A stretch of 64,000 bases of DNA from Thermodesulfobium narugense DSM 14796 (GTDB lineage: Bacteria > Thermodesulfobiota > Thermodesulfobiia > Thermodesulfobiales > Thermodesulfobiaceae), in the NCBI RefSeq assembly GCF_000212395.1, contig NC_015499.1:1075001-1139000 (forward strand), read 5' to 3'. Both the position numbers and the translations under genes were made by a program. Each line of letters begins with the position of its first letter. Position 1 is the first letter of the stretch. Under the pieces are notes generated by a model. It ran no database searches. It was given only the letters and a program-made list of their open reading frames with translations, and was not told the origin of the DNA. Shown piece after piece: positions 1 to 64,000 of this stretch.

Positions 1-1304
1 ATAGACAGGCAGCTGAAGTTTTAGGCTTAAGTAAACGTCAAATTATTCGTTTGAAGGAGAGGGTGAAAACAGAAGGCGTTACTGGTCTGGTTCACAAAAA
101 TAGAGGCAGAGAATCAAAACAGAGAATACCTAAAGAAACTAGAGAAAGGATTGTTAAATTAGCTCAGGATAGTCTTCACAATGCCAGTTGTCAGCAAATA
201 GCTGAAATACTTGAAGAGTTTTATAACATAGATGTTTCATCCAAGACAGTAAATCGTATCTTAAAGAAAAATAATATTCCATTAAGTCATACGCACAGGT
301 CATCTAAGCTTAAGAGGTCACGTAAACGTTTACCTCAGGAAGGTCTACTTTCTCAAATAGACGCCAGTCCTTTTGAATGGCTTGAAGATAGAGGACCAAT
401 GCTTTCTTTGCACGGTTCTATTGATGATGCTACTAGTAAGGTTCAGGGATTACATTTTGAACTTCATGAATGTCTTTTTGGTTACTTAAAACTTATTCAA
501 CAAGTAGCACAGAACTTTGGAATACCTAAAAGCATATACAGTGATCGTCATACCATTTTCTTTTCACCTAAAGAGGATAAGTTATCAATTTCAGAAGAAT
601 TATCTGGGCAAACTGTTCCCTTAACTCAGTTTGGCAGAGCTATTTCAGAATTAGGGATTAGACATATACCCGCTCGTTCTCCACAGGCCAAAGGACGTAT
701 TGAACGTCTTTGGGGCACATTACAAAAGAGACTAACAATTGAACTGCGTATGGCAGGTATATCTACTATTGAAGCAGCAAATGAATTTCTACCAGACTTT
801 ATTAAAAGGTTTAATCAAAGGTTCGCTGTTGTTCCAGATAACCCCAAGTTAACTTATAGCCCTTGCCCTTCATTAGACAAACTAGAAGAGATTCTATCAT
901 GGCATCAAGAACGCAAGGCATCTCACGGCTCTTATATATCTTACCTGGGTCATATTTATCAATTAGTAGATTCTAATGGCAAGGTAATACCTTTAACTCC
1001 TAAAAGTACAGTAAAAGTTCTAACTCATCTAGATGGATCATTCAGCGCATTATACGCTGATAAATATTACTTACTACAAGAATTACTCATACCACCTAAA
1101 GAAAAAGTAAAGAATGGCTCTAAAAACACTTCAACCAAAAAACCTTATATACCTGCTGCAGACCACCCCTGGCGTCATATGGTTATCAACAAGTTTAAAA
1201 GACCTAATTCAAATTCTAATTCAAGTTCTAATTCAAATTCAAATAGCAATGACAATTCATCATTAGTTGATGAAAGAGGGGTGACAAAATCAGTGTCTCA
1301 TTAA
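1..1304 (+). CDS. DDE transposase (ISNCY/IS481-like), 5' end outside window
   Basis: This is the C-terminal bulk of an rve-type DDE transposase. The reading frame is open from base 3 and encodes an N-terminal helix-turn-helix (RQAAEVLGLSKRQIIRLKER), so the true start lies left of the window and the TTG at 51 is not a real start. A second winged-helix-like segment follows. The catalytic core shows the first Asp in QIDASPFEW, the second in IYSDRHT and the Glu in GRIERLWGTL. The extreme C-terminus is a low-complexity Ser/Asn tract of about 20 residues. The frame is intact to the stop, so the element may still be active. The family name is from memory; membership in the rve superfamily is firm. 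Confidence 0.85.
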   Translation, partial: RQAAEVLGLSKRQIIRLKERVKTEGVTGLVHKNRGRESKQRIPKETRERIVKLAQDSLHNASCQQIAEILEEFYNIDVSSKTVNRILKKNNIPLSHTHRSSKLKRSRKRLPQEGLLSQIDASPFEWLEDRGPMLSLHGSIDDATSKVQGLHFELHECLFGYLKLIQQVAQNFGIPKSIYSDRHTIFFSPKEDKLSISEELSGQTVPLTQFGRAISELGIRHIPARSPQAKGRIERLWGTLQKRLTIELRMAGISTIEAANEFLPDFIKRFNQRFAVVPDNPKLTYSPCPSLDKLEEILSWHQERKASHGSYISYLGHIYQLVDSNGKVIPLTPKSTVKVLTHLDGSFSALYADKYYLLQELLIPPKEKVKNGSKNTSTKKPYIPAADHPWRHMVINKFKRPNSNSNSSSNSNSNSNDNSSLVDERGVTKSVSH

Positions 1305-1333
1305 TTTACTTTTGTAGTGACAAAATCAGTGTC
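1281..1333. repeat. 17-bp direct repeat at IS right end
   Basis: GTGACAAAATCAGTGTC occurs at 1281-1297, overlapping the transposase 3' end, and again at 1317-1333. Tandem subterminal repeats like these are typical transposase-binding ends, so the right end of the element is probably near 1335-1345. The left end is outside the window, so the terminal inverted repeat cannot be confirmed. Confidence 0.6.
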
Positions 1334-1490
1334 CCTTGACATAAGGGTTTTTAATTACCTTAAATGAAAGTTAAAAGGTCGTTAAAACAAAGTTAAAATC
1401 TACTTCCCAAAAGTTAATCTCTCAAGGTTCAAGAACAACGGGTAAATATTATAAACAAGGGTAAAGGGAGGTGTCAAGGGGAGGGAGGGG

Positions 1491-2348
1491 TTATTCATCA
1501 AAAATCTTATAAACAGCGCTCATATCTTCTTTTGCATGCTTATTTAAACCCTTTTTAAAAATTTCATTAACTGCGGCCAAAGTAGGGCAATAGCATTTAA
1601 ACTCGTCCGCAACGCTAAGAGCATAACCCAAATCCTTTTTCATATTTTCAAAAGAGAAATGAGTTTCAAAGTCATCATTCAATACTTTCTTAACTTTAAA
1701 TTCAAAATAAGGATTTGAGAGAGCACCAGAATTTAATATGTTAAATACCATCTCTGGGTCAAGGCCTATTTTCTTAGCGAAGGCTAAGCCTTCAAGATAA
1801 GCTGTCAAAGAAGTAGCAAAAGCCTCGTTGTTCACGACCTTCACATAGGATGCCTTCGGAACATCGCCCAGATACATCGCTTTCTTTGAGATCTTTTCAA
1901 AAGCATCTGTACAAATTTCAAAAGCCTCTTTATCACCAGCAGAAAGAATTACAAGTTCACCTTTCTGCGCAGGAATCTTGCTTCCTAAAACAGGAGATTC
2001 CAAAAACATAGCCTCCTTTTCTTTAACCATTTCGCGTAGCTCCAAAGAATAATTTGGATGAACTGTACTAAAATTCACTACAACCTTACCTTTGCTTAAG
2101 CTTTCTAAAAATCCATCCTTATCTTCACTCACAGCCCTACACGCTCTCACATCGGTTAACATCATGAAAATTAAGTCGCTCTTTTCAGCAAGTTCTTTTG
2201 GAGTGCTGCAAAATTTAGCCCCATTATCTTCTAATTCTTTTGCCTTTTCTCTTGTACGGTTAAAGACATACATATTAAATCCTGACTTTAATAAATTGTT
2301 TGCCATTCCAGAACCCATAATTCCAAGTCCTATAAAACCAATATTCAC
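1491..2348 (-). CDS. beta-hydroxyacid dehydrogenase (3-hydroxyisobutyrate / glyoxylate-succinic semialdehyde reductase family)
   Basis: This is a cytosolic NAD(P)-dependent oxidoreductase of the 6-phosphogluconate/3-hydroxyisobutyrate dehydrogenase superfamily, about 285 residues and full length. The Rossmann motif GFIGLGIMG lies at the very N-terminus. The substrate loop reads FLESPVLGSKIPAQKGEL, and the conserved Lys is in VKVVNN. The frame extends further upstream, but GTG at 2348 is chosen because GGAGGTG sits six bases before it and the protein then starts directly at the dinucleotide fold. The exact substrate (glyoxylate, succinic semialdehyde, tartronate semialdehyde) cannot be told from sequence. 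It is transcribed divergently from the riboswitch-controlled operon and sits beside an IS. Confidence 0.85.
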   Translation of the reverse strand: MNIGFIGLGIMGSGMANNLLKSGFNMYVFNRTREKAKELEDNGAKFCSTPKELAEKSDLIFMMLTDVRACRAVSEDKDGFLESLSKGKVVVNFSTVHPNYSLELREMVKEKEAMFLESPVLGSKIPAQKGELVILSAGDKEAFEICTDAFEKISKKAMYLGDVPKASYVKVVNNEAFATSLTAYLEGLAFAKKIGLDPEMVFNILNSGALSNPYFEFKVKKVLNDDFETHFSFENMKKDLGYALSVADEFKCYCPTLAAVNEIFKKGLNKHAKEDMSAVYKIFDE

Positions 2349-2424
2349 AACATTCACCTCCAAAACTTATTTATATATTAAATTTTATAACAAAAGTATT
2401 AAAATTTCATTTTTTCAATTTATA

Positions 2425-2454
2425 TTGACAACAAAGTTTCTTTTGTGTTATAAA
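2425..2454 (+). promoter_or_regulatory. Consensus sigma-70 promoter of the fluoride-riboswitch operon
   Basis: TTGACA (2425-2430) and TATAAA (2449-2454) are separated by 18 bp. The predicted transcription start, about 2460, falls right at the first base-paired element of the riboswitch aptamer. Confidence 0.85.
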
Positions 2455-2462
2455 AAAATATC

Positions 2463-2528
2463 GGTGATGGAGTTCACCGTAATGCCCCATAGATGGCTGA
2501 TGACTCCTAGTATATTTTGTTAAGGAGT
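2463..2528 (+). promoter_or_regulatory. Fluoride riboswitch (crcB motif) with possible Shine-Dalgarno sequestration
   Basis: The aptamer core matches the crcB/fluoride motif: GGTG...CACC stem (2463-2466/2475-2478) enclosing ATGGAGTT, and the downstream hallmark GGCTGATGACTCCTA (2495-2509). The pseudoknot is GGAGT (2469-2473) with ACTCC (2503-2507). An alternative hairpin is visible: ACTCCT (2503-2508) can pair with AGGAGT (2523-2528), which contains the only strong AGGAG Shine-Dalgarno. Fluoride binding would commit ACTCC to the pseudoknot and free AGGAG, giving an ON switch at translation level. The motif match is direct; the switching mechanism is inference. Confidence 0.93.
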
Positions 2529-2538
2529 TGAAACGCCA

Positions 2539-2577
2539 ATGACTTTCACTTGTCAAAAAGGCAAAAATTATGCTTAG
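2539..2577 (+). CDS. Possible 12-codon leader peptide overlapping hyfC-like start
   Basis: An ATG 11 bases after the switchable AGGAG opens a 12-codon frame (MTFTCQKGKNYA) whose TAG stop at 2575-2577 lies just past the ATG of the next gene at 2570. The downstream gene has only a weak AAGG of its own. The arrangement would let ribosomes recruited by the exposed Shine-Dalgarno couple into the operon. No coding statistics can support so short a frame, so it is a proposal only. Confidence 0.3.
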   Translation: MTFTCQKGKNYA

Positions 2578-3532
2578 TAAAGATTTTGAGCTCTTAGCCC
2601 TATCTTTTGTCCAATTAATTTACGTTGTAACCCTTGCTCCCCTTGCAATAGGCATACTCAGAAAGGTTGAAGAAAGAATAGAATCAAAAATTGGTCCATC
2701 AATCTTTCAAGAGTATTACAACCTCTTTAAATTTTTCAAAAAACAAAGTACATATCCTATCACCACATCGGTCCTTTTCGAGATCACGCCATATCTAACC
2801 TTTGCAATGTATCTATTATTGACTCTTGTATTGCCTATCATTACTGCCTTTCCTCTTACTTTCGGTCCAGTGGTTGACTTTATAGGAGGTGGGTTAATTT
2901 TCGCAGCAGCATCTACATTAAAAAAGATAGCAGCCCTTGACACAAGAAACAATTATTCTATTCTTGGTGCATCCAGAGCATCATCAATTGGGGTCTTCAC
3001 AGAACCTATATTATTACTCATATTTATAATGTTCGGAGTAATATCTGGAACGAATAATCCTTATGTAATTAACAACATACTCCAAACATCTAATTTGTGG
3101 TACTTTTCACTAACACATATCTTTATTGCAGCGGCATTCTTTTTTCTTCTGATCATCGAGACAGGTAGCTTGCCTATTGAATCTGATTCTAGCAACGAGC
3201 TTGGCATGATAGATCAATCTCTAAATCTTGAATATTCAGGGAAAGAGCTTGCTCTAAATAAATGGGGAAGCTATATAAAAGCCTTCTTGTTAATGAACGT
3301 GTTTATAAACGTGTTCACATTCCCATTCTTTGTGCCAATGCAAATGAATATATTAAATGTTCTTATATACATGTTCATTAACTTTTTCAAGATGTTAATT
3401 CTAATCTTTATCTTCGCCCTTATAAACACTACCCTTTCAAAGTATAGATTGATGAAAATATTTGATTTCATATCGGTAGGCTTCGCCTTTGCACTTATTG
3501 CAATGATAGTCTTTTATATCACGAAAATGTGA
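2570..3532 (+). CDS. hyfC: Membrane subunit of complex I/hydrogenase-4-like complex (NuoH/HyfC type)
   Basis: This integral membrane subunit of the NuoH/HycD/HyfC family links the soluble arm to the antiporter-like arm. The 320 residues hold about eight hydrophobic helices. Conserved family features are the early segment LAPLAIGILRKVEERIESKIGPS, the Phe/Lys-rich loop after it, and the acidic loop IETGSLPIESDSSNELGMIDQ in the second half. It is the first gene of the six-gene operon behind the fluoride riboswitch and is followed 8 bp later by the HyfE-like gene. Unlike usual formate hydrogenlyase operons, no ferredoxin-like electron-carrier gene (HyfA/HyfH, NuoI) precedes or follows it. Confidence 0.88.
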   Translation: MLSKDFELLALSFVQLIYVVTLAPLAIGILRKVEERIESKIGPSIFQEYYNLFKFFKKQSTYPITTSVLFEITPYLTFAMYLLLTLVLPIITAFPLTFGPVVDFIGGGLIFAAASTLKKIAALDTRNNYSILGASRASSIGVFTEPILLLIFIMFGVISGTNNPYVINNILQTSNLWYFSLTHIFIAAAFFFLLIIETGSLPIESDSSNELGMIDQSLNLEYSGKELALNKWGSYIKAFLLMNVFINVFTFPFFVPMQMNILNVLIYMFINFFKMLILIFIFALINTTLSKYRLMKIFDFISVGFAFALIAMIVFYITKM

Positions 3533-3540
3533 GGTAGAAA

Positions 3541-4164
3541 ATGCAAAATAATATATTTATACTGGTTGGATTTATACAGATAATACTGATAGTTTTTATG
3601 CAGTGGCAATCTTATATTTCCACTACAATAAAAACCTTTGATCTTTCTTCATGGATATTGGGGATTTTTCTTCTTGCCATAGGCATTATAAATAGAGAGC
3701 CTACTTTAATAATTCTTGCAATTTTAACCATCTTAACCAGAGCCATTTTTATCCCTCGATATCTTTTAAAAACGATTAAAAAGGATATTTGGAGAGTTAG
3801 AGAGTCGAAAAATCCACTTGGCGTGAGCCTTTCGATCATCATTTCTATCTGTCTTGCGCTTTTTAGTTATGGGCTATATTCAATAGCTCTGTCAAATTCT
3901 GGCTCAGTTCTGGAATCTATCCCCATCACCCTCATGCTACAAGGTGCTTTTCTGATTATTTCAAAGTCAAATGCGTACAATCAGTTGATTGGATATTTGG
4001 TAATGGAGAACTCTATCTTTCTTTTTGGATATATCTTCAGTGGACTCCCTTTCATAGTAGAGGCAGGCATAGTACTCGATATATTGGGAATTGTCTTGGT
4101 TAGCTCCATAATAATGAGGCTCAGAAAGGAAAATATAGACAATGAGGAGGAGCTATACGGATGA
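3541..4164 (+). CDS. hyfE: Hydrogenase-4 component E-like membrane protein (HyfE)
   Basis: This small polytopic membrane subunit, 207 residues with about six hydrophobic segments, is of the HyfE/NuoK-like type that sits between the NuoH-like and the antiporter-like subunits. Assignment rests on length, hydropathy, and its position between HyfC-like and HyfF-like genes, plus similarity in ILAILTILTRAIFIPRYL and the C-terminal helices. It overlaps the next gene by 4 bp (ATGA), indicating translational coupling. It carries no metal ligands and is expected to contribute to proton translocation or the core of the membrane arm. Confidence 0.8.
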   Translation: MQNNIFILVGFIQIILIVFMQWQSYISTTIKTFDLSSWILGIFLLAIGIINREPTLIILAILTILTRAIFIPRYLLKTIKKDIWRVRESKNPLGVSLSIIISICLALFSYGLYSIALSNSGSVLESIPITLMLQGAFLIISKSNAYNQLIGYLVMENSIFLFGYIFSGLPFIVEAGIVLDILGIVLVSSIIMRLRKENIDNEEELYG

Positions 4165-5537
4165 TTAATTTTGAATTTATTTATCTACTACCCTGTCTAA
4201 TTTCTTTTATTGCATCAATTATTGGCTTTTTTGCATTTAAAAGATTTGCAAAAACCATTTCTATTGCGTCCTCTGTGCTTTGTATATTATCAGTCATTGT
4301 AGGATTTTGGGAGCCAACTGTACAAAACAACTACCTATACGTTGACAATCTTTCCAAGGTATTCTCTCTAATGATATCAATTGTATATTTAAGCGTTGTA
4401 ATTTTTTCCATAGAATATATCAATCACATTGAAAACAAACTGATAAAAGTTCATCAGTATTTTAGTTTATTGAATATCTTCGTCTCAGCTCTATTTGCAT
4501 CAGTTGTATTGAACAACCTTGGCTTAATTTGGGTAGGAATTGAAGCCACAACCTTTACTAGCGCTCTCCTAGTATCTACCCAAAACGACTCAATTGCAGT
4601 CGAGGCAGCATACAGATATATAATAATTGTGTCAGTTGGCTTAATAATATCTCTTATAGCTACCCTATTTATATACTCTAGCGAGAAAACACTATCCATA
4701 TTTAGCTTATTGCAACTCCACCCAACTGATAGCATATTTTTATTGGGCTCTCTCTTGTCAATCATTGGATACGGCACTAAGGCGGGCATCTTCCCAATGT
4801 ACACATGGCTTCCTGACGCTCACGGAAAGGCTCCAGCACCAGTGAGCGCTATATTTTCTGCAGTACTCTTGCCAGTCTCCCTTTATCCTTTGATTAGAAT
4901 ATTTGAAATATTTCCAAATTACTACCTTAGCCTCTTTGCATTTTCTTTAGGATTTCTTAGCGTGGCTACAGCAGCTATCATTGCAGGCTCACAAACAATT
5001 TACAAGAGACTGTTTGCTTATTCTTCAATTGAAAATATGGGCATGTCCTTGATTGGCATCAGCCTTGGAACTTTTGGTCTCTTTGGAGCTATAATTCTAA
5101 TCTTCTCCCATGCCCTTGCAAAGTCAGGAACCTTTATGCTGACTGGCAACATACTTCACAGATTTAAAACTAAAAAAATTGAAGATGTAAAAAATATGAT
5201 AAACCTTATGCCAAAAACAGGCTTATTCTTCTTCTTCGGTTCTCTTGCTGTGACAGGAGCTCCACCATTTGCTACCTTTGTGGGGGAGCTGATAATACTA
5301 TCAAAGGTAATCCAAATATATGGCTATATCACAGGAGCGGTGCTGTTTGCGTTTTTGTGCATTGCGTTTCTCTTTATTAACAACAAAGTCATATCCATGG
5401 TGTTCAGTGAGTCTGACAAAAAACCTTTTATTGAAAGCAAATTCGTATACATTCCTATGATAAGTATTTCTTTGTCCCTGTTATTCTTGATTGCAATTCC
5501 ATTTTTATACAGCTTTCTTGGAGGAATAATAAAATGA
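4161..5537 (+). CDS. hyfF: Proton-antiporter-like subunit (HyfF/NuoN-M-L type)
   Basis: This 458-residue Proton_antipo_M subunit has about 13-14 transmembrane helices. The residues that form the proton channel in this family are present: Glu128 in WVGIEATT, Lys207 in YGTKAGIFPMYTWLPDAHGKAPAPVSA, Lys321 in SHALAKSGTFM and Glu376 in FVGELI. The ion-pumping machinery therefore looks functional, in contrast to the degenerate soluble subunits encoded just downstream. It overlaps both neighbours by 4 bp, so it is translated as part of a tight operon. Confidence 0.9.
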   Translation: MINFEFIYLLPCLISFIASIIGFFAFKRFAKTISIASSVLCILSVIVGFWEPTVQNNYLYVDNLSKVFSLMISIVYLSVVIFSIEYINHIENKLIKVHQYFSLLNIFVSALFASVVLNNLGLIWVGIEATTFTSALLVSTQNDSIAVEAAYRYIIIVSVGLIISLIATLFIYSSEKTLSIFSLLQLHPTDSIFLLGSLLSIIGYGTKAGIFPMYTWLPDAHGKAPAPVSAIFSAVLLPVSLYPLIRIFEIFPNYYLSLFAFSLGFLSVATAAIIAGSQTIYKRLFAYSSIENMGMSLIGISLGTFGLFGAIILIFSHALAKSGTFMLTGNILHRFKTKKIEDVKNMINLMPKTGLFFFFGSLAVTGAPPFATFVGELIILSKVIQIYGYITGAVLFAFLCIAFLFINNKVISMVFSESDKKPFIESKFVYIPMISISLSLLFLIAIPFLYSFLGGIIK

Positions 5538-6769
5538 AAAGACTTTTAGGGATAATATCTTCAGATAATACAGAAAAATTACTTGTATCCTCTGGCACAT
5601 TTATAGGGCTTGTTGATCTATCTCAAAAAACAGACTTTAAGTATTATGACTGGCTTAGAGATAGAGATTATGTTTACACAGATTCTAACATTGCATCAGA
5701 AGAGGTATTTAATTTCAGGCTAGGTCCTTTAGCAGGAGCCAATCAGGAGTGCTCAATCTACCATCTTAAAACTTATGGTGAAAGAATGCTTGCAGTAAAC
5801 ATAGACCAAACCTATAAATCACGAAAGATTGAAAATCTTATGGTTGGTCGATCTTTTGATGAGGCCATACCTCTTGCAGAGTCAGTTTGCTCAAACTTTG
5901 CATTTTCTCACTCTGTAGCATTTACTCAGGCAATAGAAGAGGCCCTTGGTATAGAGCTAAGCGACTATTCAAAGCTTCTAAGGGTAATATTCTTAGAAAT
6001 AGAGAGAATTTATAATCATATTTATGTTATTGCAAAGCTCTCTATATCAGCAGCCCAAAAAGTTTATTCTTCTCATCTATTATACTTGTTCGAAAGATGC
6101 ATTTCTTTAAACTCAAAATACTTTAACTCCACCTTCTTAAAGAAGATAAAGAGGGTTGGAGAGGTCAAAGATTTTCCGAAAGAGCTTTTCCTAAATTACT
6201 TAGAAGAGCTAAAAAAAGTAGTAAATGAATTTAAGAAAATATACAATTTCAGTTTAGACAGCAGAAATTATTTAGACAGACTTCACAATACAGGAATTCT
6301 AACAATAGAAGATTTTTATAACATTGGCTTTGATGGGCCAGCGCTTAAAGCGATGAATTACAGTCTTGATATTAGAGAATTTAGCAAAACCACAAAAAAT
6401 TTCAAACCCATATTGGAAGAAGAGGGAGACTCGCTTGCCAGAATGATAGTAAGAGCCAAAGAAGTTAGTCAGTCTTTGGAAATCATAGAAGAATCGATAG
6501 AATTACTTCAAGAAACTCAACCAGAAAGCCCAAAATCTCTAAAGACTTCTCAAAAGAGAGACTCAGGAATCGGTCAAAGTGAATCGGCAAGTGGAACGAT
6601 AACATACTATGTAGAGATCAAAGATCAAAAGATTGACTATGTATATATCAGTACACCATCCACCTTTCTATTTAGGGCTATCCAAAAGGCATTGGTAGGA
6701 CAGATATTTACAGACTTTCCTTTTATAGTCGATTCTTTTGGGGCATTTTTCTGTGACTGTGCAAGATAA
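5534..6769 (+). CDS. Degenerate [NiFe]-hydrogenase large subunit / NuoD homolog lacking metal ligands (Ehr type)
   Basis: This homolog of HycE/HyfG/EchE and NuoD (411 residues) retains the helix ELSDYSKLLRVIFLEIERIYNHIY typical of the family. The N-terminal nickel motif CxxC is reduced to C119-S-N-F122. The C-terminal DPCxxC is replaced by DSFGAFF followed by C407-D-C409 and AR-stop. Neither a NiFe site nor the quinone-site His of NuoD's GPQHP loop is present; here it reads GPLAGANQ. A polar low-complexity insert of roughly 30 residues precedes the last domain. There is no NuoC domain. Loss of ligands is as in energy-converting-hydrogenase-related (Ehr) complexes, so hydrogen turnover is very unlikely. 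Confidence 0.85.
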   Translation: MKRLLGIISSDNTEKLLVSSGTFIGLVDLSQKTDFKYYDWLRDRDYVYTDSNIASEEVFNFRLGPLAGANQECSIYHLKTYGERMLAVNIDQTYKSRKIENLMVGRSFDEAIPLAESVCSNFAFSHSVAFTQAIEEALGIELSDYSKLLRVIFLEIERIYNHIYVIAKLSISAAQKVYSSHLLYLFERCISLNSKYFNSTFLKKIKRVGEVKDFPKELFLNYLEELKKVVNEFKKIYNFSLDSRNYLDRLHNTGILTIEDFYNIGFDGPALKAMNYSLDIREFSKTTKNFKPILEEEGDSLARMIVRAKEVSQSLEIIEESIELLQETQPESPKSLKTSQKRDSGIGQSESASGTITYYVEIKDQKIDYVYISTPSTFLFRAIQKALVGQIFTDFPFIVDSFGAFFCDCAR

Positions 6770-6790
6770 AAAATATCAAGGAGGAAAAAA

Positions 6791-7258
6791 TTGTTCTGGC
6801 CAATTTATGGTTTAACAAAAAAATATACTGAAAAAAAATTAAATATTTCAAAATTAAATCTCAAGCAACTATATATAAAAAATATTTTTAAGAGGTCTAT
6901 CCACATATTTTGCATAGATGTAGGAAATGATAATGCCTTAAACTTTGAAATATTTGCGCTTTTGTCGCCAAAATACAATTTACACAGGCTTGGCATATTT
7001 TTTACTCAAACACCAAGGGAGGCCGATCTTTTGATCGTTTTAGGCAGGCCAACTGAAAAAATGGTCCCCCTAATGCTAGAAGCTATAAATCAAATGCCAG
7101 AACCATTTGGCGTACTGTTAACTGAGAACAACGACCTGGGCCTTAGTTTTGACAATTTCGATATACCCAATGTAATAGGCCATATTAAGGGTGATGTCTC
7201 AAGAGATGAAATGCTTTCCTACATATTAGCCTTCATGAAAGGTGATGAGAAAAAATGA
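6791..7258 (+). CDS. Degenerate hydrogenase small subunit / NuoB homolog without Fe-S cluster cysteines
   Basis: This 155-residue homolog of HyfI/HycG/NuoB starts at TTG 6791, with AAGGAGG six bases upstream. The fold signature is clear: RSIHIFCIDVG, SPKYNLHRLGIFFTQTPREADLLIVLGRPTEKM, and INQMPEPFGVLL. Where NuoB has C-x-G-C and GxCA ligands for cluster N2, this protein reads GNDNALNFE and TENNDLG. The only cysteine is C41, not at a ligand position. The subunit should therefore be unable to bind the proximal [4Fe-4S] cluster. Combined with the degenerate large subunit, the soluble arm appears redox-silent. The stop overlaps the next start by 4 bp. Confidence 0.85.
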   Translation: MFWPIYGLTKKYTEKKLNISKLNLKQLYIKNIFKRSIHIFCIDVGNDNALNFEIFALLSPKYNLHRLGIFFTQTPREADLLIVLGRPTEKMVPLMLEAINQMPEPFGVLLTENNDLGLSFDNFDIPNVIGHIKGDVSRDEMLSYILAFMKGDEKK

Positions 7259-9132
7259 TATTTTATACATTAAGTGTTGTTTGTTTTTTGCTTGGAATAA
7301 TTTCTTTTTTTAAGAATAAATTAAGCTGCATTTTTGCTGTGCTTGGATCTGTTTTTTCAATAACAGTTGGCATATTGAGGTTTGAAAGATCCCTAAATAT
7401 TCTAAATCTTGTGCTATTTCCAGATATATCGTTGAGGCTTGGAATCGATAAGACATCTTCAATCTTTTTGATAATAGCCTTTATCTCTTTTGGGATAATC
7501 GCATTTTATTCGATAGACTTTAACAAACTATTTAGCAAGAAGATGGCACTCTTTATAAATATTTCAATGCTTGCAATGTTTTTTATCTTGACAGCTCAAG
7601 ATGCAATAACCTTTTTGATTTCATTCGAATGTATGACCATAGCAATATTTTTTAGCATTCTTGAGAGAAAAAATACATATAAAGAGGCATTTAGCTTTCT
7701 TGCATTTAGCGAAGCATCATCTATAGCTCTTTTTATTGCATTTGGCGCACTTTGGGCTCAGACTGGGAGCTTTATCATAGCGAATGCTGTAGGCAATATT
7801 GTATTTATGAGCTTTGCTTATCTAGCATTCATAATAAAAATGGACATAATCCCCTTTCACGTCTGGATAAGCTCCACATACTCGAAATCTCCTTCAAACG
7901 TAGCTGCAATACTTTCTGTACCAGTTACCCTAATAGGAACTTATGGCATATTTAGAATATTTGCTTTAAACCCAAACATAGAAATATTTTCAATCATAAG
8001 CATTTTATTAGGTTCTGTTAGCGCTCTTTGGGGAGCACTCCAGGCGGCTAGATCCAGGAGCCTTAAAAAATTGCCAGCTTACTCTACCATAGAGAACAAT
8101 TCCATGATACTTGCAAGCTTAGGCATAGCTTACTTAACTGCAAACACACAAAGTCTTCAGTACCTATCGCAATTTGCCATGCTTACTGCATTATTTATAA
8201 TAATTTCACACTCGTTTTCCAAGACAGCTCTTTTTCTCTCAATAGGACATGCAAAAGAGGCTTTTTCAGAAGAGCTAATTGACAATGTAGGAGGAGTTTT
8301 CAAATATGTAAGCAAGATAACTGGCTTAGGCATAATTATCGCAGGTCTTTCTCTAAGCGCCTTCCCTCCCCTGATAGGCTTTGTATCCGATTGGATGTTA
8401 CTCGAAACCTTCTTCCAATCTTACAAGATTGATGATTTATCTTTAAAATTAATCGTAACCTTTTCTGCAATTTTAATTACTCTTGCAATAGGTCTTAGCT
8501 CATTTGGTATGAAAAAATTAATAGGATTTAGCGCACTTGGAACAAAAACTAAAGAAGTGATAAATATTGAATCGCTGACGATGAAAATTTCTGAAGCTAT
8601 CCTGATATTTCTGGTTATCGCCTTAGGATTTATATCGCCTTTGATTGTAATTTGTCTCGGATATCCTACATTCTTAGATGGCCTTTTGGCGGTCCCGAAG
8701 CCTCTTTTGATAGTATCAAGCAGGCCAATTTTTGGAGTCTTGTCTCCAACAATATTCGCAATTATGATTTTTATATTTTTCGTAGCTCTTTGGAAATTAA
8801 AGAGCAAGGAAAAAGATGTAAAAAGGGTGTCACCGTGGGTTGGAGGATTAGAGGTTTTGAGCACTGAATCGTTTAAAATAGGCGCCTATTCATTTATAGT
8901 AGAATCTCTCCTAAAGCCTCTCAATCAAACTAAAGAAATAAGAGAAGGCGATACAGCCTATGTTTACAGTATAGACTTAATAGAGACATTTTACTCATTT
9001 ATCACAAAGCTTTCTAACAAGATAAGCTCTTTCTTCTCAAAGACTATTATGAACTCAAGCATCCACTGGTATATAGCATACATAATAGGCGCATTTATTA
9101 TAACCTTGATGTATTTTAAAATTATAAAATAA
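7255..9132 (+). CDS. hyfB: Large antiporter-like membrane subunit (HyfB/NuoL type)
   Basis: This 625-residue Proton_antipo_M protein has an extended C-terminus, like HyfB. Channel residues are present: Glu125 in SFECMTIA, Lys195 in FIIKMDIIPFHVW, and the Lys of SHSFSKTALFLS. The C-terminal soluble-like segment SPWVGGLEVLSTESFKIGAYSFIVESLLKPL, followed by a last helix, resembles the tail of HyfB-type subunits. It is the final gene of the operon; a separate consensus promoter for the next gene begins at 9139. With the HyfF-like protein it provides two potential ion-translocating modules. Confidence 0.88.
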   Translation: MIFYTLSVVCFLLGIISFFKNKLSCIFAVLGSVFSITVGILRFERSLNILNLVLFPDISLRLGIDKTSSIFLIIAFISFGIIAFYSIDFNKLFSKKMALFINISMLAMFFILTAQDAITFLISFECMTIAIFFSILERKNTYKEAFSFLAFSEASSIALFIAFGALWAQTGSFIIANAVGNIVFMSFAYLAFIIKMDIIPFHVWISSTYSKSPSNVAAILSVPVTLIGTYGIFRIFALNPNIEIFSIISILLGSVSALWGALQAARSRSLKKLPAYSTIENNSMILASLGIAYLTANTQSLQYLSQFAMLTALFIIISHSFSKTALFLSIGHAKEAFSEELIDNVGGVFKYVSKITGLGIIIAGLSLSAFPPLIGFVSDWMLLETFFQSYKIDDLSLKLIVTFSAILITLAIGLSSFGMKKLIGFSALGTKTKEVINIESLTMKISEAILIFLVIALGFISPLIVICLGYPTFLDGLLAVPKPLLIVSSRPIFGVLSPTIFAIMIFIFFVALWKLKSKEKDVKRVSPWVGGLEVLSTESFKIGAYSFIVESLLKPLNQTKEIREGDTAYVYSIDLIETFYSFITKLSNKISSFFSKTIMNSSIHWYIAYIIGAFIITLMYFKIIK

Positions 9133-9138
9133 AATTAT

Positions 9139-9168
9139 TTGACATTTGATTAAAAATTTAAATATAAT
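9139..9168 (+). promoter_or_regulatory. Consensus promoter giving a leaderless transcript
   Basis: TTGACA (9139-9144), an 18-bp spacer and TATAAT (9163-9168) precede the ATG at 9178 by nine bases. The expected start of transcription is at or within two bases of the ATG, and no Shine-Dalgarno is present. Confidence 0.85.
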
Positions 9169-9177
9169 CATCATATT

Positions 9178-11738
9178 ATGACCCAAAAAGATAATTTTTT
9201 TGAAATAGTTTCTAAAACGAACGAAATTTTTTTGCAAAATATTGACAAACCAGAGGTTTTAATTGATAAACTCTTAGAAATAATTGCAAAGGATTTCAAA
9301 CTTAGGCTTATCTGGCTCGGATTAATCAAAGACAACGATATTTTATTTTCCAAGCCATATGGCCCAGCTTCTGAATACATAAACCAGGACGCTGACTATA
9401 AAAAGAAAATGCTCCAGACATTATTGAACGTAATTAAAGAAAAAAACCTTTAATAGTTAATAATCTCTTACTAGACAAAAGATTCGAATATGCATATGAA
9501 AAAGCTAGGGAGTATAACCTTAATTCAGTTACAGTATTTCCAATCTTACCAAATGATAAAATCTCAGGGATTTTGAGCATATATTCTGACGAAATAGGCT
9601 TTTTTACCACTAGAAAGATAGAAATATTGTCCAATCTTGCCAGCACATTTGGCGTTGTCTTAAGCATAATAGAAAATATGAAAGAAAAATTTCTTTTGGA
9701 AGACGTATTAAGCAGATCTATTCAAGGCATTGTAATAACCGACTCAGATAATAAAATCATTTATACCAATCCTGCCTTTACCAAAATCACCGGTTATTCC
9801 CGAGAAGAAACAATTGGTCAGAACCCCTCAATACTAAAATCAGATATGCACTCAAAGGAATTTTACTCAGATATGTGGAAGAAATTAAAAAAAGATGGTT
9901 TCTTTAGTGGAAAAATATACAATAAAAGGAAAGATGGAACTATATATCCAGAAATCATAACAATTAGCATAATAAAAGACAATGAGGGCAAAATAATTTA
10001 TTATACAAGTTTCTTTATAGATATTTCAGACATAGAAGATAAAGATAAAAAAATTAAATATCTTATGTTTCACGATTCAAAAACAGGACTTTTAAATACA
10101 AAGGGTTTTTATGATAAATTAAATGAACTTGCAACAAATAAAAACAACTTTATAGTGGTTTATATTGATTTAGACAACTTTGCATATTTAAATACGCTTT
10201 ATGGAATAGAAAATGGCGATCTTTTATTAAAGGATTTTGGACAATTCTTAGAGCAAGATGTTTGTAAGAAGGAAGATTATGTGTGCTATTTTGGTTCTGA
10301 CGAATTTGCAATAATTTCACTTAACAAAACATCTGAAAACGCAACAGATTATATAAAAGAACTTAATATTAAAATAAAAAATAAAGAGTTCAATATTAAT
10401 TCCAATAAAGTTAAGCTATCTGGCTGTATCGGCGTTTCCATGTATCCTGTGGATTCAAACAAGCCAGATTCAATAATTAGTTTTGCTCAAGCATCATGCG
10501 TAAAAGCAAAGCAGATTGGAAAGGGTCAGTGCGTTTTCTATAGCGAATCAATTCAGAAAGAATTTGAAAATAAGCTACACCTTCATACTGAAATAACTCA
10601 AGCTATAGAAAGATTTGAATTTGAATTATTTTATCAGCCTATTTTCGAAATAAGTTCCAAATCTATAAACCACGCCGAAGCTCTTATTAGGTGGAGACAC
10701 AATGAGAGGGGCATTTTATCGCCTTATGCCTTTATACCTTTTGCCGAAGAGTCCGACTTAATAGAAAAAATTGACTACTACGTTATAGAGAAAAGCCTAA
10801 ACGATCTAAAAACCCTTCAAGATCATAACATAAACATGTCCATATCAGCCAATCTCACCAGCAAAACATTTTTGTCAGATAACTTCTTGGAAAATTTTAA
10901 AAAGATATTTTATAAAAAAAATATTAACCCAAATCATTATAGGTTTGAAATCACTGAATCAATAGCCCTCTCAAATGTAGAACGAACCAAAAAATACATT
11001 GAAGAACTTGGAAAAATTGGAATATATTTCAATATGGATGACTTTGGAACAGGATACTCGTCTTTGTCATATTTAAACCGTTTTAATTTTAAAAACATCA
11101 AGATAGATTCAAGCTTTGTATTAAATTACGAGAAGGATTACAAACTCGCAACACTCGTTTCTTCAATAATTAATATGTTAAATAGCTTAAACTTTGATAT
11201 CACCGCAGAAGGAATTGAAAACGAATTCTTATTTTTTGCCTTCAACCACTTAAACTGCCATTTCTTACAGGGTTATTTTTTGTCAAAACCTATACCTTTG
11301 AAAAACTTTATTTCCTTTATAAAAAACTTTAAGTTAGACAATACTCTTTTAGACTTTTTAAGAAAGAGCACAAAAACAATGGACTTTGATCTAATAAGGG
11401 CTAAATATGAAATTTATAGATTTATCAAAAGAATTGAAAGCATTGTTCAAGAAAAAAAATTTGGAGAGAATCTATATGTTTTGAAAGATTACAAAAATTG
11501 TGCATTTGGAAAGTGGTACTACTCTAACATTGAAAAATATAAAAACTTTAAGATATTTAAGGACATTGAGACCAATCATGTAGCTTTACACAAAATAACT
11601 GAAAAACTAATAAGTGAATTGCCTAATGAAAAAATTCTTTACAAAGATTTAGAAAAGCTTAAAAAACGCGCATTTAAACTAAACAGTTTGGTTGATAATC
11701 TAGAAATTGAAAGTTTTTGTATGGTACCAAAAAACTGA
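9178..11738 (+). CDS. GAF-PAS-GGDEF-EAL-CZB cyclic-di-GMP protein split by a -1 frameshift at 9441-9447
   Basis: The first frame (9178-9453) encodes the N-terminal half of a GAF-like domain and ends KEKNL-stop. The -1 frame continues the GAF domain (PLIVNNLLLDKRFEYAYEKAR...) without stops to 11738. Then follow a PAS domain (IVITDSDNKIIYTNPAFTKITGYSREE), a GGDEF domain with a degenerate GSDEF signature, and an EAL domain with EAL, NLTS, ITES, MDDFGTGYSS, KIDSSF and AEGIEN. A CZB-type zinc-binding tail (CAFGKWYYS and HVALHK) completes it. The phosphodiesterase looks active; the cyclase is doubtful. Either a programmed -1 shift makes the full protein, or the gene or its sequence carries an indel. 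An internal start at or after 9573 would give a GAF-less protein. Confidence 0.8.
9441..9447 (+). other. Candidate -1 ribosomal slippery heptamer A AAA AAC
   Basis: In the zero frame the codons read GAA AAA AAC CTT TAA, so the heptamer is phased exactly as X XXY YYZ. Slippage by -1 enters the open downstream frame four codons before the zero-frame position where translation would stop. A weak interrupted hairpin (9462-9469 with 9477-9484) lies 14 bases downstream, further than usual for a stimulator. Confidence 0.45.
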
Positions 11739-11751
11739 AATATATATAATT

Positions 11752-12468
11752 CTAGGTTTTTAGAAATAAACCTATTGCAAGAGCAAATCCCAGAATTATA
11801 ATAAACGCTCTAAGTATTTTTTCATTTACCTTGTGTAGAACATACGCCCCGACTTGTCCTCCAATAATTGCGCCAACAGATGCTACTAACGCCTGAGTCC
11901 AAGCAATATCCTTTGAAAAGAGAAAGACTGCCACCGCTGATGCATTCATTACAGCAGCTAAAACGTTCTTTGTAGCGCCTGCATTTCTTACAGGAAGACC
12001 TGAAAGAGTAAGAGCAGCAAGCATCAAAATACCAATCCCCCCTCCGAAATAACCCCCATAAATTGCTATTATAAATTGTGAAAAAATTGTTTTTATTGGA
12101 GAAATATAAGAACCTGATTCAGTATTTTTCCTGAAATAACTTCCCCAAACAAATACAAGCGTAGCAAAAAGAACCAGCCATGGCACAAGATACTCAAAAA
12201 CCTTAACTGGTGTTTTAATCAACAAAAATGCGCCAATAATACCTCCAATCAAACTAATTAAAAACAAAACTTTAAATGAGACACGGGGCAAATCAGAAAC
12301 GTGTTTTTTGCCAGCAAGTCCTGTTGTAATTTGACCAGGAAAAAGCGCTATAGTTGATGTAATATTTGCAGCTCTTGCATTTAAGCCAGTAAACATAAGA
12401 GTAGGAAGCGTTAAAAAAGAACCCCCACCAGCAAGAGCATTTTGGATTCCTGCCAAAAAAGAAACCAC
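11752..12468 (-). CDS. TauE/SafE (DUF81) family membrane permease
   Basis: This polytopic inner-membrane protein of the sulfite exporter TauE/SafE family has about eight helices. The family hallmark SFLAGIQNALAGGGSFLTLPTLMFTGLNARAANITSTIALFPGQ lies at the N-terminus, and the repeat GGYFGGGIGILMLAALTLSGL opens the second half. The transported anion is unknown. GTG at 12468 is the first conventional start, but the frame stays open upstream and encodes a hydrophobic stretch (ILVYLILF) that would complete the first helix. The only initiator in reach there is a rare ATT at about 12492, preceded by AAAGGCGGTG, so the real N-terminus is uncertain. It is convergent with the cyclic-di-GMP gene. Confidence 0.85.
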   Translation of the reverse strand: MVSFLAGIQNALAGGGSFLTLPTLMFTGLNARAANITSTIALFPGQITTGLAGKKHVSDLPRVSFKVLFLISLIGGIIGAFLLIKTPVKVFEYLVPWLVLFATLVFVWGSYFRKNTESGSYISPIKTIFSQFIIAIYGGYFGGGIGILMLAALTLSGLPVRNAGATKNVLAAVMNASAVAVFLFSKDIAWTQALVASVGAIIGGQVGAYVLHKVNEKILRAFIIILGFALAIGLFLKT

Positions 12469-12669
12469 AAATAAAATTAAATAAACAAGAATATTAACAC
12501 ACCGCCTTTAATTGACTTATAACATAAGTATAAAATATTTTATACATTGTAGTCAATACAAATAAATTTATTTTACTTTGTAAGAGAAAATAAAAAAGAT
12601 TAGTTAATTAGAACAAAATTTCTGTTAGAATAATTTCAATCAAATAAGATTATAAACTAAGGAGTGAAG

Positions 12670-13125
12670 ATGCATTTCAAAAATTTAGACGAAGTAGATA
12701 GGCAGATCTTAAAATATCTCTCGGAAAACGGGCGACTAAGTAATGCAGAACTTGGCAGGATGATAAATCTTACCAGAGCAGCAGTTAGGGAGAGAGTAAA
12801 TAAGCTTATAGAAAACGGGATAATAGATAAATTTACCATAATAATAAATCCTCTAAAAGCTGGAAAAAATATATCAATGTATTTTGAGATTGAAGCAGAC
12901 TGGCTCAGAATCAATCAAGTAGTTGAAGAATTATTAAAGAGAGAAGAAATAACCAATATATACCAAATGAGCTCATTCCCACACTTACACGTTCATGCTC
13001 TTTTTGAAGACCAAATCCTTGCTGGACAATTCATAGAAAGCTTAAAAGCACTAGATGGAGTAAAAAATGTTAGATCGGAAATAATTATCAAAAGGTTTAA
13101 AGAAAGAGGTTCAATTTTAATTTAG
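12670..13125 (+). CDS. Lrp/AsnC family transcriptional regulator
   Basis: This 151-residue protein consists of an N-terminal winged HTH (LDEVDRQILKYLSENGRLSNAELGRMINLTRAAVRERVNKLIENGII) and a C-terminal RAM/AsnC ligand-binding domain (ISMYFEIEADW... VHALFEDQILAGQFIESLKALDGV). ATG 12670 is preferred over GTG 12664 because AAGGAG lies about six bases upstream and the protein then matches the usual start of the family. It probably senses an amino acid or similar effector. It is transcribed divergently from the TauE-like permease, which is therefore a plausible target. Confidence 0.9.
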   Translation: MHFKNLDEVDRQILKYLSENGRLSNAELGRMINLTRAAVRERVNKLIENGIIDKFTIIINPLKAGKNISMYFEIEADWLRINQVVEELLKREEITNIYQMSSFPHLHVHALFEDQILAGQFIESLKALDGVKNVRSEIIIKRFKERGSILI

Positions 13126-13746
13126 AGTTTCATCCAGTTTTTGTTTTTTACGCTTGTTTTAAAAAAATCTTTTATGGCATACCATTTTGGATCAATGTCA
13201 ACAAAATTTTCTTTATCAGCGTCTTCAAAATATGTTAAAGCCTTTAAAAAAATACCAAAATTGAAATTTTTATACTTTATTCTTAAAAACTCTCTTAAGG
13301 TAAATAGATCCCAAAAATTTTTCTTCATTAGATACCATAAATCAAAAAAATCTTTTTTGCTTCCTCTCTTTGTGTAATCGCCAATGCTTTCATACATGCT
13401 ATATCTTCATCTGAAGCAAGTGAAATTTTTAAATTCTTATCATAATTTAATTTTTTAATTAATGGATAAGGAAATTCAAAAAAATAAAATTTAACTTTAA
13501 AAACTTCAAAAATTGCAATATCTTTAATGTTTTCCAACCAACATACGGTTTAGCCTGTCAATTTTTTTTTGAAAGTTTGAAAACATCAAAATTAAAACCT
13601 GGAATGGTAAAAAAAACAAAATCTTCAGAATGCCTGTGATTATACTTTATTGTAAGAGCAGTCCCTCCTGTCAGATAAAAACCCTCATCTATCCCATAAC
13701 TCAGAACTACTTCTAAAGCACTTAGCTGTTGCCTTGTCAACTTCAT
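13122..13746 (-). pseudogene. AbiEii-type nucleotidyltransferase toxin, frameshifted
   Basis: Three consecutive pieces in different frames make one AbiEii-like protein. Residues from 13746 read TRQQLSALEVVLSYGIDEGFYLTGGTALTIKYNHRHSEDFVFF, the GG(S/T)A nucleotidyltransferase signature with the D/E pair degenerate in SEDFVFF. The middle piece (13328-13537) contains FPYPLIKKLNYDKNLKISLASDEDIACMKALAIT, and the last (about 13380 down to 13122) TKRGSKKDFFDLWYLMKK. Breaks lie at a T9 tract near 13561-13569 and near 13385. The order and motifs are those of type IV toxins. The gene is probably inactive unless the breaks are sequencing errors. The stop overlaps the Lrp stop codon. Confidence 0.75.
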
Positions 13747-13957
13747 CGTCTGATACTCCTAAAATTAATTTCCAAAAGCTCCTATTTTTCCTTTTAAATC
13801 GATGAATATTTCTCAAAAAAACATCTTTTAAAATGCCTTCACTATATTTAGATAAGATATCTCCTGGATCAGCATAAAGCATCTTTCTGATTAGTATTTC
13901 TTGATCAGAATTTATTTCATCCCATCTATAAATTTTTTCATTAATCTTCTTGCCCAT
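13685..13957 (-). CDS. Small protein upstream of AbiEii-like toxin, possible antitoxin partner
   Basis: This 90-residue charged protein (WDEINSDQEILIRKMLYADPGDILSKYSEGILKDVFLRNIHRFKRKNRSFWKLILGVSDDE) resembles the small uncharacterised proteins often encoded just ahead of AbiEii-type nucleotidyltransferases. It overlaps the toxin pseudogene by about 60 bases and begins 25 bases after the PDZ gene stop, so all three may be cotranscribed. No DNA-binding motif is certain. The long overlap suggests that its own C-terminus may also be altered by a frameshift. Confidence 0.5.
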   Translation of the reverse strand: MGKKINEKIYRWDEINSDQEILIRKMLYADPGDILSKYSEGILKDVFLRNIHRFKRKNRSFWKLILGVSDDEVDKATAKCFRSSSELWDR

Positions 13958-13982
13958 TTAATATGATTTTAACACAATATTT

Positions 13983-15098
13983 CTAAAAGCTCTGTGCAGC
14001 ATCAAGCGTAAGAATTTCGCCGTTTCTTAAGACTTTAAACTTAACAGGGATCTCATTTGAGATAATACTTGCCATAGAAGCCGTATCTCTAACTGGTTTG
14101 TCATTGATCTCTAAAATTATATCTCCTACTTTAATCCCAGACTCTTCAGCTAATCCATTTGGATCTAATTTTAAAACTTTCAAACCAACATAGTTTACAT
14201 TGGATCCAGATGTATATGTATCCGGCTTTACATGAATTCCAAGATTTACCTTATTTGCTGGGATCTGTGAACTTTGTTGATTCAAGCTAAGAAGCAACTT
14301 ATCTTTTCCGTAATTAAAATTTGGCACAGTAAGAGAAAGATTTTGAAAAGCTTTGTTTCTATAAACCTTAACATCAAATTGTACACTCTCTTTACCTTCT
14401 AAAACCTTTTGGATATCCATAGTAAAGCTATTATCCTTTACCCTTTCACCGTTTAATTCAACTATTACATCACCAGGCTTAAATCCAGATACATCAGCGG
14501 GAGAATTAGCTTCTACTAATTTAACAAATGCTCCGTAACCCTCATTCCAACCAATATCCTTTTTTAATTTTTCTATTTCTTTATCATCAGTATAGAAAAT
14601 AATACCCGAAGAACTATAAAGATTTGAGCCCGCTGCAATAGCCATTGTATCTAGTACATCAATAAGATTTTGTGAAGTCTCTAAGTCAAGAGCTCTAAGG
14701 TATTGAATATTTGCATTTAGATTGTGTGGCACAATTACAACACACCATTTATAAACTCTATCAAGATTAGGTAGATAGTAAAGATATGTCGCTTTAAGAT
14801 CAGCAAGATTTATGATGACAGTCTCGCTTAGTTTTTCATAAGTTCCAAAAATTCTTAAACCGTACTTATCAACATCTATTTTTGAAGGATTATATCCTAA
14901 CCAAGTAGAAAACTTTTGAGATGCCATTAAGTTTGCAAGAACAGACCTTGCCAATTCTACTGAAGGTAATATTTTAGGTCTATACCATTTTGGTTCCCAT
15001 TGTAAGTCTTTTGAATTTAGTTCTGCAGCAAAGGATATACTCGAAAAAATCATTAAAAATGCAAATAAAAAAATTAAAATCTTAGCCCTCGTCCTCAT
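13983..15098 (-). CDS. Exported protein with two PDZ domains
   Basis: A signal peptide at residues 1-24 (MRTRAKILIFLFAFLMIFSSISFA followed by A) directs export. Residues about 25-175 have no recognised protease domain. Two PDZ domains follow: the first around GYGAFVKLVEANSPADVSGFKPGDVIVELNGERV, the second around VGLKVLKLDPNGLAEESGIKVGDIILEINDKPV. The layout recalls HtrA, but the catalytic His-Asp-Ser GNSGG motif is absent, so it is more likely a periplasmic adaptor or scaffold. A GGGAGG Shine-Dalgarno stands four bases before the ATG. Confidence 0.8.
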   Translation of the reverse strand: MRTRAKILIFLFAFLMIFSSISFAAELNSKDLQWEPKWYRPKILPSVELARSVLANLMASQKFSTWLGYNPSKIDVDKYGLRIFGTYEKLSETVIINLADLKATYLYYLPNLDRVYKWCVVIVPHNLNANIQYLRALDLETSQNLIDVLDTMAIAAGSNLYSSSGIIFYTDDKEIEKLKKDIGWNEGYGAFVKLVEANSPADVSGFKPGDVIVELNGERVKDNSFTMDIQKVLEGKESVQFDVKVYRNKAFQNLSLTVPNFNYGKDKLLLSLNQQSSQIPANKVNLGIHVKPDTYTSGSNVNYVGLKVLKLDPNGLAEESGIKVGDIILEINDKPVRDTASMASIISNEIPVKFKVLRNGEILTLDAAQSF

Positions 15099-15199
15099 AT
15101 AGTACCTCCCTCAAAGTTGACCAAAACAATATTAGCATAAAACTATAAAAAATGCAAATGTTATTAGTTATTTTAATAACTATGCTAGTATAAAATAAA

Positions 15200-15233
15200 A
15201 AATGGACAGCACTTAGAAAAATGCCATCCATTT
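15200..15233 (-). terminator. Rho-independent terminator after the lactate-utilisation pair
   Basis: AAATGGA (15200-15206) and TCCATTT (15227-15233) form a stem extended by a GGCA/TGCT pairing. On the minus strand it is followed by a run of T residues. It lies 28 bases beyond the lutAB-like stop. Confidence 0.75.
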
Positions 15234-15260
15234 AGTTATATTACTATTATTTATTATTTT

Positions 15261-17429
15261 TTATTTATTTTGTTCAAGAGCTTCTTTTATTAACTCAGCA
15301 ATGTGCTTTACTTTAACATTTCCGCCTTTTTTATCAATCAAACCTTTAATTTGAAGTACACAGGCCGGACATCCTGCTAGAACTATATCTGCTTTTGATT
15401 CCATTATATCCTTATGCTTCTGATCAGCTAATTCTCCTGAAATTTCTGGAAATTTTACTGAATATGAGCCAGCCATGCCGCAGCACTGATCGCAGTGTTT
15501 CATCTCCACAAAGTCTATACCAGTTCTCTTTATTATATTTCTTGGCTCTTCAAAAATACCTAAAACTCTTTTTAGATGACAGGAATCATGATATGTTACA
15601 AGTCCTTTTCCTTTTAAGGATTTTAATTTTAATTCTTTTTTCTCACATAGCTCATTGATATATGATGTATACTCCTTTATTCTCTTGCTAAACTTTACAG
15701 CAAGTTCATAGTATCTTTGGTTATCTTTCATCAACTCAGGATATCTTTCCCACATCTCTACGCCAGTTGGACAGGCCAAAACTATAAAATCTGGATTTTC
15801 TTTTTGCATAGCATCAAGATTTTGCATAGCAACCTTTTTTGCACTTTCAAGATCACCCATTAAAAACATAGGCGTACCACAACACGTCTGTTCCTGAGGA
15901 AAGTTCACTTTAAAGCCAACACAATTTAGGCTTTCAACCACAGCTTCACCAATTTCTGGATATGCAAAATCAATTAAACAACCACTAAAAAATGCAATCT
16001 TTTGCTTTTTTGTTTCTTTTTTTAATTTTAAACTCTTAAACCTTTCTCTAAAAGGTACTTCTACAATAGCTGGCAAAGATCTATCCTTTGTATATCCTGA
16101 CAAAAACATAGGTAAGTTTCTAATAAATGCCCCGTTCTTAAAAGGTTTTTGGGCAAGACTTGCCATTCTTAACATGCTATGGAAAAGCTGTCTATTTGAC
16201 ATTATATTCTGAAATACTACCTTGGGCAGTACAGGCAAACCTGCCTTTTTCACACTCCTTTTTCTCATCTCTACTATGAGCTCAGGAATATTTATCTTTC
16301 CCGCACAAACTTCAGTACATCTGCCACAAGTAAGACAAAGCTCTTGAATCTGATCTGCAGTATTTTTGCTGCCAATAAATGAATTGAGCAAAGCTCCAAT
16401 TCCACCACTATAAACATGACCGTACACATGACCGCCCAAAAGCGCATATACAGGACATACGTTCGTACAAGCAGCACACCTTATGCACTGATAAAGTTCT
16501 TTGAATACAGGGTCTTTTGCCATCTCAAGCCTTCCGTGATCTACCAAAACTATATGTAGTTCTTTCTTTTGCACTGAAAAAGATCCGTCAGGATTTTCTA
16601 CTATTGCTTCTGATGGACCAGAAATCAAGTTTACATAGCTTGTTAGAACTTGAGCTGTAGCATTTCTGGGCAAAACTCTCAAAATAGGTATAGCATCTGT
16701 CATCTTTTCTACTAATTTCTCATAACCAACCAATATCACATGAATTCTTGGCAAAGTAGCAGTAAGCCTTCCGTTTCCCTCATTAGTAACTATAAACAAA
16801 GAACCATTTTCTGCCACCGCAATGTTTGCTCCTGATATGCCCATATCAGCTTTCAAAAATTTTTCTCTAAGCTGTACTCTAGCCGTATGGACCAAAAATG
16901 GTATATCAGGCTCTATATCTTTCCCTAATTCTCTAGAAAAATAATCGGCTACTTGTTGTCTATTCAGGTGTATAGCGGGCATAACCATATGTGAGGGTTT
17001 ATGTCCAGCAATCTGAATTATCCACTCCCCTAAATCAGTCTCTTGAGACTCTATTCCTTCTTTTTTAAAAGCTTCGTTAAGTTCTACTTCTTCAGACACC
17101 ATAGATTTACTCTTTACAACCAACTTGACATCTTTTTCTTTGCAAAGTTTTATAATATAATCAATAACATCTTTGTCAGTTTTTGCACGATAAAATATAG
17201 CGCCTCTTTTCTCTGCTTCTCTTTGAAATTGATCAGCTAATTTATCTAAATTTTTAACAACATTCTTTTTAATATTTGCAACTTGTTCACGTAAATCTTC
17301 AATGTCATATCCCTCAAAAGCCTTTTCGCGTGCTGCTGGATACACTTCAGAAAAAGTTCCCAAATTTTTTCTTTGGACAGTGTCTTTTAATTTATCCTTT
17401 ATTTTAATTTTTAATTCTTTGGTAATCAT
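15261..17429 (-). CDS. Fused LutB-LutA-type Fe-S lactate oxidation protein
   Basis: This 722-residue fusion of an LUD/LutB module with a LutA-like CCG module corresponds to the fused Fe-S lactate protein found in sulfate reducers. Residues about 50-300 form the LUD domain (NIAVAENGSLFIVTNEGNGRL). Two [4Fe-4S] motifs follow: CIRCAACTNVCP and CLTCGRCTEVC. Two cysteine-rich CCG domains end the protein: GCLIDFAYPE...CCGTP and SCHLKRV...CDQCCG...GCPAC. It probably passes electrons from lactate or a related hydroxyacid with its LutC partner. The start overlaps the lutC-like stop by one base (TAATG), with a GAGGAGGAA Shine-Dalgarno inside the previous gene. Confidence 0.88.
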   Translation of the reverse strand: MITKELKIKIKDKLKDTVQRKNLGTFSEVYPAAREKAFEGYDIEDLREQVANIKKNVVKNLDKLADQFQREAEKRGAIFYRAKTDKDVIDYIIKLCKEKDVKLVVKSKSMVSEEVELNEAFKKEGIESQETDLGEWIIQIAGHKPSHMVMPAIHLNRQQVADYFSRELGKDIEPDIPFLVHTARVQLREKFLKADMGISGANIAVAENGSLFIVTNEGNGRLTATLPRIHVILVGYEKLVEKMTDAIPILRVLPRNATAQVLTSYVNLISGPSEAIVENPDGSFSVQKKELHIVLVDHGRLEMAKDPVFKELYQCIRCAACTNVCPVYALLGGHVYGHVYSGGIGALLNSFIGSKNTADQIQELCLTCGRCTEVCAGKINIPELIVEMRKRSVKKAGLPVLPKVVFQNIMSNRQLFHSMLRMASLAQKPFKNGAFIRNLPMFLSGYTKDRSLPAIVEVPFRERFKSLKLKKETKKQKIAFFSGCLIDFAYPEIGEAVVESLNCVGFKVNFPQEQTCCGTPMFLMGDLESAKKVAMQNLDAMQKENPDFIVLACPTGVEMWERYPELMKDNQRYYELAVKFSKRIKEYTSYINELCEKKELKLKSLKGKGLVTYHDSCHLKRVLGIFEEPRNIIKRTGIDFVEMKHCDQCCGMAGSYSVKFPEISGELADQKHKDIMESKADIVLAGCPACVLQIKGLIDKKGGNVKVKHIAELIKEALEQNK

Positions 17430-18010
17430 TACATTTCCTCCTCAACAAAAATCACCACTAACTTGCTTGGACCATGCACGCCAATAGTTAAAACCCTTTC
17501 AATATCTGCAGTCCTGCTAGGCCCTGTTATGAAGCTTATATGACCACTTTCAAACTTTTCCTTAAGGATTTCAAAAAGCGTTTCAAAATCCTTTACGATT
17601 CTGCCTGATCTTACAAGGGCTATATGAACGTTTGGCATTGCAGAAACCAGTCTCTTCCATACTGGATATGACCACTCTATGACAGACCCAGTTTCGGCTA
17701 AAGCGCATTCCATTTCAGAAATACCAATATCAGCAATGCTTGCCTCTTTCTTTCCACCTTCGAAAAATAAATTTATGTTCATATCTTTTGAAATCTTATC
17801 AATTTCGAGGTTATCAATTAATTCTGATTTAAAGGCAATAATATTTTTGGCGTTTTCTCTTTTAAAGATCTCATAGAAAATTTTTTTCGCATCCTTTAAA
17901 TTTGTGAGATAAACTTCAGAAGATACCGCTTCAGCTCTCCTTTTAAAATCATCAAAAGAACCTTTTTCAACTATAGCACTAAATTTTTCATCCCATAAAA
18001 CAGTCTGCAT
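17429..18010 (-). CDS. lutC: LutC/LldG family LUD domain protein
   Basis: This protein of about 193 residues, of the LutC/YkgG family, is the third component of the Fe-S lactate utilisation complex. Motifs are ADIGISEMECALAETGSV and the C-terminal FITGPSRTADIERVLTIGVHGP, which is diagnostic. ATG 18010 (MQTVLWDEKF) is chosen over the upstream TTG because GGAGGG sits five bases before it. It is the first gene of a two-gene operon with the LutB-LutA fusion. No lactate permease or D-lactate dehydrogenase is adjacent, so the substrate is assigned by family only. Confidence 0.88.
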   Translation of the reverse strand: MQTVLWDEKFSAIVEKGSFDDFKRRAEAVSSEVYLTNLKDAKKIFYEIFKRENAKNIIAFKSELIDNLEIDKISKDMNINLFFEGGKKEASIADIGISEMECALAETGSVIEWSYPVWKRLVSAMPNVHIALVRSGRIVKDFETLFEILKEKFESGHISFITGPSRTADIERVLTIGVHGPSKLVVIFVEEEM

Positions 18011-18176
18011 AAATCCCTCCAAAAACTTATTTAATATATTTTATAACCAAATTTATAGAATTGCATAATTTAAATTATTTAAAAGTTCAGAATTGTATAA
18101 CATTGGTATTCCAGTTATTTTTGCTAGATCAAATGCTATATAACTTTTAAAATTTATGATTATTTCATGTACGGTT

Positions 18177-18182
18177 TATAAT
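18177..18182 (+). promoter_or_regulatory. -10 box of a leaderless promoter
   Basis: TATAAT ends seven bases before the ATG at 18189, and no Shine-Dalgarno is visible. A weak -35-like TTTATG/TTATGA lies around 18153-18159. This placement excludes the upstream in-frame ATG at 18156 as the start. Confidence 0.65.
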
Positions 18183-18188
18183 ATTCTT

Positions 18189-19640
18189 ATGAAAATTTTT
18201 AAAAGCAATCTTATATTGATATTAATTTTAATATTTACAGATCTTTTTTCTTTTTATTTAAGTTTATTTTTAGCTTACGAAATCAGATATATACTTTTTT
18301 ATCTTTTGCCTGGAAAACTTGTTCCCATGTCATTCCCATTATCTTCTTTCATAAAAATGTGGTGGATGCCTACCATAACAATAGTTCTTATATGGACTAC
18401 AAACCTATATACAAAAAGACTACCCTTCTGGATTGAGGCCTCAAGCTTAATTAAGATTCTTACACTAAATTCAGTTTTGATATTTGCCATGGTATCTTTG
18501 GGAAAACTTCTTGATGAAGTTTCAAGAGGCGTACTTATACTTTTTTGGCTAATTAGCCTATTTTTGTTCCCTTTAATAAGGTTAGTAGTGAAATTAACTT
18601 TATTCAACTTTGACTTATTTAAAGAAAGAATACTATTTTTGGGAGCAGGAAAAACTGCAAAAGACAGCGCCTCTGGCTTAATAAGAGACAAATATCTAGG
18701 ATATTATCTTGTAGGCTTTTTAGATGATGATAGAAATAAATGGGGAAATTTGCTAGAAATATGCGGCAAAAACTATAAAGTCTTTGGTAGCATTAATCAC
18801 TTTAAAAAATTTGTGAAGAAATTGAAAATTTCTACTATTATAATAGCCATTCCATCACTTGATGCTCAATCATCTTCAAAACTTGTTGGCAAGGTGCAAT
18901 TATTAGTAAACAAGGTCATAGTAGTTCCAGATTTCAAAGGCGTTGCACTTTTAAATTCTGAATTATTAACTCTTTTTGATCAAAGATTGTTTTTAATTAG
19001 TATAAAAAACAATTTAAAATCCAAAACTAGCCAGATTGTAAAAAGAATATTTGATTTAACGTTGTGTCTAGCTTCTTCGTGGTTAATTATACCTATTATA
19101 ATTATAATAGCAATATTGATCAAAAGAGATTCAAATGGACCAATATTTTTTATTCAAGACCGCGTTGGAAAGCACGGCAAACCTTTCAAGTGTATAAAAT
19201 TTAGATCAATGGTATTAAATTCTGACGAGATATTAAACGATTATCTTAATAGATATCCAGAAAAAAAATTAGAGTGGCAAAAATTCAAAAAGATTAAGGG
19301 ATTTGACCCAAGAGTTACAAAATTTGGCAGATTTCTTAGAAAAACTTCTCTTGATGAACTTCCTCAAATTTTAAATGTCATCAAAGGTGAGATGAGCCTT
19401 GTAGGACCAAGACCATATTTGTTTTCTGAAGTTTACGAAATGCAAGACTATAAGGAAACAATACTTCTTACAGTTCCTGGCATTACAGGTCTGTGGCAAA
19501 TCTCTGGCAGAAGTGAACTTAATTTTAATGAAAGGTTAAATATTGATGTATGGTATATTTTAAATTGGTCTGTTTGGCTTGATTTAGAAATATTATTTAA
19601 AACTTTAGTAGTCGTAGTCAAAAGAGAAGGAGCATATTAA
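18189..19640 (+). CDS. Undecaprenyl-phosphate sugar phosphotransferase (WbaP/polyprenyl glycosylphosphotransferase)
   Basis: This 483-residue initiating transferase for exopolysaccharide or O-antigen synthesis moves a sugar-1-phosphate to undecaprenyl phosphate at the inner membrane. The N-terminal half has four transmembrane helices. A Rossmann-like CoA-binding segment follows (RILFLGAGKTAKDSASGLI ... GFLDDD). The C-terminal catalytic bacterial transferase domain opens with KRIFDLTLCLASSWLIIPI and contains KFRSM, FLRKTSLDELPQILNVIKGEMSLVGPRP and PGITGLWQISGRS. The ATG at 18189 follows a TATAAT by six bases, so it is probably leaderless. No other glycosyltransferases are near, which makes it an isolated gene. 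Confidence 0.9.
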   Translation: MKIFKSNLILILILIFTDLFSFYLSLFLAYEIRYILFYLLPGKLVPMSFPLSSFIKMWWMPTITIVLIWTTNLYTKRLPFWIEASSLIKILTLNSVLIFAMVSLGKLLDEVSRGVLILFWLISLFLFPLIRLVVKLTLFNFDLFKERILFLGAGKTAKDSASGLIRDKYLGYYLVGFLDDDRNKWGNLLEICGKNYKVFGSINHFKKFVKKLKISTIIIAIPSLDAQSSSKLVGKVQLLVNKVIVVPDFKGVALLNSELLTLFDQRLFLISIKNNLKSKTSQIVKRIFDLTLCLASSWLIIPIIIIIAILIKRDSNGPIFFIQDRVGKHGKPFKCIKFRSMVLNSDEILNDYLNRYPEKKLEWQKFKKIKGFDPRVTKFGRFLRKTSLDELPQILNVIKGEMSLVGPRPYLFSEVYEMQDYKETILLTVPGITGLWQISGRSELNFNERLNIDVWYILNWSVWLDLEILFKTLVVVVKREGAY

Positions 19641-19713
19641 TTATTTTTGAAATAAAAAACTTACAGTAAAAGGATAATTTTTATGTTCACAGTTAGATTC
19701 ATTAATAGTAAAA

Positions 19714-19719
19714 TATAAT
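19714..19719 (+). promoter_or_regulatory. -10 box of a leaderless promoter
   Basis: TATAAT ends seven bases before the ATG at 19726. There is no Shine-Dalgarno between them and no clear -35 at the right distance. Confidence 0.6.
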
Positions 19720-19725
19720 CTTGTT

Positions 19726-20286
19726 ATGGATCACAATGACATAGAAAAATCAGAAGAATTAAAGATTCTCCTATTAACTGTTAGCGAACTAATGTTTGCA
19801 ATAGTTGCAATTCTTGCTCTCAGATTTCTTGATCATCCAATTTATTTTAGCACTACCAAAACAGTAATTTTTATTTCTACAACTATTGGGGGTTCTCTTT
19901 TTATTCTTACATACTTTCTTAGCAGAAAATTCGACTTCATTAAGGATATGGGGAACCAAATACAATCCTTTGTATTTAAAGATATTGGGGCACTTGAAAT
20001 TTTCTATCTTGCAATGCTATCTTCATTCTGTGAAGAAATTTTTTTTAGAGGACTTTTACAAATACTTTTCGACGTTCCTTTTGCTGCCTTAGTATTTGGA
20101 TTGTTTCATATGTCAGAGTGGACTAACAAGGGCATGGCAAATGCAATGTACCTAGCATTCTTAGGACTTTGTTTTGGTCTTTTGTACAATTATACAAATA
20201 CTATCACAGCCCCCATAATAGCTCACTTTTCTGTAAAATTTTGTATTGGTATTGCAAATTACTGGCTCGACCCCAATAAGCTCTAA
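19726..20286 (+). CDS. CPBP family intramembrane metalloprotease
   Basis: This 186-residue membrane protein of the CAAX/bacteriocin-processing (CPBP, Abi) family carries the motif EEIFFRGLLQ (EExxxR), then FGLFHMSEW (FxxxH) and a last IIAHFSVKF (HxxxN-like region, with Asn replaced). These residues coordinate zinc in the family. The substrate is unknown. The gene is apparently leaderless and is convergent with, and overlaps by 4 bp, the prepilin peptidase gene on the other strand. Confidence 0.85.
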   Translation: MDHNDIEKSEELKILLLTVSELMFAIVAILALRFLDHPIYFSTTKTVIFISTTIGGSLFILTYFLSRKFDFIKDMGNQIQSFVFKDIGALEIFYLAMLSSFCEEIFFRGLLQILFDVPFAALVFGLFHMSEWTNKGMANAMYLAFLGLCFGLLYNYTNTITAPIIAHFSVKFCIGIANYWLDPNKL

Positions 20287-21020
20287 AATAAAGAAAGATA
20301 TAAACGAATGAAATAATCTCCAAAACCATACGAAAACAAACAACCCAAAACTAAAAATGGACCAAATGGTATAGGTTCACCTCTTTTAATAATGCCAAGA
20401 ATTCTAAAAATGATGCCAATTACGCTGCCAAGCAAAAACGCCGTAAACAAACCGAATAAAGAATGAAATACGCCTAAAAAACAAGACATTGACGCGGAAT
20501 ACTTTGTATCTCCTCCACCCATTCCACCATTTGTAATTATAGAAACTCCATAGAAAAGTAAAAATACGCCAGCAGCAACAGCAAGTGATTCTACAAGGTT
20601 ACCTCGAAGAGCAGCAATTCCTATAGCAGGAATCAAAGATAACAAAGAAAAAGAATCTGGAATCAAAAGAGTTTCAAGATCTGTAAAAAATATTCCGAGT
20701 GAGGCTGTAAAAAACCAGGCATGTAAAAGAAATTCCAAACTAAATCCCCAATCTAAATAACATACTAAGAAAATCATAACTTCTAAAATTTCTACTATTA
20801 GATATCTTATTGGTATAGTTTCCTTACAATAAAAGCACTTTCCACCTAAAAATATATATGACAAAATAGGAATATTCATATACCACTTTAGGAAACTGCC
20901 ACACTTAGGACATCGAGACGGTGGGCTTAGTATTGATTGTTCTCTAGGAAGTCTATAAATAAGCATGTTTAAAAAGCTACCAAACACAGCCCCGCAAATA
21001 ATAACTACAACAAAGTCCAT
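20283..21020 (-). CDS. pilD: Prepilin peptidase / N-methyltransferase (type IV leader peptidase)
   Basis: This 245-residue inner-membrane aspartic protease processes and N-methylates type IV prepilins. The cytoplasmic zinc-binding loop has two CxxC pairs, CPKCGSFLKWY and CFYCKETIPIRYLIVE. Catalytic aspartates are in FFTDLETLLIPD and GGMGGGDTKYSA. Length and order are those of bifunctional PilD/GspO. No pilin genes lie in the window. Confidence 0.92.
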   Translation of the reverse strand: MDFVVVIICGAVFGSFLNMLIYRLPREQSILSPPSRCPKCGSFLKWYMNIPILSYIFLGGKCFYCKETIPIRYLIVEILEVMIFLVCYLDWGFSLEFLLHAWFFTASLGIFFTDLETLLIPDSFSLLSLIPAIGIAALRGNLVESLAVAAGVFLLFYGVSIITNGGMGGGDTKYSASMSCFLGVFHSLFGLFTAFLLGSVIGIIFRILGIIKRGEPIPFGPFLVLGCLFSYGFGDYFIRLYLSLF

Positions 21021-21141
21021 AAATAACTGCCTCCAAAAAAGCTAAAAAAAGTCTAATTTTTCTTTAATTAGCAAAAAATATAATAAAATATTATAATTTA
21101 AAACTTAGCAAAAAATTTATATATAAATTTTAGGAGAAAAG

Positions 21142-21732
21142 ATGAAAAAATTAGCGATCATTTTATTCCCTTTACTTTTTGTATTTATTTTATCAGGTTG
21201 TAACAATACTGTAACAAAAGAAAACATCAATACGTCAGCACAATCTACAACAGAAGAAATAAGTCCAAAATCAGTTGAATTGTTTTTTCCAAGAGAAAAT
21301 GAAAATCCTGTACCAGTTTTAGTTAATCTTTACAAAAATGCAAAGAAAAAGATCGATGTAGCAATATATAGCTTTACACAACCAGAAATTTTAAAAGCAT
21401 TAACTAATGCTAAAAAAAGAGGTATTGAAGTAAGGGTGATAGTTGACAGGGAACAATCAGATAATAATGTAATGAAACACGCCATAAATACCTTGTTAAT
21501 TGATAAAATTCCTGTTAAAGTAAATATCCATACTGGACTTATGCATTTAAAAATGAGCATAATAGACGATTCTATAGCCACTACAGGAAGCTACAATTAT
21601 ACAAAATCTGCAACAGAAACTAATGATGAAATGTTTGTAGTTGTTAAGGATCCGGCTTTCGCAAAAAAGTGTGAAGACTATTTCAATAGAATGTGGAACG
21701 ACAATATAAATTTTAGAAGCCTTACCCTTTAA
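21142..21732 (+). CDS. Phospholipase D-like lipoprotein with one HKD motif
   Basis: A lipoprotein signal ends at a lipobox LSGC (residues 17-20), so the mature protein is a membrane-anchored 177-residue domain. A single PLD catalytic motif is present: HLKMSIIDDSIATTGSYNYTKSA. The short N-terminal part KIDVAIYSFTQPEILKALTNAKKRGIEVRVIVD matches nuclease-type (Nuc/EndA) PLD enzymes, which act as homodimers. It could be an envelope-associated nuclease or phosphodiesterase. The next gene, 31 bases away, also encodes an exported protein. Confidence 0.88.
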   Translation: MKKLAIILFPLLFVFILSGCNNTVTKENINTSAQSTTEEISPKSVELFFPRENENPVPVLVNLYKNAKKKIDVAIYSFTQPEILKALTNAKKRGIEVRVIVDREQSDNNVMKHAINTLLIDKIPVKVNIHTGLMHLKMSIIDDSIATTGSYNYTKSATETNDEMFVVVKDPAFAKKCEDYFNRMWNDNINFRSLTL

Positions 21733-21763
21733 TTTGCCCTACATTAAAATTTCAGGAGGAAAA

Positions 21764-22390
21764 ATGAAATTTTTAAAAATCTTTTTCATATTGTTTATTT
21801 TAACTATTATATTATCGTCAGGAAACAGCTCGTATGCTGATGTAGAGAGAGTCGTTTCTGTGCTTGACTCTATCCCACCCCAGACCTTTGTTTTACAAAT
21901 TTCAGGATATAGAATAAATGGCACCTTTCAGGTGTGGGCAACCAAAGACAAGGTTAGAGTTGATGGGCCATTTATTATTGGAGACGGAAGTGCTGTAGTA
22001 AATGTGGCAGATAATCAGTACTTTTTCAATTCTCATCTCCTTCATATAGCATACGTAATGTCAAGAGAAGACCTTGAAAAATATGCCAACAGAACTTTTA
22101 ATTATCTATTCTTCCCCACAGAAGGGAGTCAAATTGCATCATTTGCAACACCAGATGGAACTGACACTTTAAGTATTGGTCCATGTCACGTTTACACGTT
22201 TAGTAGAGAAAACTTAAATTTTACTGTCTGGGTAGAAGACTATACCTCATGGATAAGAAAAATATACATTCAGTCCCCCAAAGGAGATACAACTGTGATA
22301 ATTACTGACATCTCTGTTGGCACAGAAATTCCATCATCTACATTCAAAATTCCTTCCTGGACATATGCAATAAACGGCGTTCCAAAATAA
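21764..22390 (+). CDS. Exported LolA-like / outer-membrane lipoprotein-sorting-like protein
   Basis: ATG 21764 is chosen over 21734 because AGGAGG precedes it by a few bases and the protein then begins with a proper signal peptide (MKFLKIFFILFILTIILSSGNSSYA). The mature region of about 184 residues is beta-rich with repeated strand patterns (VLQISGYRINGTFQVWATKDKVRVDGPF) and a C-terminal IYIQSPKGDTTVIITDISVGTEIPSSTFKIPSW. That resembles LolA/LolB-fold proteins that use lipids or modify lipoproteins. Function is unassigned. It probably forms an operon with the PLD lipoprotein and ends at a strong terminator. Confidence 0.7.
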   Translation: MKFLKIFFILFILTIILSSGNSSYADVERVVSVLDSIPPQTFVLQISGYRINGTFQVWATKDKVRVDGPFIIGDGSAVVNVADNQYFFNSHLLHIAYVMSREDLEKYANRTFNYLFFPTEGSQIASFATPDGTDTLSIGPCHVYTFSRENLNFTVWVEDYTSWIRKIYIQSPKGDTTVIITDISVGTEIPSSTFKIPSWTYAINGVPK

Positions 22391-22424
22391 ACAATTCAGG
22401 GGTACTAAGCCCTGAATTGTTTTA
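22391..22424. terminator. Bidirectional terminator
   Basis: A perfect 11-bp stem, ACAATTCAGGG (22391-22401) and CCCTGAATTGT (22410-22420), with an 8-base loop is followed by TTTT. It lies between convergent genes and has an AT-rich flank on both sides, so it may serve both. Confidence 0.85.
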
Positions 22425-22431
22425 ATAAAAT

Positions 22432-23121
22432 CTATCTAATTATAATCTTTCCCACCTTTTTAAATACTTCTAATCTACTTTTCCATTCTTTCAATATATC
22501 CTTGCTATAAGGCTCAACCAAAGCTGCACTCTCATCAAGCGTTCTATCATTTCTAAAATTTTGCCAATACCACAAATTAGCTCCTTCAATTTCGAAAAGC
22601 ATTTTTGTTAAGACTTCAATACTATGAAACCTTGGAAAAATCGTAGTACGAAGTTCATAAGCTGAAGTAGTATTTTTTTCTAAAAGATAACGAATGGTAG
22701 CTTTTGCCTTCTCTCCATCTCCCTGTACCAAGTCATATCTTTCAAATGGTACCTTAAAATCAACCGCCCAAAGATCTACCAAACCCCTTCTATCCCAATC
22801 AAAAACCTTTTCAGGGAAAGAGCCATTTGTATCAATTTTAATTAAAAAGCCCATTTCCCTGACTTTTTTTATAAAATCCTCCAACTCTTTGCCATGTAGA
22901 AGTGGTTCTCCACCAGATATGACCACTGCATCTAATTTTTTTCTTCTTTTCTCAAGAAAACTTAAAATTTCATCAATATTAATAGTTTCTAAATTGTTGG
23001 GCAAAACGAGATCAAAATTATGGCAATATGGACATCTAAAATTGCATCTTTCAGTAAAAAGAACAGTAGAGAGCTTGTCAGGATAATCTATAAAAGAGAG
23101 TTTAATCCACCCTTTAAACAA
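22432..23121 (-). CDS. nrdG: Anaerobic ribonucleotide reductase activating protein (radical SAM)
   Basis: NrdG generates the glycyl radical on NrdD using S-adenosylmethionine and a [4Fe-4S] cluster. The cluster motif CNFRCPYCHN places ligands at C26, C30 and C33, and GGEPLLHG is the SAM-binding motif. The length, 229 residues, is typical of the NrdG/PflA-like type whose N-terminus reads GWIKLSFIDYPDKLSTVLFTERC. It starts two bases after the nrdD stop, so the two are cotranscribed and probably coupled. Confidence 0.93.
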   Translation of the reverse strand: MFKGWIKLSFIDYPDKLSTVLFTERCNFRCPYCHNFDLVLPNNLETINIDEILSFLEKRRKKLDAVVISGGEPLLHGKELEDFIKKVREMGFLIKIDTNGSFPEKVFDWDRRGLVDLWAVDFKVPFERYDLVQGDGEKAKATIRYLLEKNTTSAYELRTTIFPRFHSIEVLTKMLFEIEGANLWYWQNFRNDRTLDESAALVEPYSKDILKEWKSRLEVFKKVGKIIIR

Positions 23122-23123
23122 AT

Positions 23124-25400
23124 TTATCTAACTACCAATCTATGAATAGAATATTTGTTAATATCATACTCTACTCTATTTCTAAATTCTTCTTTCTTGC
23201 CCTTATTCCACATCCTTACAGGTCTATAATACCCTACTACCCTTGAATATACTTCTGTTTCTTGATTGCACTTTGGACACGTAAAGTGTTCTCCCGCAAT
23301 ATATCCATGAGATGGACATATAGAAAAAGTAGGCGTAAGCGTAAGGTAGGGGAAGGAATAATTTTCAAATGCCTTTTTTATAAACTGTTTCGCAGCCTCA
23401 GGAGTAGGAGATTCTGGCAAAAAAGCATGAATAACTGTGCCGCCTGTATAAAGCTTTTGTAGTTCTTCCTGATGATCCATTACCTCAAATGGATCTTCTG
23501 TATAATTTACAGGCAAATGAGTTGAATTCGTATAATATGGTTCGCTTTCTCCAGATGTAATAATATCTGGATATCTCTTTTTGTCGTGTCTTGCAAGTCT
23601 ATAAGACGTTCCTTCTGCAGGAGTAGCTTCTAAGTTATATAAATTACCAGTTTCTTCTTGATAACTAGCCAATTTTTCTCTCATATGCTTTAGAACTTTG
23701 ACAGCAAAACTTTTCCCCTTTTCGGTAGCAATAGATGTTCCCAAAAAATTTAAGCAAGCTTCGTTCATCCCTACAAGACCAATTGTAGAAAAGTGATTGG
23801 AAAATGATCCTAAATATCTTTTAGTATAAGGCAACAAACCATTTTTAAGATTTCTTTCTACTACCTTTCTCTTTATTTCAAGAGAAGTTTTAGCAAGGTT
23901 CATAATCTTGTCAAGCCTTGCAAAAAATTCGCTTTCGCTCTTAGAAAGATATCCAATCCTTGGCAAATTGATAGTTACTACACCAATTGATCCAGTTTTA
24001 TCTCCAGATCCAAAAAGCCCACCACACCTTTTTCTGAGCTCTTTTAGATCTAATTGTAGTCTGCAACACATGCTTCTGATATCAGAAGGTTTAAGATCAG
24101 AGTTTATAAAATTCTGAAAGTATGGAACACCATATTTTGCTGTCAAATCAAACAAAAGATCAGTATTTTCGCTTTCCCATGGAAAATTGCTAGTAATGTT
24201 GTATGTAGGAATTGGGAATGAAAATATTCTACCATCGTAATCGCCTTCCAGCATTACTTCTATATATGCTCTATTTATCATGTCCATTTCTTTCTGATAA
24301 TCGCCGTAAGTACCATATTCAGGGCATTCTTTCCCCCCTATTATAACAGGTCTGTCCTTCATGTCTTCAGGAACAGTCCAGTCAAAAGTAAAGTTAATAA
24401 AAGGAGGTTGAGACCCCCATCTAGAAGGCACGTTCATTGCAAAAACCATTTGCTGAATTATCTGCTTTACATTTTTATAATCCAAACCATCAGCCCTTAC
24501 AAATGGTGCAAGAAAGGTATCCACAGAATTAAAGGCCTGTGCGCCTGCAAATTCCATCTGCATTGTGCCAAGAAAATTAACCATTTGTCCAGTAAGAGCT
24601 GAAAGGTGTTTTGCTGGACCTGCTGCAACTTTGCCAGGGACACCACCAAAACCTTCTCTTAGAAGATCTTCCAAAGACCATCCTGCGCAATAAGCTGTAA
24701 TACCATAAGACAAATCGTGAATATGCATATCTGCGTTTACATGAGCATCTTTTACCTCATCCGGATAAATACGATTCAAAGTATAGTGTGCCATGACAGA
24801 TCCTGCTGCGTGAAGAACTAACCCTGGATACGAGTATGTAGTATTAGAGTTCTCATTTGTTCTCCAATCTTCCTGGTGAAGATAATCTTGAATTATGTGT
24901 TCTATATCTACAGCACAAGAAAGATTTTCCCTAGCTTCTTGTCTCTTTCTTCTATAAAGAATATAAGCCTTTGCAACTTTTGCAAAACCATTCTCTATCA
25001 AAACCTCTTCAACAACGTCTTGAATCCTTTCTATATCTACTACTTCTTGTTCTTTATATTGACGATAGAGCTTCTTAGAAACTCTGGCGGCTAATTCTTT
25101 TTCTGCTCCCAGGTGTTCTCCAACAGCTTTAAAAGCTTTCGCTATTGCCCTTTCAATTCTAAAAATATCAAAAGGAACAACTCTGCCATCTCTTTTCTTT
25201 ACATATTCAGGAGAAAATATCACAGTTTCATCAGAATTGTTATTTATATCTTTTTTCGAACCTTCTTCGTAAATTTCATGAGTAATAAATCTCTTTCCAC
25301 AAGAAAGACATTCCCTCTTCCTTCTTATAACCCCACTTTCTTCTACAAATCGAGTGTCTATAACTTTAGATTCGTTTGAATCACAATATGGACATTTCAT
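23124..25400 (-). CDS. nrdD: Anaerobic ribonucleoside-triphosphate reductase with N-terminal NrdR-type zinc ribbon
   Basis: This class III ribonucleotide reductase makes dNTPs without oxygen. Residues 1-45 are an NrdR zinc ribbon (C3, C6, C31, C34, with the diagnostic IRRKRECLSCGKRF), residues about 63-155 an ATP-cone (VKKRDGRVVPFD...RIQDVVEEVL), and the rest the catalytic NrdD domain. A C-terminal zinc site (CPSHGY ... FTCPKC) and the glycyl radical motif RVVGYYRPV (Gly723) are present; the usual RVCGY/RVTGY is RVVGY here. NrdD commonly has an ATP-cone, but a complete NrdR-like ribbon in front is unusual. The upstream region carries two NrdR-box palindromes, so it may be self-regulating. Confidence 0.93.
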   Translation of the reverse strand: MKCPYCDSNESKVIDTRFVEESGVIRRKRECLSCGKRFITHEIYEEGSKKDINNNSDETVIFSPEYVKKRDGRVVPFDIFRIERAIAKAFKAVGEHLGAEKELAARVSKKLYRQYKEQEVVDIERIQDVVEEVLIENGFAKVAKAYILYRRKRQEARENLSCAVDIEHIIQDYLHQEDWRTNENSNTTYSYPGLVLHAAGSVMAHYTLNRIYPDEVKDAHVNADMHIHDLSYGITAYCAGWSLEDLLREGFGGVPGKVAAGPAKHLSALTGQMVNFLGTMQMEFAGAQAFNSVDTFLAPFVRADGLDYKNVKQIIQQMVFAMNVPSRWGSQPPFINFTFDWTVPEDMKDRPVIIGGKECPEYGTYGDYQKEMDMINRAYIEVMLEGDYDGRIFSFPIPTYNITSNFPWESENTDLLFDLTAKYGVPYFQNFINSDLKPSDIRSMCCRLQLDLKELRKRCGGLFGSGDKTGSIGVVTINLPRIGYLSKSESEFFARLDKIMNLAKTSLEIKRKVVERNLKNGLLPYTKRYLGSFSNHFSTIGLVGMNEACLNFLGTSIATEKGKSFAVKVLKHMREKLASYQEETGNLYNLEATPAEGTSYRLARHDKKRYPDIITSGESEPYYTNSTHLPVNYTEDPFEVMDHQEELQKLYTGGTVIHAFLPESPTPEAAKQFIKKAFENYSFPYLTLTPTFSICPSHGYIAGEHFTCPKCNQETEVYSRVVGYYRPVRMWNKGKKEEFRNRVEYDINKYSIHRLVVR

Positions 25401-25442
25401 CTTTTAACCCCTTCTTTCTTAATTTTAAAAATAAGCACAATT

Positions 25443-25481
25443 AACTATATATAGTTTTACACACTATATATAGTTTGTCAA
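25443..25481 (-). promoter_or_regulatory. Two NrdR boxes overlapping the nrdDG promoter
   Basis: The palindrome ACTATATATAGT occurs at 25444-25455 and 25463-25474, each flanked to give a near-16-bp NrdR-box consensus (ACACTATATATAGTGT-like). On the minus strand a TTGACA -35 (25481-25476) directly abuts the second box. The boxes fill the spacer and -10 region (TAAAAC-like), so a bound repressor would block RNA polymerase. The 19-bp centre-to-centre spacing is shorter than the roughly three helical turns I recall for other NrdR operators. Confidence 0.85.
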
Positions 25482-25678
25482 CATATTTTTTCTTCAAAAT
25501 TTCTACTTATACTTTCTGAAATATATAAAGCATTTTTATATAACTGCAATAAGTTATATTAATTACAAAAAAATTACCTTTTTACAAAATTTCTAATATA
25601 ATAAAATCATGCGTTTATTAATTTGACTATTACTATGGAGTATAAAGAAATACCAAATAAACAAGTGGAGGTTTTTAA

Positions 25679-26848
25679 ATGTGGACTGAAAGAATGGCAA
25701 AAAGAACAAATTTATTTGAAAGTTCTGTCGTAAGAGAACTATTAAAGCTTACAGCCAAGAAGGATTTAATATCCTTTGCAGGCGGTTTGCCTGGTCCAGA
25801 AACATTTCCTGTTGAAGAATTTAGAGAAGCATCAAACAAAGTTCTTAAAGATAACGGAATACAAGCCTTGCAGTATACCATTACCGAAGGATATCCTCCT
25901 CTAAGAGAATTTTTAGCCTCATATCTTTCAAAAAAGGGCATAAAATGTAGTGTAAAAAATATACTTCTTACCAACGGATCTCAGCAGGCACTTGACCTAA
26001 TAGCAAAGGTAATGTGCGATCCTGGTGATTATATACTTTTAGAAGAACCGTCATATCTTGGAGCAATACAGGCATTTACAGCTTATGAAACAAAATTTGC
26101 TACCATACCAATAGATAAAAATGGCACATTAACAAATTTGCTAGAAGAAAAGATAAACAAATACAACCCAAAATTTGTTTATCTTTTACCAAACTTTCAC
26201 AACCCAGCAGGGGTCACGCTGTCACTTGATAGAAGAAAAGAAGTGATAGAGGTTGCTAATAAAACAGGCGCTTTAATAATTGAAGACGATCCTTATGGCG
26301 ATTTGAGATATACAGGAGAAAGCCTTAGTCCAATAAAATCATTTGATACAAACGAAAACGTCATTTATTTAGGGACATTTTCAAAAATTTTATCTCCTGG
26401 CGTAAGAATTGGTTGGATAGTAGCACCAGATAGTATAATGATAAAGTTAGTTGAGGCAAAGCAAGGTACAGATCTTTGTTCAAGTCCTTTTATTCACATG
26501 GTAGTTTATGAGTTGTGTAGAAACAACATTCTTGAAACCCAGATCCCAAAAATTAAGAAGATTTATGGCGAAAGATGTAAATTGATGTTAGATGCTATAG
26601 CAAAATATTTTCCAGAGGGATCTGATTGGACTAAACCTGAGGGCGGCCTTTTTATCTGGGCACAATTGCAGGAAAAGTACAATACTAAAGAATTATTTAC
26701 CAAAGCTATTGAAAAAAACGTAGCATATGTTCCAGGATTTTGTTTCTATGCTAATGGAGGCGGAGAAAGCACGATGAGATTGAACTTTTCTAACGCTCAA
26801 AACGATATGATAGAAGTCGGAATTAAGAGATTATCGGAAATTTTCTAA
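25679..26848 (+). CDS. PLP-dependent class I aminotransferase (LysN/2-aminoadipate aminotransferase-like)
   Basis: This 389-residue fold-type I aminotransferase has the pyridoxal Lys at 236 in GTFSKILSPGVRIGW, the aspartate in EDDPYGDLRY, and the FHNPAGVTLS loop. The N-terminus (ISFAGGLPGPETFPVEEF ... QYTITEGYPPLREFL) is typical of the MocR-like/LysN group. It lacks an attached GntR DNA-binding domain, so it is an enzyme. Substrates may be 2-aminoadipate, aromatic or branched-chain amino acids; this cannot be told apart by eye. GGAGG precedes the ATG by seven bases. Confidence 0.85.
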   Translation: MWTERMAKRTNLFESSVVRELLKLTAKKDLISFAGGLPGPETFPVEEFREASNKVLKDNGIQALQYTITEGYPPLREFLASYLSKKGIKCSVKNILLTNGSQQALDLIAKVMCDPGDYILLEEPSYLGAIQAFTAYETKFATIPIDKNGTLTNLLEEKINKYNPKFVYLLPNFHNPAGVTLSLDRRKEVIEVANKTGALIIEDDPYGDLRYTGESLSPIKSFDTNENVIYLGTFSKILSPGVRIGWIVAPDSIMIKLVEAKQGTDLCSSPFIHMVVYELCRNNILETQIPKIKKIYGERCKLMLDAIAKYFPEGSDWTKPEGGLFIWAQLQEKYNTKELFTKAIEKNVAYVPGFCFYANGGGESTMRLNFSNAQNDMIEVGIKRLSEIF

Positions 26849-26870
26849 TTTAAATTTTAAAGATAACAAA

Positions 26871-26909
26871 ACACACCCTCAAAGAGGATAAGAAGAGGGT
26901 GTGTTTTTT
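26871..26909. terminator. Bidirectional Rho-independent terminator
   Basis: ACACACCCTC (26871-26880) pairs with GAGGGTGTGT (26895-26904), followed by a T run to 26909. It separates the convergent aminotransferase genes. Confidence 0.9.
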
Positions 26910-26928
26910 ATTTATTATTTATTTATAA

Positions 26929-28119
26929 TTATTTTAAAGCTAATTCAAGTATATTTAAGCCTTTTTCAAATTCCTCATTTGAAATAATCAAAGGTGGAGC
27001 AATTCTTAAAGTATTAGTCCCTAACATATTAACAAGTAGTCCCAATTCAAATGCTCTATTGAAAACTTCTTCAGTCTTCTTTACCGGATCAATTCCCCAA
27101 AGAAGACCCATACCCCTATAATCTTTTAATAATCCCTCTTTCAACCATTTATCAAAAACTTCATCAGCCAACTTTCCTAATTTTGCTACATGTTCAACAA
27201 TTTTATCTCTCTCTATAATCTCAAAAACCTTTAGGCCTACAGAGCAGATCAAAGGAGATCCACCAAAAGTAGTGGCGTGTTGTCCATGCTTCAAATGCGA
27301 CGCCACACTATCCTTCGCTAATACTGCACCTATAGGAACACCTGTTCCCAATCCCTTTGCAAGACTTACAATGTCAGGTGTTATCTCATAGTGTTCATAA
27401 CAAAACATCTTCCCAGTTCTAGCTATACCTGCTTGTACTTCATCTAAGATAAGCAAAATATCTCTTTGATCACATATTTCTCTGACTCTCTTCAAGAATT
27501 TTTTCGGTAAAACGAAAACTCCCATACCCTCAACTGGCATAGTTTCCATTATTATAGCCGCTAAATTCTCTTCATTTTCTAATATATCTAAAAACTTATC
27601 CAAGTCGTTCATAGGGCCAAATACCACTCCGGGAACAAGCGGTCTAAATGGTTCTTGATATTTTTCTTGACCTGTTACAGAGAGAGCACCAAAAGTTCTA
27701 CCATGAAATGACCCTTCAAAGGCAAGAAATTTATTCTTTTCAGGATTGCCTTTGGAAAAGTGATAAGCTCTAGCTATTTTCAGAGCACCTTCATTTGCTT
27801 CTGCTCCGGAATTACAAAAAAATACCTTCCCCAAGCCGGAAATGTCTACTAACTTCTTTGCAAGAAGAATCTGATTTGGGTGATAGAATAAATTGCTCGC
27901 ATGAATCAAAGTATGAGCTTGTTTATGGAGAATCTCTGCAATTTCTGGATGGGAGTGACCAAGTGAACATACTGATATACCACCAATAAAATCAAGATAT
28001 TTCCTATCCTCAATATCTTTTAGATATACTCCCTCACCGCTTGCTAAAACTACAGGATATCTTTTATAAGTTTGCAAATGAACCATGTGTTCCAGTTCTA
28101 TCCACTCTTCAGCTTTCAT
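26929..28119 (-). CDS. argD: Acetylornithine aminotransferase family (class III)
   Basis: This 396-residue class III PLP aminotransferase shows FFCNSGAEANEGALKIAR, FEGSFHGRTFGALSVTGQ, LILDEVQAGIARTG and the Lys-containing SLAKGLGTGVPIGAVLA near residue 240, all matching ArgD. It would convert N-acetylglutamate semialdehyde to acetylornithine, and in many bacteria also N-succinyl-diaminopimelate or acetyl-lysine intermediates. No other arg genes are adjacent. AGGGGTG precedes the ATG. Confidence 0.85.
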   Translation of the reverse strand: MKAEEWIELEHMVHLQTYKRYPVVLASGEGVYLKDIEDRKYLDFIGGISVCSLGHSHPEIAEILHKQAHTLIHASNLFYHPNQILLAKKLVDISGLGKVFFCNSGAEANEGALKIARAYHFSKGNPEKNKFLAFEGSFHGRTFGALSVTGQEKYQEPFRPLVPGVVFGPMNDLDKFLDILENEENLAAIIMETMPVEGMGVFVLPKKFLKRVREICDQRDILLILDEVQAGIARTGKMFCYEHYEITPDIVSLAKGLGTGVPIGAVLAKDSVASHLKHGQHATTFGGSPLICSVGLKVFEIIERDKIVEHVAKLGKLADEVFDKWLKEGLLKDYRGMGLLWGIDPVKKTEEVFNRAFELGLLVNMLGTNTLRIAPPLIISNEEFEKGLNILELALK

Positions 28120-28258
28120 AATACACCCCTTTGACTATTTGATTAAATAATTATACAACAATGCAAAATGTTACTTTTGAATTAATACAATTAAATTTGT
28201 AGTAAAATAATAACAGTTATTTACAAAACGTATATAAGTATTTTTTTAGGAGGGCGCT

Positions 28259-28528
28259 ATGTGTCTAGCTGTTCCAATGAAAGTCAAATCGATTGAAAAC
28301 GACATGGCCACTGTCGACTATATGGGGACAGAAACCAAAGCTTGTACAGCTTTTTTGCCAGAAGTTAAAGTGGGAGATTACGTACTGGTACATGCAGGTT
28401 TTGCAATGGAAGTTCTTGATGAAGAATCAGCACTTGAAGCCTTAAAATTATGGAAAGAACTTGAAGAGTTATCTTTTGAAAAAAAAGAACCAAAATTAGT
28501 CGAGGAAAAAAGCATTGAATTGGCTTGA
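28259..28528 (+). CDS. hypC: Hydrogenase maturation chaperone HypC
   Basis: This small 89-residue chaperone has the essential N-terminal MCLAVPMKV, whose Cys2 binds the Fe(CN)2CO unit with HypD, and the HAGFAMEVLDEESA helix. It carries a slightly extended acidic/basic tail. AGGAGGGC precedes the ATG. Its 3' end overlaps the hypD TTG start by 14 bases. The first gene of hypCDE, it must serve a genuine [NiFe]-hydrogenase outside the window, since the complex at 2.5-9.1 kb lacks nickel ligands. Confidence 0.95.
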   Translation: MCLAVPMKVKSIENDMATVDYMGTETKACTAFLPEVKVGDYVLVHAGFAMEVLDEESALEALKLWKELEELSFEKKEPKLVEEKSIELA

Positions 28529-29594
28529 TGAATTTAAGTCTCCAGAAATATCGCAAAAAATACTCGCCCAAATAAAAGAATTTGATTTTCCATATACTTT
28601 TATGGAAGTTTGCGGAACACATACAGTAAGCATCTTAAGATCAGGAATTAGGTCTCTTCTTCCAAAAAACATCAAACACATCTCAGGGCCGGGCTGCCCA
28701 GTTTGCGTAACGTCACAAGGTGATTGTGACCTTGCTATTTTAGCAGCTTCGATCCCAAATATCTGTATAACAACTTTTGGCGATATGCTAAAAGTCCCTG
28801 GCTCAAAGTCAAACTTGGCCCAGGCAAGATCTGAAGGCAAGCACGTTGAGGTCGTTTATGGACCTTTAGACGCTTTGAAATATGCTGCCGACCACCCTGA
28901 AACTGAGGTAATTTTCCTGGGAATAGGCTTTGAAACAACAGCTCCAACAGTAGCAGCCACCATAAAAAAGGCAAAAGAGCAAAATATACATAATTTTAGC
29001 GTACTATCATTTCACAAAATTGTACCTCCAGCACTAGATGCCCTTTTATCTACCAATCCAAAAATCGACGGCTTTATTTATCCCGGTCACGTAAGTACCG
29101 TAATTGGAACTAAACCTTATAAGGATGTCTTGAGAAAATTTAATAAGGGTGGAGTAATAGCCGGGTTTGAACCAGTTGACATACTTTCTGCTATATTAGA
29201 ACTCCTAAAAATGCAAAAAGACAATCAACCAAAGGTGGTAAATAACTACCATAGAGCAGTAAAAGACGAGGGAAATATTAATGCTATGAACTTTATAAAC
29301 GAAGTATTTGTTACCGAAGACGCTGAGTGGAGAGGTATGGGAACTATACCGAATAGTGGACTGGGACTTAGAGGTGAATATAAAAAGTTTTGTGCCAAAA
29401 CAAAATTTGGTCTTAAAAGTAAAAAAAGTCCAGATCCTCCAGGCTGCAGATGTGGGGAAGTTCTGCAGGGATTAATAGAACCATATGAATGCCCTCTGTT
29501 TGGGAAAGTCTGCACCCCTATAAAACCAGTAGGTCCATGCATGGTGTCTACTGAAGGATCATGTGCTGCTCATTACAAATATGGAAAATTATAA
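28515..29594 (+). CDS. hypD: Hydrogenase maturation protein HypD
   Basis: This [4Fe-4S] scaffold assembles Fe(CN)2CO with HypC and HypE. Key motifs are FMEVCGTHT, SGPGCPVCVT, GFETTAPT, YPGHVSTVIG and the C-terminal cysteine cluster (CRCGEVLQG, CPLFGKVCTP, CMVSTEGSC). Translation starts at TTG 28515 inside hypC, with GAGGAA eight bases upstream; no in-frame ATG exists before FMEVCG, so the TTG is required. Length 359 is normal. Confidence 0.95.
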   Translation: MNWLDEFKSPEISQKILAQIKEFDFPYTFMEVCGTHTVSILRSGIRSLLPKNIKHISGPGCPVCVTSQGDCDLAILAASIPNICITTFGDMLKVPGSKSNLAQARSEGKHVEVVYGPLDALKYAADHPETEVIFLGIGFETTAPTVAATIKKAKEQNIHNFSVLSFHKIVPPALDALLSTNPKIDGFIYPGHVSTVIGTKPYKDVLRKFNKGGVIAGFEPVDILSAILELLKMQKDNQPKVVNNYHRAVKDEGNINAMNFINEVFVTEDAEWRGMGTIPNSGLGLRGEYKKFCAKTKFGLKSKKSPDPPGCRCGEVLQGLIEPYECPLFGKVCTPIKPVGPCMVSTEGSCAAHYKYGKL

Positions 29595-29637
29595 AAAATA
29601 TCTTTTAACACTAAAACATTGATGTGGGAGGAAATTA

Positions 29638-30648
29638 ATGTCGGATATAATTACGCTTGCACACGGAGCAGGTGGAAGACTTACTTCAGAATTAATTGAA
29701 AATGTTTTCTCAATATACCTAGAAAAGCCTTTAAAGTTTGATGACGCTGCAGTTTTAGATTTTTCAGGCAAGGAAAATGAACTTACCTTCTGTACAGATG
29801 TTCATTTAGTAAAGCCGATCTTTTTCCCTGGCGGAAATCTCTCGCTACTTGCTATATATGGCACTATCAATGACCTCGTAGCTATGGGTTCAAAACCTCT
29901 TTATTTAACTCTGGGATGGATAATAGAAGAAGGAGTTGAGATTAATCTAATTAAAGAGCTTGCTAATGAAATCAAAAAAGCATCAGATGAATGTAACGTA
30001 AAAGTTGTCGCAGGAGACACAAAAGTAGTTCCAAAGGGACAGGGTGACGGAGTTTATTTAAGCGTATCTGGTGTAGGACAAAAAAAATCTTCTTTATCAA
30101 TTAACTCTAGAAACATTAAAGAAGGCGATATTTTCATTATTACAGGAACTATTGCCGATCACGGCTGTGCTATTATGCTAGCAAGAGAAGATTTTCCTCT
30201 AAAGTCAAATATAGAGAGCGACTGCGCCTGTCTGGACAAGCTTATTTTGCCCGCAGTAGAAAGATTTCAAAACGAAATACACGCAATGAGAGACCCCACA
30301 AGAGGAGGCCTTTCAACAGTTTTAAACGAGTTCGCCTCATCTTCAAATATTTGCATTGAAATAGATGAGGAAAAAGTTCCTATAAAAGATGAAATATATG
30401 GCCTTCTTGATCCCTTAGGTCTTGACCCGTTTACTATAACCTGTGAAGGGAAGATGCTCATAGCGTGTTCTCCAAATATTGGCGAAGATTTGCTAAACAT
30501 GCTAAGATCCCATCCACTTGGAAAGGACTCTAATATAATAGGCACAGCAACCAAGCAAGTACCTGGAAGAGTTATTCTTAACACAAAGATAGGCGGAAAA
30601 AGATTTTTGGATATGCCAATAGGCGAAAATTTGCCGAGAATATGCTAA
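29638..30648 (+). CDS. hypE: Hydrogenase maturation protein HypE (thiocarbamate dehydratase)
   Basis: HypE dehydrates its C-terminal thiocarbamate to thiocyanate to supply cyanide ligands. The 336-residue PurM/AIR synthase-like protein starts ITLAHGAGGR and ends in the obligatory PRIC. Further motifs are DDAAVLDFSG, GDTKVVPKGQGDG and RDPTRGGLSTVLNEFA. GGGAGGAAA precedes the ATG. Its stop codon directly abuts the stop of the convergent sucD-like gene. Confidence 0.95.
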   Translation: MSDIITLAHGAGGRLTSELIENVFSIYLEKPLKFDDAAVLDFSGKENELTFCTDVHLVKPIFFPGGNLSLLAIYGTINDLVAMGSKPLYLTLGWIIEEGVEINLIKELANEIKKASDECNVKVVAGDTKVVPKGQGDGVYLSVSGVGQKKSSLSINSRNIKEGDIFIITGTIADHGCAIMLAREDFPLKSNIESDCACLDKLILPAVERFQNEIHAMRDPTRGGLSTVLNEFASSSNICIEIDEEKVPIKDEIYGLLDPLGLDPFTITCEGKMLIACSPNIGEDLLNMLRSHPLGKDSNIIGTATKQVPGRVILNTKIGGKRFLDMPIGENLPRIC

Positions 30649-31608
30649 TTAAAATCTACCGCTAAAATCCCTTCCTTCAATTTGCGAAATATAATATTCG
30701 AATAAGTGTTGTTTTGATTCCCTTGAGGTTCTTACTACTCCCAGGGATTTTTTTGCAATGTTCAAAAGATCGTCAATACTTTCTGCAACTATCACTCCAG
30801 CAGATCTAAACGCTTCAATCTTACTCTGGACACTACCCATCTTTCCATAAACAATTGCACCGGCATGTCCCATTCTTTTGCCTTCAGGCGCACTTGCACC
30901 AGAAATGAAGGCAACAACAGGTTTTGTCATTTCTCTAATAAATTCACATGCATCTTCTTCATCAGTACCACCAATTTCTCCAATCAAAAATACTAATTCT
31001 GTCTGGGAATCTCTTTCAAAAAGCATAAGTACATCTTTAAATGTAGTGCCAATAACAGGATCTCCACCAATCCCAACTACAGTGGACTGACCAATCCCAT
31101 TGGAGGTAAGTAAATATGAAATTTCATAAGTTAGCGTACCCGATCTTGACACTATCCCTACAGGGCCTGGCATAAAAGCATTTGCAGGCATAATCCCTGC
31201 TTTGCATACGCCTGGAACTATCACTCCTGGACAATTAGGGCCAATTAGTCTTATATCTTTTTTTGTTTTTAGAAAACTATATACATCAGCCATTTCATGT
31301 AAGCTTACACCTTCTGTAATACATATTATCAACTTTATTTTTGCAAATATTGCTTCAAATATAGCGTCCTGACATGCAAAGGGTGGTACAAATATTACAC
31401 TAACATTAGCACCAGTCTCTTTTACAGCTTCTTCAACAGAGTCAAATATTGGTACTTTATCTAAAAATAGAGTCCCACCTTTTTTCGGAGTAACTCCTGC
31501 TACCACTTTGCTTGGGTAATTTAACATTTGTTCTGTATGAAAAGAACCTTCTCTACCTGTAATGCCCTGCACAAGAATTTTGCTTCTTTTATCTAAAAGA
31601 ATGCTCAA
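30649..31608 (-). CDS. sucD: Succinyl-CoA synthetase alpha subunit
   Basis: This 319-residue protein has a CoA-binding Rossmann domain ([18 protein letters not shown]), the [10 protein letters not shown] motif, SRSGTLTYE and the phosphohistidine H248 in [11 protein letters not shown]. It has about 25-30 extra C-terminal residues ([27 protein letters not shown]) beyond the usual end. Partner of SucC just upstream, it catalyses ADP/GDP-linked interconversion of succinate and succinyl-CoA. Malate-CoA ligase activity is an alternative for this family, but the adjacent 2-oxoglutarate oxidoreductase favours succinyl-CoA. Confidence 0.9.
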
Positions 31609-31631
31609 TTTTACACCTCCAACAAAACGAT

Positions 31632-32729
31632 TTATTGATTAACTAACTCTACTATCTTTTTAGCGCCATCTCTTAAAGATGAAACTATTTCGAATCTTTC
31701 CTTAAGCATTTCTAATCCTTCTTCAGCTTTGGTTCCAGAAAGTCTTACTACTACTGGAAGATTTAATTTCTGCTCTTCTTCGAATTCTAACAAACCCTTT
31801 GCAACCTCATCAGCTCTTGTAATCCCACCAAATACGTTTATTAGGATACCTTTAAGCTTCTTTTGTTCTACTAGAAATTTTAGCGCGCTCTTAACCCTTT
31901 CGGCTTTCGCTCCGCCTCCAATATCTAAAAAGTTAGCACACTTTCCACCTGCTCTAGTTACAGAATCAATAGTAGCCAAAACTAACCCCGCACCGTTTCC
32001 TAAAATTCCAATATCACCTTCCAATGGTACAAATGAAAAGCCTAATTTTCTTGCTTCTATTTCAGATTGTTCGAGAAAGGCCTCAAATTCAGGATGTTTA
32101 TAAAGAGCATTATCATCGAACTCAACTTTTGCATCAGCACATATTACTTCCTTGTTCTTTGTAATAACAAGAGGGTTTATTTCAAGCATTACAAGGTCTT
32201 TTTCAACAAAAATTTTGTATGCACTTTTTACAAATTGATTCAATATGTTATAAAGTTCAAAATCTTTTATCAAGTTTCTTATCATAAAATCCTTTATACC
32301 AATAATTGGGTCAACTTTCACTTTATTAATTGCATCAGGTTTTGCTTCAGCAAGCTGCTCTATATCAACGCCGCCCTCTTTACAAAAAACCATCATATAT
32401 CTTCTCGAAGGTCTGTAAAAAATAACGCTAAAATAAAGTTCCCTATCAATGTCTATTAGTTCTTCTGCAAGAATCCTGTTAACCTTTTCGCCTTTGATTT
32501 CCATAGAAAAAAGTTTTTCAAGAGCGTTTTTTAATTCATTGGAATCCTTTACCTTTAGAACCCCCCCAGCTTTTCCCCTGCCTCCAACCTTTACTTGTGC
32601 CTTCAGAACGCATGGGAAATTTAATTTTGTAACAACTTGGTCCACATTCTCCTTGTCGATAATAACTCCCTTTGGTACGTTTAAATATTCACTTAAAATA
32701 CTTTTGGCCTGATATTCAAAAAGTCTCAT
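31632..32729 (-). CDS. sucC: Succinyl-CoA synthetase beta subunit
   Basis: This 365-residue ATP-grasp subunit has MRLFEYQAKSIL, KAQVKVGGRGKAGGV, LEINPLVITK and the C-terminal GNGAGLVLATIDSV...FLDIGGGA...INVFGGITRADEVAKG domain that contacts the alpha subunit. It is located between korC and sucD in an apparent six-gene operon korDABC-sucCD. AAGAGGTG precedes the start. Confidence 0.92.
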   Translation of the reverse strand: MRLFEYQAKSILSEYLNVPKGVIIDKENVDQVVTKLNFPCVLKAQVKVGGRGKAGGVLKVKDSNELKNALEKLFSMEIKGEKVNRILAEELIDIDRELYFSVIFYRPSRRYMMVFCKEGGVDIEQLAEAKPDAINKVKVDPIIGIKDFMIRNLIKDFELYNILNQFVKSAYKIFVEKDLVMLEINPLVITKNKEVICADAKVEFDDNALYKHPEFEAFLEQSEIEARKLGFSFVPLEGDIGILGNGAGLVLATIDSVTRAGGKCANFLDIGGGAKAERVKSALKFLVEQKKLKGILINVFGGITRADEVAKGLLEFEEEQKLNLPVVVRLSGTKAEEGLEMLKERFEIVSSLRDGAKKIVELVNQ

Positions 32730-32744
32730 GAATTCACCTCTTAT

Positions 32745-33314
32745 TTAAAATACAAATTCTATAGAACCTTTAGCTTCCAAGATCTCCTTTCCCAGTTGCT
32801 TTCCTATATCAAACGCACTTTTGTTTAACTCTATTGTTGCTTTTGGCACTCTATTTAAAATAGCATTTAATAAAGTTTCTTCGCTAATTAATGGATATAC
32901 AACAGAAATGGTTCCAAGGGCAGCTATGTTTGAAGCCAGCTCTTTTCCTATTTTATCTCTTACAGTTTTTGATATTGGAGCACTGAAATAAACAACATTT
33001 TCTTCTCTTTTTTCAGCTTCAACATAAGTAGAATCAAATAATATAACAGCACCCTTTTTGACATCACTCTTATATTTATCATAGGCCTTTTGTGACATGG
33101 CAAGTAAAAAATCAGCTAGATATACTTTTGGATAATCTATTTCTGTATCAGAAATAATACAGTCTGCCTTACTTGCTCCACCTCTTGATTCAGGGCCATA
33201 TGATTGACTTTGCAAAACTCTATGCCCTTCATTAAGTGCAGCTTCAGCATATATAATAGCAGCAAGTATCAAACCCTGACCCCCAGTTCCCGCAAATCTT
33301 AATTCCTTTGTCAC
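32745..33314 (-). CDS. korC: 2-oxoacid:ferredoxin oxidoreductase gamma subunit (KorC)
   Basis: This 189-residue gamma domain has GTGGQGLILAAIIYAEAAL and QSYGPESRGGASKADCIIS, characteristic of 2-oxoglutarate-type oxidoreductases. It overlaps korB by 4 bp. In the complex it helps bind CoA and form the dimer interface. Confidence 0.9.
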   Translation of the reverse strand: MTKELRFAGTGGQGLILAAIIYAEAALNEGHRVLQSQSYGPESRGGASKADCIISDTEIDYPKVYLADFLLAMSQKAYDKYKSDVKKGAVILFDSTYVEAEKREENVVYFSAPISKTVRDKIGKELASNIAALGTISVVYPLISEETLLNAILNRVPKATIELNKSAFDIGKQLGKEILEAKGSIEFVF

Positions 33315-34138
33315 TGGGCACCTCCTCTAAATTTCATTATACGTTCTCTAACTACTTCATTTAATTCTACGTCTTCTTTTTCCTTTATTAGCTCGCCTAT
33401 CACAATCTTTCCCTGTAATTCATCACTTCCCATATTCTGGGCCACTTTAAATGGCACAGAGATATCTTTCATATATTTGAGCATCGAAGCAGGATCGGGA
33501 AATTTATTTCTCCTCCCATAATTCACTGGACACTGCGTAAAGGTTTCAACAAAAGAAAAGCCGTGATGTTTTATAGCGTTCGCATAAAGTTCAGTCATAA
33601 GTGAGGCATGATACGCAGTAGCTCTTGCCACATAAGTGGCTCCTGCACCAATAGCTAAATTACAAAAGTCAAATGCCCTTGCAAAATTTCCATACGGTGT
33701 TGTAGTTGAGAGTCTGGATTGAGGAGTTGTAGGAGAACTTTGTCCTCCTGTCATGCCATATATTTGATTATTCAAAACAATTGCAGTTATATCTATATTC
33801 CTTCGACAAGCATGAATAAAGTGATTTCCGCCAATAGCCAGAGCATCTCCATCTCCCATTATTACAATGACCTTTACATCATCTCTTACAAGTCTTAATC
33901 CTGTTGCAAAAGCTAGAGCTCTGCCATGTGTAGTATGAACAGTACTAAAATCCAAGTATCCTACCACTCTTGAAGCACAACCGATACCAGAAAATATTAC
34001 TGTCTTATCTTTATCAATATTTACCCTATCAAAAGCCCTAAGGAGCGCACCAAGAGCAATACCATGTCCACAACCAGGACACCACATATGAGGTAATCTA
34101 TCCATTCTTAGATATTTTTTAACCAACTCTCCAATCAC
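33311..34138 (-). CDS. korB: 2-oxoacid:ferredoxin oxidoreductase beta subunit (KorB)
   Basis: This 275-residue thiamine diphosphate-binding subunit has the cluster Cys motif WCPGCGHG, the ThDP motif GDGDALAIGGNHFIHACRRN, and NNQIYGMTGGQSSPTT typical of the 2-oxoglutarate/2-oxoacid class. It carries the catalytic core with KorA. It overlaps its neighbours by 4 bp on both sides. Confidence 0.92.
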   Translation of the reverse strand: MIGELVKKYLRMDRLPHMWCPGCGHGIALGALLRAFDRVNIDKDKTVIFSGIGCASRVVGYLDFSTVHTTHGRALAFATGLRLVRDDVKVIVIMGDGDALAIGGNHFIHACRRNIDITAIVLNNQIYGMTGGQSSPTTPQSRLSTTTPYGNFARAFDFCNLAIGAGATYVARATAYHASLMTELYANAIKHHGFSFVETFTQCPVNYGRRNKFPDPASMLKYMKDISVPFKVAQNMGSDELQGKIVIGELIKEKEDVELNEVVRERIMKFRGGAQ

Positions 34139-35271
34139 TTTGAGATCACCTCATTTACAGTGTTATATATGATATCAGGAGCAATGAGCTCTCCCTTTAT
34201 ACCTTGAATCAAAGTTACATTACAATTTTCTAGAACCGACCTCTTTACCTCAAGCACCATCTGACCCATACTCATTTCTGCCACAACTATATTTTTAACA
34301 TTCTTTGACAATTCCCTAACTCTCTTTGAAGGAAATGGCCACACTGTAATAGGCCTGAAAAAACCGACCTTAACGTTATTTTTTCTGAGTTCTCTCACAG
34401 CGCGCAGGCTCGACCTAGCAACTGAACCATAAGAAATGACTATTACTTCAGCGTCATCTATAAACCTTTCATCATAAGAAATTATCTCATCTTCAACTGC
34501 ATCTATTTTATTGTGCAATCTTTTAATCAAAAATTCTGTTTTTTCAGGATCTTCTACAGGAAAACCCAACTCATCGTGAACCAGACCCGTAACGTTGAAT
34601 CTATAGCCTGTTCCAAGAGGTGGCAATTTTGCACCCTTATCTTTGTTTACCTTATAAGGACGAAAACTCTCTTTTTCATCAGGAAATGGCCCTCTTTCGG
34701 GAACTTCAACAATATTTTTAATGTTATCAATGTCTATTCCCTCTCTCATATGAGCTACTACCTCATCAAGAAGCAAAACCACTACCGACGAGATTTTTTC
34801 TGACCAATAAATTGCACGTATAACCTCAGTAAAACATTCTTCAACAGAGAATGGTGCAAACGAAACCATTGGATGATCTCCATGTGTTCCCCATCTTACC
34901 TGCATGTAATCAGATTGAGATGGTGCTGTCGCTATTCCTGTACTTGGTCCCATTCTCTGGACATTTACAATTACAACTGGTACCTCCGCCATTATTGCGT
35001 AGCCAATATTTTCTTGCATAAGAGAAAATCCAGGACCGCTAGTTGCGCTCATAGCTCTAAACCCGCCCAATGATGCACCAATACAGGCTGCTATGGAAGA
35101 TATCTCATCCTCCATTTGGATAAAAACTCCTCCAACCTTTGGCAAATCTCTTGCACACATCTCAGCTATCTCTGTAGAAGGAGTAATTGGATATCCTGCA
35201 AAAAATCTTAACCCCCCTTTAATTGCTCCGTAAACCACTGCCTCATTACCTTGAATTAGTTTTGCGCTCAT
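34135..35271 (-). CDS. korA: 2-oxoacid:ferredoxin oxidoreductase alpha subunit (KorA)
   Basis: This 378-residue alpha subunit has KLIQGNEAVVYGAIKGGLRFFAGYPITPSTEIAE, MEDEISSIAACIGASLGG and SGPGFSLMQENIGYA, typical of 2-oxoglutarate:ferredoxin oxidoreductases. With KorBCD it reversibly carboxylates succinyl-CoA to 2-oxoglutarate using reduced ferredoxin. The juxtaposition with sucCD strongly supports 2-oxoglutarate as the substrate. Confidence 0.92.
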   Translation of the reverse strand: MSAKLIQGNEAVVYGAIKGGLRFFAGYPITPSTEIAEMCARDLPKVGGVFIQMEDEISSIAACIGASLGGFRAMSATSGPGFSLMQENIGYAIMAEVPVVIVNVQRMGPSTGIATAPSQSDYMQVRWGTHGDHPMVSFAPFSVEECFTEVIRAIYWSEKISSVVVLLLDEVVAHMREGIDIDNIKNIVEVPERGPFPDEKESFRPYKVNKDKGAKLPPLGTGYRFNVTGLVHDELGFPVEDPEKTEFLIKRLHNKIDAVEDEIISYDERFIDDAEVIVISYGSVARSSLRAVRELRKNNVKVGFFRPITVWPFPSKRVRELSKNVKNIVVAEMSMGQMVLEVKRSVLENCNVTLIQGIKGELIAPDIIYNTVNEVISK

Positions 35272-35483
35272 TTCTTTTCACCTTTTTCAACAAGTTCTAT
35301 TGCAAAATCTGGACATCTCAACTCACACTGATAGCAATTTATGCACTTCTCAGGCTCAGTTACTCTACATTTTCTCTGCTCATCAAATTCAAGTATGTTT
35401 GCCGGGCAAAACTCTATACATATGCCGCACCCCTTGCAAAAAGCCCTGTTTACTACAGGTTCTAGACGAGAACTTTGTGACAT
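35268..35483 (-). CDS. korD: Ferredoxin-type delta subunit of KOR (KorD)
   Basis: This 71-residue 2[4Fe-4S] ferredoxin subunit has two CxxCxxCxxxCP motifs: CKGCGICIEFCP and CINCYQCELRCP. ATG 35483 (MSQSSRLEP) is preferred over the TTG 15 bases upstream, because AGGGGAA lies just before it. It leads the korDABC-sucCD operon and overlaps korA by 4 bp. Confidence 0.9.
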   Translation of the reverse strand: MSQSSRLEPVVNRAFCKGCGICIEFCPANILEFDEQRKCRVTEPEKCINCYQCELRCPDFAIELVEKGEKK

Positions 35484-35697
35484 AACTTCCCCTTTCAAAC
35501 AAAATAATATTTAATGATTTTACAAGTTATTTATACAAAATTATATTACTAAAAGTTTAGTTATGCTATCTATATATTTTATGCATTGGATTAAAAAAAC
35601 TTTTGAATAATGTTACAAACCTTTGAACAAAGAAATCAGAAAAATTATAAGTCCAAATATTACCAAATTTTTTTTTAACTTTTCTTTATTTGATATA

Positions 35698-35742
35698 AAA
35701 ATCTACCGCACACCCTGGTTTTAAACTAATCCATTAGATTTT
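35698..35742 (-). terminator. Possible terminator after the LeuD-like gene
   Basis: AAAATCTA (35698-35705) can pair with TAGATTTT (35735-35742) immediately after the stop codon, and the minus strand continues into a T-rich run. The stem is AT-rich with a long loop, so support is modest. Confidence 0.4.
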
Positions 35743-36246
35743 TTACACTTCAAAAGAAATGTCGCCATGCTTTTTTATATAATTAACAATTCCGCCTTCA
35801 TCTATTATTGATTGGATTCTGATATCAAGAGGAGGAAAATTCAACTTGTAGCTATTCCTTTTTTCTCTCAAAACACCTTTTTCTAGATCTATTGTTATTT
35901 CATCACCTTCTAAAATCTTTGACGTATCAACCATAATCACTGGAAGTCCAATATTGATAGCATTTCTAAAAAATATTCTGGCAAAGGATTTGGCTACCAC
36001 TGCCTTTACACCACTCATTTTAAGAACTATTGGGGCATGTTCTCTTGACGAGCCAATTCCAAAATTGCTTCCTCCCACGAGTATTACTCCACCCTTTGCT
36101 TTCTCGTGAAAGTTTTCTACCACATCTTCCAGGGCATGTTCAGATAATTTTTCTAGATCTGATCTTAAGTGAAAATATCTTCCTGGAATTATATGATCTG
36201 TAGATATGTTGTCTGAAACCTTTATAACTCTCCCAGATATTGTCAA
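35743..36246 (-). CDS. Aconitase-family small subunit (LeuD/homoaconitase/aconitase type)
   Basis: This 167-residue swivel-domain subunit has DNISTDHIIPGRYFHLRSD, GGSNFGIGSSREHAPIVLKMSGVKAVVAKSFARIFFRNAINIGLP. It forms a heterodimer with the large subunit encoded just upstream. The family includes 3-isopropylmalate dehydratase, homoaconitase, dimethylmaleate hydratase and two-subunit aconitase. The Ile after GSSREHA does not settle the substrate. With isocitrate dehydrogenase and KOR genes nearby and no leuA/leuB, an aconitase role in citrate-isocitrate conversion is plausible. Confidence 0.85.
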   Translation of the reverse strand: MTISGRVIKVSDNISTDHIIPGRYFHLRSDLEKLSEHALEDVVENFHEKAKGGVILVGGSNFGIGSSREHAPIVLKMSGVKAVVAKSFARIFFRNAINIGLPVIMVDTSKILEGDEITIDLEKGVLREKRNSYKLNFPPLDIRIQSIIDEGGIVNYIKKHGDISFEV

Positions 36247-36286
36247 TTTTTAATCCTCCTAATAATTAATTAATTTGTTCTTAAAT

Positions 36287-37549
36287 CTATATATCAAATT
36301 CTCTTGGATCGGTAATATATCCTGTAATCGCAGAAGCTGCCGCTGTAAGAGGTGAAGAAAGATATATATACGAATCAGGATTGCCCATCCTTCCATGGAA
36401 ATTTCTATTTGACGTAGCAAGCGCCACTTCGTTGTCTCCTAAAATACCTTCGTGAACACCCACACAGGGCCCACACCCTGGTGCCATTATACTTGCTCCT
36501 GCATCTACAAGAATTTCGATAATTCCTTCTTTTAGTGCATCCAGATATACCTTTCTAGATGCTGGAACTACAATTAACCTTACGCCCTTTGCAACTTTTT
36601 TTCCTCTTAATAATTTTGCAGCCATCCTTAGATCCTCAAGCCTACCATTTGTACATGAGCCAAGAAAGACCTGATTAATTTTTATATCTTTCAGGTTCTT
36701 TGCTCTTCTTGCAGTGTGTACATAATGCGGTACACTAACCATTGGCTCAATCTCTTCAAGTTTAAATTCCAGTCTATCAATATATTCTGCATCCAAATCA
36801 GGATTTAACTCTTTGAAGTCTTCAAATCTGTTATTTTTTTCAAGAAATTCTCTTGTAACTTCATCAGAAGGAAATATCCCTACCTTAGCTCCACACTCAA
36901 TTGCCATATTTGATATCGTTAACCTATCATGAATTGGAATATTTTCTACATCTCCCGAAAATTCAAGCGCTTGATAACTGGCACCGTTTGATCCAAAGTG
37001 CTTTACAATGGATATGATAATATCCTTTCCAGTAATATATTTAGGCATCTTGCCAGTAAGCTTTATGAGTATACTCTCAGGAATTCTAAACCAATTCTTT
37101 CCAAGGCCCATAGAAACTGCTATATCGGTAGAACCCATACCAGTTGCAAAGGCACCAAGTGCACCACCTGTGCAGGTGTGAGAATCTGCTCCAACAACTA
37201 TGTCAAATGGTCTTACAAGAGATTCTATTGCAATCTGATGACAAACACCATCTCCGATATCGTATAGTTTACAACCTAATTTTGAAGCCATTGTTCTCAA
37301 ATATATATGATCGTTTGATAACTCCTTTCTTGGAGAAGGAGCAGCATGGTCCAAAAAAATAGCAGTATTTTCTGGAAATGCAAGGCTTTTCTTTTCAAGC
37401 TTTTCAAACTGTCTAAAAGATAGGGGTCCTGTGCCATCTTGAACATAAACAAGATCTACAGGAACAATTATCATCATCCCAGGGCTTACATCGCTTTCAG
37501 TCTTTCTCTCAAAGATCTTTTGAACCATAGTTTTGGCCAAATTTTTCAC
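36287..37549 (-). CDS. Aconitase-family large subunit (LeuC/homoaconitase/aconitase type)
   Basis: This 420-residue [4Fe-4S] hydro-lyase subunit has substrate/cluster motifs DHAAPSP, GADSHTCTGGALGAFATGMGSTDIA, LGSCTNGRLEDL and the second cluster pair APGCGPCVG, followed by TSNRNFHGRMG. The three cluster cysteines are present. Substrate could be isopropylmalate, citrate, homocitrate or dimethylmaleate. Gene context with isocitrate-type enzymes suggests aconitase. It is divergent from the isocitrate lyase-like gene across a 113-bp region. Confidence 0.87.
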   Translation of the reverse strand: MKNLAKTMVQKIFERKTESDVSPGMMIIVPVDLVYVQDGTGPLSFRQFEKLEKKSLAFPENTAIFLDHAAPSPRKELSNDHIYLRTMASKLGCKLYDIGDGVCHQIAIESLVRPFDIVVGADSHTCTGGALGAFATGMGSTDIAVSMGLGKNWFRIPESILIKLTGKMPKYITGKDIIISIVKHFGSNGASYQALEFSGDVENIPIHDRLTISNMAIECGAKVGIFPSDEVTREFLEKNNRFEDFKELNPDLDAEYIDRLEFKLEEIEPMVSVPHYVHTARRAKNLKDIKINQVFLGSCTNGRLEDLRMAAKLLRGKKVAKGVRLIVVPASRKVYLDALKEGIIEILVDAGASIMAPGCGPCVGVHEGILGDNEVALATSNRNFHGRMGNPDSYIYLSSPLTAAASAITGYITDPREFDI

Positions 37550-37662
37550 GTCCTTTCAATTTTCTGTTAATTAATTATAAAAGATATTTTTAATATAATA
37601 CTAGAAGGTATTTAAGATATATAGATATAATCTTAATAATTCTTAAATAAGGAGCTAAAAAA

Positions 37663-38541
37663 ATGTCTAAAGCAAAGGTACTTTTAGATTTAATAAAAGC
37701 AAAGGAAATTCTGGTAATGCCTGGTGCCTACGATTGTCTTTCTGCAAAGATGGTAGAACTCGCTGGCTTCAAAGCTGTACAGATGTCTGGATATGGGTTT
37801 AGCGCAAGTTTACTCGGAAAACCAGATATAGGCCTTTTAAGTTTTGACGAAATTTTGCGTCATACCCACAACATCTGTAATGCCGTAAATATTCCAGTAA
37901 TGGCAGATGCAGATACAGGCTATGGAAATTCTCTAAACGTCATTCGGACAGTCCAGGAATTCGAACAAGCAGGTGCAGCTGGAATAAACCTTGAAGATCA
38001 AGTATGGCCAAAAAGATGTGGCCATATGGAAGGTAAAGATGTAATCCCAGCTGAAGAAATGGTAAAAAAGATTGAAGCTGCATTTTGGGCAAAAAAGGAT
38101 AAAAACTTTGTGATTAATGCTAGGACTGATGCAAGACAAAAATATGGGCCAAAAGAAGCTATTAGAAGAGCAAAGCTTTATTGGGAAGCAGGAGCTGATT
38201 TGATATTTCTGGAAGCTCCAGAATCTATAGAAGAACTAAAAATGTATGCAAATGAGCTTGTCCCAAAAGGCATTAGAATAAGTGTAAACATGCTCGATGG
38301 AGGAAGAACTCCACTTCTTAGCTTTAAAGAACTTGAAGATATGGGATTTTCAAGAGTAAGTGTTCCTGTACTAACTATTTATGCAGCAGCAAAAGCTCTC
38401 TATGAAATACTTAATCAACTTTATAAAGATGGTACAAACAAAAACTTGCAGGACAAGATTTTCCCATTTCAAGAGTTTAATAAGTTAATAGGCCTCCCTG
38501 AAATTAGAGAGTTAGAAAAGAAATTTTTATCAGAAAAATAG
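37663..38541 (+). CDS. Isocitrate lyase / PEP mutase superfamily enzyme (methylisocitrate or 2,3-dimethylmalate lyase-like)
   Basis: This 292-residue TIM-barrel lyase has MADADTGYGN for Mg2+ binding, the catalytic-loop motif KRCGHMEGK, NARTDAR and FLEAPESIEE. It matches PrpB/2,3-dimethylmalate lyase/oxaloacetate hydrolase-like members more than the large classical isocitrate lyase. Next to a LeuCD-type pair this recalls the dimethylmaleate hydratase-dimethylmalate lyase pair of nicotinate fermenters, but other genes of that pathway are missing, so isocitrate or methylisocitrate are equally possible. AAGGAG precedes the ATG. Confidence 0.85.
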   Translation: MSKAKVLLDLIKAKEILVMPGAYDCLSAKMVELAGFKAVQMSGYGFSASLLGKPDIGLLSFDEILRHTHNICNAVNIPVMADADTGYGNSLNVIRTVQEFEQAGAAGINLEDQVWPKRCGHMEGKDVIPAEEMVKKIEAAFWAKKDKNFVINARTDARQKYGPKEAIRRAKLYWEAGADLIFLEAPESIEELKMYANELVPKGIRISVNMLDGGRTPLLSFKELEDMGFSRVSVPVLTIYAAAKALYEILNQLYKDGTNKNLQDKIFPFQEFNKLIGLPEIRELEKKFLSEK

Positions 38542-38555
38542 GAAATGCAAGATTA

Positions 38556-38603
38556 GGCCGCTAAATAGTTGTTCAAAGAAGACTTTGGGCAATTTTAGCG
38601 GCC
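38556..38603. terminator. Long-loop hairpin between convergent genes, possible terminator
   Basis: GGCCGCTAAA (38556-38565) pairs with TTTAGCGGCC (38594-38603). The 10-bp GC-containing stem stands out from the AT-rich background, but no T run follows on either strand, so factor-independent termination is doubtful. Confidence 0.5.
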
Positions 38604-38619
38604 ATCATCAGTAAAATTT

Positions 38620-40857
38620 CTATATCATATTCACTATACTGTTTAAAATCTTGCTTGGACGCATTAACCTTTCTACAATATCCTCTTCTGGTTTGTAATA
38701 ACCCTTTATGTCAACTTTTTTACCCTGAACGCTCAAGAGTTCTTCATTAATTTTGTCTTCATTTTTATCAAGTTCATCCTTTACTTTTAGAAATTTTTCT
38801 TTTATATCAATATCTTCTTGCTGACTTGAAAGATGATTGGCCCAATATTTCATGAAATAATAGTGTTCTCCCCTGTTATCAATTTCACCAACCTTTCTCG
38901 ATGGCCACTTTTTATTTGAAAGGATATCAGATATTGCACCTTCACAAGCATTTGCTAAAATGAAAGCTTTTTTGTAATTATACTTATCAAAAATAAACTT
39001 TAGACTCTGAGAAATGGCCACAAATTCTGCAATTGAATCCCATCTCAAGTGATTTTGGTTAATGAATTGTTCTACATGCTTTGGAGCACTACCTCCTGCT
39101 CCAGTTTCAAACATTCGACCACCTGAAAGAAGAGGAATTATAGAAAAGACCTTTGCGCTAGTTCCTACTTCTAATATAGGAAAAAGATCAGAAAGATAAT
39201 CTCTTAATATATTTCCAGTTACTGCAATTACATCTTGACCTCTTCTAATCAACTCCAATGTAGCTTTCATGGCATCTGAAGGTCTCATTATTTTTATATC
39301 TAGATCTCTAAGATCGTAAGTTTTCAAATATTCTCTTATCTTTTTAATCTCCTCTCTATCGTGAGGCCTATTTTCATCCAGCCAGAATATAGCAGGAATA
39401 TTATTTTTTTTAGTTTCCTCTATGGCAATTTGAATCCAGTTTTTAATAGCAACATCTTTTACCTGGCAACCTCTCCATATATCCCCTTTCTCAACCGAGT
39501 GCTCCATAAGAATTTGACCGTTTTCAACATCAACTACCCTAAAAGTTCCATCATCTGGCGCAAGAAAGGTCTTATCATGGGATCCATATTCTTCAGCTTT
39601 CATTGCAATCAATCCTACATCTATAACGGTCCCCATAGTAGTTCTATCAAAAGCGCCGTTTTTCTTACAATCCTCAACTATAGCCGAATAGATAGTAGCA
39701 TAAGACCTATCAGGAATAACTATCTTCACGTCGTGAAGCTTTCCATCTGGTCCCCAGGCTTTCCCCCCATCTCTGATTATAGTAGGAATTGAGGCATCTA
39801 TCAGGACAAGATTTGGCATATGAAGATTTGTAATCCCTTTATTTGAATCAACCATATACAAACCTGGATTTTTTTCATAAGTAGCTTCTATGTCCTTTTT
39901 TATCTCAACTTTCTTATCATCAGATAAATTTTCTAATTTTGAAAAGAGATCGCTTAAGCCGTTGTTTGGATTTACTCCTAAACTATTAAAAGTATCTTGA
40001 TGTTTAGCGAACACATCCTTAAAATACGCCCTGATAGCATAGCCGAATAGAACTGGATCAGAAACCTTCATCATTGTAGCCTTAAGATGCAGTGACCACA
40101 AAATGCCCTCTTTCTTCGCATCCCTTATTTGATTCTCATAGAAATTAGATAAAGCCTTTATGCTTATAAATGAGCCGTCAAATATTTCTCCCTTTAATAA
40201 ATCTAAATCTTTAAAAATTGTGATATTGTTGTTTTTATCTATAAACTCTATTCTTACTCTGGTGTCTTTAGTAAGTGTTATTGATCTTTCATGGCCATAA
40301 AAATCTCCATCAGTCATGTGAGAAACGTGAGTCTTAGAAGAGGGATTCCACTCCTTCAAAGGAAGCCCCATCAAATCAGGAAACTTTTTGGCAGTTTCTT
40401 TAATTGACCTTGGAACAGCACGGATGTTGTTCCCTTGCCTTAGCACTGGATTCACAGCACTGCCTAAGATCTTAGAATATCTTTCCCTTATTTTCTCGTC
40501 TTGAGCTGATTTTAGCTCATCTGGATAATCTGGAATGTTAAAACCTTTTGCCTGCAACTCTTTTATGGCATCCTTCAATTGTGGAAGAGAAGCGCTTATA
40601 TTTGGCAGCTTTATGAGAATGGTATCTGGCTTGTTTACAAGTTCACCGAGAATAGAGAGATCGTCAGAGACTCTTTGATCTTGGGTTAAAAAGTCAGAAA
40701 AATTGGCCAATATCCTTGACGAAAGGGAGATATCCTTTATATCTATCTCGATATCCGACACATCAAAAAATTTCTTTACAATCGGAAGCAAGGAAAATGT
40801 AGCAAGATATGGAGCCTCATCAGTAATAGTCCAAATCACCTTCACTCTATCTTTCAT
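38620..40857 (-). CDS. icd: Monomeric isocitrate dehydrogenase (NADP type)
   Basis: At 745 residues it has the size and content of the monomeric IDH class: [81 protein letters not shown], and [35 protein letters not shown]. It interconverts isocitrate and 2-oxoglutarate. Its position beside the aconitase-type and KOR genes ties it to 2-oxoglutarate production for glutamate or a partial TCA pathway. It is convergent with the lyase-like gene. Confidence 0.95.
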
Positions 40858-40955
40858 AGCAATCTTCCCTTCAAATTTATTTTTTTGCTAAGAAAATATT
40901 ATAAACTTATTTAGCGATTGGAATAGATTGAATTTTGGTTATTGATTTGGTTCAT

Positions 40956-42758
40956 TTAATGAAAATCAGATTTTCTATCCTTGTGAGGAATATCAGCAAA
41001 ATCTATTGCAACGTTACTTATAGATATCCTTGAAATAATCGGATAAATAAATGTAATTACTGGCAGCAAACAATAAACTATTACAATTACGATAAATAAA
41101 GTATAAATTAAGCCAGGCAATTCAGGGACAAAATAATTTTCTGACAAACATACAATAGCAAATATTAGTATAAAAATAACAACTGGAATTGAAAAGCTTT
41201 TGGCTATTTCCCACCAATGCTCATTTGATAAAAACTTAGTTTTTTGTTGATTTTTCATTCCTATAATTTTTAATACAGCCTTATTGTCTGGATCTAAATC
41301 AATGGCTTTTTTTATCAATTCATTATACTTATCTAAGCTATCATTTTCTAGATATACTATAGCAAGTCTTACTTTTAATTTTGCCTTTTGCTCATTTGAA
41401 AGAAGAACTTTATTTTCTACTAAGCATTTTTCTATTATTTCAATTAATTCTTTATATCCTTTTTTATCTTTTTCTAAATTATTTTCAAAATTTTTTACTT
41501 TTAAAAGAGTTATATCATAAGAAATATCAGCTTTTTCTTCCTGATAGCCCTGAGAGCTCAATTCATTTTTAATGTTTTCCATATTGCCAAGAGTCTCTTC
41601 GTAATCTTCCAATTTATTTAAGTTAATTTGGCATAAGCATAACTCATATAGATAGTCTTCGAAATCATATAAAAAATAAATTAAATTTTTCCTATTTTTT
41701 GTATTTGATTTATAACTTAGATCAGGTATTTGACAAGCATTTTTTAGTATTTCTAATGCCTTATTGAAATTCTCTTCACTTCTTAAATAATCTTTTTCGT
41801 CCTCTAAAGATAGTCCCAAATTATAGTAAAAATAACTTTCAGAAATTGTTTTATATTTCATCTTCTCAATTAATCTGATAGCTTTTAGATAGTTATCCTT
41901 TAACTCTTGCTTGCTTTGATATTCTGAAAATTGCGCTTTTGTATCGAAATAGATAAGATATTTAGTTTCATTTAAAACTTTTTCATAATTAAAATATTTC
42001 TCAAAATTTTTAAGATAATTCCATGCCTCATATTTATCATCATCGCTGTAAATATAATCAACCAGATCTAATAAAGCAAAAATATTCTCTCTAACCGACA
42101 AAGATTTTTCATAGTATAACCTTTCCATATGTGAAAACTCATCGTAATAAGAGTAAACATCAGCTATTCCTTTGTAAATAAGAGCTTGCCAGATTCTATA
42201 TTCTTCTGAATCAAAGTTTTGATTTTGAAATTCTGATTCTATCTGCTGAACTTTTGTAAAAATATTTGTTTTTAGTTTTATATATTCTGAAAATGGGATT
42301 TCTTTTATGCTAAATAGATTTTTAGCAATACCCAATATATAACAAAAAATATCAAGTAAAACTTTTAAACAAAAAGTAGAGATGTCTTTATCTAGTGGCT
42401 TTTCTAAAATACGATAAAATTCAGGCAAAAGACTTTTAAATTCCTTTTGATATTCGTAGTTATCGCTCTTCTTAATTTTTTCTACATAAATTTTTGGAAT
42501 CAAGTTAAGAGTAAAAAGTTTAAAATTAAACTCAAGTAAATATCCTATACTTGCATCTTTAGAACTTAATTCTTTTATATATTCGAAATATTCATCGAAA
42601 TCATTTAGCCAGAACAAAGACTCTAAACGGCAAAAATCTTTTAAACTTGAATCTGGCAAATCCTCACTTGATTTTAGAAAATCAGTAAAAAAGCCAAACA
42701 AAAATGCATTGTAAATTATATTTAAGCTCTTTTCTTCAGAAATTTCATTTGTCCCCAT
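40956..42758 (-). CDS. TPR-like protein with two C-terminal membrane helices, third gene of restriction/defence operon
   Basis: This 600-residue protein is acidic and helix-rich with irregular TPR-like repeats, clearest at ESYFYYNLGLSLEDEKDYLRSEENFNKALEIL and ARLAIVYLENDSLDKYNELIKKAIDLDPDN-like segments. Two transmembrane helices lie near 530-590 (IPVVIFILIFAIVCL and YTLFIVIVIVYCLLPVITFI), leaving a short soluble tail. Its start overlaps the methyltransferase stop by one base (TAATG), showing it belongs to the same operon. No enzymatic motif is recognised. It could be a sensor, anchor or effector for the system. Confidence 0.7.
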   Translation of the reverse strand: MGTNEISEEKSLNIIYNAFLFGFFTDFLKSSEDLPDSSLKDFCRLESLFWLNDFDEYFEYIKELSSKDASIGYLLEFNFKLFTLNLIPKIYVEKIKKSDNYEYQKEFKSLLPEFYRILEKPLDKDISTFCLKVLLDIFCYILGIAKNLFSIKEIPFSEYIKLKTNIFTKVQQIESEFQNQNFDSEEYRIWQALIYKGIADVYSYYDEFSHMERLYYEKSLSVRENIFALLDLVDYIYSDDDKYEAWNYLKNFEKYFNYEKVLNETKYLIYFDTKAQFSEYQSKQELKDNYLKAIRLIEKMKYKTISESYFYYNLGLSLEDEKDYLRSEENFNKALEILKNACQIPDLSYKSNTKNRKNLIYFLYDFEDYLYELCLCQINLNKLEDYEETLGNMENIKNELSSQGYQEEKADISYDITLLKVKNFENNLEKDKKGYKELIEIIEKCLVENKVLLSNEQKAKLKVRLAIVYLENDSLDKYNELIKKAIDLDPDNKAVLKIIGMKNQQKTKFLSNEHWWEIAKSFSIPVVIFILIFAIVCLSENYFVPELPGLIYTLFIVIVIVYCLLPVITFIYPIISRISISNVAIDFADIPHKDRKSDFH

Positions 42759-45700
42759 TATGAAGTCCCCTTTTCAATGATTTCTATTTCTTCTTCTTTT
42801 AAATCATATAATCGATAAACAAGATTATCTATTTCATTTTTAAGTTGAGATGTATCTGAACCACTATCTTTTTGTTTAATATTAAGAATATCTTCAACCT
42901 TTGATTCTATTTCAGAAACAATATTTTGATTTGATTTATCAATTTGTTTTATCGGAAGTTTGCCAATGTAATATTTATCAAAATGCATAGTTCTTATGGC
43001 TCTATTATAAACAAACCAGTAGTAAAACCATTCTGATAATTTAGAATTCAAGATTCCTAAAATATAACTATATGAAAAAATATTTTTAAATTCATCTTTA
43101 ATATATGTATTCATTACCGTATCTAAAGTTAGATTTCCATCAAAATCAATGGTAGCCATAATAAGCACCTTATCTACAGGATTCATTATATGAGCCACAA
43201 TATTTTGAGACAAAATTTTAGGTGTTTTTTCTAAAAGTTTTTTTAGTTTTGGTCTGCTCAATTCATCTTTTGAAATCGCAATAAAATCAAGGTTTCCATA
43301 AATAGAATATTTTCCAATATTTCTTCCTCTCAAGATCGGGATTCCATATTCATTAATTTTTTTCTGAAAAGGCATCCCTCTACATGTTTCAGAAATTTGT
43401 CCAAGCAATAAAGTTTTATCTTTGATTTTTTCTAAAATATTCTTCTTAGCGTTATTGATATAAATAGGTAAAATATCTAAACTTAAAGCGAAGGAGCTTT
43501 CAATTTCTCCTGTTTTTTTTATGCAATCGAACCAGCCCTCACCTGTTAAAATATTGTATTGTTTTTGTTGAAATTTTGAATAACAAATTATTACCTGTTC
43601 GAGCTTAACGTGTTCAAATGCTTTGCTAACATCAATTATTGAATTTAATCTATTTTTAATTATCAAAAATTCTCTTGTTTTCGACCAGCCATCAGAATAG
43701 GCTAAAGATTTTGGAACTATGTAAGTTACAACACCGTTACTTTTGATTATCTTAAAGCTAAATTCAATGAAAAGAGATGCTGAATTATTCTTTGAATCGC
43801 TATACTTGTATTTTGAAAGATCAATCTTAGAAACATTAACTCCATACGGCGGGTTTCCAATTACAATGTCAAAGCCATCTATTACGCCAAACATCCACTC
43901 AGGGTCAAACCAATCAGCGCTTGAGTTTTGATCAAAGATATCAAAATTAGCTATTTTTTCAGAATCTTCAATAGAAAAATTATTTCTTTTAAGTTCATCT
44001 AATAGCTGTTTTCTCAATTTTTTATATTTATCTTGAAGTCTCATCTTTGCAGTTCTTGTATGGGTTCTAAACATCCTATGTCTAAGTTTTTTTAATTCTT
44101 CCTCTATCTTTTCTATATCGTCTGTATATAAAAGATTTTGAGGCTTATTTATGCCAATAAGCGAATTTGCAGCTATAAACTTTGTTTCAAGGTTAGGCAG
44201 GGCTTTTATGCCTGAATTTGGTCTATTTTTATCTACTTTCTGATCTATTACAAGAGATATAAAAAATCTTAATTTTGATATCTGAATGGCAATGGGCTGA
44301 ATATCTACTCCATATATGCAGTTTTCTATAAGATATAGCTTTCTTGCATAGTCAGGATCGGCAAAACTCTTATCAAAAGATTCGTTTAGTTCTTTTAACA
44401 TTATCTCTTTTTCAGATTCATCCATATTATTAGAAATCTCTTCAGATTCGTTTACAGCCCTGTTATACACCAGGTCATACCAATATTTGTTATCAGGATC
44501 TAGCTTGCCCAAAATAAATGTAAGTCTGTGCAATATCCCCATAGGAAATGCACCAGATCCACAGGCAGGATCTAATACCTTTAGGTTAAATATAGAATCT
44601 ATCAATCTATTCGTATCACTCTCGTTAAAAGGATTCCCTTCAGAAGAATACGAAAGAAGGTTTCTAAGTTTTTCAGTATTCTCATCAGATAAGCCTAAGA
44701 TATTTAAAAAGTGATGAAAAAGGCTCTCTTCTACCATATAGTCCACTATCTCTCTTGGAGTATAATAGCTTCCTGTCGCCTTCCTTGCAGTAGTAGAGGT
44801 CTCAGGGTTATATGCTGCCAAAAGGTTTTCGAATACCTTTCCCAGAAGTTCAGGGTCAAGCGCTATCTCCTGATCGAACGGAGTATTTTCATCTATAGTA
44901 AAGTTGTAACTTTTCAATATGTCAAAAAGCCCTCTTGTACTCTTTTTATTGCCACCCTGTATATAATTTGAGATGTCTATTTTCACTTCTTCAGGTTGAA
45001 AGAAAAGATAATCAGGTATCTTTGCTTGTTTATCTTTATTTCTGGAAAATCCGTCCAAATATATTACCTTTTTATCTTCATTTTCTTTGTCCAGACAATC
45101 AAATAAGCCGCCATTTAAAAATGGAACAGTGCTAAATAGTTTCAGTACTTCGTCCTTACCTATAAGAAACTTGTCCGGATATCTATATAATGTTTTCACT
45201 CCGTAATCTGATCTATTTATCAAAAAACCCTCATTTTTAGTAAAATCTCTTTGAGAGGGCTCGCAATTTAGCGTTGCAAAGAATAGATTTTGCAAGATAG
45301 CGTTGTAATAGTTGTTTGAACTTTTATTTTTTAAAAAGTCTTTAACAATATTCTTTAACTCTTTTTCCGAAAAAAGAATTTCAGGCACCAAAAACTTCTC
45401 TTTTAGAAACCAGATAAATATAACCCTGGTTATTAGTCTTATTAAAGACGTAGAATTTCTTATTTCTTTGTCTTTTTCCAGATTATCAGAAAACTTGAAG
45501 TCCTCCGGAAAATAGATCTTGTCCATAGCGTTGAAATACCAAGTCTGAATCTCATCATAAAAGGCCTTTGTTACTGGCTCTACAGAAAATGCACTCTTTA
45601 TCTCCTCAAACGAGCTAAAATTGCACTTTCCTATCTGATCTTTAAAGGTCTTGTTTGTAAGCTTTTTGTTCACGTAAAATGTAAATCTTTTGTAAGAGCT

Positions 45701-46066
45701 TAATCTACTTTTCGTTCCCGCATATTCTTTGTATATTAAAGATAATCTAAAACTGCCCTGTTCGTCATAAAAGGCAAAGATAGCGAGATCAAGGTTATGA
45801 TCTTCTATAATCTGCTTGCCCAACTTATATTGTTCCTTTTTGCCAGACCTTTCGTTAAGCTCTTTGTTTACTTTTATTGAAAAGAGCCCCAATCTATTCA
45901 TATCCTCAAATTCTATGCTCCCAAGATACCTTAAGTTTTTAAATCTATCATACCCTTCATAATAAAGTTCTTTCTTTTCAGGTTTAAATGAAGAATTAAT
46001 TTCTAAAAGATTTATAAGCATCTCATCTGAAAAATTATTTATCAACTCATCTATAATTTGACTCAC
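42758..46066 (-). CDS. Eco57I/TaqI-like N6-adenine DNA methyltransferase
   Basis: This 1102-residue protein has class I SAM motifs LDPACGSGAFPMGILHRL (near residue 500) and the catalytic VIGNPPYGV (near 735). The C-terminus contains a TaqI/Eco57I-like target recognition domain (GIPILRGRNIGKYSI ... LGILNSKLSEWFYYWF). Residues 1-200 resemble the N-terminal region of type IIG/ISP-like enzymes, but I cannot confirm a nuclease active site. The gene overlaps the helicase gene by 4 bp. With that helicase it probably forms a restriction-modification or phage defence machine that methylates adenine in host DNA. Confidence 0.85.
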   Translation of the reverse strand: MSQIIDELINNFSDEMLINLLEINSSFKPEKKELYYEGYDRFKNLRYLGSIEFEDMNRLGLFSIKVNKELNERSGKKEQYKLGKQIIEDHNLDLAIFAFYDEQGSFRLSLIYKEYAGTKSRLSSYKRFTFYVNKKLTNKTFKDQIGKCNFSSFEEIKSAFSVEPVTKAFYDEIQTWYFNAMDKIYFPEDFKFSDNLEKDKEIRNSTSLIRLITRVIFIWFLKEKFLVPEILFSEKELKNIVKDFLKNKSSNNYYNAILQNLFFATLNCEPSQRDFTKNEGFLINRSDYGVKTLYRYPDKFLIGKDEVLKLFSTVPFLNGGLFDCLDKENEDKKVIYLDGFSRNKDKQAKIPDYLFFQPEEVKIDISNYIQGGNKKSTRGLFDILKSYNFTIDENTPFDQEIALDPELLGKVFENLLAAYNPETSTTARKATGSYYTPREIVDYMVEESLFHHFLNILGLSDENTEKLRNLLSYSSEGNPFNESDTNRLIDSIFNLKVLDPACGSGAFPMGILHRLTFILGKLDPDNKYWYDLVYNRAVNESEEISNNMDESEKEIMLKELNESFDKSFADPDYARKLYLIENCIYGVDIQPIAIQISKLRFFISLVIDQKVDKNRPNSGIKALPNLETKFIAANSLIGINKPQNLLYTDDIEKIEEELKKLRHRMFRTHTRTAKMRLQDKYKKLRKQLLDELKRNNFSIEDSEKIANFDIFDQNSSADWFDPEWMFGVIDGFDIVIGNPPYGVNVSKIDLSKYKYSDSKNNSASLFIEFSFKIIKSNGVVTYIVPKSLAYSDGWSKTREFLIIKNRLNSIIDVSKAFEHVKLEQVIICYSKFQQKQYNILTGEGWFDCIKKTGEIESSFALSLDILPIYINNAKKNILEKIKDKTLLLGQISETCRGMPFQKKINEYGIPILRGRNIGKYSIYGNLDFIAISKDELSRPKLKKLLEKTPKILSQNIVAHIMNPVDKVLIMATIDFDGNLTLDTVMNTYIKDEFKNIFSYSYILGILNSKLSEWFYYWFVYNRAIRTMHFDKYYIGKLPIKQIDKSNQNIVSEIESKVEDILNIKQKDSGSDTSQLKNEIDNLVYRLYDLKEEEIEIIEKGTS

Positions 46067-49000
46067 TGTTTATCCCCTCTTTTGTTTTCTATTGCAATAA
46101 TTACCTCTTTATTGAGGTTTTTTAGTCTTTCTTTTTCTCTCTTTAAATAATCAACACCCATTTCTCTTTTAAGATCTAAAAGCCCTTTGCTAATATATTC
46201 TTCGTTTTTTATCCTTTCCATGTTTACCAGTCTTCTTAGTGTGTATTCTGATAAAGTCCCATACTCAACAATATCTTCAATAAGAGTATTTATAAATTCT
46301 TTGTGAGATAGCAATTTGTCATTTTTCTGGAAACTCTTTAAAAGATTATAGGCTTTAGTTTCAAGACTTTGTGAGTTATTTTTAGAACGTTTGTCAATTT
46401 TTCCTTCATAATCTCTTAGACTTATGTACTCATCCCAAAATCTGTCGCTAAGCTCTAAGCTAACATCATCTTTTTTTGATCTAATGTTATTTATTATGTC
46501 TTCTAATGACTTTACTTCTTCTGTACTGTCACTATCATAAGTTTTGTGGTTTACAAAAATTTTACCCTTTTTTATTACCACAAACATTTCGTCTTTTTTA
46601 CCATATTTGGCAACCTTTACTCTGTTTGGGAAGCTATCTAATACTTCTACTATATCAGGATATTCTTTCTTTAATTCTTCAAATTCTCTAAAAACTTTGG
46701 TATAAAAGCTTTCTTTTTCTATTTCATCAGGGTTTTGTTGTATTTTCTTATAGAGATTGGAAGCAGTAGGCTCTTCATCAACGTCAAATATCTTAGAGTC
46801 TTCACCTAGCGCCTTGTGAATCATAAACATCTTATTCGACGCAATATCTCTTGATCTTACAAGATCGGATCCTTTTTGTGTCGGAAAGAAATTCGCAATA
46901 TATATTTCATCAAAAACCTTTTTGGATATTCTATTGATTCTCCCCACCCTTTGAATTACCCTCACAGGATTCCAGGGTATATCGTAGTTGACTACTATCC
47001 CCGCCCTATTCAGATTAAATCCTTCAGAAACCATATCGGTGGTAAGAAGTATATCATAGTTATCCTTTTGTTCACTATACGATGCATCAAAATTCTCTAT
47101 AATGTCTCTTAATTTACTTGCGCTTAAAAGACCTTCAACAACAAGAACTCTGTTATTAAAAGTTTTGTTCAAAATATCCTTTAGATATTTAACTGTGTCC
47201 AGATACTCTGTGAATATTACTGCTTTTCTTTTTGGCTCCTTGCCATTTGAAGTTTTATTTAAAACTTCCTTCAAATTATTTATCAATGTTTTTATTTTTG
47301 GATCGTCTGCTACCATATTCAATTCAGCTAACTCTTTTAAGATATTATCAAAGAGATTTAAATCGTCTTTAATGTCCTGAATAAATTTATCTTTTAATTT
47401 AAATTCTTTCAAAACATATATCTTGTCGTTTGTAGAGTGTTCTTCTTTTTCCAACCTCTTCGCGTATTTGGTCAAGTATTCTTCTATTTCATCAATATCT
47501 TTATTGTAGATTTTTTCAAGTAGATCTCTGTCCAAGATATATCTTCCTGTCTTTTCTATAAACTTCAATACATCCTCAGTAATCTTCTTAAAGTTTTTTA
47601 TGCTCTGTTCAAAGGCGCCAAAGGAGCTCTCAAATCTTTTTACTAAAAGCCTTCTCATAAAATCATATAAGTTCATTTGCTGAAAATATTGAAAGTTTTC
47701 TTCCTTCGTAAAGCCTTTTTCAAGATCTTCTAACAAGATTCCTTTCTCGTACCAAAATGGTTTATATATAGCCCCCCTAAACTTGCCACCATCTTCAGGC
47801 AAGGCAAAATAGTCTTTTATAACCTTATCATAAAATTCAGATTGATCTGGAGTAAGCTCGAAAAACCACTCTTCTGGATCTCTTATATTTGAAAGCTTAC
47901 CTACTTCACTGCTATAATTTGGATTTTCAGCAAGATCCAATCTATTTCTACGGATAATAATAGGCTCTATTACGTCCTTGATCTCTTTGGCTATTGAATG
48001 AACAAGAAAATCTACCTTTCTGACATCTATTCTATCTGTTCCAAATAAAATCTTGTTATAAAAAATTGCCTTATCTCTTTTTTTTGAATCAGAAGAATTA
48101 AGATATTTTTTTATATAAGAAAGCATTTCAAATTGTTTTGAAAACAAATCAAATTTCATTTCTATGTTATCTGTTAATGTAATGCTTGATTTTTTTGGTA
48201 TAACAAATAACTTTAAAAGAGAAAAGATATCCGATGGTTTATTGTTAAAAGGTGTAGCAGTCAAAAGGATAACTTTTTTTCCTATACATATATTTTTTAA
48301 GAGTTCGTAATCCTTGGTATTCTGGTTTCTAAATCTATGCGCCTCATCAACTATCACTACTTCAATATCCTTTGTTCTTGAAACCACATCCAGAACGGTT
48401 TTTAGATCTCCTGATGAGTATGGCTGCCATCCTAATTTTGTCAAGCCAAAGTCTTCCAAATACTTCCACCAACCTGAACTTTTTTTCTTATCTCCTATAA
48501 TACCAGGCGGTGCTATTACAATGCCCCTAAGTTTCAACATATATCCTAGAGCACATGCAATCACAGTTTTTCCCAAACCTACTACATCAGCAATTAATAC
48601 CCCGTTGCTTTGCTCTATGATTCCTAAAGCCTGCTTAATAGCGTCAAGTTGATATGAATAAGGTTTATATCCATTTTCATCAAATATTTCCATCAATCTT
48701 TGATCAATATCTTTTCCTTTGAAGACATCTAAATAGCTTTTCAAAACTAGAGCATATGCCTCAAAAGGTGTAATTTTTCTTATTAGAGTCTCTTTCTCAA
48801 GGGTATTAATTAGACTATATTTATACTCATCCTTTTCACTGATCTCCACAGAAGACTCCCATAACTTATTAAAATAATCTTCTGCTTCATCAAATCCATA
48901 GTCAGAAATTTCCACGTTAAATTCTTGTTGTCTGGAAAGTCCTGAACTAGTGAGGTTGCTACTTCCTGTAATAAAAAGCCTAGATCTACCAACTTCATCC

Positions 49001-49422
49001 TTTAATTTAAACAAATAAAGTTTTGCGTGATTTGGCTCAAGTGTTTTTCTTATATTTAGCCTACCAGATTTTATTAAGTTTACAAAAAAATTTGACTGAT
49101 TATAAAATTCTTTCGTGTCAAAAAGCTCTGTATTAATAGACTTTTTAAGCGAATATAAATATTTATCAACAATTTCTCTCTTTGAAAGATTGCCTCTATT
49201 TTGTGCGTATTCTATTAATCCAAAGTTCGATATATCTACATTTAGTCCTACAAGCACATTTAAAATTACATCTTGATTCCCTCTAATGCTTTCATATAAC
49301 TCTTTTAAACCAGAAAAGTAAAAAAATCCAACAAGAAATTTTAGTTCAGCGCTATTTTTTACCAATGTCGATATTCTACTTTTTAGAGAACTCTCGCCTG
49401 AGTTTGTAATAAAATTACTCAT
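46063..49422 (-). CDS. PLD nuclease-like domain fused to SNF2/DEAD helicase
   Basis: Residues about 1-190 form a PLD-like domain with HAKLYLFKLK...LFITGSSNLTSSG. Residues 230 onward are an SF2/SNF2 motor: motif I ADVVGLGKTV, motif II VDEAHRF, motif III LLTATPFNN, and C-terminal FTEYLDT, DMVSEGFNL, QRVGRINR. A lysine-rich tail closes the protein. ATG 49422 (MSNFITNSG) is preferred over GTG 49428 because AGGTG then has seven-base spacing. Of the two reading-through starts only this one fits. It is the first gene of the operon with the methyltransferase and TPR membrane protein. Confidence 0.88.
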   Translation of the reverse strand: MSNFITNSGESSLKSRISTLVKNSAELKFLVGFFYFSGLKELYESIRGNQDVILNVLVGLNVDISNFGLIEYAQNRGNLSKREIVDKYLYSLKKSINTELFDTKEFYNQSNFFVNLIKSGRLNIRKTLEPNHAKLYLFKLKDEVGRSRLFITGSSNLTSSGLSRQQEFNVEISDYGFDEAEDYFNKLWESSVEISEKDEYKYSLINTLEKETLIRKITPFEAYALVLKSYLDVFKGKDIDQRLMEIFDENGYKPYSYQLDAIKQALGIIEQSNGVLIADVVGLGKTVIACALGYMLKLRGIVIAPPGIIGDKKKSSGWWKYLEDFGLTKLGWQPYSSGDLKTVLDVVSRTKDIEVVIVDEAHRFRNQNTKDYELLKNICIGKKVILLTATPFNNKPSDIFSLLKLFVIPKKSSITLTDNIEMKFDLFSKQFEMLSYIKKYLNSSDSKKRDKAIFYNKILFGTDRIDVRKVDFLVHSIAKEIKDVIEPIIIRRNRLDLAENPNYSSEVGKLSNIRDPEEWFFELTPDQSEFYDKVIKDYFALPEDGGKFRGAIYKPFWYEKGILLEDLEKGFTKEENFQYFQQMNLYDFMRRLLVKRFESSFGAFEQSIKNFKKITEDVLKFIEKTGRYILDRDLLEKIYNKDIDEIEEYLTKYAKRLEKEEHSTNDKIYVLKEFKLKDKFIQDIKDDLNLFDNILKELAELNMVADDPKIKTLINNLKEVLNKTSNGKEPKRKAVIFTEYLDTVKYLKDILNKTFNNRVLVVEGLLSASKLRDIIENFDASYSEQKDNYDILLTTDMVSEGFNLNRAGIVVNYDIPWNPVRVIQRVGRINRISKKVFDEIYIANFFPTQKGSDLVRSRDIASNKMFMIHKALGEDSKIFDVDEEPTASNLYKKIQQNPDEIEKESFYTKVFREFEELKKEYPDIVEVLDSFPNRVKVAKYGKKDEMFVVIKKGKIFVNHKTYDSDSTEEVKSLEDIINNIRSKKDDVSLELSDRFWDEYISLRDYEGKIDKRSKNNSQSLETKAYNLLKSFQKNDKLLSHKEFINTLIEDIVEYGTLSEYTLRRLVNMERIKNEEYISKGLLDLKREMGVDYLKREKERLKNLNKEVIIAIENKRGDKQ

Positions 49423-49471
49423 ATCCACACACCTTATTTCCGTCTTTAACCCCTAAAAATTTGAATTTAAT

Positions 49472-49491
49472 ACAATATAATATAATATTGT
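49472..49491. promoter_or_regulatory. Inverted repeat upstream of the defence operon, candidate operator
   Basis: ACAATAT (49472-49478) and ATATTGT (49485-49491) are perfect inverted arms around six AT-only bases, 50 bp upstream of the helicase ATG. The sequence is very AT-rich, so chance palindromes are possible. No regulator gene is adjacent. Confidence 0.35.
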
Positions 49492-49854
49492 CTTAAAAAA
49501 GTCTAAAAATAAATCCGATTTTCTAATTAATCTTTTGAAAAAGTAAACTCAGAAGTTTATAAACTTATAAAAATAAAGCGATTTGATCTGAATTATGTTA
49601 TATTGTTTTGAATTAATTAATGAAGATAACATGGTTTGGCTAAATTTTTAGAGGATGTAAAATGACTTAATTATGCACAAGACAAGTTCTTTAAATTGGT
49701 TATTAATAAGAGATTGTAATTATAATAAAATACGTTTCCATAAATTATAGTTAAGAAATAGTTTAATGCTGTCTCGCCTGAAATAGAGAGCAAACTTAAG
49801 AGCATCTCAAGTAAAAAAAATTCATATTATAAATCTTGAGACAGATTTAATTTT
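49492..49854. other. Intergenic stretch with weak inverted repeats, no gene seen
   Basis: No convincing reading frame or RNA gene is visible between the helicase promoter region and the EAL gene. Near the EAL end, CTGTCTC (about 49771) can pair with GAGACAG (about 49843), and CTCAAG with CTTGAG inside it. This may be a terminator or structured 3' end for the EAL transcript, but no clear T run follows. Confidence 0.4.
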
Positions 49855-50928
49855 TTATATCTTAATCTCTCTAATCGGTTCTGGGAGTGGTTTTGAAAAA
49901 AGGAATCCTTGAGCAAGCTTAGCTCCATGACCCTTTACATACTCCAGTTCTTCATAGGTTTCAACGCCTTCTGCAAGAACTACAATATTATTTTTTTGAG
50001 CAATATTTACAAGTGCTTCAAATATTGATTGCTTTAAACTGTCATTATGGATATTTCTTATGATTTCAATGTCTATTTTAATAATATCAGTTCCAAGTTG
50101 AACCAATGTTGAAAGGTTTGCACTACCACTGCCCAAATCATCAAGGGCTGTTTTAAAGCCTTTCTCTCTATAGAAATCAAGTATAGACTTTAAATGTTTT
50201 AAATCTTCTACCTTATAAGCTTCTACTACTTCAAAAACTATTGAAGAAGGATTAAAATCAAATTGTTGAGCCCAATATAAGGTTGTTTGCAGACATGTTT
50301 GAGGAACGTATATTGAAGTAGGAACAAAGTTAATAAATAAATCGCAATTAATGTTTTTAACCGCAGCAGTCTTTATAGCATTTTCTCTGCACAATCTATC
50401 AAGAAAGAACAAAAGATCATTTTCTATTGCAAGTTTAAAAAGTAGATTTGGCGGCATAAGACTTCCGTCAGCCTTAACGCCTCTTGTTAAGCATTCATAA
50501 GCCTTTATTTGCATATTATTTAGTTCCAGAATAGGCTGAAAGTATGTAGTTAATGATTTGTTTTCAAATATATTTATAAAATCTGAGTTGTTTAATAGAA
50601 AAAGCCATTTTTTAAGAGTTTTAGTGTTTGACAAAGCAGCAAATTTTAAAGCTTCGCCTTTTTTTAGAAATAAAACATGAATACCTTCTTGTTCAATATC
50701 TGAATACGGTTGTGTAGAAAAAATCTCTAAAAACTGTCTAAAATTTTTCGTTTCAATTATTAAAGTTTCACCATCTTTTATTGGTTCTAAACCCATTTTA
50801 CTAAGAGTATTATAAAGTTTATTTTGTAATAGATCCACATCACAGTGAAACATAACTGTTCCTTCTTCATTACTTATAACAGGCAAACTAGCGCATCTTT
50901 TACATTTCCAGTCTAGTTCATTGTCCAC
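49855..50928 (-). CDS. EAL-domain cyclic-di-GMP phosphodiesterase
   Basis: This 357-residue protein opens with a short cysteine-containing region (WKCKRCASLPV ... MFHCD) that could bind metal, followed by about 90 residues of unknown fold and an EAL domain. Phosphodiesterase residues are mostly present: YECLTRG (EAL motif read as ECL, keeping the Glu), LFINFVP, EVVEAY, ALDDLGSGSANL, IKIDIEII and AEGVETYEEL. The protein is probably an active hydrolase that lowers cyclic-di-GMP. A consensus promoter with possible operator repeats lies immediately upstream. Confidence 0.88.
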   Translation of the reverse strand: MDNELDWKCKRCASLPVISNEEGTVMFHCDVDLLQNKLYNTLSKMGLEPIKDGETLIIETKNFRQFLEIFSTQPYSDIEQEGIHVLFLKKGEALKFAALSNTKTLKKWLFLLNNSDFINIFENKSLTTYFQPILELNNMQIKAYECLTRGVKADGSLMPPNLLFKLAIENDLLFFLDRLCRENAIKTAAVKNINCDLFINFVPTSIYVPQTCLQTTLYWAQQFDFNPSSIVFEVVEAYKVEDLKHLKSILDFYREKGFKTALDDLGSGSANLSTLVQLGTDIIKIDIEIIRNIHNDSLKQSIFEALVNIAQKNNIVVLAEGVETYEELEYVKGHGAKLAQGFLFSKPLPEPIREIKI

Positions 50929-50968
50929 TTTAATTCTCCTAAAGAATAATAATCATTTTTAAAGCTGT

Positions 50969-50997
50969 ATTATACTAAAGATTATTATCAATGTCAA
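50969..50997 (-). promoter_or_regulatory. Consensus promoter of the EAL gene with an inverted repeat
   Basis: On the minus strand, TTGACA (50997-50992), a 17-bp spacer and TATAAT (50974-50969). The spacer contains GATAATAATC, and GATTATTATT (its near-complement) occurs again about 25 bp further downstream. The pair is Fur-box-like in base composition, so metal-dependent control is a possibility. Confidence 0.75.
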
Positions 50998-51087
50998 AAA
51001 ACTGCTCTAAATTAATAATTTTAAATTAATAACAATTACTAACAGCAAGAAAAATTTTGTGTTTTTTTAAAAAAATATATACTAAAA

Positions 51088-52284
51088 TTATTTATAAATA
51101 TATTCAAAAGTCAAAGGCATATCGTTATTTAAACCCTTTGAAAAGAGAAGTTGATGCACATCAAGACCCGATGTTCTGAAAGCGTTTGCACAACCTTTCA
51201 GATAAAACCCCCAACGACGAGCAAATTGTCTTCCAAATTTTTCCTCAATCTCTTTAGTGTGAGAAGAAAAATTTTCATACCATTTATCTAATGTCAAAGC
51301 ATAGTTCATTCTCAGACTTTCAAGATGCATAAGGTGAAAATCATATTTAGGTAAAATACTAATCAATTCCTTTAATTCTGGGATATAACCACCTGGAAAT
51401 ATATACTTCTTTAGCCATGCGCTAAAAGAATCTTCTTCAGAAACTTCGGGTAAATTTATTGTATGCAATAGGGATAGACCCTTATTAACAAGAAGTTTAT
51501 TAACTTTATCAAAATACTTCTCTAAATTTTCTTTTCCAACATGCTCAAACATTCCCACGCTGACTATCTTATCAAATTGCAATTGATTTTCATCAAGATC
51601 AAGATAGTTCATCAGTCTCACTTGTACTCTATCTTCAAGCCCCAATCTTTTTATAAGGTCTTTAGTAGCTTTAAATTGCTCTTCGCTTAATGTTATTCCC
51701 ATAGATTTTACGCCGTAATCCTGCGCAGCCTTTACTATTAGAAGCCCCCAGCCACTTCCTATATCAAGAAGTCTTTCGTCTTTTTTTAAATTTAATTTTT
51801 TTAGGGTATGATTTATCTTCTCTATTTGTGCATCGCGCAAACTCATATTTGGATCTTTGAAATAGGCACACGAATAAGTCATCGTATCGTCCAACCACAA
51901 AGAGAAAAAGTCATTGCCAAGATCATAGTGGGATTGAACTTCCTTTTTTTGTCTTTCTTTCCTGACATTCATCAAAAATTCAGCTATACACAATAAAATT
52001 TGTTTTTTTATGGCTTTAAAATTATCAATTTCTTTACTAAAACCAAATACACTGCATATTTCCTCAGGGTTTCCTTCAATATCCAGAATTTCTTCAAAAT
52101 TTTCTTCTATTATTTTTCTTAAGTTTTGTTCTTTTATGAATAAATCTGATGGATTTTTCTTGAAGTTTATGGTGAATTTACAATCACCTACACCGTAATC
52201 TGAAGTCTCTTTGTCCCAATAAACTACCCTGAATCCTTTCGAACCTATTGTCTTAAAATATAATTCATATTCAGTCCTATTCAT
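51088..52284 (-). CDS. cfa: Cyclopropane-fatty-acyl-phospholipid synthase
   Basis: This 398-residue SAM-dependent methyltransferase adds a methylene bridge to unsaturated lipid acyl chains at the membrane. Motifs are QSHYDLGNDFFSLWLDDTMTYSCAYF, LDIGSGWGLLIVKAA, VGMFEHVG and FPGGYIPEL. ATG 52284 (MNRTEYELYF) is the start: GGAGG lies nine bases upstream, while the longer frame runs through the tRNA gene and translates it into meaningless residues. The gene follows tRNA-Ala by 18 bases and is probably cotranscribed with it. Confidence 0.92.
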   Translation of the reverse strand: MNRTEYELYFKTIGSKGFRVVYWDKETSDYGVGDCKFTINFKKNPSDLFIKEQNLRKIIEENFEEILDIEGNPEEICSVFGFSKEIDNFKAIKKQILLCIAEFLMNVRKERQKKEVQSHYDLGNDFFSLWLDDTMTYSCAYFKDPNMSLRDAQIEKINHTLKKLNLKKDERLLDIGSGWGLLIVKAAQDYGVKSMGITLSEEQFKATKDLIKRLGLEDRVQVRLMNYLDLDENQLQFDKIVSVGMFEHVGKENLEKYFDKVNKLLVNKGLSLLHTINLPEVSEEDSFSAWLKKYIFPGGYIPELKELISILPKYDFHLMHLESLRMNYALTLDKWYENFSSHTKEIEEKFGRQFARRWGFYLKGCANAFRTSGLDVHQLLFSKGLNNDMPLTFEYIYK

Positions 52285-52302
52285 AATAAAATAGCCTCCA
52301 TA

Positions 52303-52378
52303 TGGTGGACCTGAGGGGATTCGAACCCCTGACCTCCTCAATGCCATTGAGGCGCGCTCCCAACTGCGCCACAGGCCC
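52303..52378 (-). tRNA. tRNA-Ala (anticodon GGC)
   Basis: The minus strand from 52378 folds as a full tRNA. The acceptor GGGCCTG pairs with CAGGTCC (one G-U), with discriminator A and encoded CCA (52305-52303). The D arm is GCGCAGTTGGGAGCGC, and the anticodon arm CTCAA-TGGCATTGAG gives anticodon GGC. The T arm is AGGGGTTCGAACCCCC. It reads GCC and GCT alanine codons. Confidence 0.95.
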
Positions 52379-52387
52379 ACTGCATTT

Positions 52388-52416
52388 ATTATAAAGGACT
52401 TAGAGTTTTTTTGCAA
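52388..52416 (-). promoter_or_regulatory. Promoter of tRNA-Ala and cfa
   Basis: On the minus strand, TTGCAA (52416-52411), a 17-bp spacer and TATAAT (52393-52388) stand ten bases before the mature tRNA 5' end. The IS remnant begins only about 20 bp further upstream. Confidence 0.8.
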
Positions 52417-52434
52417 CCTTCCGAATTGCTTCAT

Positions 52435-53846
52435 CAAAAATCTAAACGAAATACAATCGTTGCCTCAAATAAAAAATCTAAATGAAAATAATAAGCCTCT
52501 TAGAATAGTAGTTACTATAACTCTGGAGGCTAGAAATGGGGTTAACGATGAAGGAAAGAAAATCAGTGGTGAGTGAAATTGCAAAAAGATATAAAAAAGC
52601 AAGCAAGAAACAAAAAGGCATAATTTTAGATGAGTTAATAGCTTTGACTGGATACAATCGTAGTTATGCATCTTTTCTTTTAAGCAGTCATGAGAAGATA
52701 GTAAGGATGAATAACAGAGTTTTAAAAGTAGATTTAACGATGAAGAAAAAGAAAAAGAAAAGCAAATATTATGATGATGATGTAAAAAAGGCGTTAATTA
52801 AGGTATGGGACGTTTTAGATTGTCCATGTGGCAAAAAGGTTAAAACCTGTTCTTCCTGAAATAATATATAAACTTAAAGAGTTTAAAGAAATACAAATTG
52901 AAAGGGATGTAGAAGAAAAAACTCTTTAAGATAAGCGCATCTACTATAGACAGAATACTTTCAGAATACAAAAGAATGAATAAACCAAAGGGAAAGACAT
53001 ATACAAAACCAGGCAGCCTTCTTAAAAGTCAGATTCCTATAAGGACATTTTCAGAATGGGACGAAAGTATACCTGGATATTTAGAAATAGACCTTGTAGG
53101 TCATGAAGGAGGAGATCTAAGAGGAGAATTTATCCAAACTCTGACTGCAGTTGACATTTGCACCGGTTGGATAGAAATAGATGCTTTAAGAAATAAAGCT
53201 CAAAGGTGGGTTTTTGAATCAATAGATGAAATAAAGAAACGCTTGCCTTTTAAACTCTTTGGAATTGATTCTGATAATGGAGCAGAGTTTATAAATCATC
53301 AACCTCATCGCTATTGTGTTGAAAATAATATAACGTTCACAAGGTCAAGAAAATATAGAAAAAACGATAATTGCTATGTTGAACAGAAAAACTACTCTGT
53401 AGTAAGAAAATATGTTGGTTATTTTAGATATGATAGAGAAGTTGAGCTAATAACTTTAAAAAGGCTTTATGAAAGCCTAAGGCTATATATAAACTTTTTT
53501 CAGCCTGTAATGAAACAAATCTCAAAAGAAAGAATTGGAAGTAAAGTTACAAAAAAATACGATAAAGCAAGAACTCCTTATCAAAGAATATTAGAAAATC
53601 CTGGTGTAGAAAAAATAGATAAAGAAAAGACTAATAGAACAGTATACAAAATTAAATCCAGCTGAACTTCAAAGAGAAATAGTAAAACTTCAAAAAAAAT
53701 TACTAGAAGATATATCCATAAAGGAAGAAGTAAGAAACTCTATTAAAAAAATTAGCAAAAACAAAGATAAAATATGTTATGGTTATGTTTAGAATTTTAA
53801 GTGAGGCAACGAATACAACTTCCTTTAGGTTTTTAAATGAGGCAAC
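52435..53846. mobile_element. Decayed insertion sequence with repeated, inverted ends
   Basis: The left end holds TCTAAAcgaa, then CGTTGCCTCA (52458-52467), then a second TCTAAA. The right end holds the same array inverted: TTTAG...TGAGGCAAC at 53802-53810 and again at 53838-53846. The inverted arrays are about 50 bp with interruptions. Between them lies a DDE transposase pseudogene. The layout, with doubled subterminal repeats, is like that of the first IS in this window. Confidence 0.75.
52536..53792 (+). pseudogene. rve-type transposase with at least three frameshifts
   Basis: Pieces in successive frames form one protein. First, MKERKSVVSEIAKRYKKASKKQKGIILDELIALTGYNRSYASFLL (N-terminal DNA-binding). 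Then KISASTIDRILSEYK, then the catalytic core with EIDLVGHEGG, GIDSDNGAEFINH and DNCYVEQKNYSVVRKY (D-D-E). The last piece is LNPAELQREIVKLQKKLLEDI. Frame changes are near 52840, 52920 and 53655, all in or beside A-rich runs. The gene cannot make an intact transposase as read. Confidence 0.8.
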
Positions 53847-54027
53847 ACGCCTTAAGGGTGTTAACTGTTAACGGACAGTGTAAAATATTAGAATTAGAAT
53901 ATACTTGACTTTAATAATTTAAATAAACTAATTTGCTGAAAAAGTAGTAAATGACTTAATATTAAAAATTTAGAGAGCACTAAAATTATGAGTTTTTTGA
54001 TAAATTTAATGAAATCAAAAAAAGGCA

Positions 54028-54050
54028 GGAGGTAAAAAAGGAGGTAAAAA
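54028..54050 (+). repeat. Duplicated Shine-Dalgarno region
   Basis: GGAGGTAAAAAA is present twice in tandem (54028-54039 and 54040-54051), directly before the ATG at 54051. The second copy has ideal spacing; the first is a probable recent 12-bp duplication. Confidence 0.7.
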
Positions 54051-55292
54051 ATGAACAATTCATATATTGAAGAACAAAAAAAAGAATATATACGTCCTGT
54101 AACCCTTCTAAATAAAGAAAAATTCTATTTAGACCTGACAAATTTAAGATATACCATATCAGAACGAATAATAGATTTTAATACTACAGAAAATGATACA
54201 AATACTTCTTCGTTAAAATCTATACAAATACTTAACGCTTTTTTACAAGAATCTATACAGCTACTAATAAATTCAATTGTGTTATTTGAGCAAGGATACT
54301 TTGATTGTGCTTATTATTCTCTTAGGTCAGCTATTGAGTTGTCTACAACTATAATATTTTTAGTAGATATACCAGATAAAGAAAGGAAAAAATTTTTTGA
54401 TAAGTGGAAAAAAGAAGAAAGATTCCCTATGTTAAGCTACATAAAAAAAGATTTGTTGAAAAACGATAATGTTTTTAAAGATATGTCAGATAAAATGGCC
54501 AACTTTTTTGAAAAAATTAAAAAGTTGCATCTGAAGTTAAATAAATGTGTACATAAACAAAGTTTCAAGTATTTTTATGTATCAAGAAATCAACCTATCA
54601 ATTTACATAAATCTCAAGATATTTTTATAAAGAACTTCGAAGACCATCTGAAAAAGTGTATAGGCGTTGTGGCGGTTATGCGATTAGCAATAGATCCACT
54701 TCCTGTTTTACTGAAGGATGAAGAAATATTATATCGTTGCTTTGTTTCAATGACCATACCCTATAGCGACAAATTCATAGACGAATATATTGGGCAGAGT
54801 GTAATCGACGATTATAAAAAAACAAACATCTATCAAGAGAATTATAATTACTTTATTACCAAAGAAAAAAACAAAGCTGTATTTGATGTATTATACAGTA
54901 GTTATATTGATTCTCACAAAATAGATGAAATTATGGCTCAATCACACTTACTGTCAAAAGATGCTATCATTTGTATCTCAATAGTAAAGGCATGTAATAA
55001 TAAGATTCTAAGATTAGGCTCATTATTTAATTATTTTACTGATAAATATAAATTCAAAAAGAAATCAATGTGGCCTCCTCTTCCTTTTGAAATCCTTAAG
55101 AAATTTAACAATACAACCAAAAAAACTAATATTAACATGAAATATAACAATAGATATATCTCAACCTTTTTATTTAATAATGAATATTATTATGTTGAGC
55201 ACAATAGAAAACTTACTGATAATAATTTAATCAATATTAACAAAACTCTAACAGAAACTTTACATAAAATAAGCCTATCAAGCGATTCATAA
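54051..55292 (+). CDS. Unknown alpha-helical protein in the accessory region
   Basis: This 413-residue protein has no recognised catalytic domain. Residues about 60-110 contain FLQESIQLLINSIVLFEQGYFDCAYYSLRSAIELSTTIIFLVD, followed by KLHLKLNKCVHKQSF. The paired pattern LRSAIE ... NxxVH is seen in several HEPN-like or Abi-associated helical proteins, so a HEPN relationship is conceivable, but the RxxxxH motif is not clean. It has a strong, duplicated Shine-Dalgarno, stands between an IS remnant and a nuclease-like giant gene, and uses very AT-rich codons. These points suggest acquired DNA. Confidence 0.55.
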   Translation: MNNSYIEEQKKEYIRPVTLLNKEKFYLDLTNLRYTISERIIDFNTTENDTNTSSLKSIQILNAFLQESIQLLINSIVLFEQGYFDCAYYSLRSAIELSTTIIFLVDIPDKERKKFFDKWKKEERFPMLSYIKKDLLKNDNVFKDMSDKMANFFEKIKKLHLKLNKCVHKQSFKYFYVSRNQPINLHKSQDIFIKNFEDHLKKCIGVVAVMRLAIDPLPVLLKDEEILYRCFVSMTIPYSDKFIDEYIGQSVIDDYKKTNIYQENYNYFITKEKNKAVFDVLYSSYIDSHKIDEIMAQSHLLSKDAIICISIVKACNNKILRLGSLFNYFTDKYKFKKKSMWPPLPFEILKKFNNTTKKTNINMKYNNRYISTFLFNNEYYYVEHNRKLTDNNLININKTLTETLHKISLSSDS

Positions 55293-55604
55293 TTAATAAT
55301 ATTATTAATATTATAATCAAACATAAATTTAACAGGATATTTTCTAAATAAGTAATGTACAAATTTTTCTTTAAATGGATCAATATTGGCAATACAGAAG
55401 AAAATTTGAACCGGACAAATGAACCATTGTCAATAAGAAATTTAAGTTGCATAATCTAAAATAATCAATTTCAGTTTATAAATTTCAGAATAGCTTAACT
55501 GTATCTAAAAGAATTTGAGGTTAATATTACATGTAAAAATTTTCATAAGATTGGACTTAGTCGAAGAAGTTACTTAAATAATATTTGATAATATGTTTAA
55601 ATTC
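55293..55604. other. AT-rich gap between convergent genes, nothing recognised
   Basis: The 312 bases between the unknown helical gene and the large nuclease-like gene contain AT-only palindromic runs such as AATAATATTATTAATATT near 55294-55312, but no RNA gene, clear terminator or supported frame. Confidence 0.5.
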
Positions 55605-58600
55605 CTACGTAAAAAAATCTAAATTCGTCTTTAAATTATTTCCAAATTTTGTATACCTCTCACTATCACTTATTATTCTATCCAATAACACCGCTGTTCT
55701 CGGATATTTGATTTTAAATTCACTAGCAGAAAGTTTAAACCTATCACGCTCTCTTTCATCACTTGTACCTAAAGGTTTTAAAACATTAGCCCTTTTGTTG
55801 AAAATCGTAACAGCAATGCTATCTTCAAGATCAGCACTTTCAACCTCTTCTAATATTTCTCTAACAGCTTTGTGAGGCCAGTAACCATCTTCATCGAAAG
55901 AAGCATTGGACAAAATACTCCCTATTATAGAATCACAAAAACTTAGAATATTTTCTTGCTTACACATATCTCTTGCACGCTTCACCCAATTAATAAGCTT
56001 ATCCTCATCAATATTTTCTCCAGTCTGACCAGGTAATTCTTCTATTAAATTAAATAAAGAAGGTATATTTTTTGCAAAATTTTTCATTTGATCGTCAGAT
56101 AGACCTAAACGATTTTCTTTAATTGTAGTATCATATTTAGTTCTATTTATTAAAATTAAATAAACAAAAAACTCTGGGTCACTTAAAATTTTTTGTATTA
56201 AAGCTATTGGCTTGATTTTTAAATTGGTTTTGAATTTTGTAAAGTAAGAAATATAAGAACTTTCAAGGTATATTAATCTTTCCGGACTGATTTCAGAGCT
56301 TTTCTGAAGATAATTAAAAATTATTTCTATGTTAGCCCCATTGATTCGACCAAATTGTATTAACTCAAAATTTTTTTTCGCTACTTGTTCAAGAATTTTC
56401 GCAAGAAAATCTTGATTAAAACTGCATTTTAGATTTATATATAGATAGTAAGCTATAACATCTAAGGCGTCTATAGGCCTCTCGCTTTTTATTAATTTTT
56501 TTATACAGCTTTCTATATCTTCTTTTGAACTGCTAAATTGGTAGTAACAGTTCGTTACTTTCCAATAATTGTCTTCAATATCTTTTTGCAAATTTTGCAT
56601 AAACGCTAAAACTTCCGGCTCTGGCGGAAGGCAAAGACAAAACTTTAGCCACTTATCATTGTTCCAAGAATCTTTATATTTTTCATAAGTACTCAGTAAA
56701 TAATTTGAAATTTGTTTATAATTTGCAAAAACAAAAGCTTTTGCAATATCGCTAAATTTTTTATCTTCAGAGTCAAGCCATTGAAGAACTTTATCTTCAA
56801 TTTGATTAAAAAACGATAATTTAGTCAATAATTGCCCAATTATATAACTTGAATTAATTTTTTCAGGCTCAGTCATTTTCCATTTAAGTCTTGTATTTCC
56901 ACGAATATCAATCATTTTAATAAGCTCTTGTATTCCCTCAAACCCTTTTCTATCCCAAATCTCCTGTAATGCTAGTTTTCTTTTATTTTCAATAATATCC
57001 TGATACATTGTTATATCAATATCAGGTTCACATATAAGTTCATATTCATATTTCTCGAAAAGAATTTTATTTTTAAGAATAGGATTATTATAAACTAATT
57101 TATTTATGAGATCATCAAATATTTTAATAATTTCTTTAGGAAATACCCGTACCGAACCATTATCTCTTTTTTGTTTACAAACTAATTTAAATAAACTTTC
57201 ATAAATCATTGTTTTGTTTTCAAACAGCATTTCATCTATGTTTTTATATAACTTTTCGATTAAATCTAAGATGGTACTTTCTGTAAAAAACTCTAAATTT
57301 TCTATAAGATCTGCTATATATTCTCCATCATTTTCATTTGCAAACTTCCAAATGCGATTAGCAATTCCAGAAATATAATATGAATAGTCATTGTTACTTA
57401 CTGTAGGTTTCCAATCCTTAGCCCAATCTCTAAAGGATGGTTTTTGTAATTTTGTCGGAATTTCTAACGTAGGTTTTGGAAATAATGACAAAAGCAATCT
57501 CCACGTTATTTCTGGTTCTTTTTTTAAAAGCAAATCAAGAAGATCTAATTTCTCTTCCACTGTTAGCTTGGTTTGAGGATAGGATCCTAAAAAAATCATT
57601 CTTAGACTTTCAAAGGATTTATTATCTACCTTATCGTCAGGATCTAATCTTGAAAGTCTTTCCAATATAAGAACAACTCGAGCTACATAGTCTTTGTTCC
57701 AGGATAATACTTCCAATGCCCAAAGGAGCCCTTCATATAAACTAACACTAGTAAAATCCTCTCTTTCATCAAACAATTCTTCTATAAATGTATTATCATC
57801 TCCCTTCAGTTTATTTTCTATCATTTTAAGAAAAATATCTGGAGATGCTTCTGCAAAGTATAAGAGCAAACTTGATAAAGAATACCATGTTAAAAATGTG
57901 GAATCTTTTAATATTTTTTCTATCCAATTTGAAACTCTGTCTTCAATTAAATAAGTACCAATATTTTTTAGGACAGTATCTGTATAGACTGATAACATCA
58001 CTAACATCTCTGCAATATTTTTCCTTAACATATTAGAATGAAGGAAAACCCGTTGTGAATCTGTCTCTTTTAAAATTTCAACAGCAATTTCCCCAAATTT
58101 CTCAATTATTTTAGTATCAATATATGGGGAAAGCAATTTCCACATATCAAAACGGGATACTACCTGCCATTGCGTTCCAAATTTTCTTACAGGCGGGTCA
58201 TCTTCTATTGACCACTTATGTAAACTTTTTTCAAGATCCTTATAAGACGCTCCAAATAATTCTTCTACCTCTTGTCTATCCCAATCGTTCCCTTCATCCC
58301 AAGCTCCAATTAATAAAGCTGTAATAAGAGAATAATCATCAGATTTAGCCCATTCAGGTTTTTTAACTTCTTTAAGCAAACGCCAAAGAGGCATTAAAAA
58401 TCCTTTGGCATTAGAAACCAATTCTTCAGCATTTTCCTTATAAATTCCCATTTCAATAAGTGCGTCAATTAAACTACCTCTATTTGGTCTTGGGAGTTCA
58501 AATTCAATGCCATTGCTTTGAAATTTTCTATTTGGATTTGATTCAGGTTTTATAACCCAGTGCCCTTTAGAAACTGCCAACTCCATATTTACAAGATCAT

Positions 58601-59417
58601 CGAAAAAAGGAATTAAAATCAAGAAATTTTTGCTTTCAACTGCATAAGTCCATTCATTAGAATCCTTTATTATGAGAACTCGTGAAGATAACTCTTCAAC
58701 TTTTGATATAGATGCTATAGCAAAAGCATATGCTTCATCCTTTGACATACCAAATATTTTTATTAATTGTGGCTCTGACTTTAAACTTTCTATTAAATTT
58801 CTTTCATATTCAAATCTTCCAGCTATAAAAAAATCTGGAGTTAACGAATATTTTGTTGTAATGCTCAATTCATCCCATACTTGCCATATATCAAACGCAT
58901 TTTCTGGACGTTTATTTAATCGTCTTGATAACCATCTGTGAACAGCCAAACATTGATGAAGCCATTCTGCCAAATCAACAGCATCTAAACATCTTACATC
59001 TTTCCACTTTTTTTCCTTCTTCTTTTCTTCTTCCCAATTAATCTTTTTATTAAATATGCGGTTAGTAACAAAAACAAAAGTAGAATTCGCTCTATCTTTA
59101 TCATGCAGATCTTCTTCTGATCTTTTTTTATAATCTTCATCTGCTTTTTGCTCTGGATTCTTGTTAGTCCCAATTTCCCAAAAAGATTTTCCTTCAGGAA
59201 CAAAACTATTACCTTTCGCAACTTCTAAAATACCATCAAATCCCATTAATGAAATACTGTCTCTAGACGGAAAGCGCATATATCGAATATATTTTGGATC
59301 AATACTTGCATAAATCAGGTTTTTTACCAACAAAGGTAATTCCTCTTGTGCTCTTCGAGGCTCCTTTTCAGACCAAAAAACTATATCGTTTGCATTCACA
59401 TACCAACCACCGCTCAT
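55605..59417 (-). CDS. 1270-residue protein with restriction-nuclease-like N-terminus, probable defence gene
   Basis: The N-terminal 150 residues contain MGFDGILEVAKGNSFVPEGKSFWEIGTNKNPEQKADEDYKKR, an Asp-(19)-Glu spacing (Asp61, Glu81) with nearby Lys like PD-(D/E)XK enzymes of the Mrr/Cap4 kind. A segment near 218 (LIKIFGMSKDEAYAFAIAS) sits where a P-loop might be, but lacks GxxxxGK(S/T). The remaining 1000 residues are helix-rich, repeat-like sensor or scaffold material without recognised motifs. Single-gene architecture of nuclease plus large helical body recalls STAND-type antiviral proteins, but no functional ATPase is evident. It starts at ATG 59417 without an obvious Shine-Dalgarno. 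Confidence 0.6.
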   Translation of the reverse strand: MSGGWYVNANDIVFWSEKEPRRAQEELPLLVKNLIYASIDPKYIRYMRFPSRDSISLMGFDGILEVAKGNSFVPEGKSFWEIGTNKNPEQKADEDYKKRSEEDLHDKDRANSTFVFVTNRIFNKKINWEEEKKKEKKWKDVRCLDAVDLAEWLHQCLAVHRWLSRRLNKRPENAFDIWQVWDELSITTKYSLTPDFFIAGRFEYERNLIESLKSEPQLIKIFGMSKDEAYAFAIASISKVEELSSRVLIIKDSNEWTYAVESKNFLILIPFFDDLVNMELAVSKGHWVIKPESNPNRKFQSNGIEFELPRPNRGSLIDALIEMGIYKENAEELVSNAKGFLMPLWRLLKEVKKPEWAKSDDYSLITALLIGAWDEGNDWDRQEVEELFGASYKDLEKSLHKWSIEDDPPVRKFGTQWQVVSRFDMWKLLSPYIDTKIIEKFGEIAVEILKETDSQRVFLHSNMLRKNIAEMLVMLSVYTDTVLKNIGTYLIEDRVSNWIEKILKDSTFLTWYSLSSLLLYFAEASPDIFLKMIENKLKGDDNTFIEELFDEREDFTSVSLYEGLLWALEVLSWNKDYVARVVLILERLSRLDPDDKVDNKSFESLRMIFLGSYPQTKLTVEEKLDLLDLLLKKEPEITWRLLLSLFPKPTLEIPTKLQKPSFRDWAKDWKPTVSNNDYSYYISGIANRIWKFANENDGEYIADLIENLEFFTESTILDLIEKLYKNIDEMLFENKTMIYESLFKLVCKQKRDNGSVRVFPKEIIKIFDDLINKLVYNNPILKNKILFEKYEYELICEPDIDITMYQDIIENKRKLALQEIWDRKGFEGIQELIKMIDIRGNTRLKWKMTEPEKINSSYIIGQLLTKLSFFNQIEDKVLQWLDSEDKKFSDIAKAFVFANYKQISNYLLSTYEKYKDSWNNDKWLKFCLCLPPEPEVLAFMQNLQKDIEDNYWKVTNCYYQFSSSKEDIESCIKKLIKSERPIDALDVIAYYLYINLKCSFNQDFLAKILEQVAKKNFELIQFGRINGANIEIIFNYLQKSSEISPERLIYLESSYISYFTKFKTNLKIKPIALIQKILSDPEFFVYLILINRTKYDTTIKENRLGLSDDQMKNFAKNIPSLFNLIEELPGQTGENIDEDKLINWVKRARDMCKQENILSFCDSIIGSILSNASFDEDGYWPHKAVREILEEVESADLEDSIAVTIFNKRANVLKPLGTSDERERDRFKLSASEFKIKYPRTAVLLDRIISDSERYTKFGNNLKTNLDFFT

Positions 59418-59586
59418 ATGTTATATTGTAATACTTTTGTAAAATATTATATACACATTAATTTATTCATAGCAAATAAACATTATTGTTCAATAACGTA
59501 CAGAATATCCAATTAGATTATATATTCTGTAAATTCACATTTTAACTGCTAGTGATACTATAAATTACCAATTTTTACAAAAGTTT

Positions 59587-60420
59587 TTATATTTCAAATA
59601 CGCTACCAGCGCTTGCAAAGAAAAATCTATCTTTGAGCTTGTTATACAATTTTGCTCCAACTTCCATGCCCGTGCAATGAGAGGCACCCAATTTCTGTAT
59701 ATTGTATTTTTCTATTACTTCAAGGACACTATTAATCTGCTCTTGTGAAGCAAAGCCTAAGTGGGTTCCTCCTATTACAGCATATATTTCTTTTTTACCT
59801 GTTTTATTTATAAAGTGATTTAGAATATTTATTATGCCAGCGTGAGCACAACCCAATAGAACCACAAGACCTTTTGGCGTTTCTATAGCTAAAGAAAAAT
59901 CATCCCAAATCTCATCTTGGACCAAATCGCCATTGGCGTTTACAACTTTCATTTCTTTATCAATTTTCTCAAATTTTGTTTTACGTTCAACTTCTCCAGA
60001 TGAAAAAATACCTTTTTCTATCTCTGTAAATTCTTTATGAAAATTAAATTTAACGCCCAGACTTTCAAGATAAAATTGACTAAACGGAATACCTATATAC
60101 CTTCTTGTATTGCCAATTGACCAATATCTATTAGAAAATATGTCTGGATGTGAGTATGTTTCAATTGGGGCTTTAAATTTTAAAAGGTCTACAATACCAC
60201 CTACATGATCGTAATGCCCATGAGATATATACAAAAACTTTACACTGCTTAAATCTTTTTTTAAAGCAATCGAATTATTTAACAATGCCTTGCCTTGTCC
60301 AGTATCAAATAAAAAGTTGAAGTTAGGGGTTTCTACAAAAGCGCTAAAACCATGTTCCCCAATAATGTCAAATGGAAGCACTACGCTATTTTCGGCTAAA
60401 ATAGTAGTTCTTAAATCCAT
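59587..60420 (-). CDS. MBL-fold metallohydrolase
   Basis: This 277-residue metallo-beta-lactamase fold protein has the metal motif HGHYDHVGG, the downstream LGCAHAGIINILNHF and GGTHLGFAS, and a C-terminal GASHCTG. This combination belongs to the group annotated as dihydropteroate-related or beta-ribofuranosylaminobenzene phosphate synthase-like hydrolases. The substrate is unknown. AGGAGGCGCC precedes the ATG. Confidence 0.85.
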   Translation of the reverse strand: MDLRTTILAENSVVLPFDIIGEHGFSAFVETPNFNFLFDTGQGKALLNNSIALKKDLSSVKFLYISHGHYDHVGGIVDLLKFKAPIETYSHPDIFSNRYWSIGNTRRYIGIPFSQFYLESLGVKFNFHKEFTEIEKGIFSSGEVERKTKFEKIDKEMKVVNANGDLVQDEIWDDFSLAIETPKGLVVLLGCAHAGIINILNHFINKTGKKEIYAVIGGTHLGFASQEQINSVLEVIEKYNIQKLGASHCTGMEVGAKLYNKLKDRFFFASAGSVFEI

Positions 60421-60640
60421 ATTGGCGCCTCCTTTTTGAATCTTTTAGAAATTTTTTGTAATATTTTTTGTTATAGCTAACAAAAGTAAAACCTACAAAT
60501 ATAAACTTAGCTGATCATGAAAATTAAAGTACACTCAAAATAACATAATATTTATAATTGAGAAAGTATAGAAAGAATGATTTCTAATGTGTAGAATAGA
60601 AGAGTTATTTTTTAGGTCAGATATTAATTCAGATATTAAT

Positions 60641-61510
60641 TTAGAACATCTCCCTTATTTCATCTAAGTTTTGAACCTTGATAGTGGCTTTAAGTATTTT
60701 TCTTAACCTTTCCCTATCTTTTGTTTTTTTCACCATTAGTTTTATATCTCTTGGGACTTTATCAAATTTGGCTTCAATGGCATCTAAAAGTAAATCCTGG
60801 GCTTCAATAATCATACCCTCTATTTTACCTTTCTCCATACCTTTCTCCATACCTTCTAATAGTCCCTCTTCCTTACCTTTTTTAATGCCCTCTTCTCTTC
60901 CTTTTTCTATCCACTTCTCAATTACAGGTGCCATCTTATCACCTCCTACAGTAGAGTCTAATATAGTTTTTATTTCTTCTTCTTCCAGGTCATTTACAGT
61001 TGTAATATACATCAAGTATATCAAAAACTTGTCTAAATCTAAATCTTTTACGATATAGAGTATCTCAGAATATTTATTTAAGTCTTTGCCTAAAAATATG
61101 AATTTAAACAGCAATAATGCGCTTAGAAGACATTTGTTATTTATGTTAAGGCGAAATCTCTCTTCTTCAATTTTATTTGTGTCTATCAGGATATACTTAA
61201 AAGCAGGCAGATAATCTTTATAGATATATTTTTCTTCAAATAGATCTGAAAAATCTATAGGTTTGTCCCAATTTGTTTTTCCGTGATAGAAAACTACTGG
61301 AATAATTGGCTCTATTGGCCTTTTGTTTTTCATATCCTCTTCCCATATTGCAAGCATATATGAGAGTATCTGGATATTACTAAAGCTTCCCGTCTCTGAT
61401 TTGTGCTCCAGTAGATAATACACCTGGGCTGAACTGGTCTTTGTCTGAAATCTAAAAGCTATGTCTAAATTAAACCTTTTATACTTCTTTGAAATCTTTT
61501 CCTGTGTTTA
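60641..61510 (-). pseudogene. Rpn family recombination-promoting nuclease, 5' end lost
   Basis: The recognisable frame reads back past the GTG at 61423 through SKKYKRFNLDIAFRFQTKTSSAQVYYLLEHKSETGSF to a stop near 61510, with no proper start. The family normally has about 50-60 further residues before this. Features are LLEHKS (PD-(D/E)XK core), PVVFYHGK, and the C-terminal repeat of GREEGIKKGKEEGLLEGMEKG type. The truncation coincides with the border of the IS21-family element, which likely removed the 5' end. An internal start could still yield a 260-residue partial protein. Confidence 0.75.
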
Positions 61511-61567
61511 TATGTGTCAAGTGCAATCCTAAAATGCACCATTACGCGGCTCAAAACTGCACCACTT

Positions 61568-62344
61568 TTAGCTGTTAATTTCCTGTGAACTAAAGTCAAT
61601 TAATCCTGCCTTTCTCTTCTGTCTTAGTCTATAACTATCTCCCTTGATGTTTATGATATAACTGTGATGAATAAGTCTATCTAGTATAGCTGTAGTTAAG
61701 CCTTCATCATTGTTGAAAATCTCTTTCCATCTGATAAAAGAAAGATTTGTGGTTATTAATATAGAGCCCGTCTCATATTTCTTGTTAACTATCTGAAACA
61801 GTAGGTTTGATTGTTTCTCATTGAGCTTAAAGTATCCAAACTCATCAATAATAAGCAGCCCTGTAAAATTTATAGACTTCTTTATGTATTGCTCCAGTCT
61901 ATTTTGAGATAGTGCAGTATCTATTTGTATAATCAAATCAGCCATTGTTACGAACTTTGTCTTTATCCTCTTCTGTGTAGCAGCATAACCTATAGCTACA
62001 GCAAGATGAGTTTTTCCTACACCAGGAGGCCCAATAAGGAGAATGTTTTTTGTCTCATCAATAAACCTCATTGATAGAACTTCATTTATCAGTGTTTTAT
62101 CAACTGATGAAGATGAAAAATCAAAGGTGTCTATAGTTTTTATCTTTGGAAAACCTGCAAACTTCAGCATAGTCTGTTTTGCTCTTTGATTTCTTGCTTC
62201 ATATTCAGCTTCAAGCAGAAGACAAAGGAATTCAGCAAAGGATAAACTCTCTTTAGCTGCTTTATCTGCAAGAAAACTATAGTTTTCTAATATGCCCTTT
62301 AATTTTAGATTTATGCAGTATTCTTCTATCCTTGAATTAAGCAT
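61568..62344 (-). CDS. istB: IS21-family helper ATPase IstB
   Basis: This 258-residue AAA+ transposition helper has Walker A LIGPPGVGKTHLAVAIGYAA, Walker B LLIIDEFGYFK, a sensor region SILITTNLSFIRWKEIF and the C-terminal LDRLIHHSYIINIKGDSYRLRQ. It overlaps the istA 3' end by eight bases. The element end lies near 61513, where TGTGTCAAGTGCAATCC begins and TGCACCA occurs twice (about 61535 and 61558). It appears intact. Confidence 0.93.
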   Translation of the reverse strand: MLNSRIEEYCINLKLKGILENYSFLADKAAKESLSFAEFLCLLLEAEYEARNQRAKQTMLKFAGFPKIKTIDTFDFSSSSVDKTLINEVLSMRFIDETKNILLIGPPGVGKTHLAVAIGYAATQKRIKTKFVTMADLIIQIDTALSQNRLEQYIKKSINFTGLLIIDEFGYFKLNEKQSNLLFQIVNKKYETGSILITTNLSFIRWKEIFNNDEGLTTAILDRLIHHSYIINIKGDSYRLRQKRKAGLIDFSSQEINS

Positions 62345-63055
62345 AGTTGTCTTCTCCTATTAAGAGCTTTTCATACTCAGAAAGGTTTGTGTAGTAAGGA
62401 TGAAAGCTTTTGTCCATGTAAACTTCTTTCTTACTGTTTTTATTACTATCTTTAATATTATTTTTATTACTATCTTTTTCACTTACAAATAGATTATTTG
62501 GTACTTTACTTAAATAACTTAGTTCCTCTTTTAACATATCAAAGGGTTTTTTGTTTGTTGTTGCATGAATCCTGTTATTTGCACTGGTAAGCCAGGAAAA
62601 TATATAGGCATTTAAGAGATCTGGTGTTATATCTATTGGCGTATTCTTTAGCTTTGCCTTCAATGGTTTATAAAAGTTATTTTTTAGATATAGATTGAAT
62701 CTTTCAACCTTTCCCTTGGTTTTAGCTCTGTAGGGCTTACATAGTTTTGGTATAAATAGACCTTTGGAAAAATCAAAAAATTTGTTGTTAAAGCCATGTT
62801 CATTTTGCCCATATTTATCTCTTTGAATTACTACAGATTTTAGGTTATCATAGAGTATAGTCTTTGGTATCCCGCCAAAGTAGTCAAACGCTTTTATGTG
62901 GCAGGATTGGAATGTGTCCTGCCACATGTTGTCTGTAAAGTAAACAAAAGCTGCTCTTGAATAGGATAAAACCATAACAAAAGCATAGATTGGCTTCTTT
63001 CCACTTCTAACAGTTGTCCAGTCAACTTGAGCTTGAAAGCCTTTATCTGTGAGGT
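62337..63055 (-). pseudogene. istA: IS21-family transposase IstA, N-terminus missing
   Basis: The C-terminal half of IstA in one frame starts near 63050 with LTDKGFQAQVDWTTVRSGKKPIYAFVMVLSYSRAAFV. DDE residues are in QVDWT, LYDNLKS and GKVERFN. The N-terminal HTH half is absent on this strand; the sequence instead meets an oppositely oriented IstA N-terminus. The C-terminal tail contains a low-complexity SNKNNIKDSNKNSKK segment with an imperfect direct repeat in DNA (62431-62480). Confidence 0.85.
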
Positions 63056-63061
63056 GTTAAG

Positions 63062-63770
63062 GATGGAAGACTGGGTAACAATAATTAATCTGAAGAAACG
63101 TAATCCAAGTATGGGAACAAGAAAGATTGCAAAGATTCTGGGAGTATCTCGCAATACTGTAAAAAGGGCTCTTAAGAGTGAAACCTATCCTTCCTATGAG
63201 CGGGAAAAGATGGTTTACAAGGAACTTGAACCATTTCATGAGTTTATCAAAGAGGCTTTTGTCTTTAAAAGACAACGAGTATCTGCAATCATATCTAACC
63301 TGAGATCTAAAGGCTACAATGGCTCTAACATAGCTGTTTACCGTTACATTAATGAACATTTCAAAGAGTTAAAAGGATATTTCTACAAAAACATACGAAC
63401 CATATGAAACATCTCTTGGTGAACAAATGCAATATGAAAGGAAAAGCAGAAAAACCATTTGACTTTATTGAGCACAACCTTATCAAAAATAATAATTTTT
63501 GATTCGTTTGAAGATTTTTATTTTAAGCTGAAGAGATTTCAAGAGGAATTTAATAATCTTTATCACAGCACTATTAAGGGAGTCCCTAATCAGTTCTTTG
63601 AAATAGAGAACTTTTAATTTCTTGCCTGAAAAAGAGTTATTTTTATCATCATTTCTTGAATCAAGAAAAGTAACTTTAGATTGTCTAATAAGCTACAATG
63701 GTAACAGATATTCTGTACCGCATTATTTTTCAGGTAAAGAGGCTTGGGTTATGTGTGCTTAATATAAAAA
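63062..63770 (+). pseudogene. istA: Second IS21-family IstA remnant in opposite orientation
   Basis: From ATG 63062 (MEDWVTIINLKKRNPSMGTRKIAKILGVSRNTVKRALKS) to 63407 this is the N-terminal HTH part of IstA. After a frameshift, EPYETSLGEQMQYERK follows. The catalytic middle is deleted. C-terminal parts then appear in changed frames (FDSFEDFYFKLKRFQEEFNNLYHSTIKGVPNQFF and SYNGNRYSVPHYFSGKEAWV). No istB follows. It is a decayed copy joined head to head with the truncated minus-strand element. Confidence 0.8.
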
Positions 63771-63831
63771 TGTTATTTATGGTATAATACTAATATTAAT
63801 TAGAATAATCTAAATTTAAGGAGGTTGTGGG

Positions 63832-64000
63832 ATGTTAAGGGAAAAAGATTTGGCAAGAGCAAAGATTTCTATTTCAAAAGAGGAACTATTAACTGAAACT
63901 GGTTCCTACGATCACAGCATGCAAAGACGTTGGATTGGAAAAGATCTTAAGTTAATTAAGTACAGCATGAAAAGTTCAACTATGTTTGATGGAGAGTCTA
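63832..64000 (+). CDS. Unknown protein, continues beyond window
   Basis: An ATG with AAGGAGG eight bases upstream opens a frame encoding MLREKDLARAKISISKEELL followed by a Trp-containing stretch (MQRRWIGKDLKLIKYSMKSS) to the window end. TATAAT at 63783-63788 could be its promoter. The 56 residues seen match nothing I recognise. Confidence 0.55.
   Translation, partial: MLREKDLARAKISISKEELLTETGSYDHSMQRRWIGKDLKLIKYSMKSSTMFDGES

Follow-up and report, generated by a model that had tools for sequence, protein, structure and literature searches.

A fluoride riboswitch-linked complex I-family membrane complex without a predicted electron path in Thermodesulfobium narugense

Formate hydrogenlyase has been named among the neighbours of the fluoride riboswitch motif (PMC2864571, PMC11139923), as the initial annotation of the locus described here had stated, and the published neighbours also include Na+/H+ antiporters (PMC11139923). 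Apart from such statements on formate hydrogenlyase, nothing on a fluoride-linked hydrogenase-like complex was found in the open-licence literature, and the earlier remark that no redox-dead version was known held for these papers, too. We analyzed a window of 64,000 nucleotides from T. narugense DSM 14796 (NC_015499.1, positions 1,075,001 to 1,139,000; window positions are used below), in which a predicted fluoride riboswitch precedes a six-gene operon related to several known membrane machines.

The formate hydrogenlyase/Hyf systems of group 4 (HycBCDEFG, HyfA-J) share membrane subunits and peripheral folds with the window complex, and the formate hydrogenlyase subunits HycD, HycC, HycE, and HycG are its nearest solved chains. 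However, the window complex lacks the full Ni-Fe site, the N2 cluster, a ferredoxin subunit, and a formate dehydrogenase. Ehr complexes, defined as group 4 hydrogenase relatives without Ni-Fe ligands (PMC6349859), resemble it in having a group 4-like large subunit without the full Ni-Fe ligand set and Mrp-like subunits. Nearly all Ehr loci analyzed here keep the small-subunit cysteines, carry S/G at the ligand columns, and have His at the NuoH position; in contrast to Ehr, the large subunits of the riboswitch-linked group to which the window complex belongs fall outside of Ehr plus hydrogenases in the tree (split at 98/93). The likeness to Mrp lies in a redox-free multi-subunit assembly of antiporter-like subunits, with the HyfF-like subunit matching MrpA and MrpD chains and the HyfB-like subunit matching MrpA chains. 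Mrp is not known to have homologues of NuoH, NuoD, or NuoB, whereas the window complex has all three and its operon contains no MrpE, MrpF, or MrpG. With complex I, it shares homologues of NuoB, NuoD, NuoH, and NuoL/M/N, as well as an acidic residue at the fourth ligand column, as in the NuoD of T. narugense itself, but it lacks the NADH/ferredoxin module and cluster N2, and HyfE replaces NuoJ/K. Finally, the fluoride riboswitch regulon (crcB/Fluc, CLC-F, CPA antiporters, and DUF190) uses the same aptamer and shares genomic islands with the group at L080 and L066; these islands and that of L224 combine a group operon with crcB, DUF190, dynamin-like GTPase, or HAD genes. The effector described here differs from this regulon in that it is no single-gene transporter but a machine belonging to one defined group of the complex I family. 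At L046, a CLC was found linked to the riboswitch.

The aptamer (crcB motif; 2454..2516, forward strand, like all features below) matches RF01734 with 43.5 bits, above the gathering score of 34, which bears out the earlier assignment. It is the only RF01734 copy in the closed T. narugense genome. With this score and its conserved core and pseudoknot strands, it is a good member of the family; fluoride binding and a rise in expression are inferred. The claimed consensus promoter could also be read directly as a TTGACA-N18-TATAAA element (2425..2454; TTGACA at 2425-2430, 18 nt, TATAAA at 2449-2454) with 11 of 12 consensus letters, although it remains a consensus match only; an automatic promoter scan misses it because the scan requires T at the last position. 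A possible expression platform (2502..2529) is formed by the 3' strand of the aptamer (GACUCCU, 2502-2508), which pairs with the Shine-Dalgarno-like AGGAGUU (2523-2529) in the minimum free energy fold. As the z-score of the hairpin energy was only −1.0, we rejected the pairing as proof of translational control and keep it as a suggestion. Complementary pieces also occur in the leaders of L034 and L077, and the leader of L068 has a terminator-like hairpin instead. Furthermore, a possible leader ORF of 12 codons (MTFTCQKGKNYA; 2539..2577) overlaps the start of the first gene, and its frame is also kept in the congener locus L036.

The operon (2570-9132) encodes, in this order, NuoH/HycD-like, HyfE-like, HyfF-like, NuoD/HycE-like, NuoB/HycG-like, and HyfB-like subunits. 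Six overlapping genes had been reported; the gene number is correct, but only three junctions overlap, by 4 bases each, and at the other two the genes are separated by 8 and 21 bases. The NuoH/HycD/HyfC-like membrane subunit (2570..3532; PF00146, 5e-30) has E. coli HycD as its best solved relative (1e-32) and carries E210, E221, and D215. The HyfE-like membrane subunit (3541..4164) matches the NCBIfam hydrogenase 4 membrane subunit with 1e-9, which is below the cut-off; its E156 and D180 are invariant across the riboswitch-linked group. Both antiporter-type subunits retain their channel Glu and Lys residues, as the initial annotation had stated. The HyfF-like subunit (4161..5537; PF00361, 8e-49; HyfF, 3e-109) contains E128, K207, H221, and K321, of which E128, K207, and K321 are present in every group member with a letter at the position and H221 in 15 of 16. 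The terminal HyfB-like subunit (7255..9132; PF00361, 9e-25; HyfB, 8e-86; HycC, 2e-28) contains E125, K195, H319, and K323. Almost all channel residues of the antiporter and NuoH subunits are invariant within the group. The group is distinguished by acidic residues at two membrane positions, namely E384 of the HyfB-like subunit and D215 of the NuoH-like subunit, the latter being found in 15/15 members and replaced by His in 75/75 loci outside. By homology, the six subunits retain the whole membrane-machine architecture of group 4 hydrogenases and complex I.

The peripheral subunits are also preserved as folds, but without the metal sites. In the alignment of the large subunit (NuoD/HycE-like; 5534..6769; PF00346, 8e-22), the four Ni-Fe ligand columns read C119, F122, F405, and D408 (CFFD) compared to CCCC in intact hydrogenases, leaving a single ligand of four. 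Its AlphaFold2 model (pLDDT 88) has HycE as the nearest fold. The small subunit (NuoB/HycG-like; 6791..7258; NuoB family, 1e-11; HycG, 5e-10), whose model is nearest to HycG/MbhJ, has VGNDNAL in place of CGGCNGC of HycG and lacks the C-terminal cysteine region. Intact metal ligands elsewhere in these two subunits were looked for and not found, and none of the six operon genes encodes a ferredoxin or a formate dehydrogenase. The ligand losses and the missing ferredoxin gene that had been proposed for this locus were therefore all recovered, and the complex of the window's branch, with its Ni-Fe site and all Fe-S ligands gone, is predicted to have no continuous electron path.

The large subunits of the group to which the window's operon belongs have the C-terminus [ST]FG....[DE]. 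Members come from several bacterial phyla and one archaeon, some of them perhaps from vents or acidic places, and none of their large subunits has the full Ni-Fe ligand set, the fourth ligand column being D or E throughout. A fluoride riboswitch lies immediately before the NuoH-like first gene in all 15 group genomes with upstream DNA, in contrast to 0/75 operons of the Ehr or hydrogenase type (Fisher p 2e-17, uncorrected for kinship). The group's own unity in the NuoD-rooted large-subunit tree reached only 91/36. Genes are full-length, with 40-50% identity across phyla and unchanged gene order, and pN/pS between congeners was 0-0.21 for all six operon genes, which are under strong purifying selection. 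The redox-dead description applies fully to the window's branch; it does not extend to some deeper members. In the basal L068, L225, and L082, all four N2-type cysteines are still present, together with a ferredoxin-like segment, which speaks against a redox-free reading of the whole group. Loss of the N2-type cluster took place at least two separate times within the group, once in the branch of L066 and L132, where C became S or M, and once in the window's branch.

We consider it most plausible, at a probability of roughly 0.6, that the operon encodes a fluoride-induced ion translocator for fluoride and acid stress that is driven by a gradient instead of a redox reaction; both induction and transport are inferred. 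HF would enter the cell and dissociate, the complex would be made under control of the fluoride-ON riboswitch, and it would then move ions on an existing gradient in the manner of an Mrp-type secondary transporter. Its most likely task would be proton/cation exchange restoring cytoplasmic pH and membrane potential. Ion translocation against acidification by HF would agree with the conservation of the channel residues, although the ion is unknown and the role rests on sequence comparison. One point against a translocator is that the large and small subunits would be superfluous in a plain Mrp-like antiporter; as these are under strong selection, they must do something that is still unexplained.

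The main alternative in the same frame couples proton movement to fluoride export: proton influx through the antiporter subunits would drive F-/HF out via the former catalytic/quinone cavity between the large, small, and NuoH-like subunits. Export is untested, and we regard it as possible but doubtful. The complex is the only riboswitch-controlled unit in T. narugense, CrcB/Fluc (PF02537) was not found in this genome, and a hidden CLC-F could be rejected, since the single CLC scores 108 bits to H+/Cl- exchangers versus 34 to CLC-F and is thus of the Cl- type. In the archaeon of the group (G390), CrcB is missing and so is every type of CLC. Continued selection on peripheral subunits without redox function and the location of the group-specific D215 and E384 in membrane subunits would fit as well. 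However, no halide site was identified, the carriers G129, G388, and G392 have CrcB besides the complex, and the congener G003 is devoid of complex, CrcB, and riboswitch, so that the genus can cope without an exporter. A replacement of Fluc by the complex is not shown either, because carriers lack CrcB no more often than the background does (missing in 8/14 carrier genomes and 83/145 background genomes, 62/145 of which have CrcB).

It is unlikely that the complex is still a redox enzyme, i.e., a formate hydrogenlyase or an Ehr-like complex with a partner encoded elsewhere, for which fluoride changes only expression. The published neighbour lists (PMC2864571, PMC11139923) and the cysteines and ferredoxin-like segment of the basal members would support this, but in the window's branch both peripheral subunits are devoid of Fe-S ligands and one Ni-Fe ligand of four is left, the operon has no formate dehydrogenase or ferredoxin gene, and the N2 ligands also disappeared independently in a second lineage. 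Even less probable is a regulated proton/ion leak or membrane-potential valve in place of an antiporter: channel residues are retained without a driving reaction and HF stress disturbs the proton-motive force (PMC11139923), yet a leak would aggravate acidification, and two large antiporter-like subunits would be a costly means to leak. Decay of a hydrogenase placed behind a riboswitch by chance would entail ligand loss, but is refuted by the full-length genes, their purifying selection, and the conservation of sequence and riboswitch across phyla.

The pairing of riboswitch and operon recurs in distant bacteria and one archaeon, and under the preferred reading of a gradient-driven translocator, the genes that carry the label formate hydrogenlyase beside fluoride switches therefore look like a dedicated ion machine for fluoride tolerance. 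As the riboswitch-linked operons sampled form one group without a Ni-Fe site, this corrects the published view in which formate hydrogenlyase forms part of the metabolic reaction to fluoride. The group provides natural relatives of complex I in which selection has kept the membrane machine after loss of the electron path, separately in two branches, and opens to direct testing the long-standing question of how the antiporter-like subunits of the complex I family work and what role the NuoH/NuoD/NuoB junction has when no electron passes. If fluoride export proves true, a redox-stripped complex I-family machine would constitute a third class of fluoride exporter, possibly one that fits acid habitats.

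A single fluoride riboswitch was identified in the window (1,075,001–1,139,000 of the closed, 1.90 Mb genome of T. narugense) at 2454–2516, forward strand (RF01734, 43.5 bits vs. a gathering score of 34), with no second RF01734 copy found in a search of the whole genome. A promoter-like TTGACA-N18-TATAAA, read directly from the sequence, lies 5′ of it. The operon behind it (2570–9132) comprises six genes encoding NuoH/HycD-like, HyfE-like, and HyfF-like subunits, a NuoD/HycE-like large subunit, a NuoB/HycG-like small subunit, and a HyfB-like subunit, so that the initial annotation of a fluoride aptamer ahead of a complex I-like operon holds. In a pseudoknot-free fold of the leader, GACUCCU of the aptamer pairs with AGGAGUU. 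Shortly 3′ of AGGAGUU lies a 12-codon ORF overlapping the first operon gene. Fluoride might control the operon by releasing this Shine–Dalgarno-like AGGAGUU; as the fold energy is unexceptional (z = −1.0), this remains only a suggestion. Regarding the neighboring region, a perfect TTGACA-18-TATAAT is found at 9139–9168, and a PAS-GGDEF-EAL-CZB sensor gene (9178–11738) appears split into ORFs 9178–9453 and 9573–11738, where a congener (L036) has a single 856-codon frame.

Aligned with hydrogenases keeping CCCC, the large subunit shows C119, F122, F405, and D408 in the four Ni-Fe columns. In the small subunit, for which HycG is a match, VGNDNAL replaces CGGCNGC and the C-terminal cysteine region is absent. 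The operon contains no ferredoxin or formate dehydrogenase gene. The losses of metal ligands, cluster cysteines, and ferredoxin subunit proposed earlier were all confirmed. AlphaFold2 models indicate that both peripheral subunits keep their fold (pLDDT 88 for the large and 80 for the small subunit), with HycE and HycG, respectively, as best solved structural matches.

Searches of relatives and of 84,980 species genomes revealed two sorts of large subunits. The first, here termed the fluoride group, has the C-terminus [ST]FG....[DE], and the fourth ligand column holds D or E in 16/16; the second, comprising energy-converting hydrogenase-related (Ehr) complexes and true hydrogenases, ends in SFNLSYSGND-type sequences or CxxC. 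In every one of the 15 fluoride-group genomes with upstream DNA (G000, G001, G002, G099, G366, G100, G129, G095, G237, G209, and those of loci L077, L080, L081, L082, and L132), a fluoride riboswitch directly precedes the NuoH-like gene that opens the operon; none of 75 second-sort operons has one (Fisher p = 2e-17, kinship ignored). L076 shares its contig with G001, and L078 with G100; each pair was counted once, and two further operons (L079 and L083), cut off by contig ends, stand outside the 15. Two of the 15 matches are weak, i.e., L080 (20.7 bits, R1) and G100 (32.7 bits, just below the Rfam cut-off). R1, our own riboswitch model, was built from matches including some of these leaders, so its scores for such leaders are no independent evidence; the Rfam matches are independent. 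Among the second-sort operons, L136 has one weak match (24.8 bits), ~2 kb from its NuoH-like gene. The named carriers comprise, among others, Desulfurellales, MAGs with the labels Bacteroidetes and Spirochaetales, and one Sulfolobales archaeon; the congener G003 has neither operon nor riboswitch. Within the G095 operon, a CitMHS-family transporter gene stands between the large and small subunit genes (L068:6713–7768), and the G099 operon is followed by a molybdenum/tungsten cofactor riboswitch (L033:12799–12918; RF01055, 87 bits) upstream of substrate-binding-protein-like genes.

A 41-row large-subunit tree split the fluoride group from Ehr and hydrogenases at 98/93; unity of the group was weaker (91/36) when rooted on NuoD of T. 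narugense. N2-type cysteines are complete in L068, L225, and archaeal L082, and substituted in L066 and L132 (GTSA, PGSPPPP or PGMPPSP). The 11-row branch holding the window has lost them together with a truncation. Two separate losses within the group are the simplest account. The proposal of a redox-dead complex has to be narrowed: the absence of any predicted redox centre is valid for the window's branch only, because small subunits of L066, L132, L068, L225, and L082 retain an N-terminal ferredoxin-like segment.

Further group 4-like complexes were encountered. The other group 4 hydrogenase large subunit of T. narugense (L238:12706–13827; G000:C1 ~617768–618811, minus strand) reads LERVCGI-TGA-SMSH, where an in-frame TGA takes the place of the second Cys codon in the N-terminal CxxC. 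As the same gene in G001, G002, and G003 also has one in-frame TGA, this codon probably encodes selenocysteine at a Ni ligand. A further complex in the genus (L228; G003:C1:948000–966000) has CSCS in the ligand columns and a shifted C-terminal motif, FELCYSSCDR. The Ehr-type L234 (G023:C45:47000–66000) has no fluoride riboswitch, and its small subunit has likewise lost the N2-type ligands, reading IPGDPPSP with a single Cys remaining.

Across the six operon genes, pN/pS between the window and two congeners was 0–0.15 (G002) and 0–0.21 (G001), as under purifying selection; in G001, a metagenome assembly, the HyfF reading frame is interrupted by one stop codon. As anticipated, the channel Glu and Lys residues of both antiporter-like subunits are retained: E128, K207, H221, and K321 in the HyfF-like subunit are kept group-wide with a single exception at H221, and E125, K195, H319, and K323 in the HyfB-like subunit throughout, as are NuoH-like E210 and E221 and HyfE-like E156 and D180. 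Two acidic residues mark the fluoride group, i.e., NuoH-like D215 (15/15; His in 75/75 others) and HyfB-like E384 (16/16; mostly Gln elsewhere). Their position in membrane subunits is consistent with a changed ion path.

Neither CrcB nor a clear fluoride-type CLC was found in T. narugense, whose sole CLC scores 108 bits to H+/Cl− exchangers vs. 34 to CLC-F; in the fluoride-group archaeon, neither CrcB nor CLC was found. CrcB is present in 62/145 genomes overall and 6/14 carriers; its absence is common and not enriched among carriers. In L080, riboswitch, crcB, and DUF190 precede the fluoride-group operon, and the L066 and L224 operons are found close to DUF190, or to HAD and zinc-ribbon genes. 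Fluoride operons repeatedly have small zinc-ribbon/HEAT-repeat-like proteins nearby (L224:2261–3092, adjoining a HAD-family gene, and L081:17484–17819). By eye, the nearest long ORF after several of the sampled fluoride riboswitches (L039, L044, L054, L056, and L060) encodes a dynamin-like GTPase; Pfam confirmed one such gene, in L080.

In PMC2864571 and PMC11139923, genes next to the fluoride motif are reported as formate hydrogenlyase genes, and our search of open-licence literature found no description of their missing ligands. The window's complex fails the definitions of a hydrogenase and of Mrp; it qualifies as Ehr in the loose sense (PMC6349859), yet forms its own group. Without an electron path, it would be limited to working on gradients or ligand binding. 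Proton/cation exchange, which would counter the acid brought in by HF, is the most economical reading, with transport itself inferred; the main alternative is that the complex extrudes fluoride directly. Continued selection on the large and small subunits argues that the interface they form with the NuoH-like subunit retains a function.
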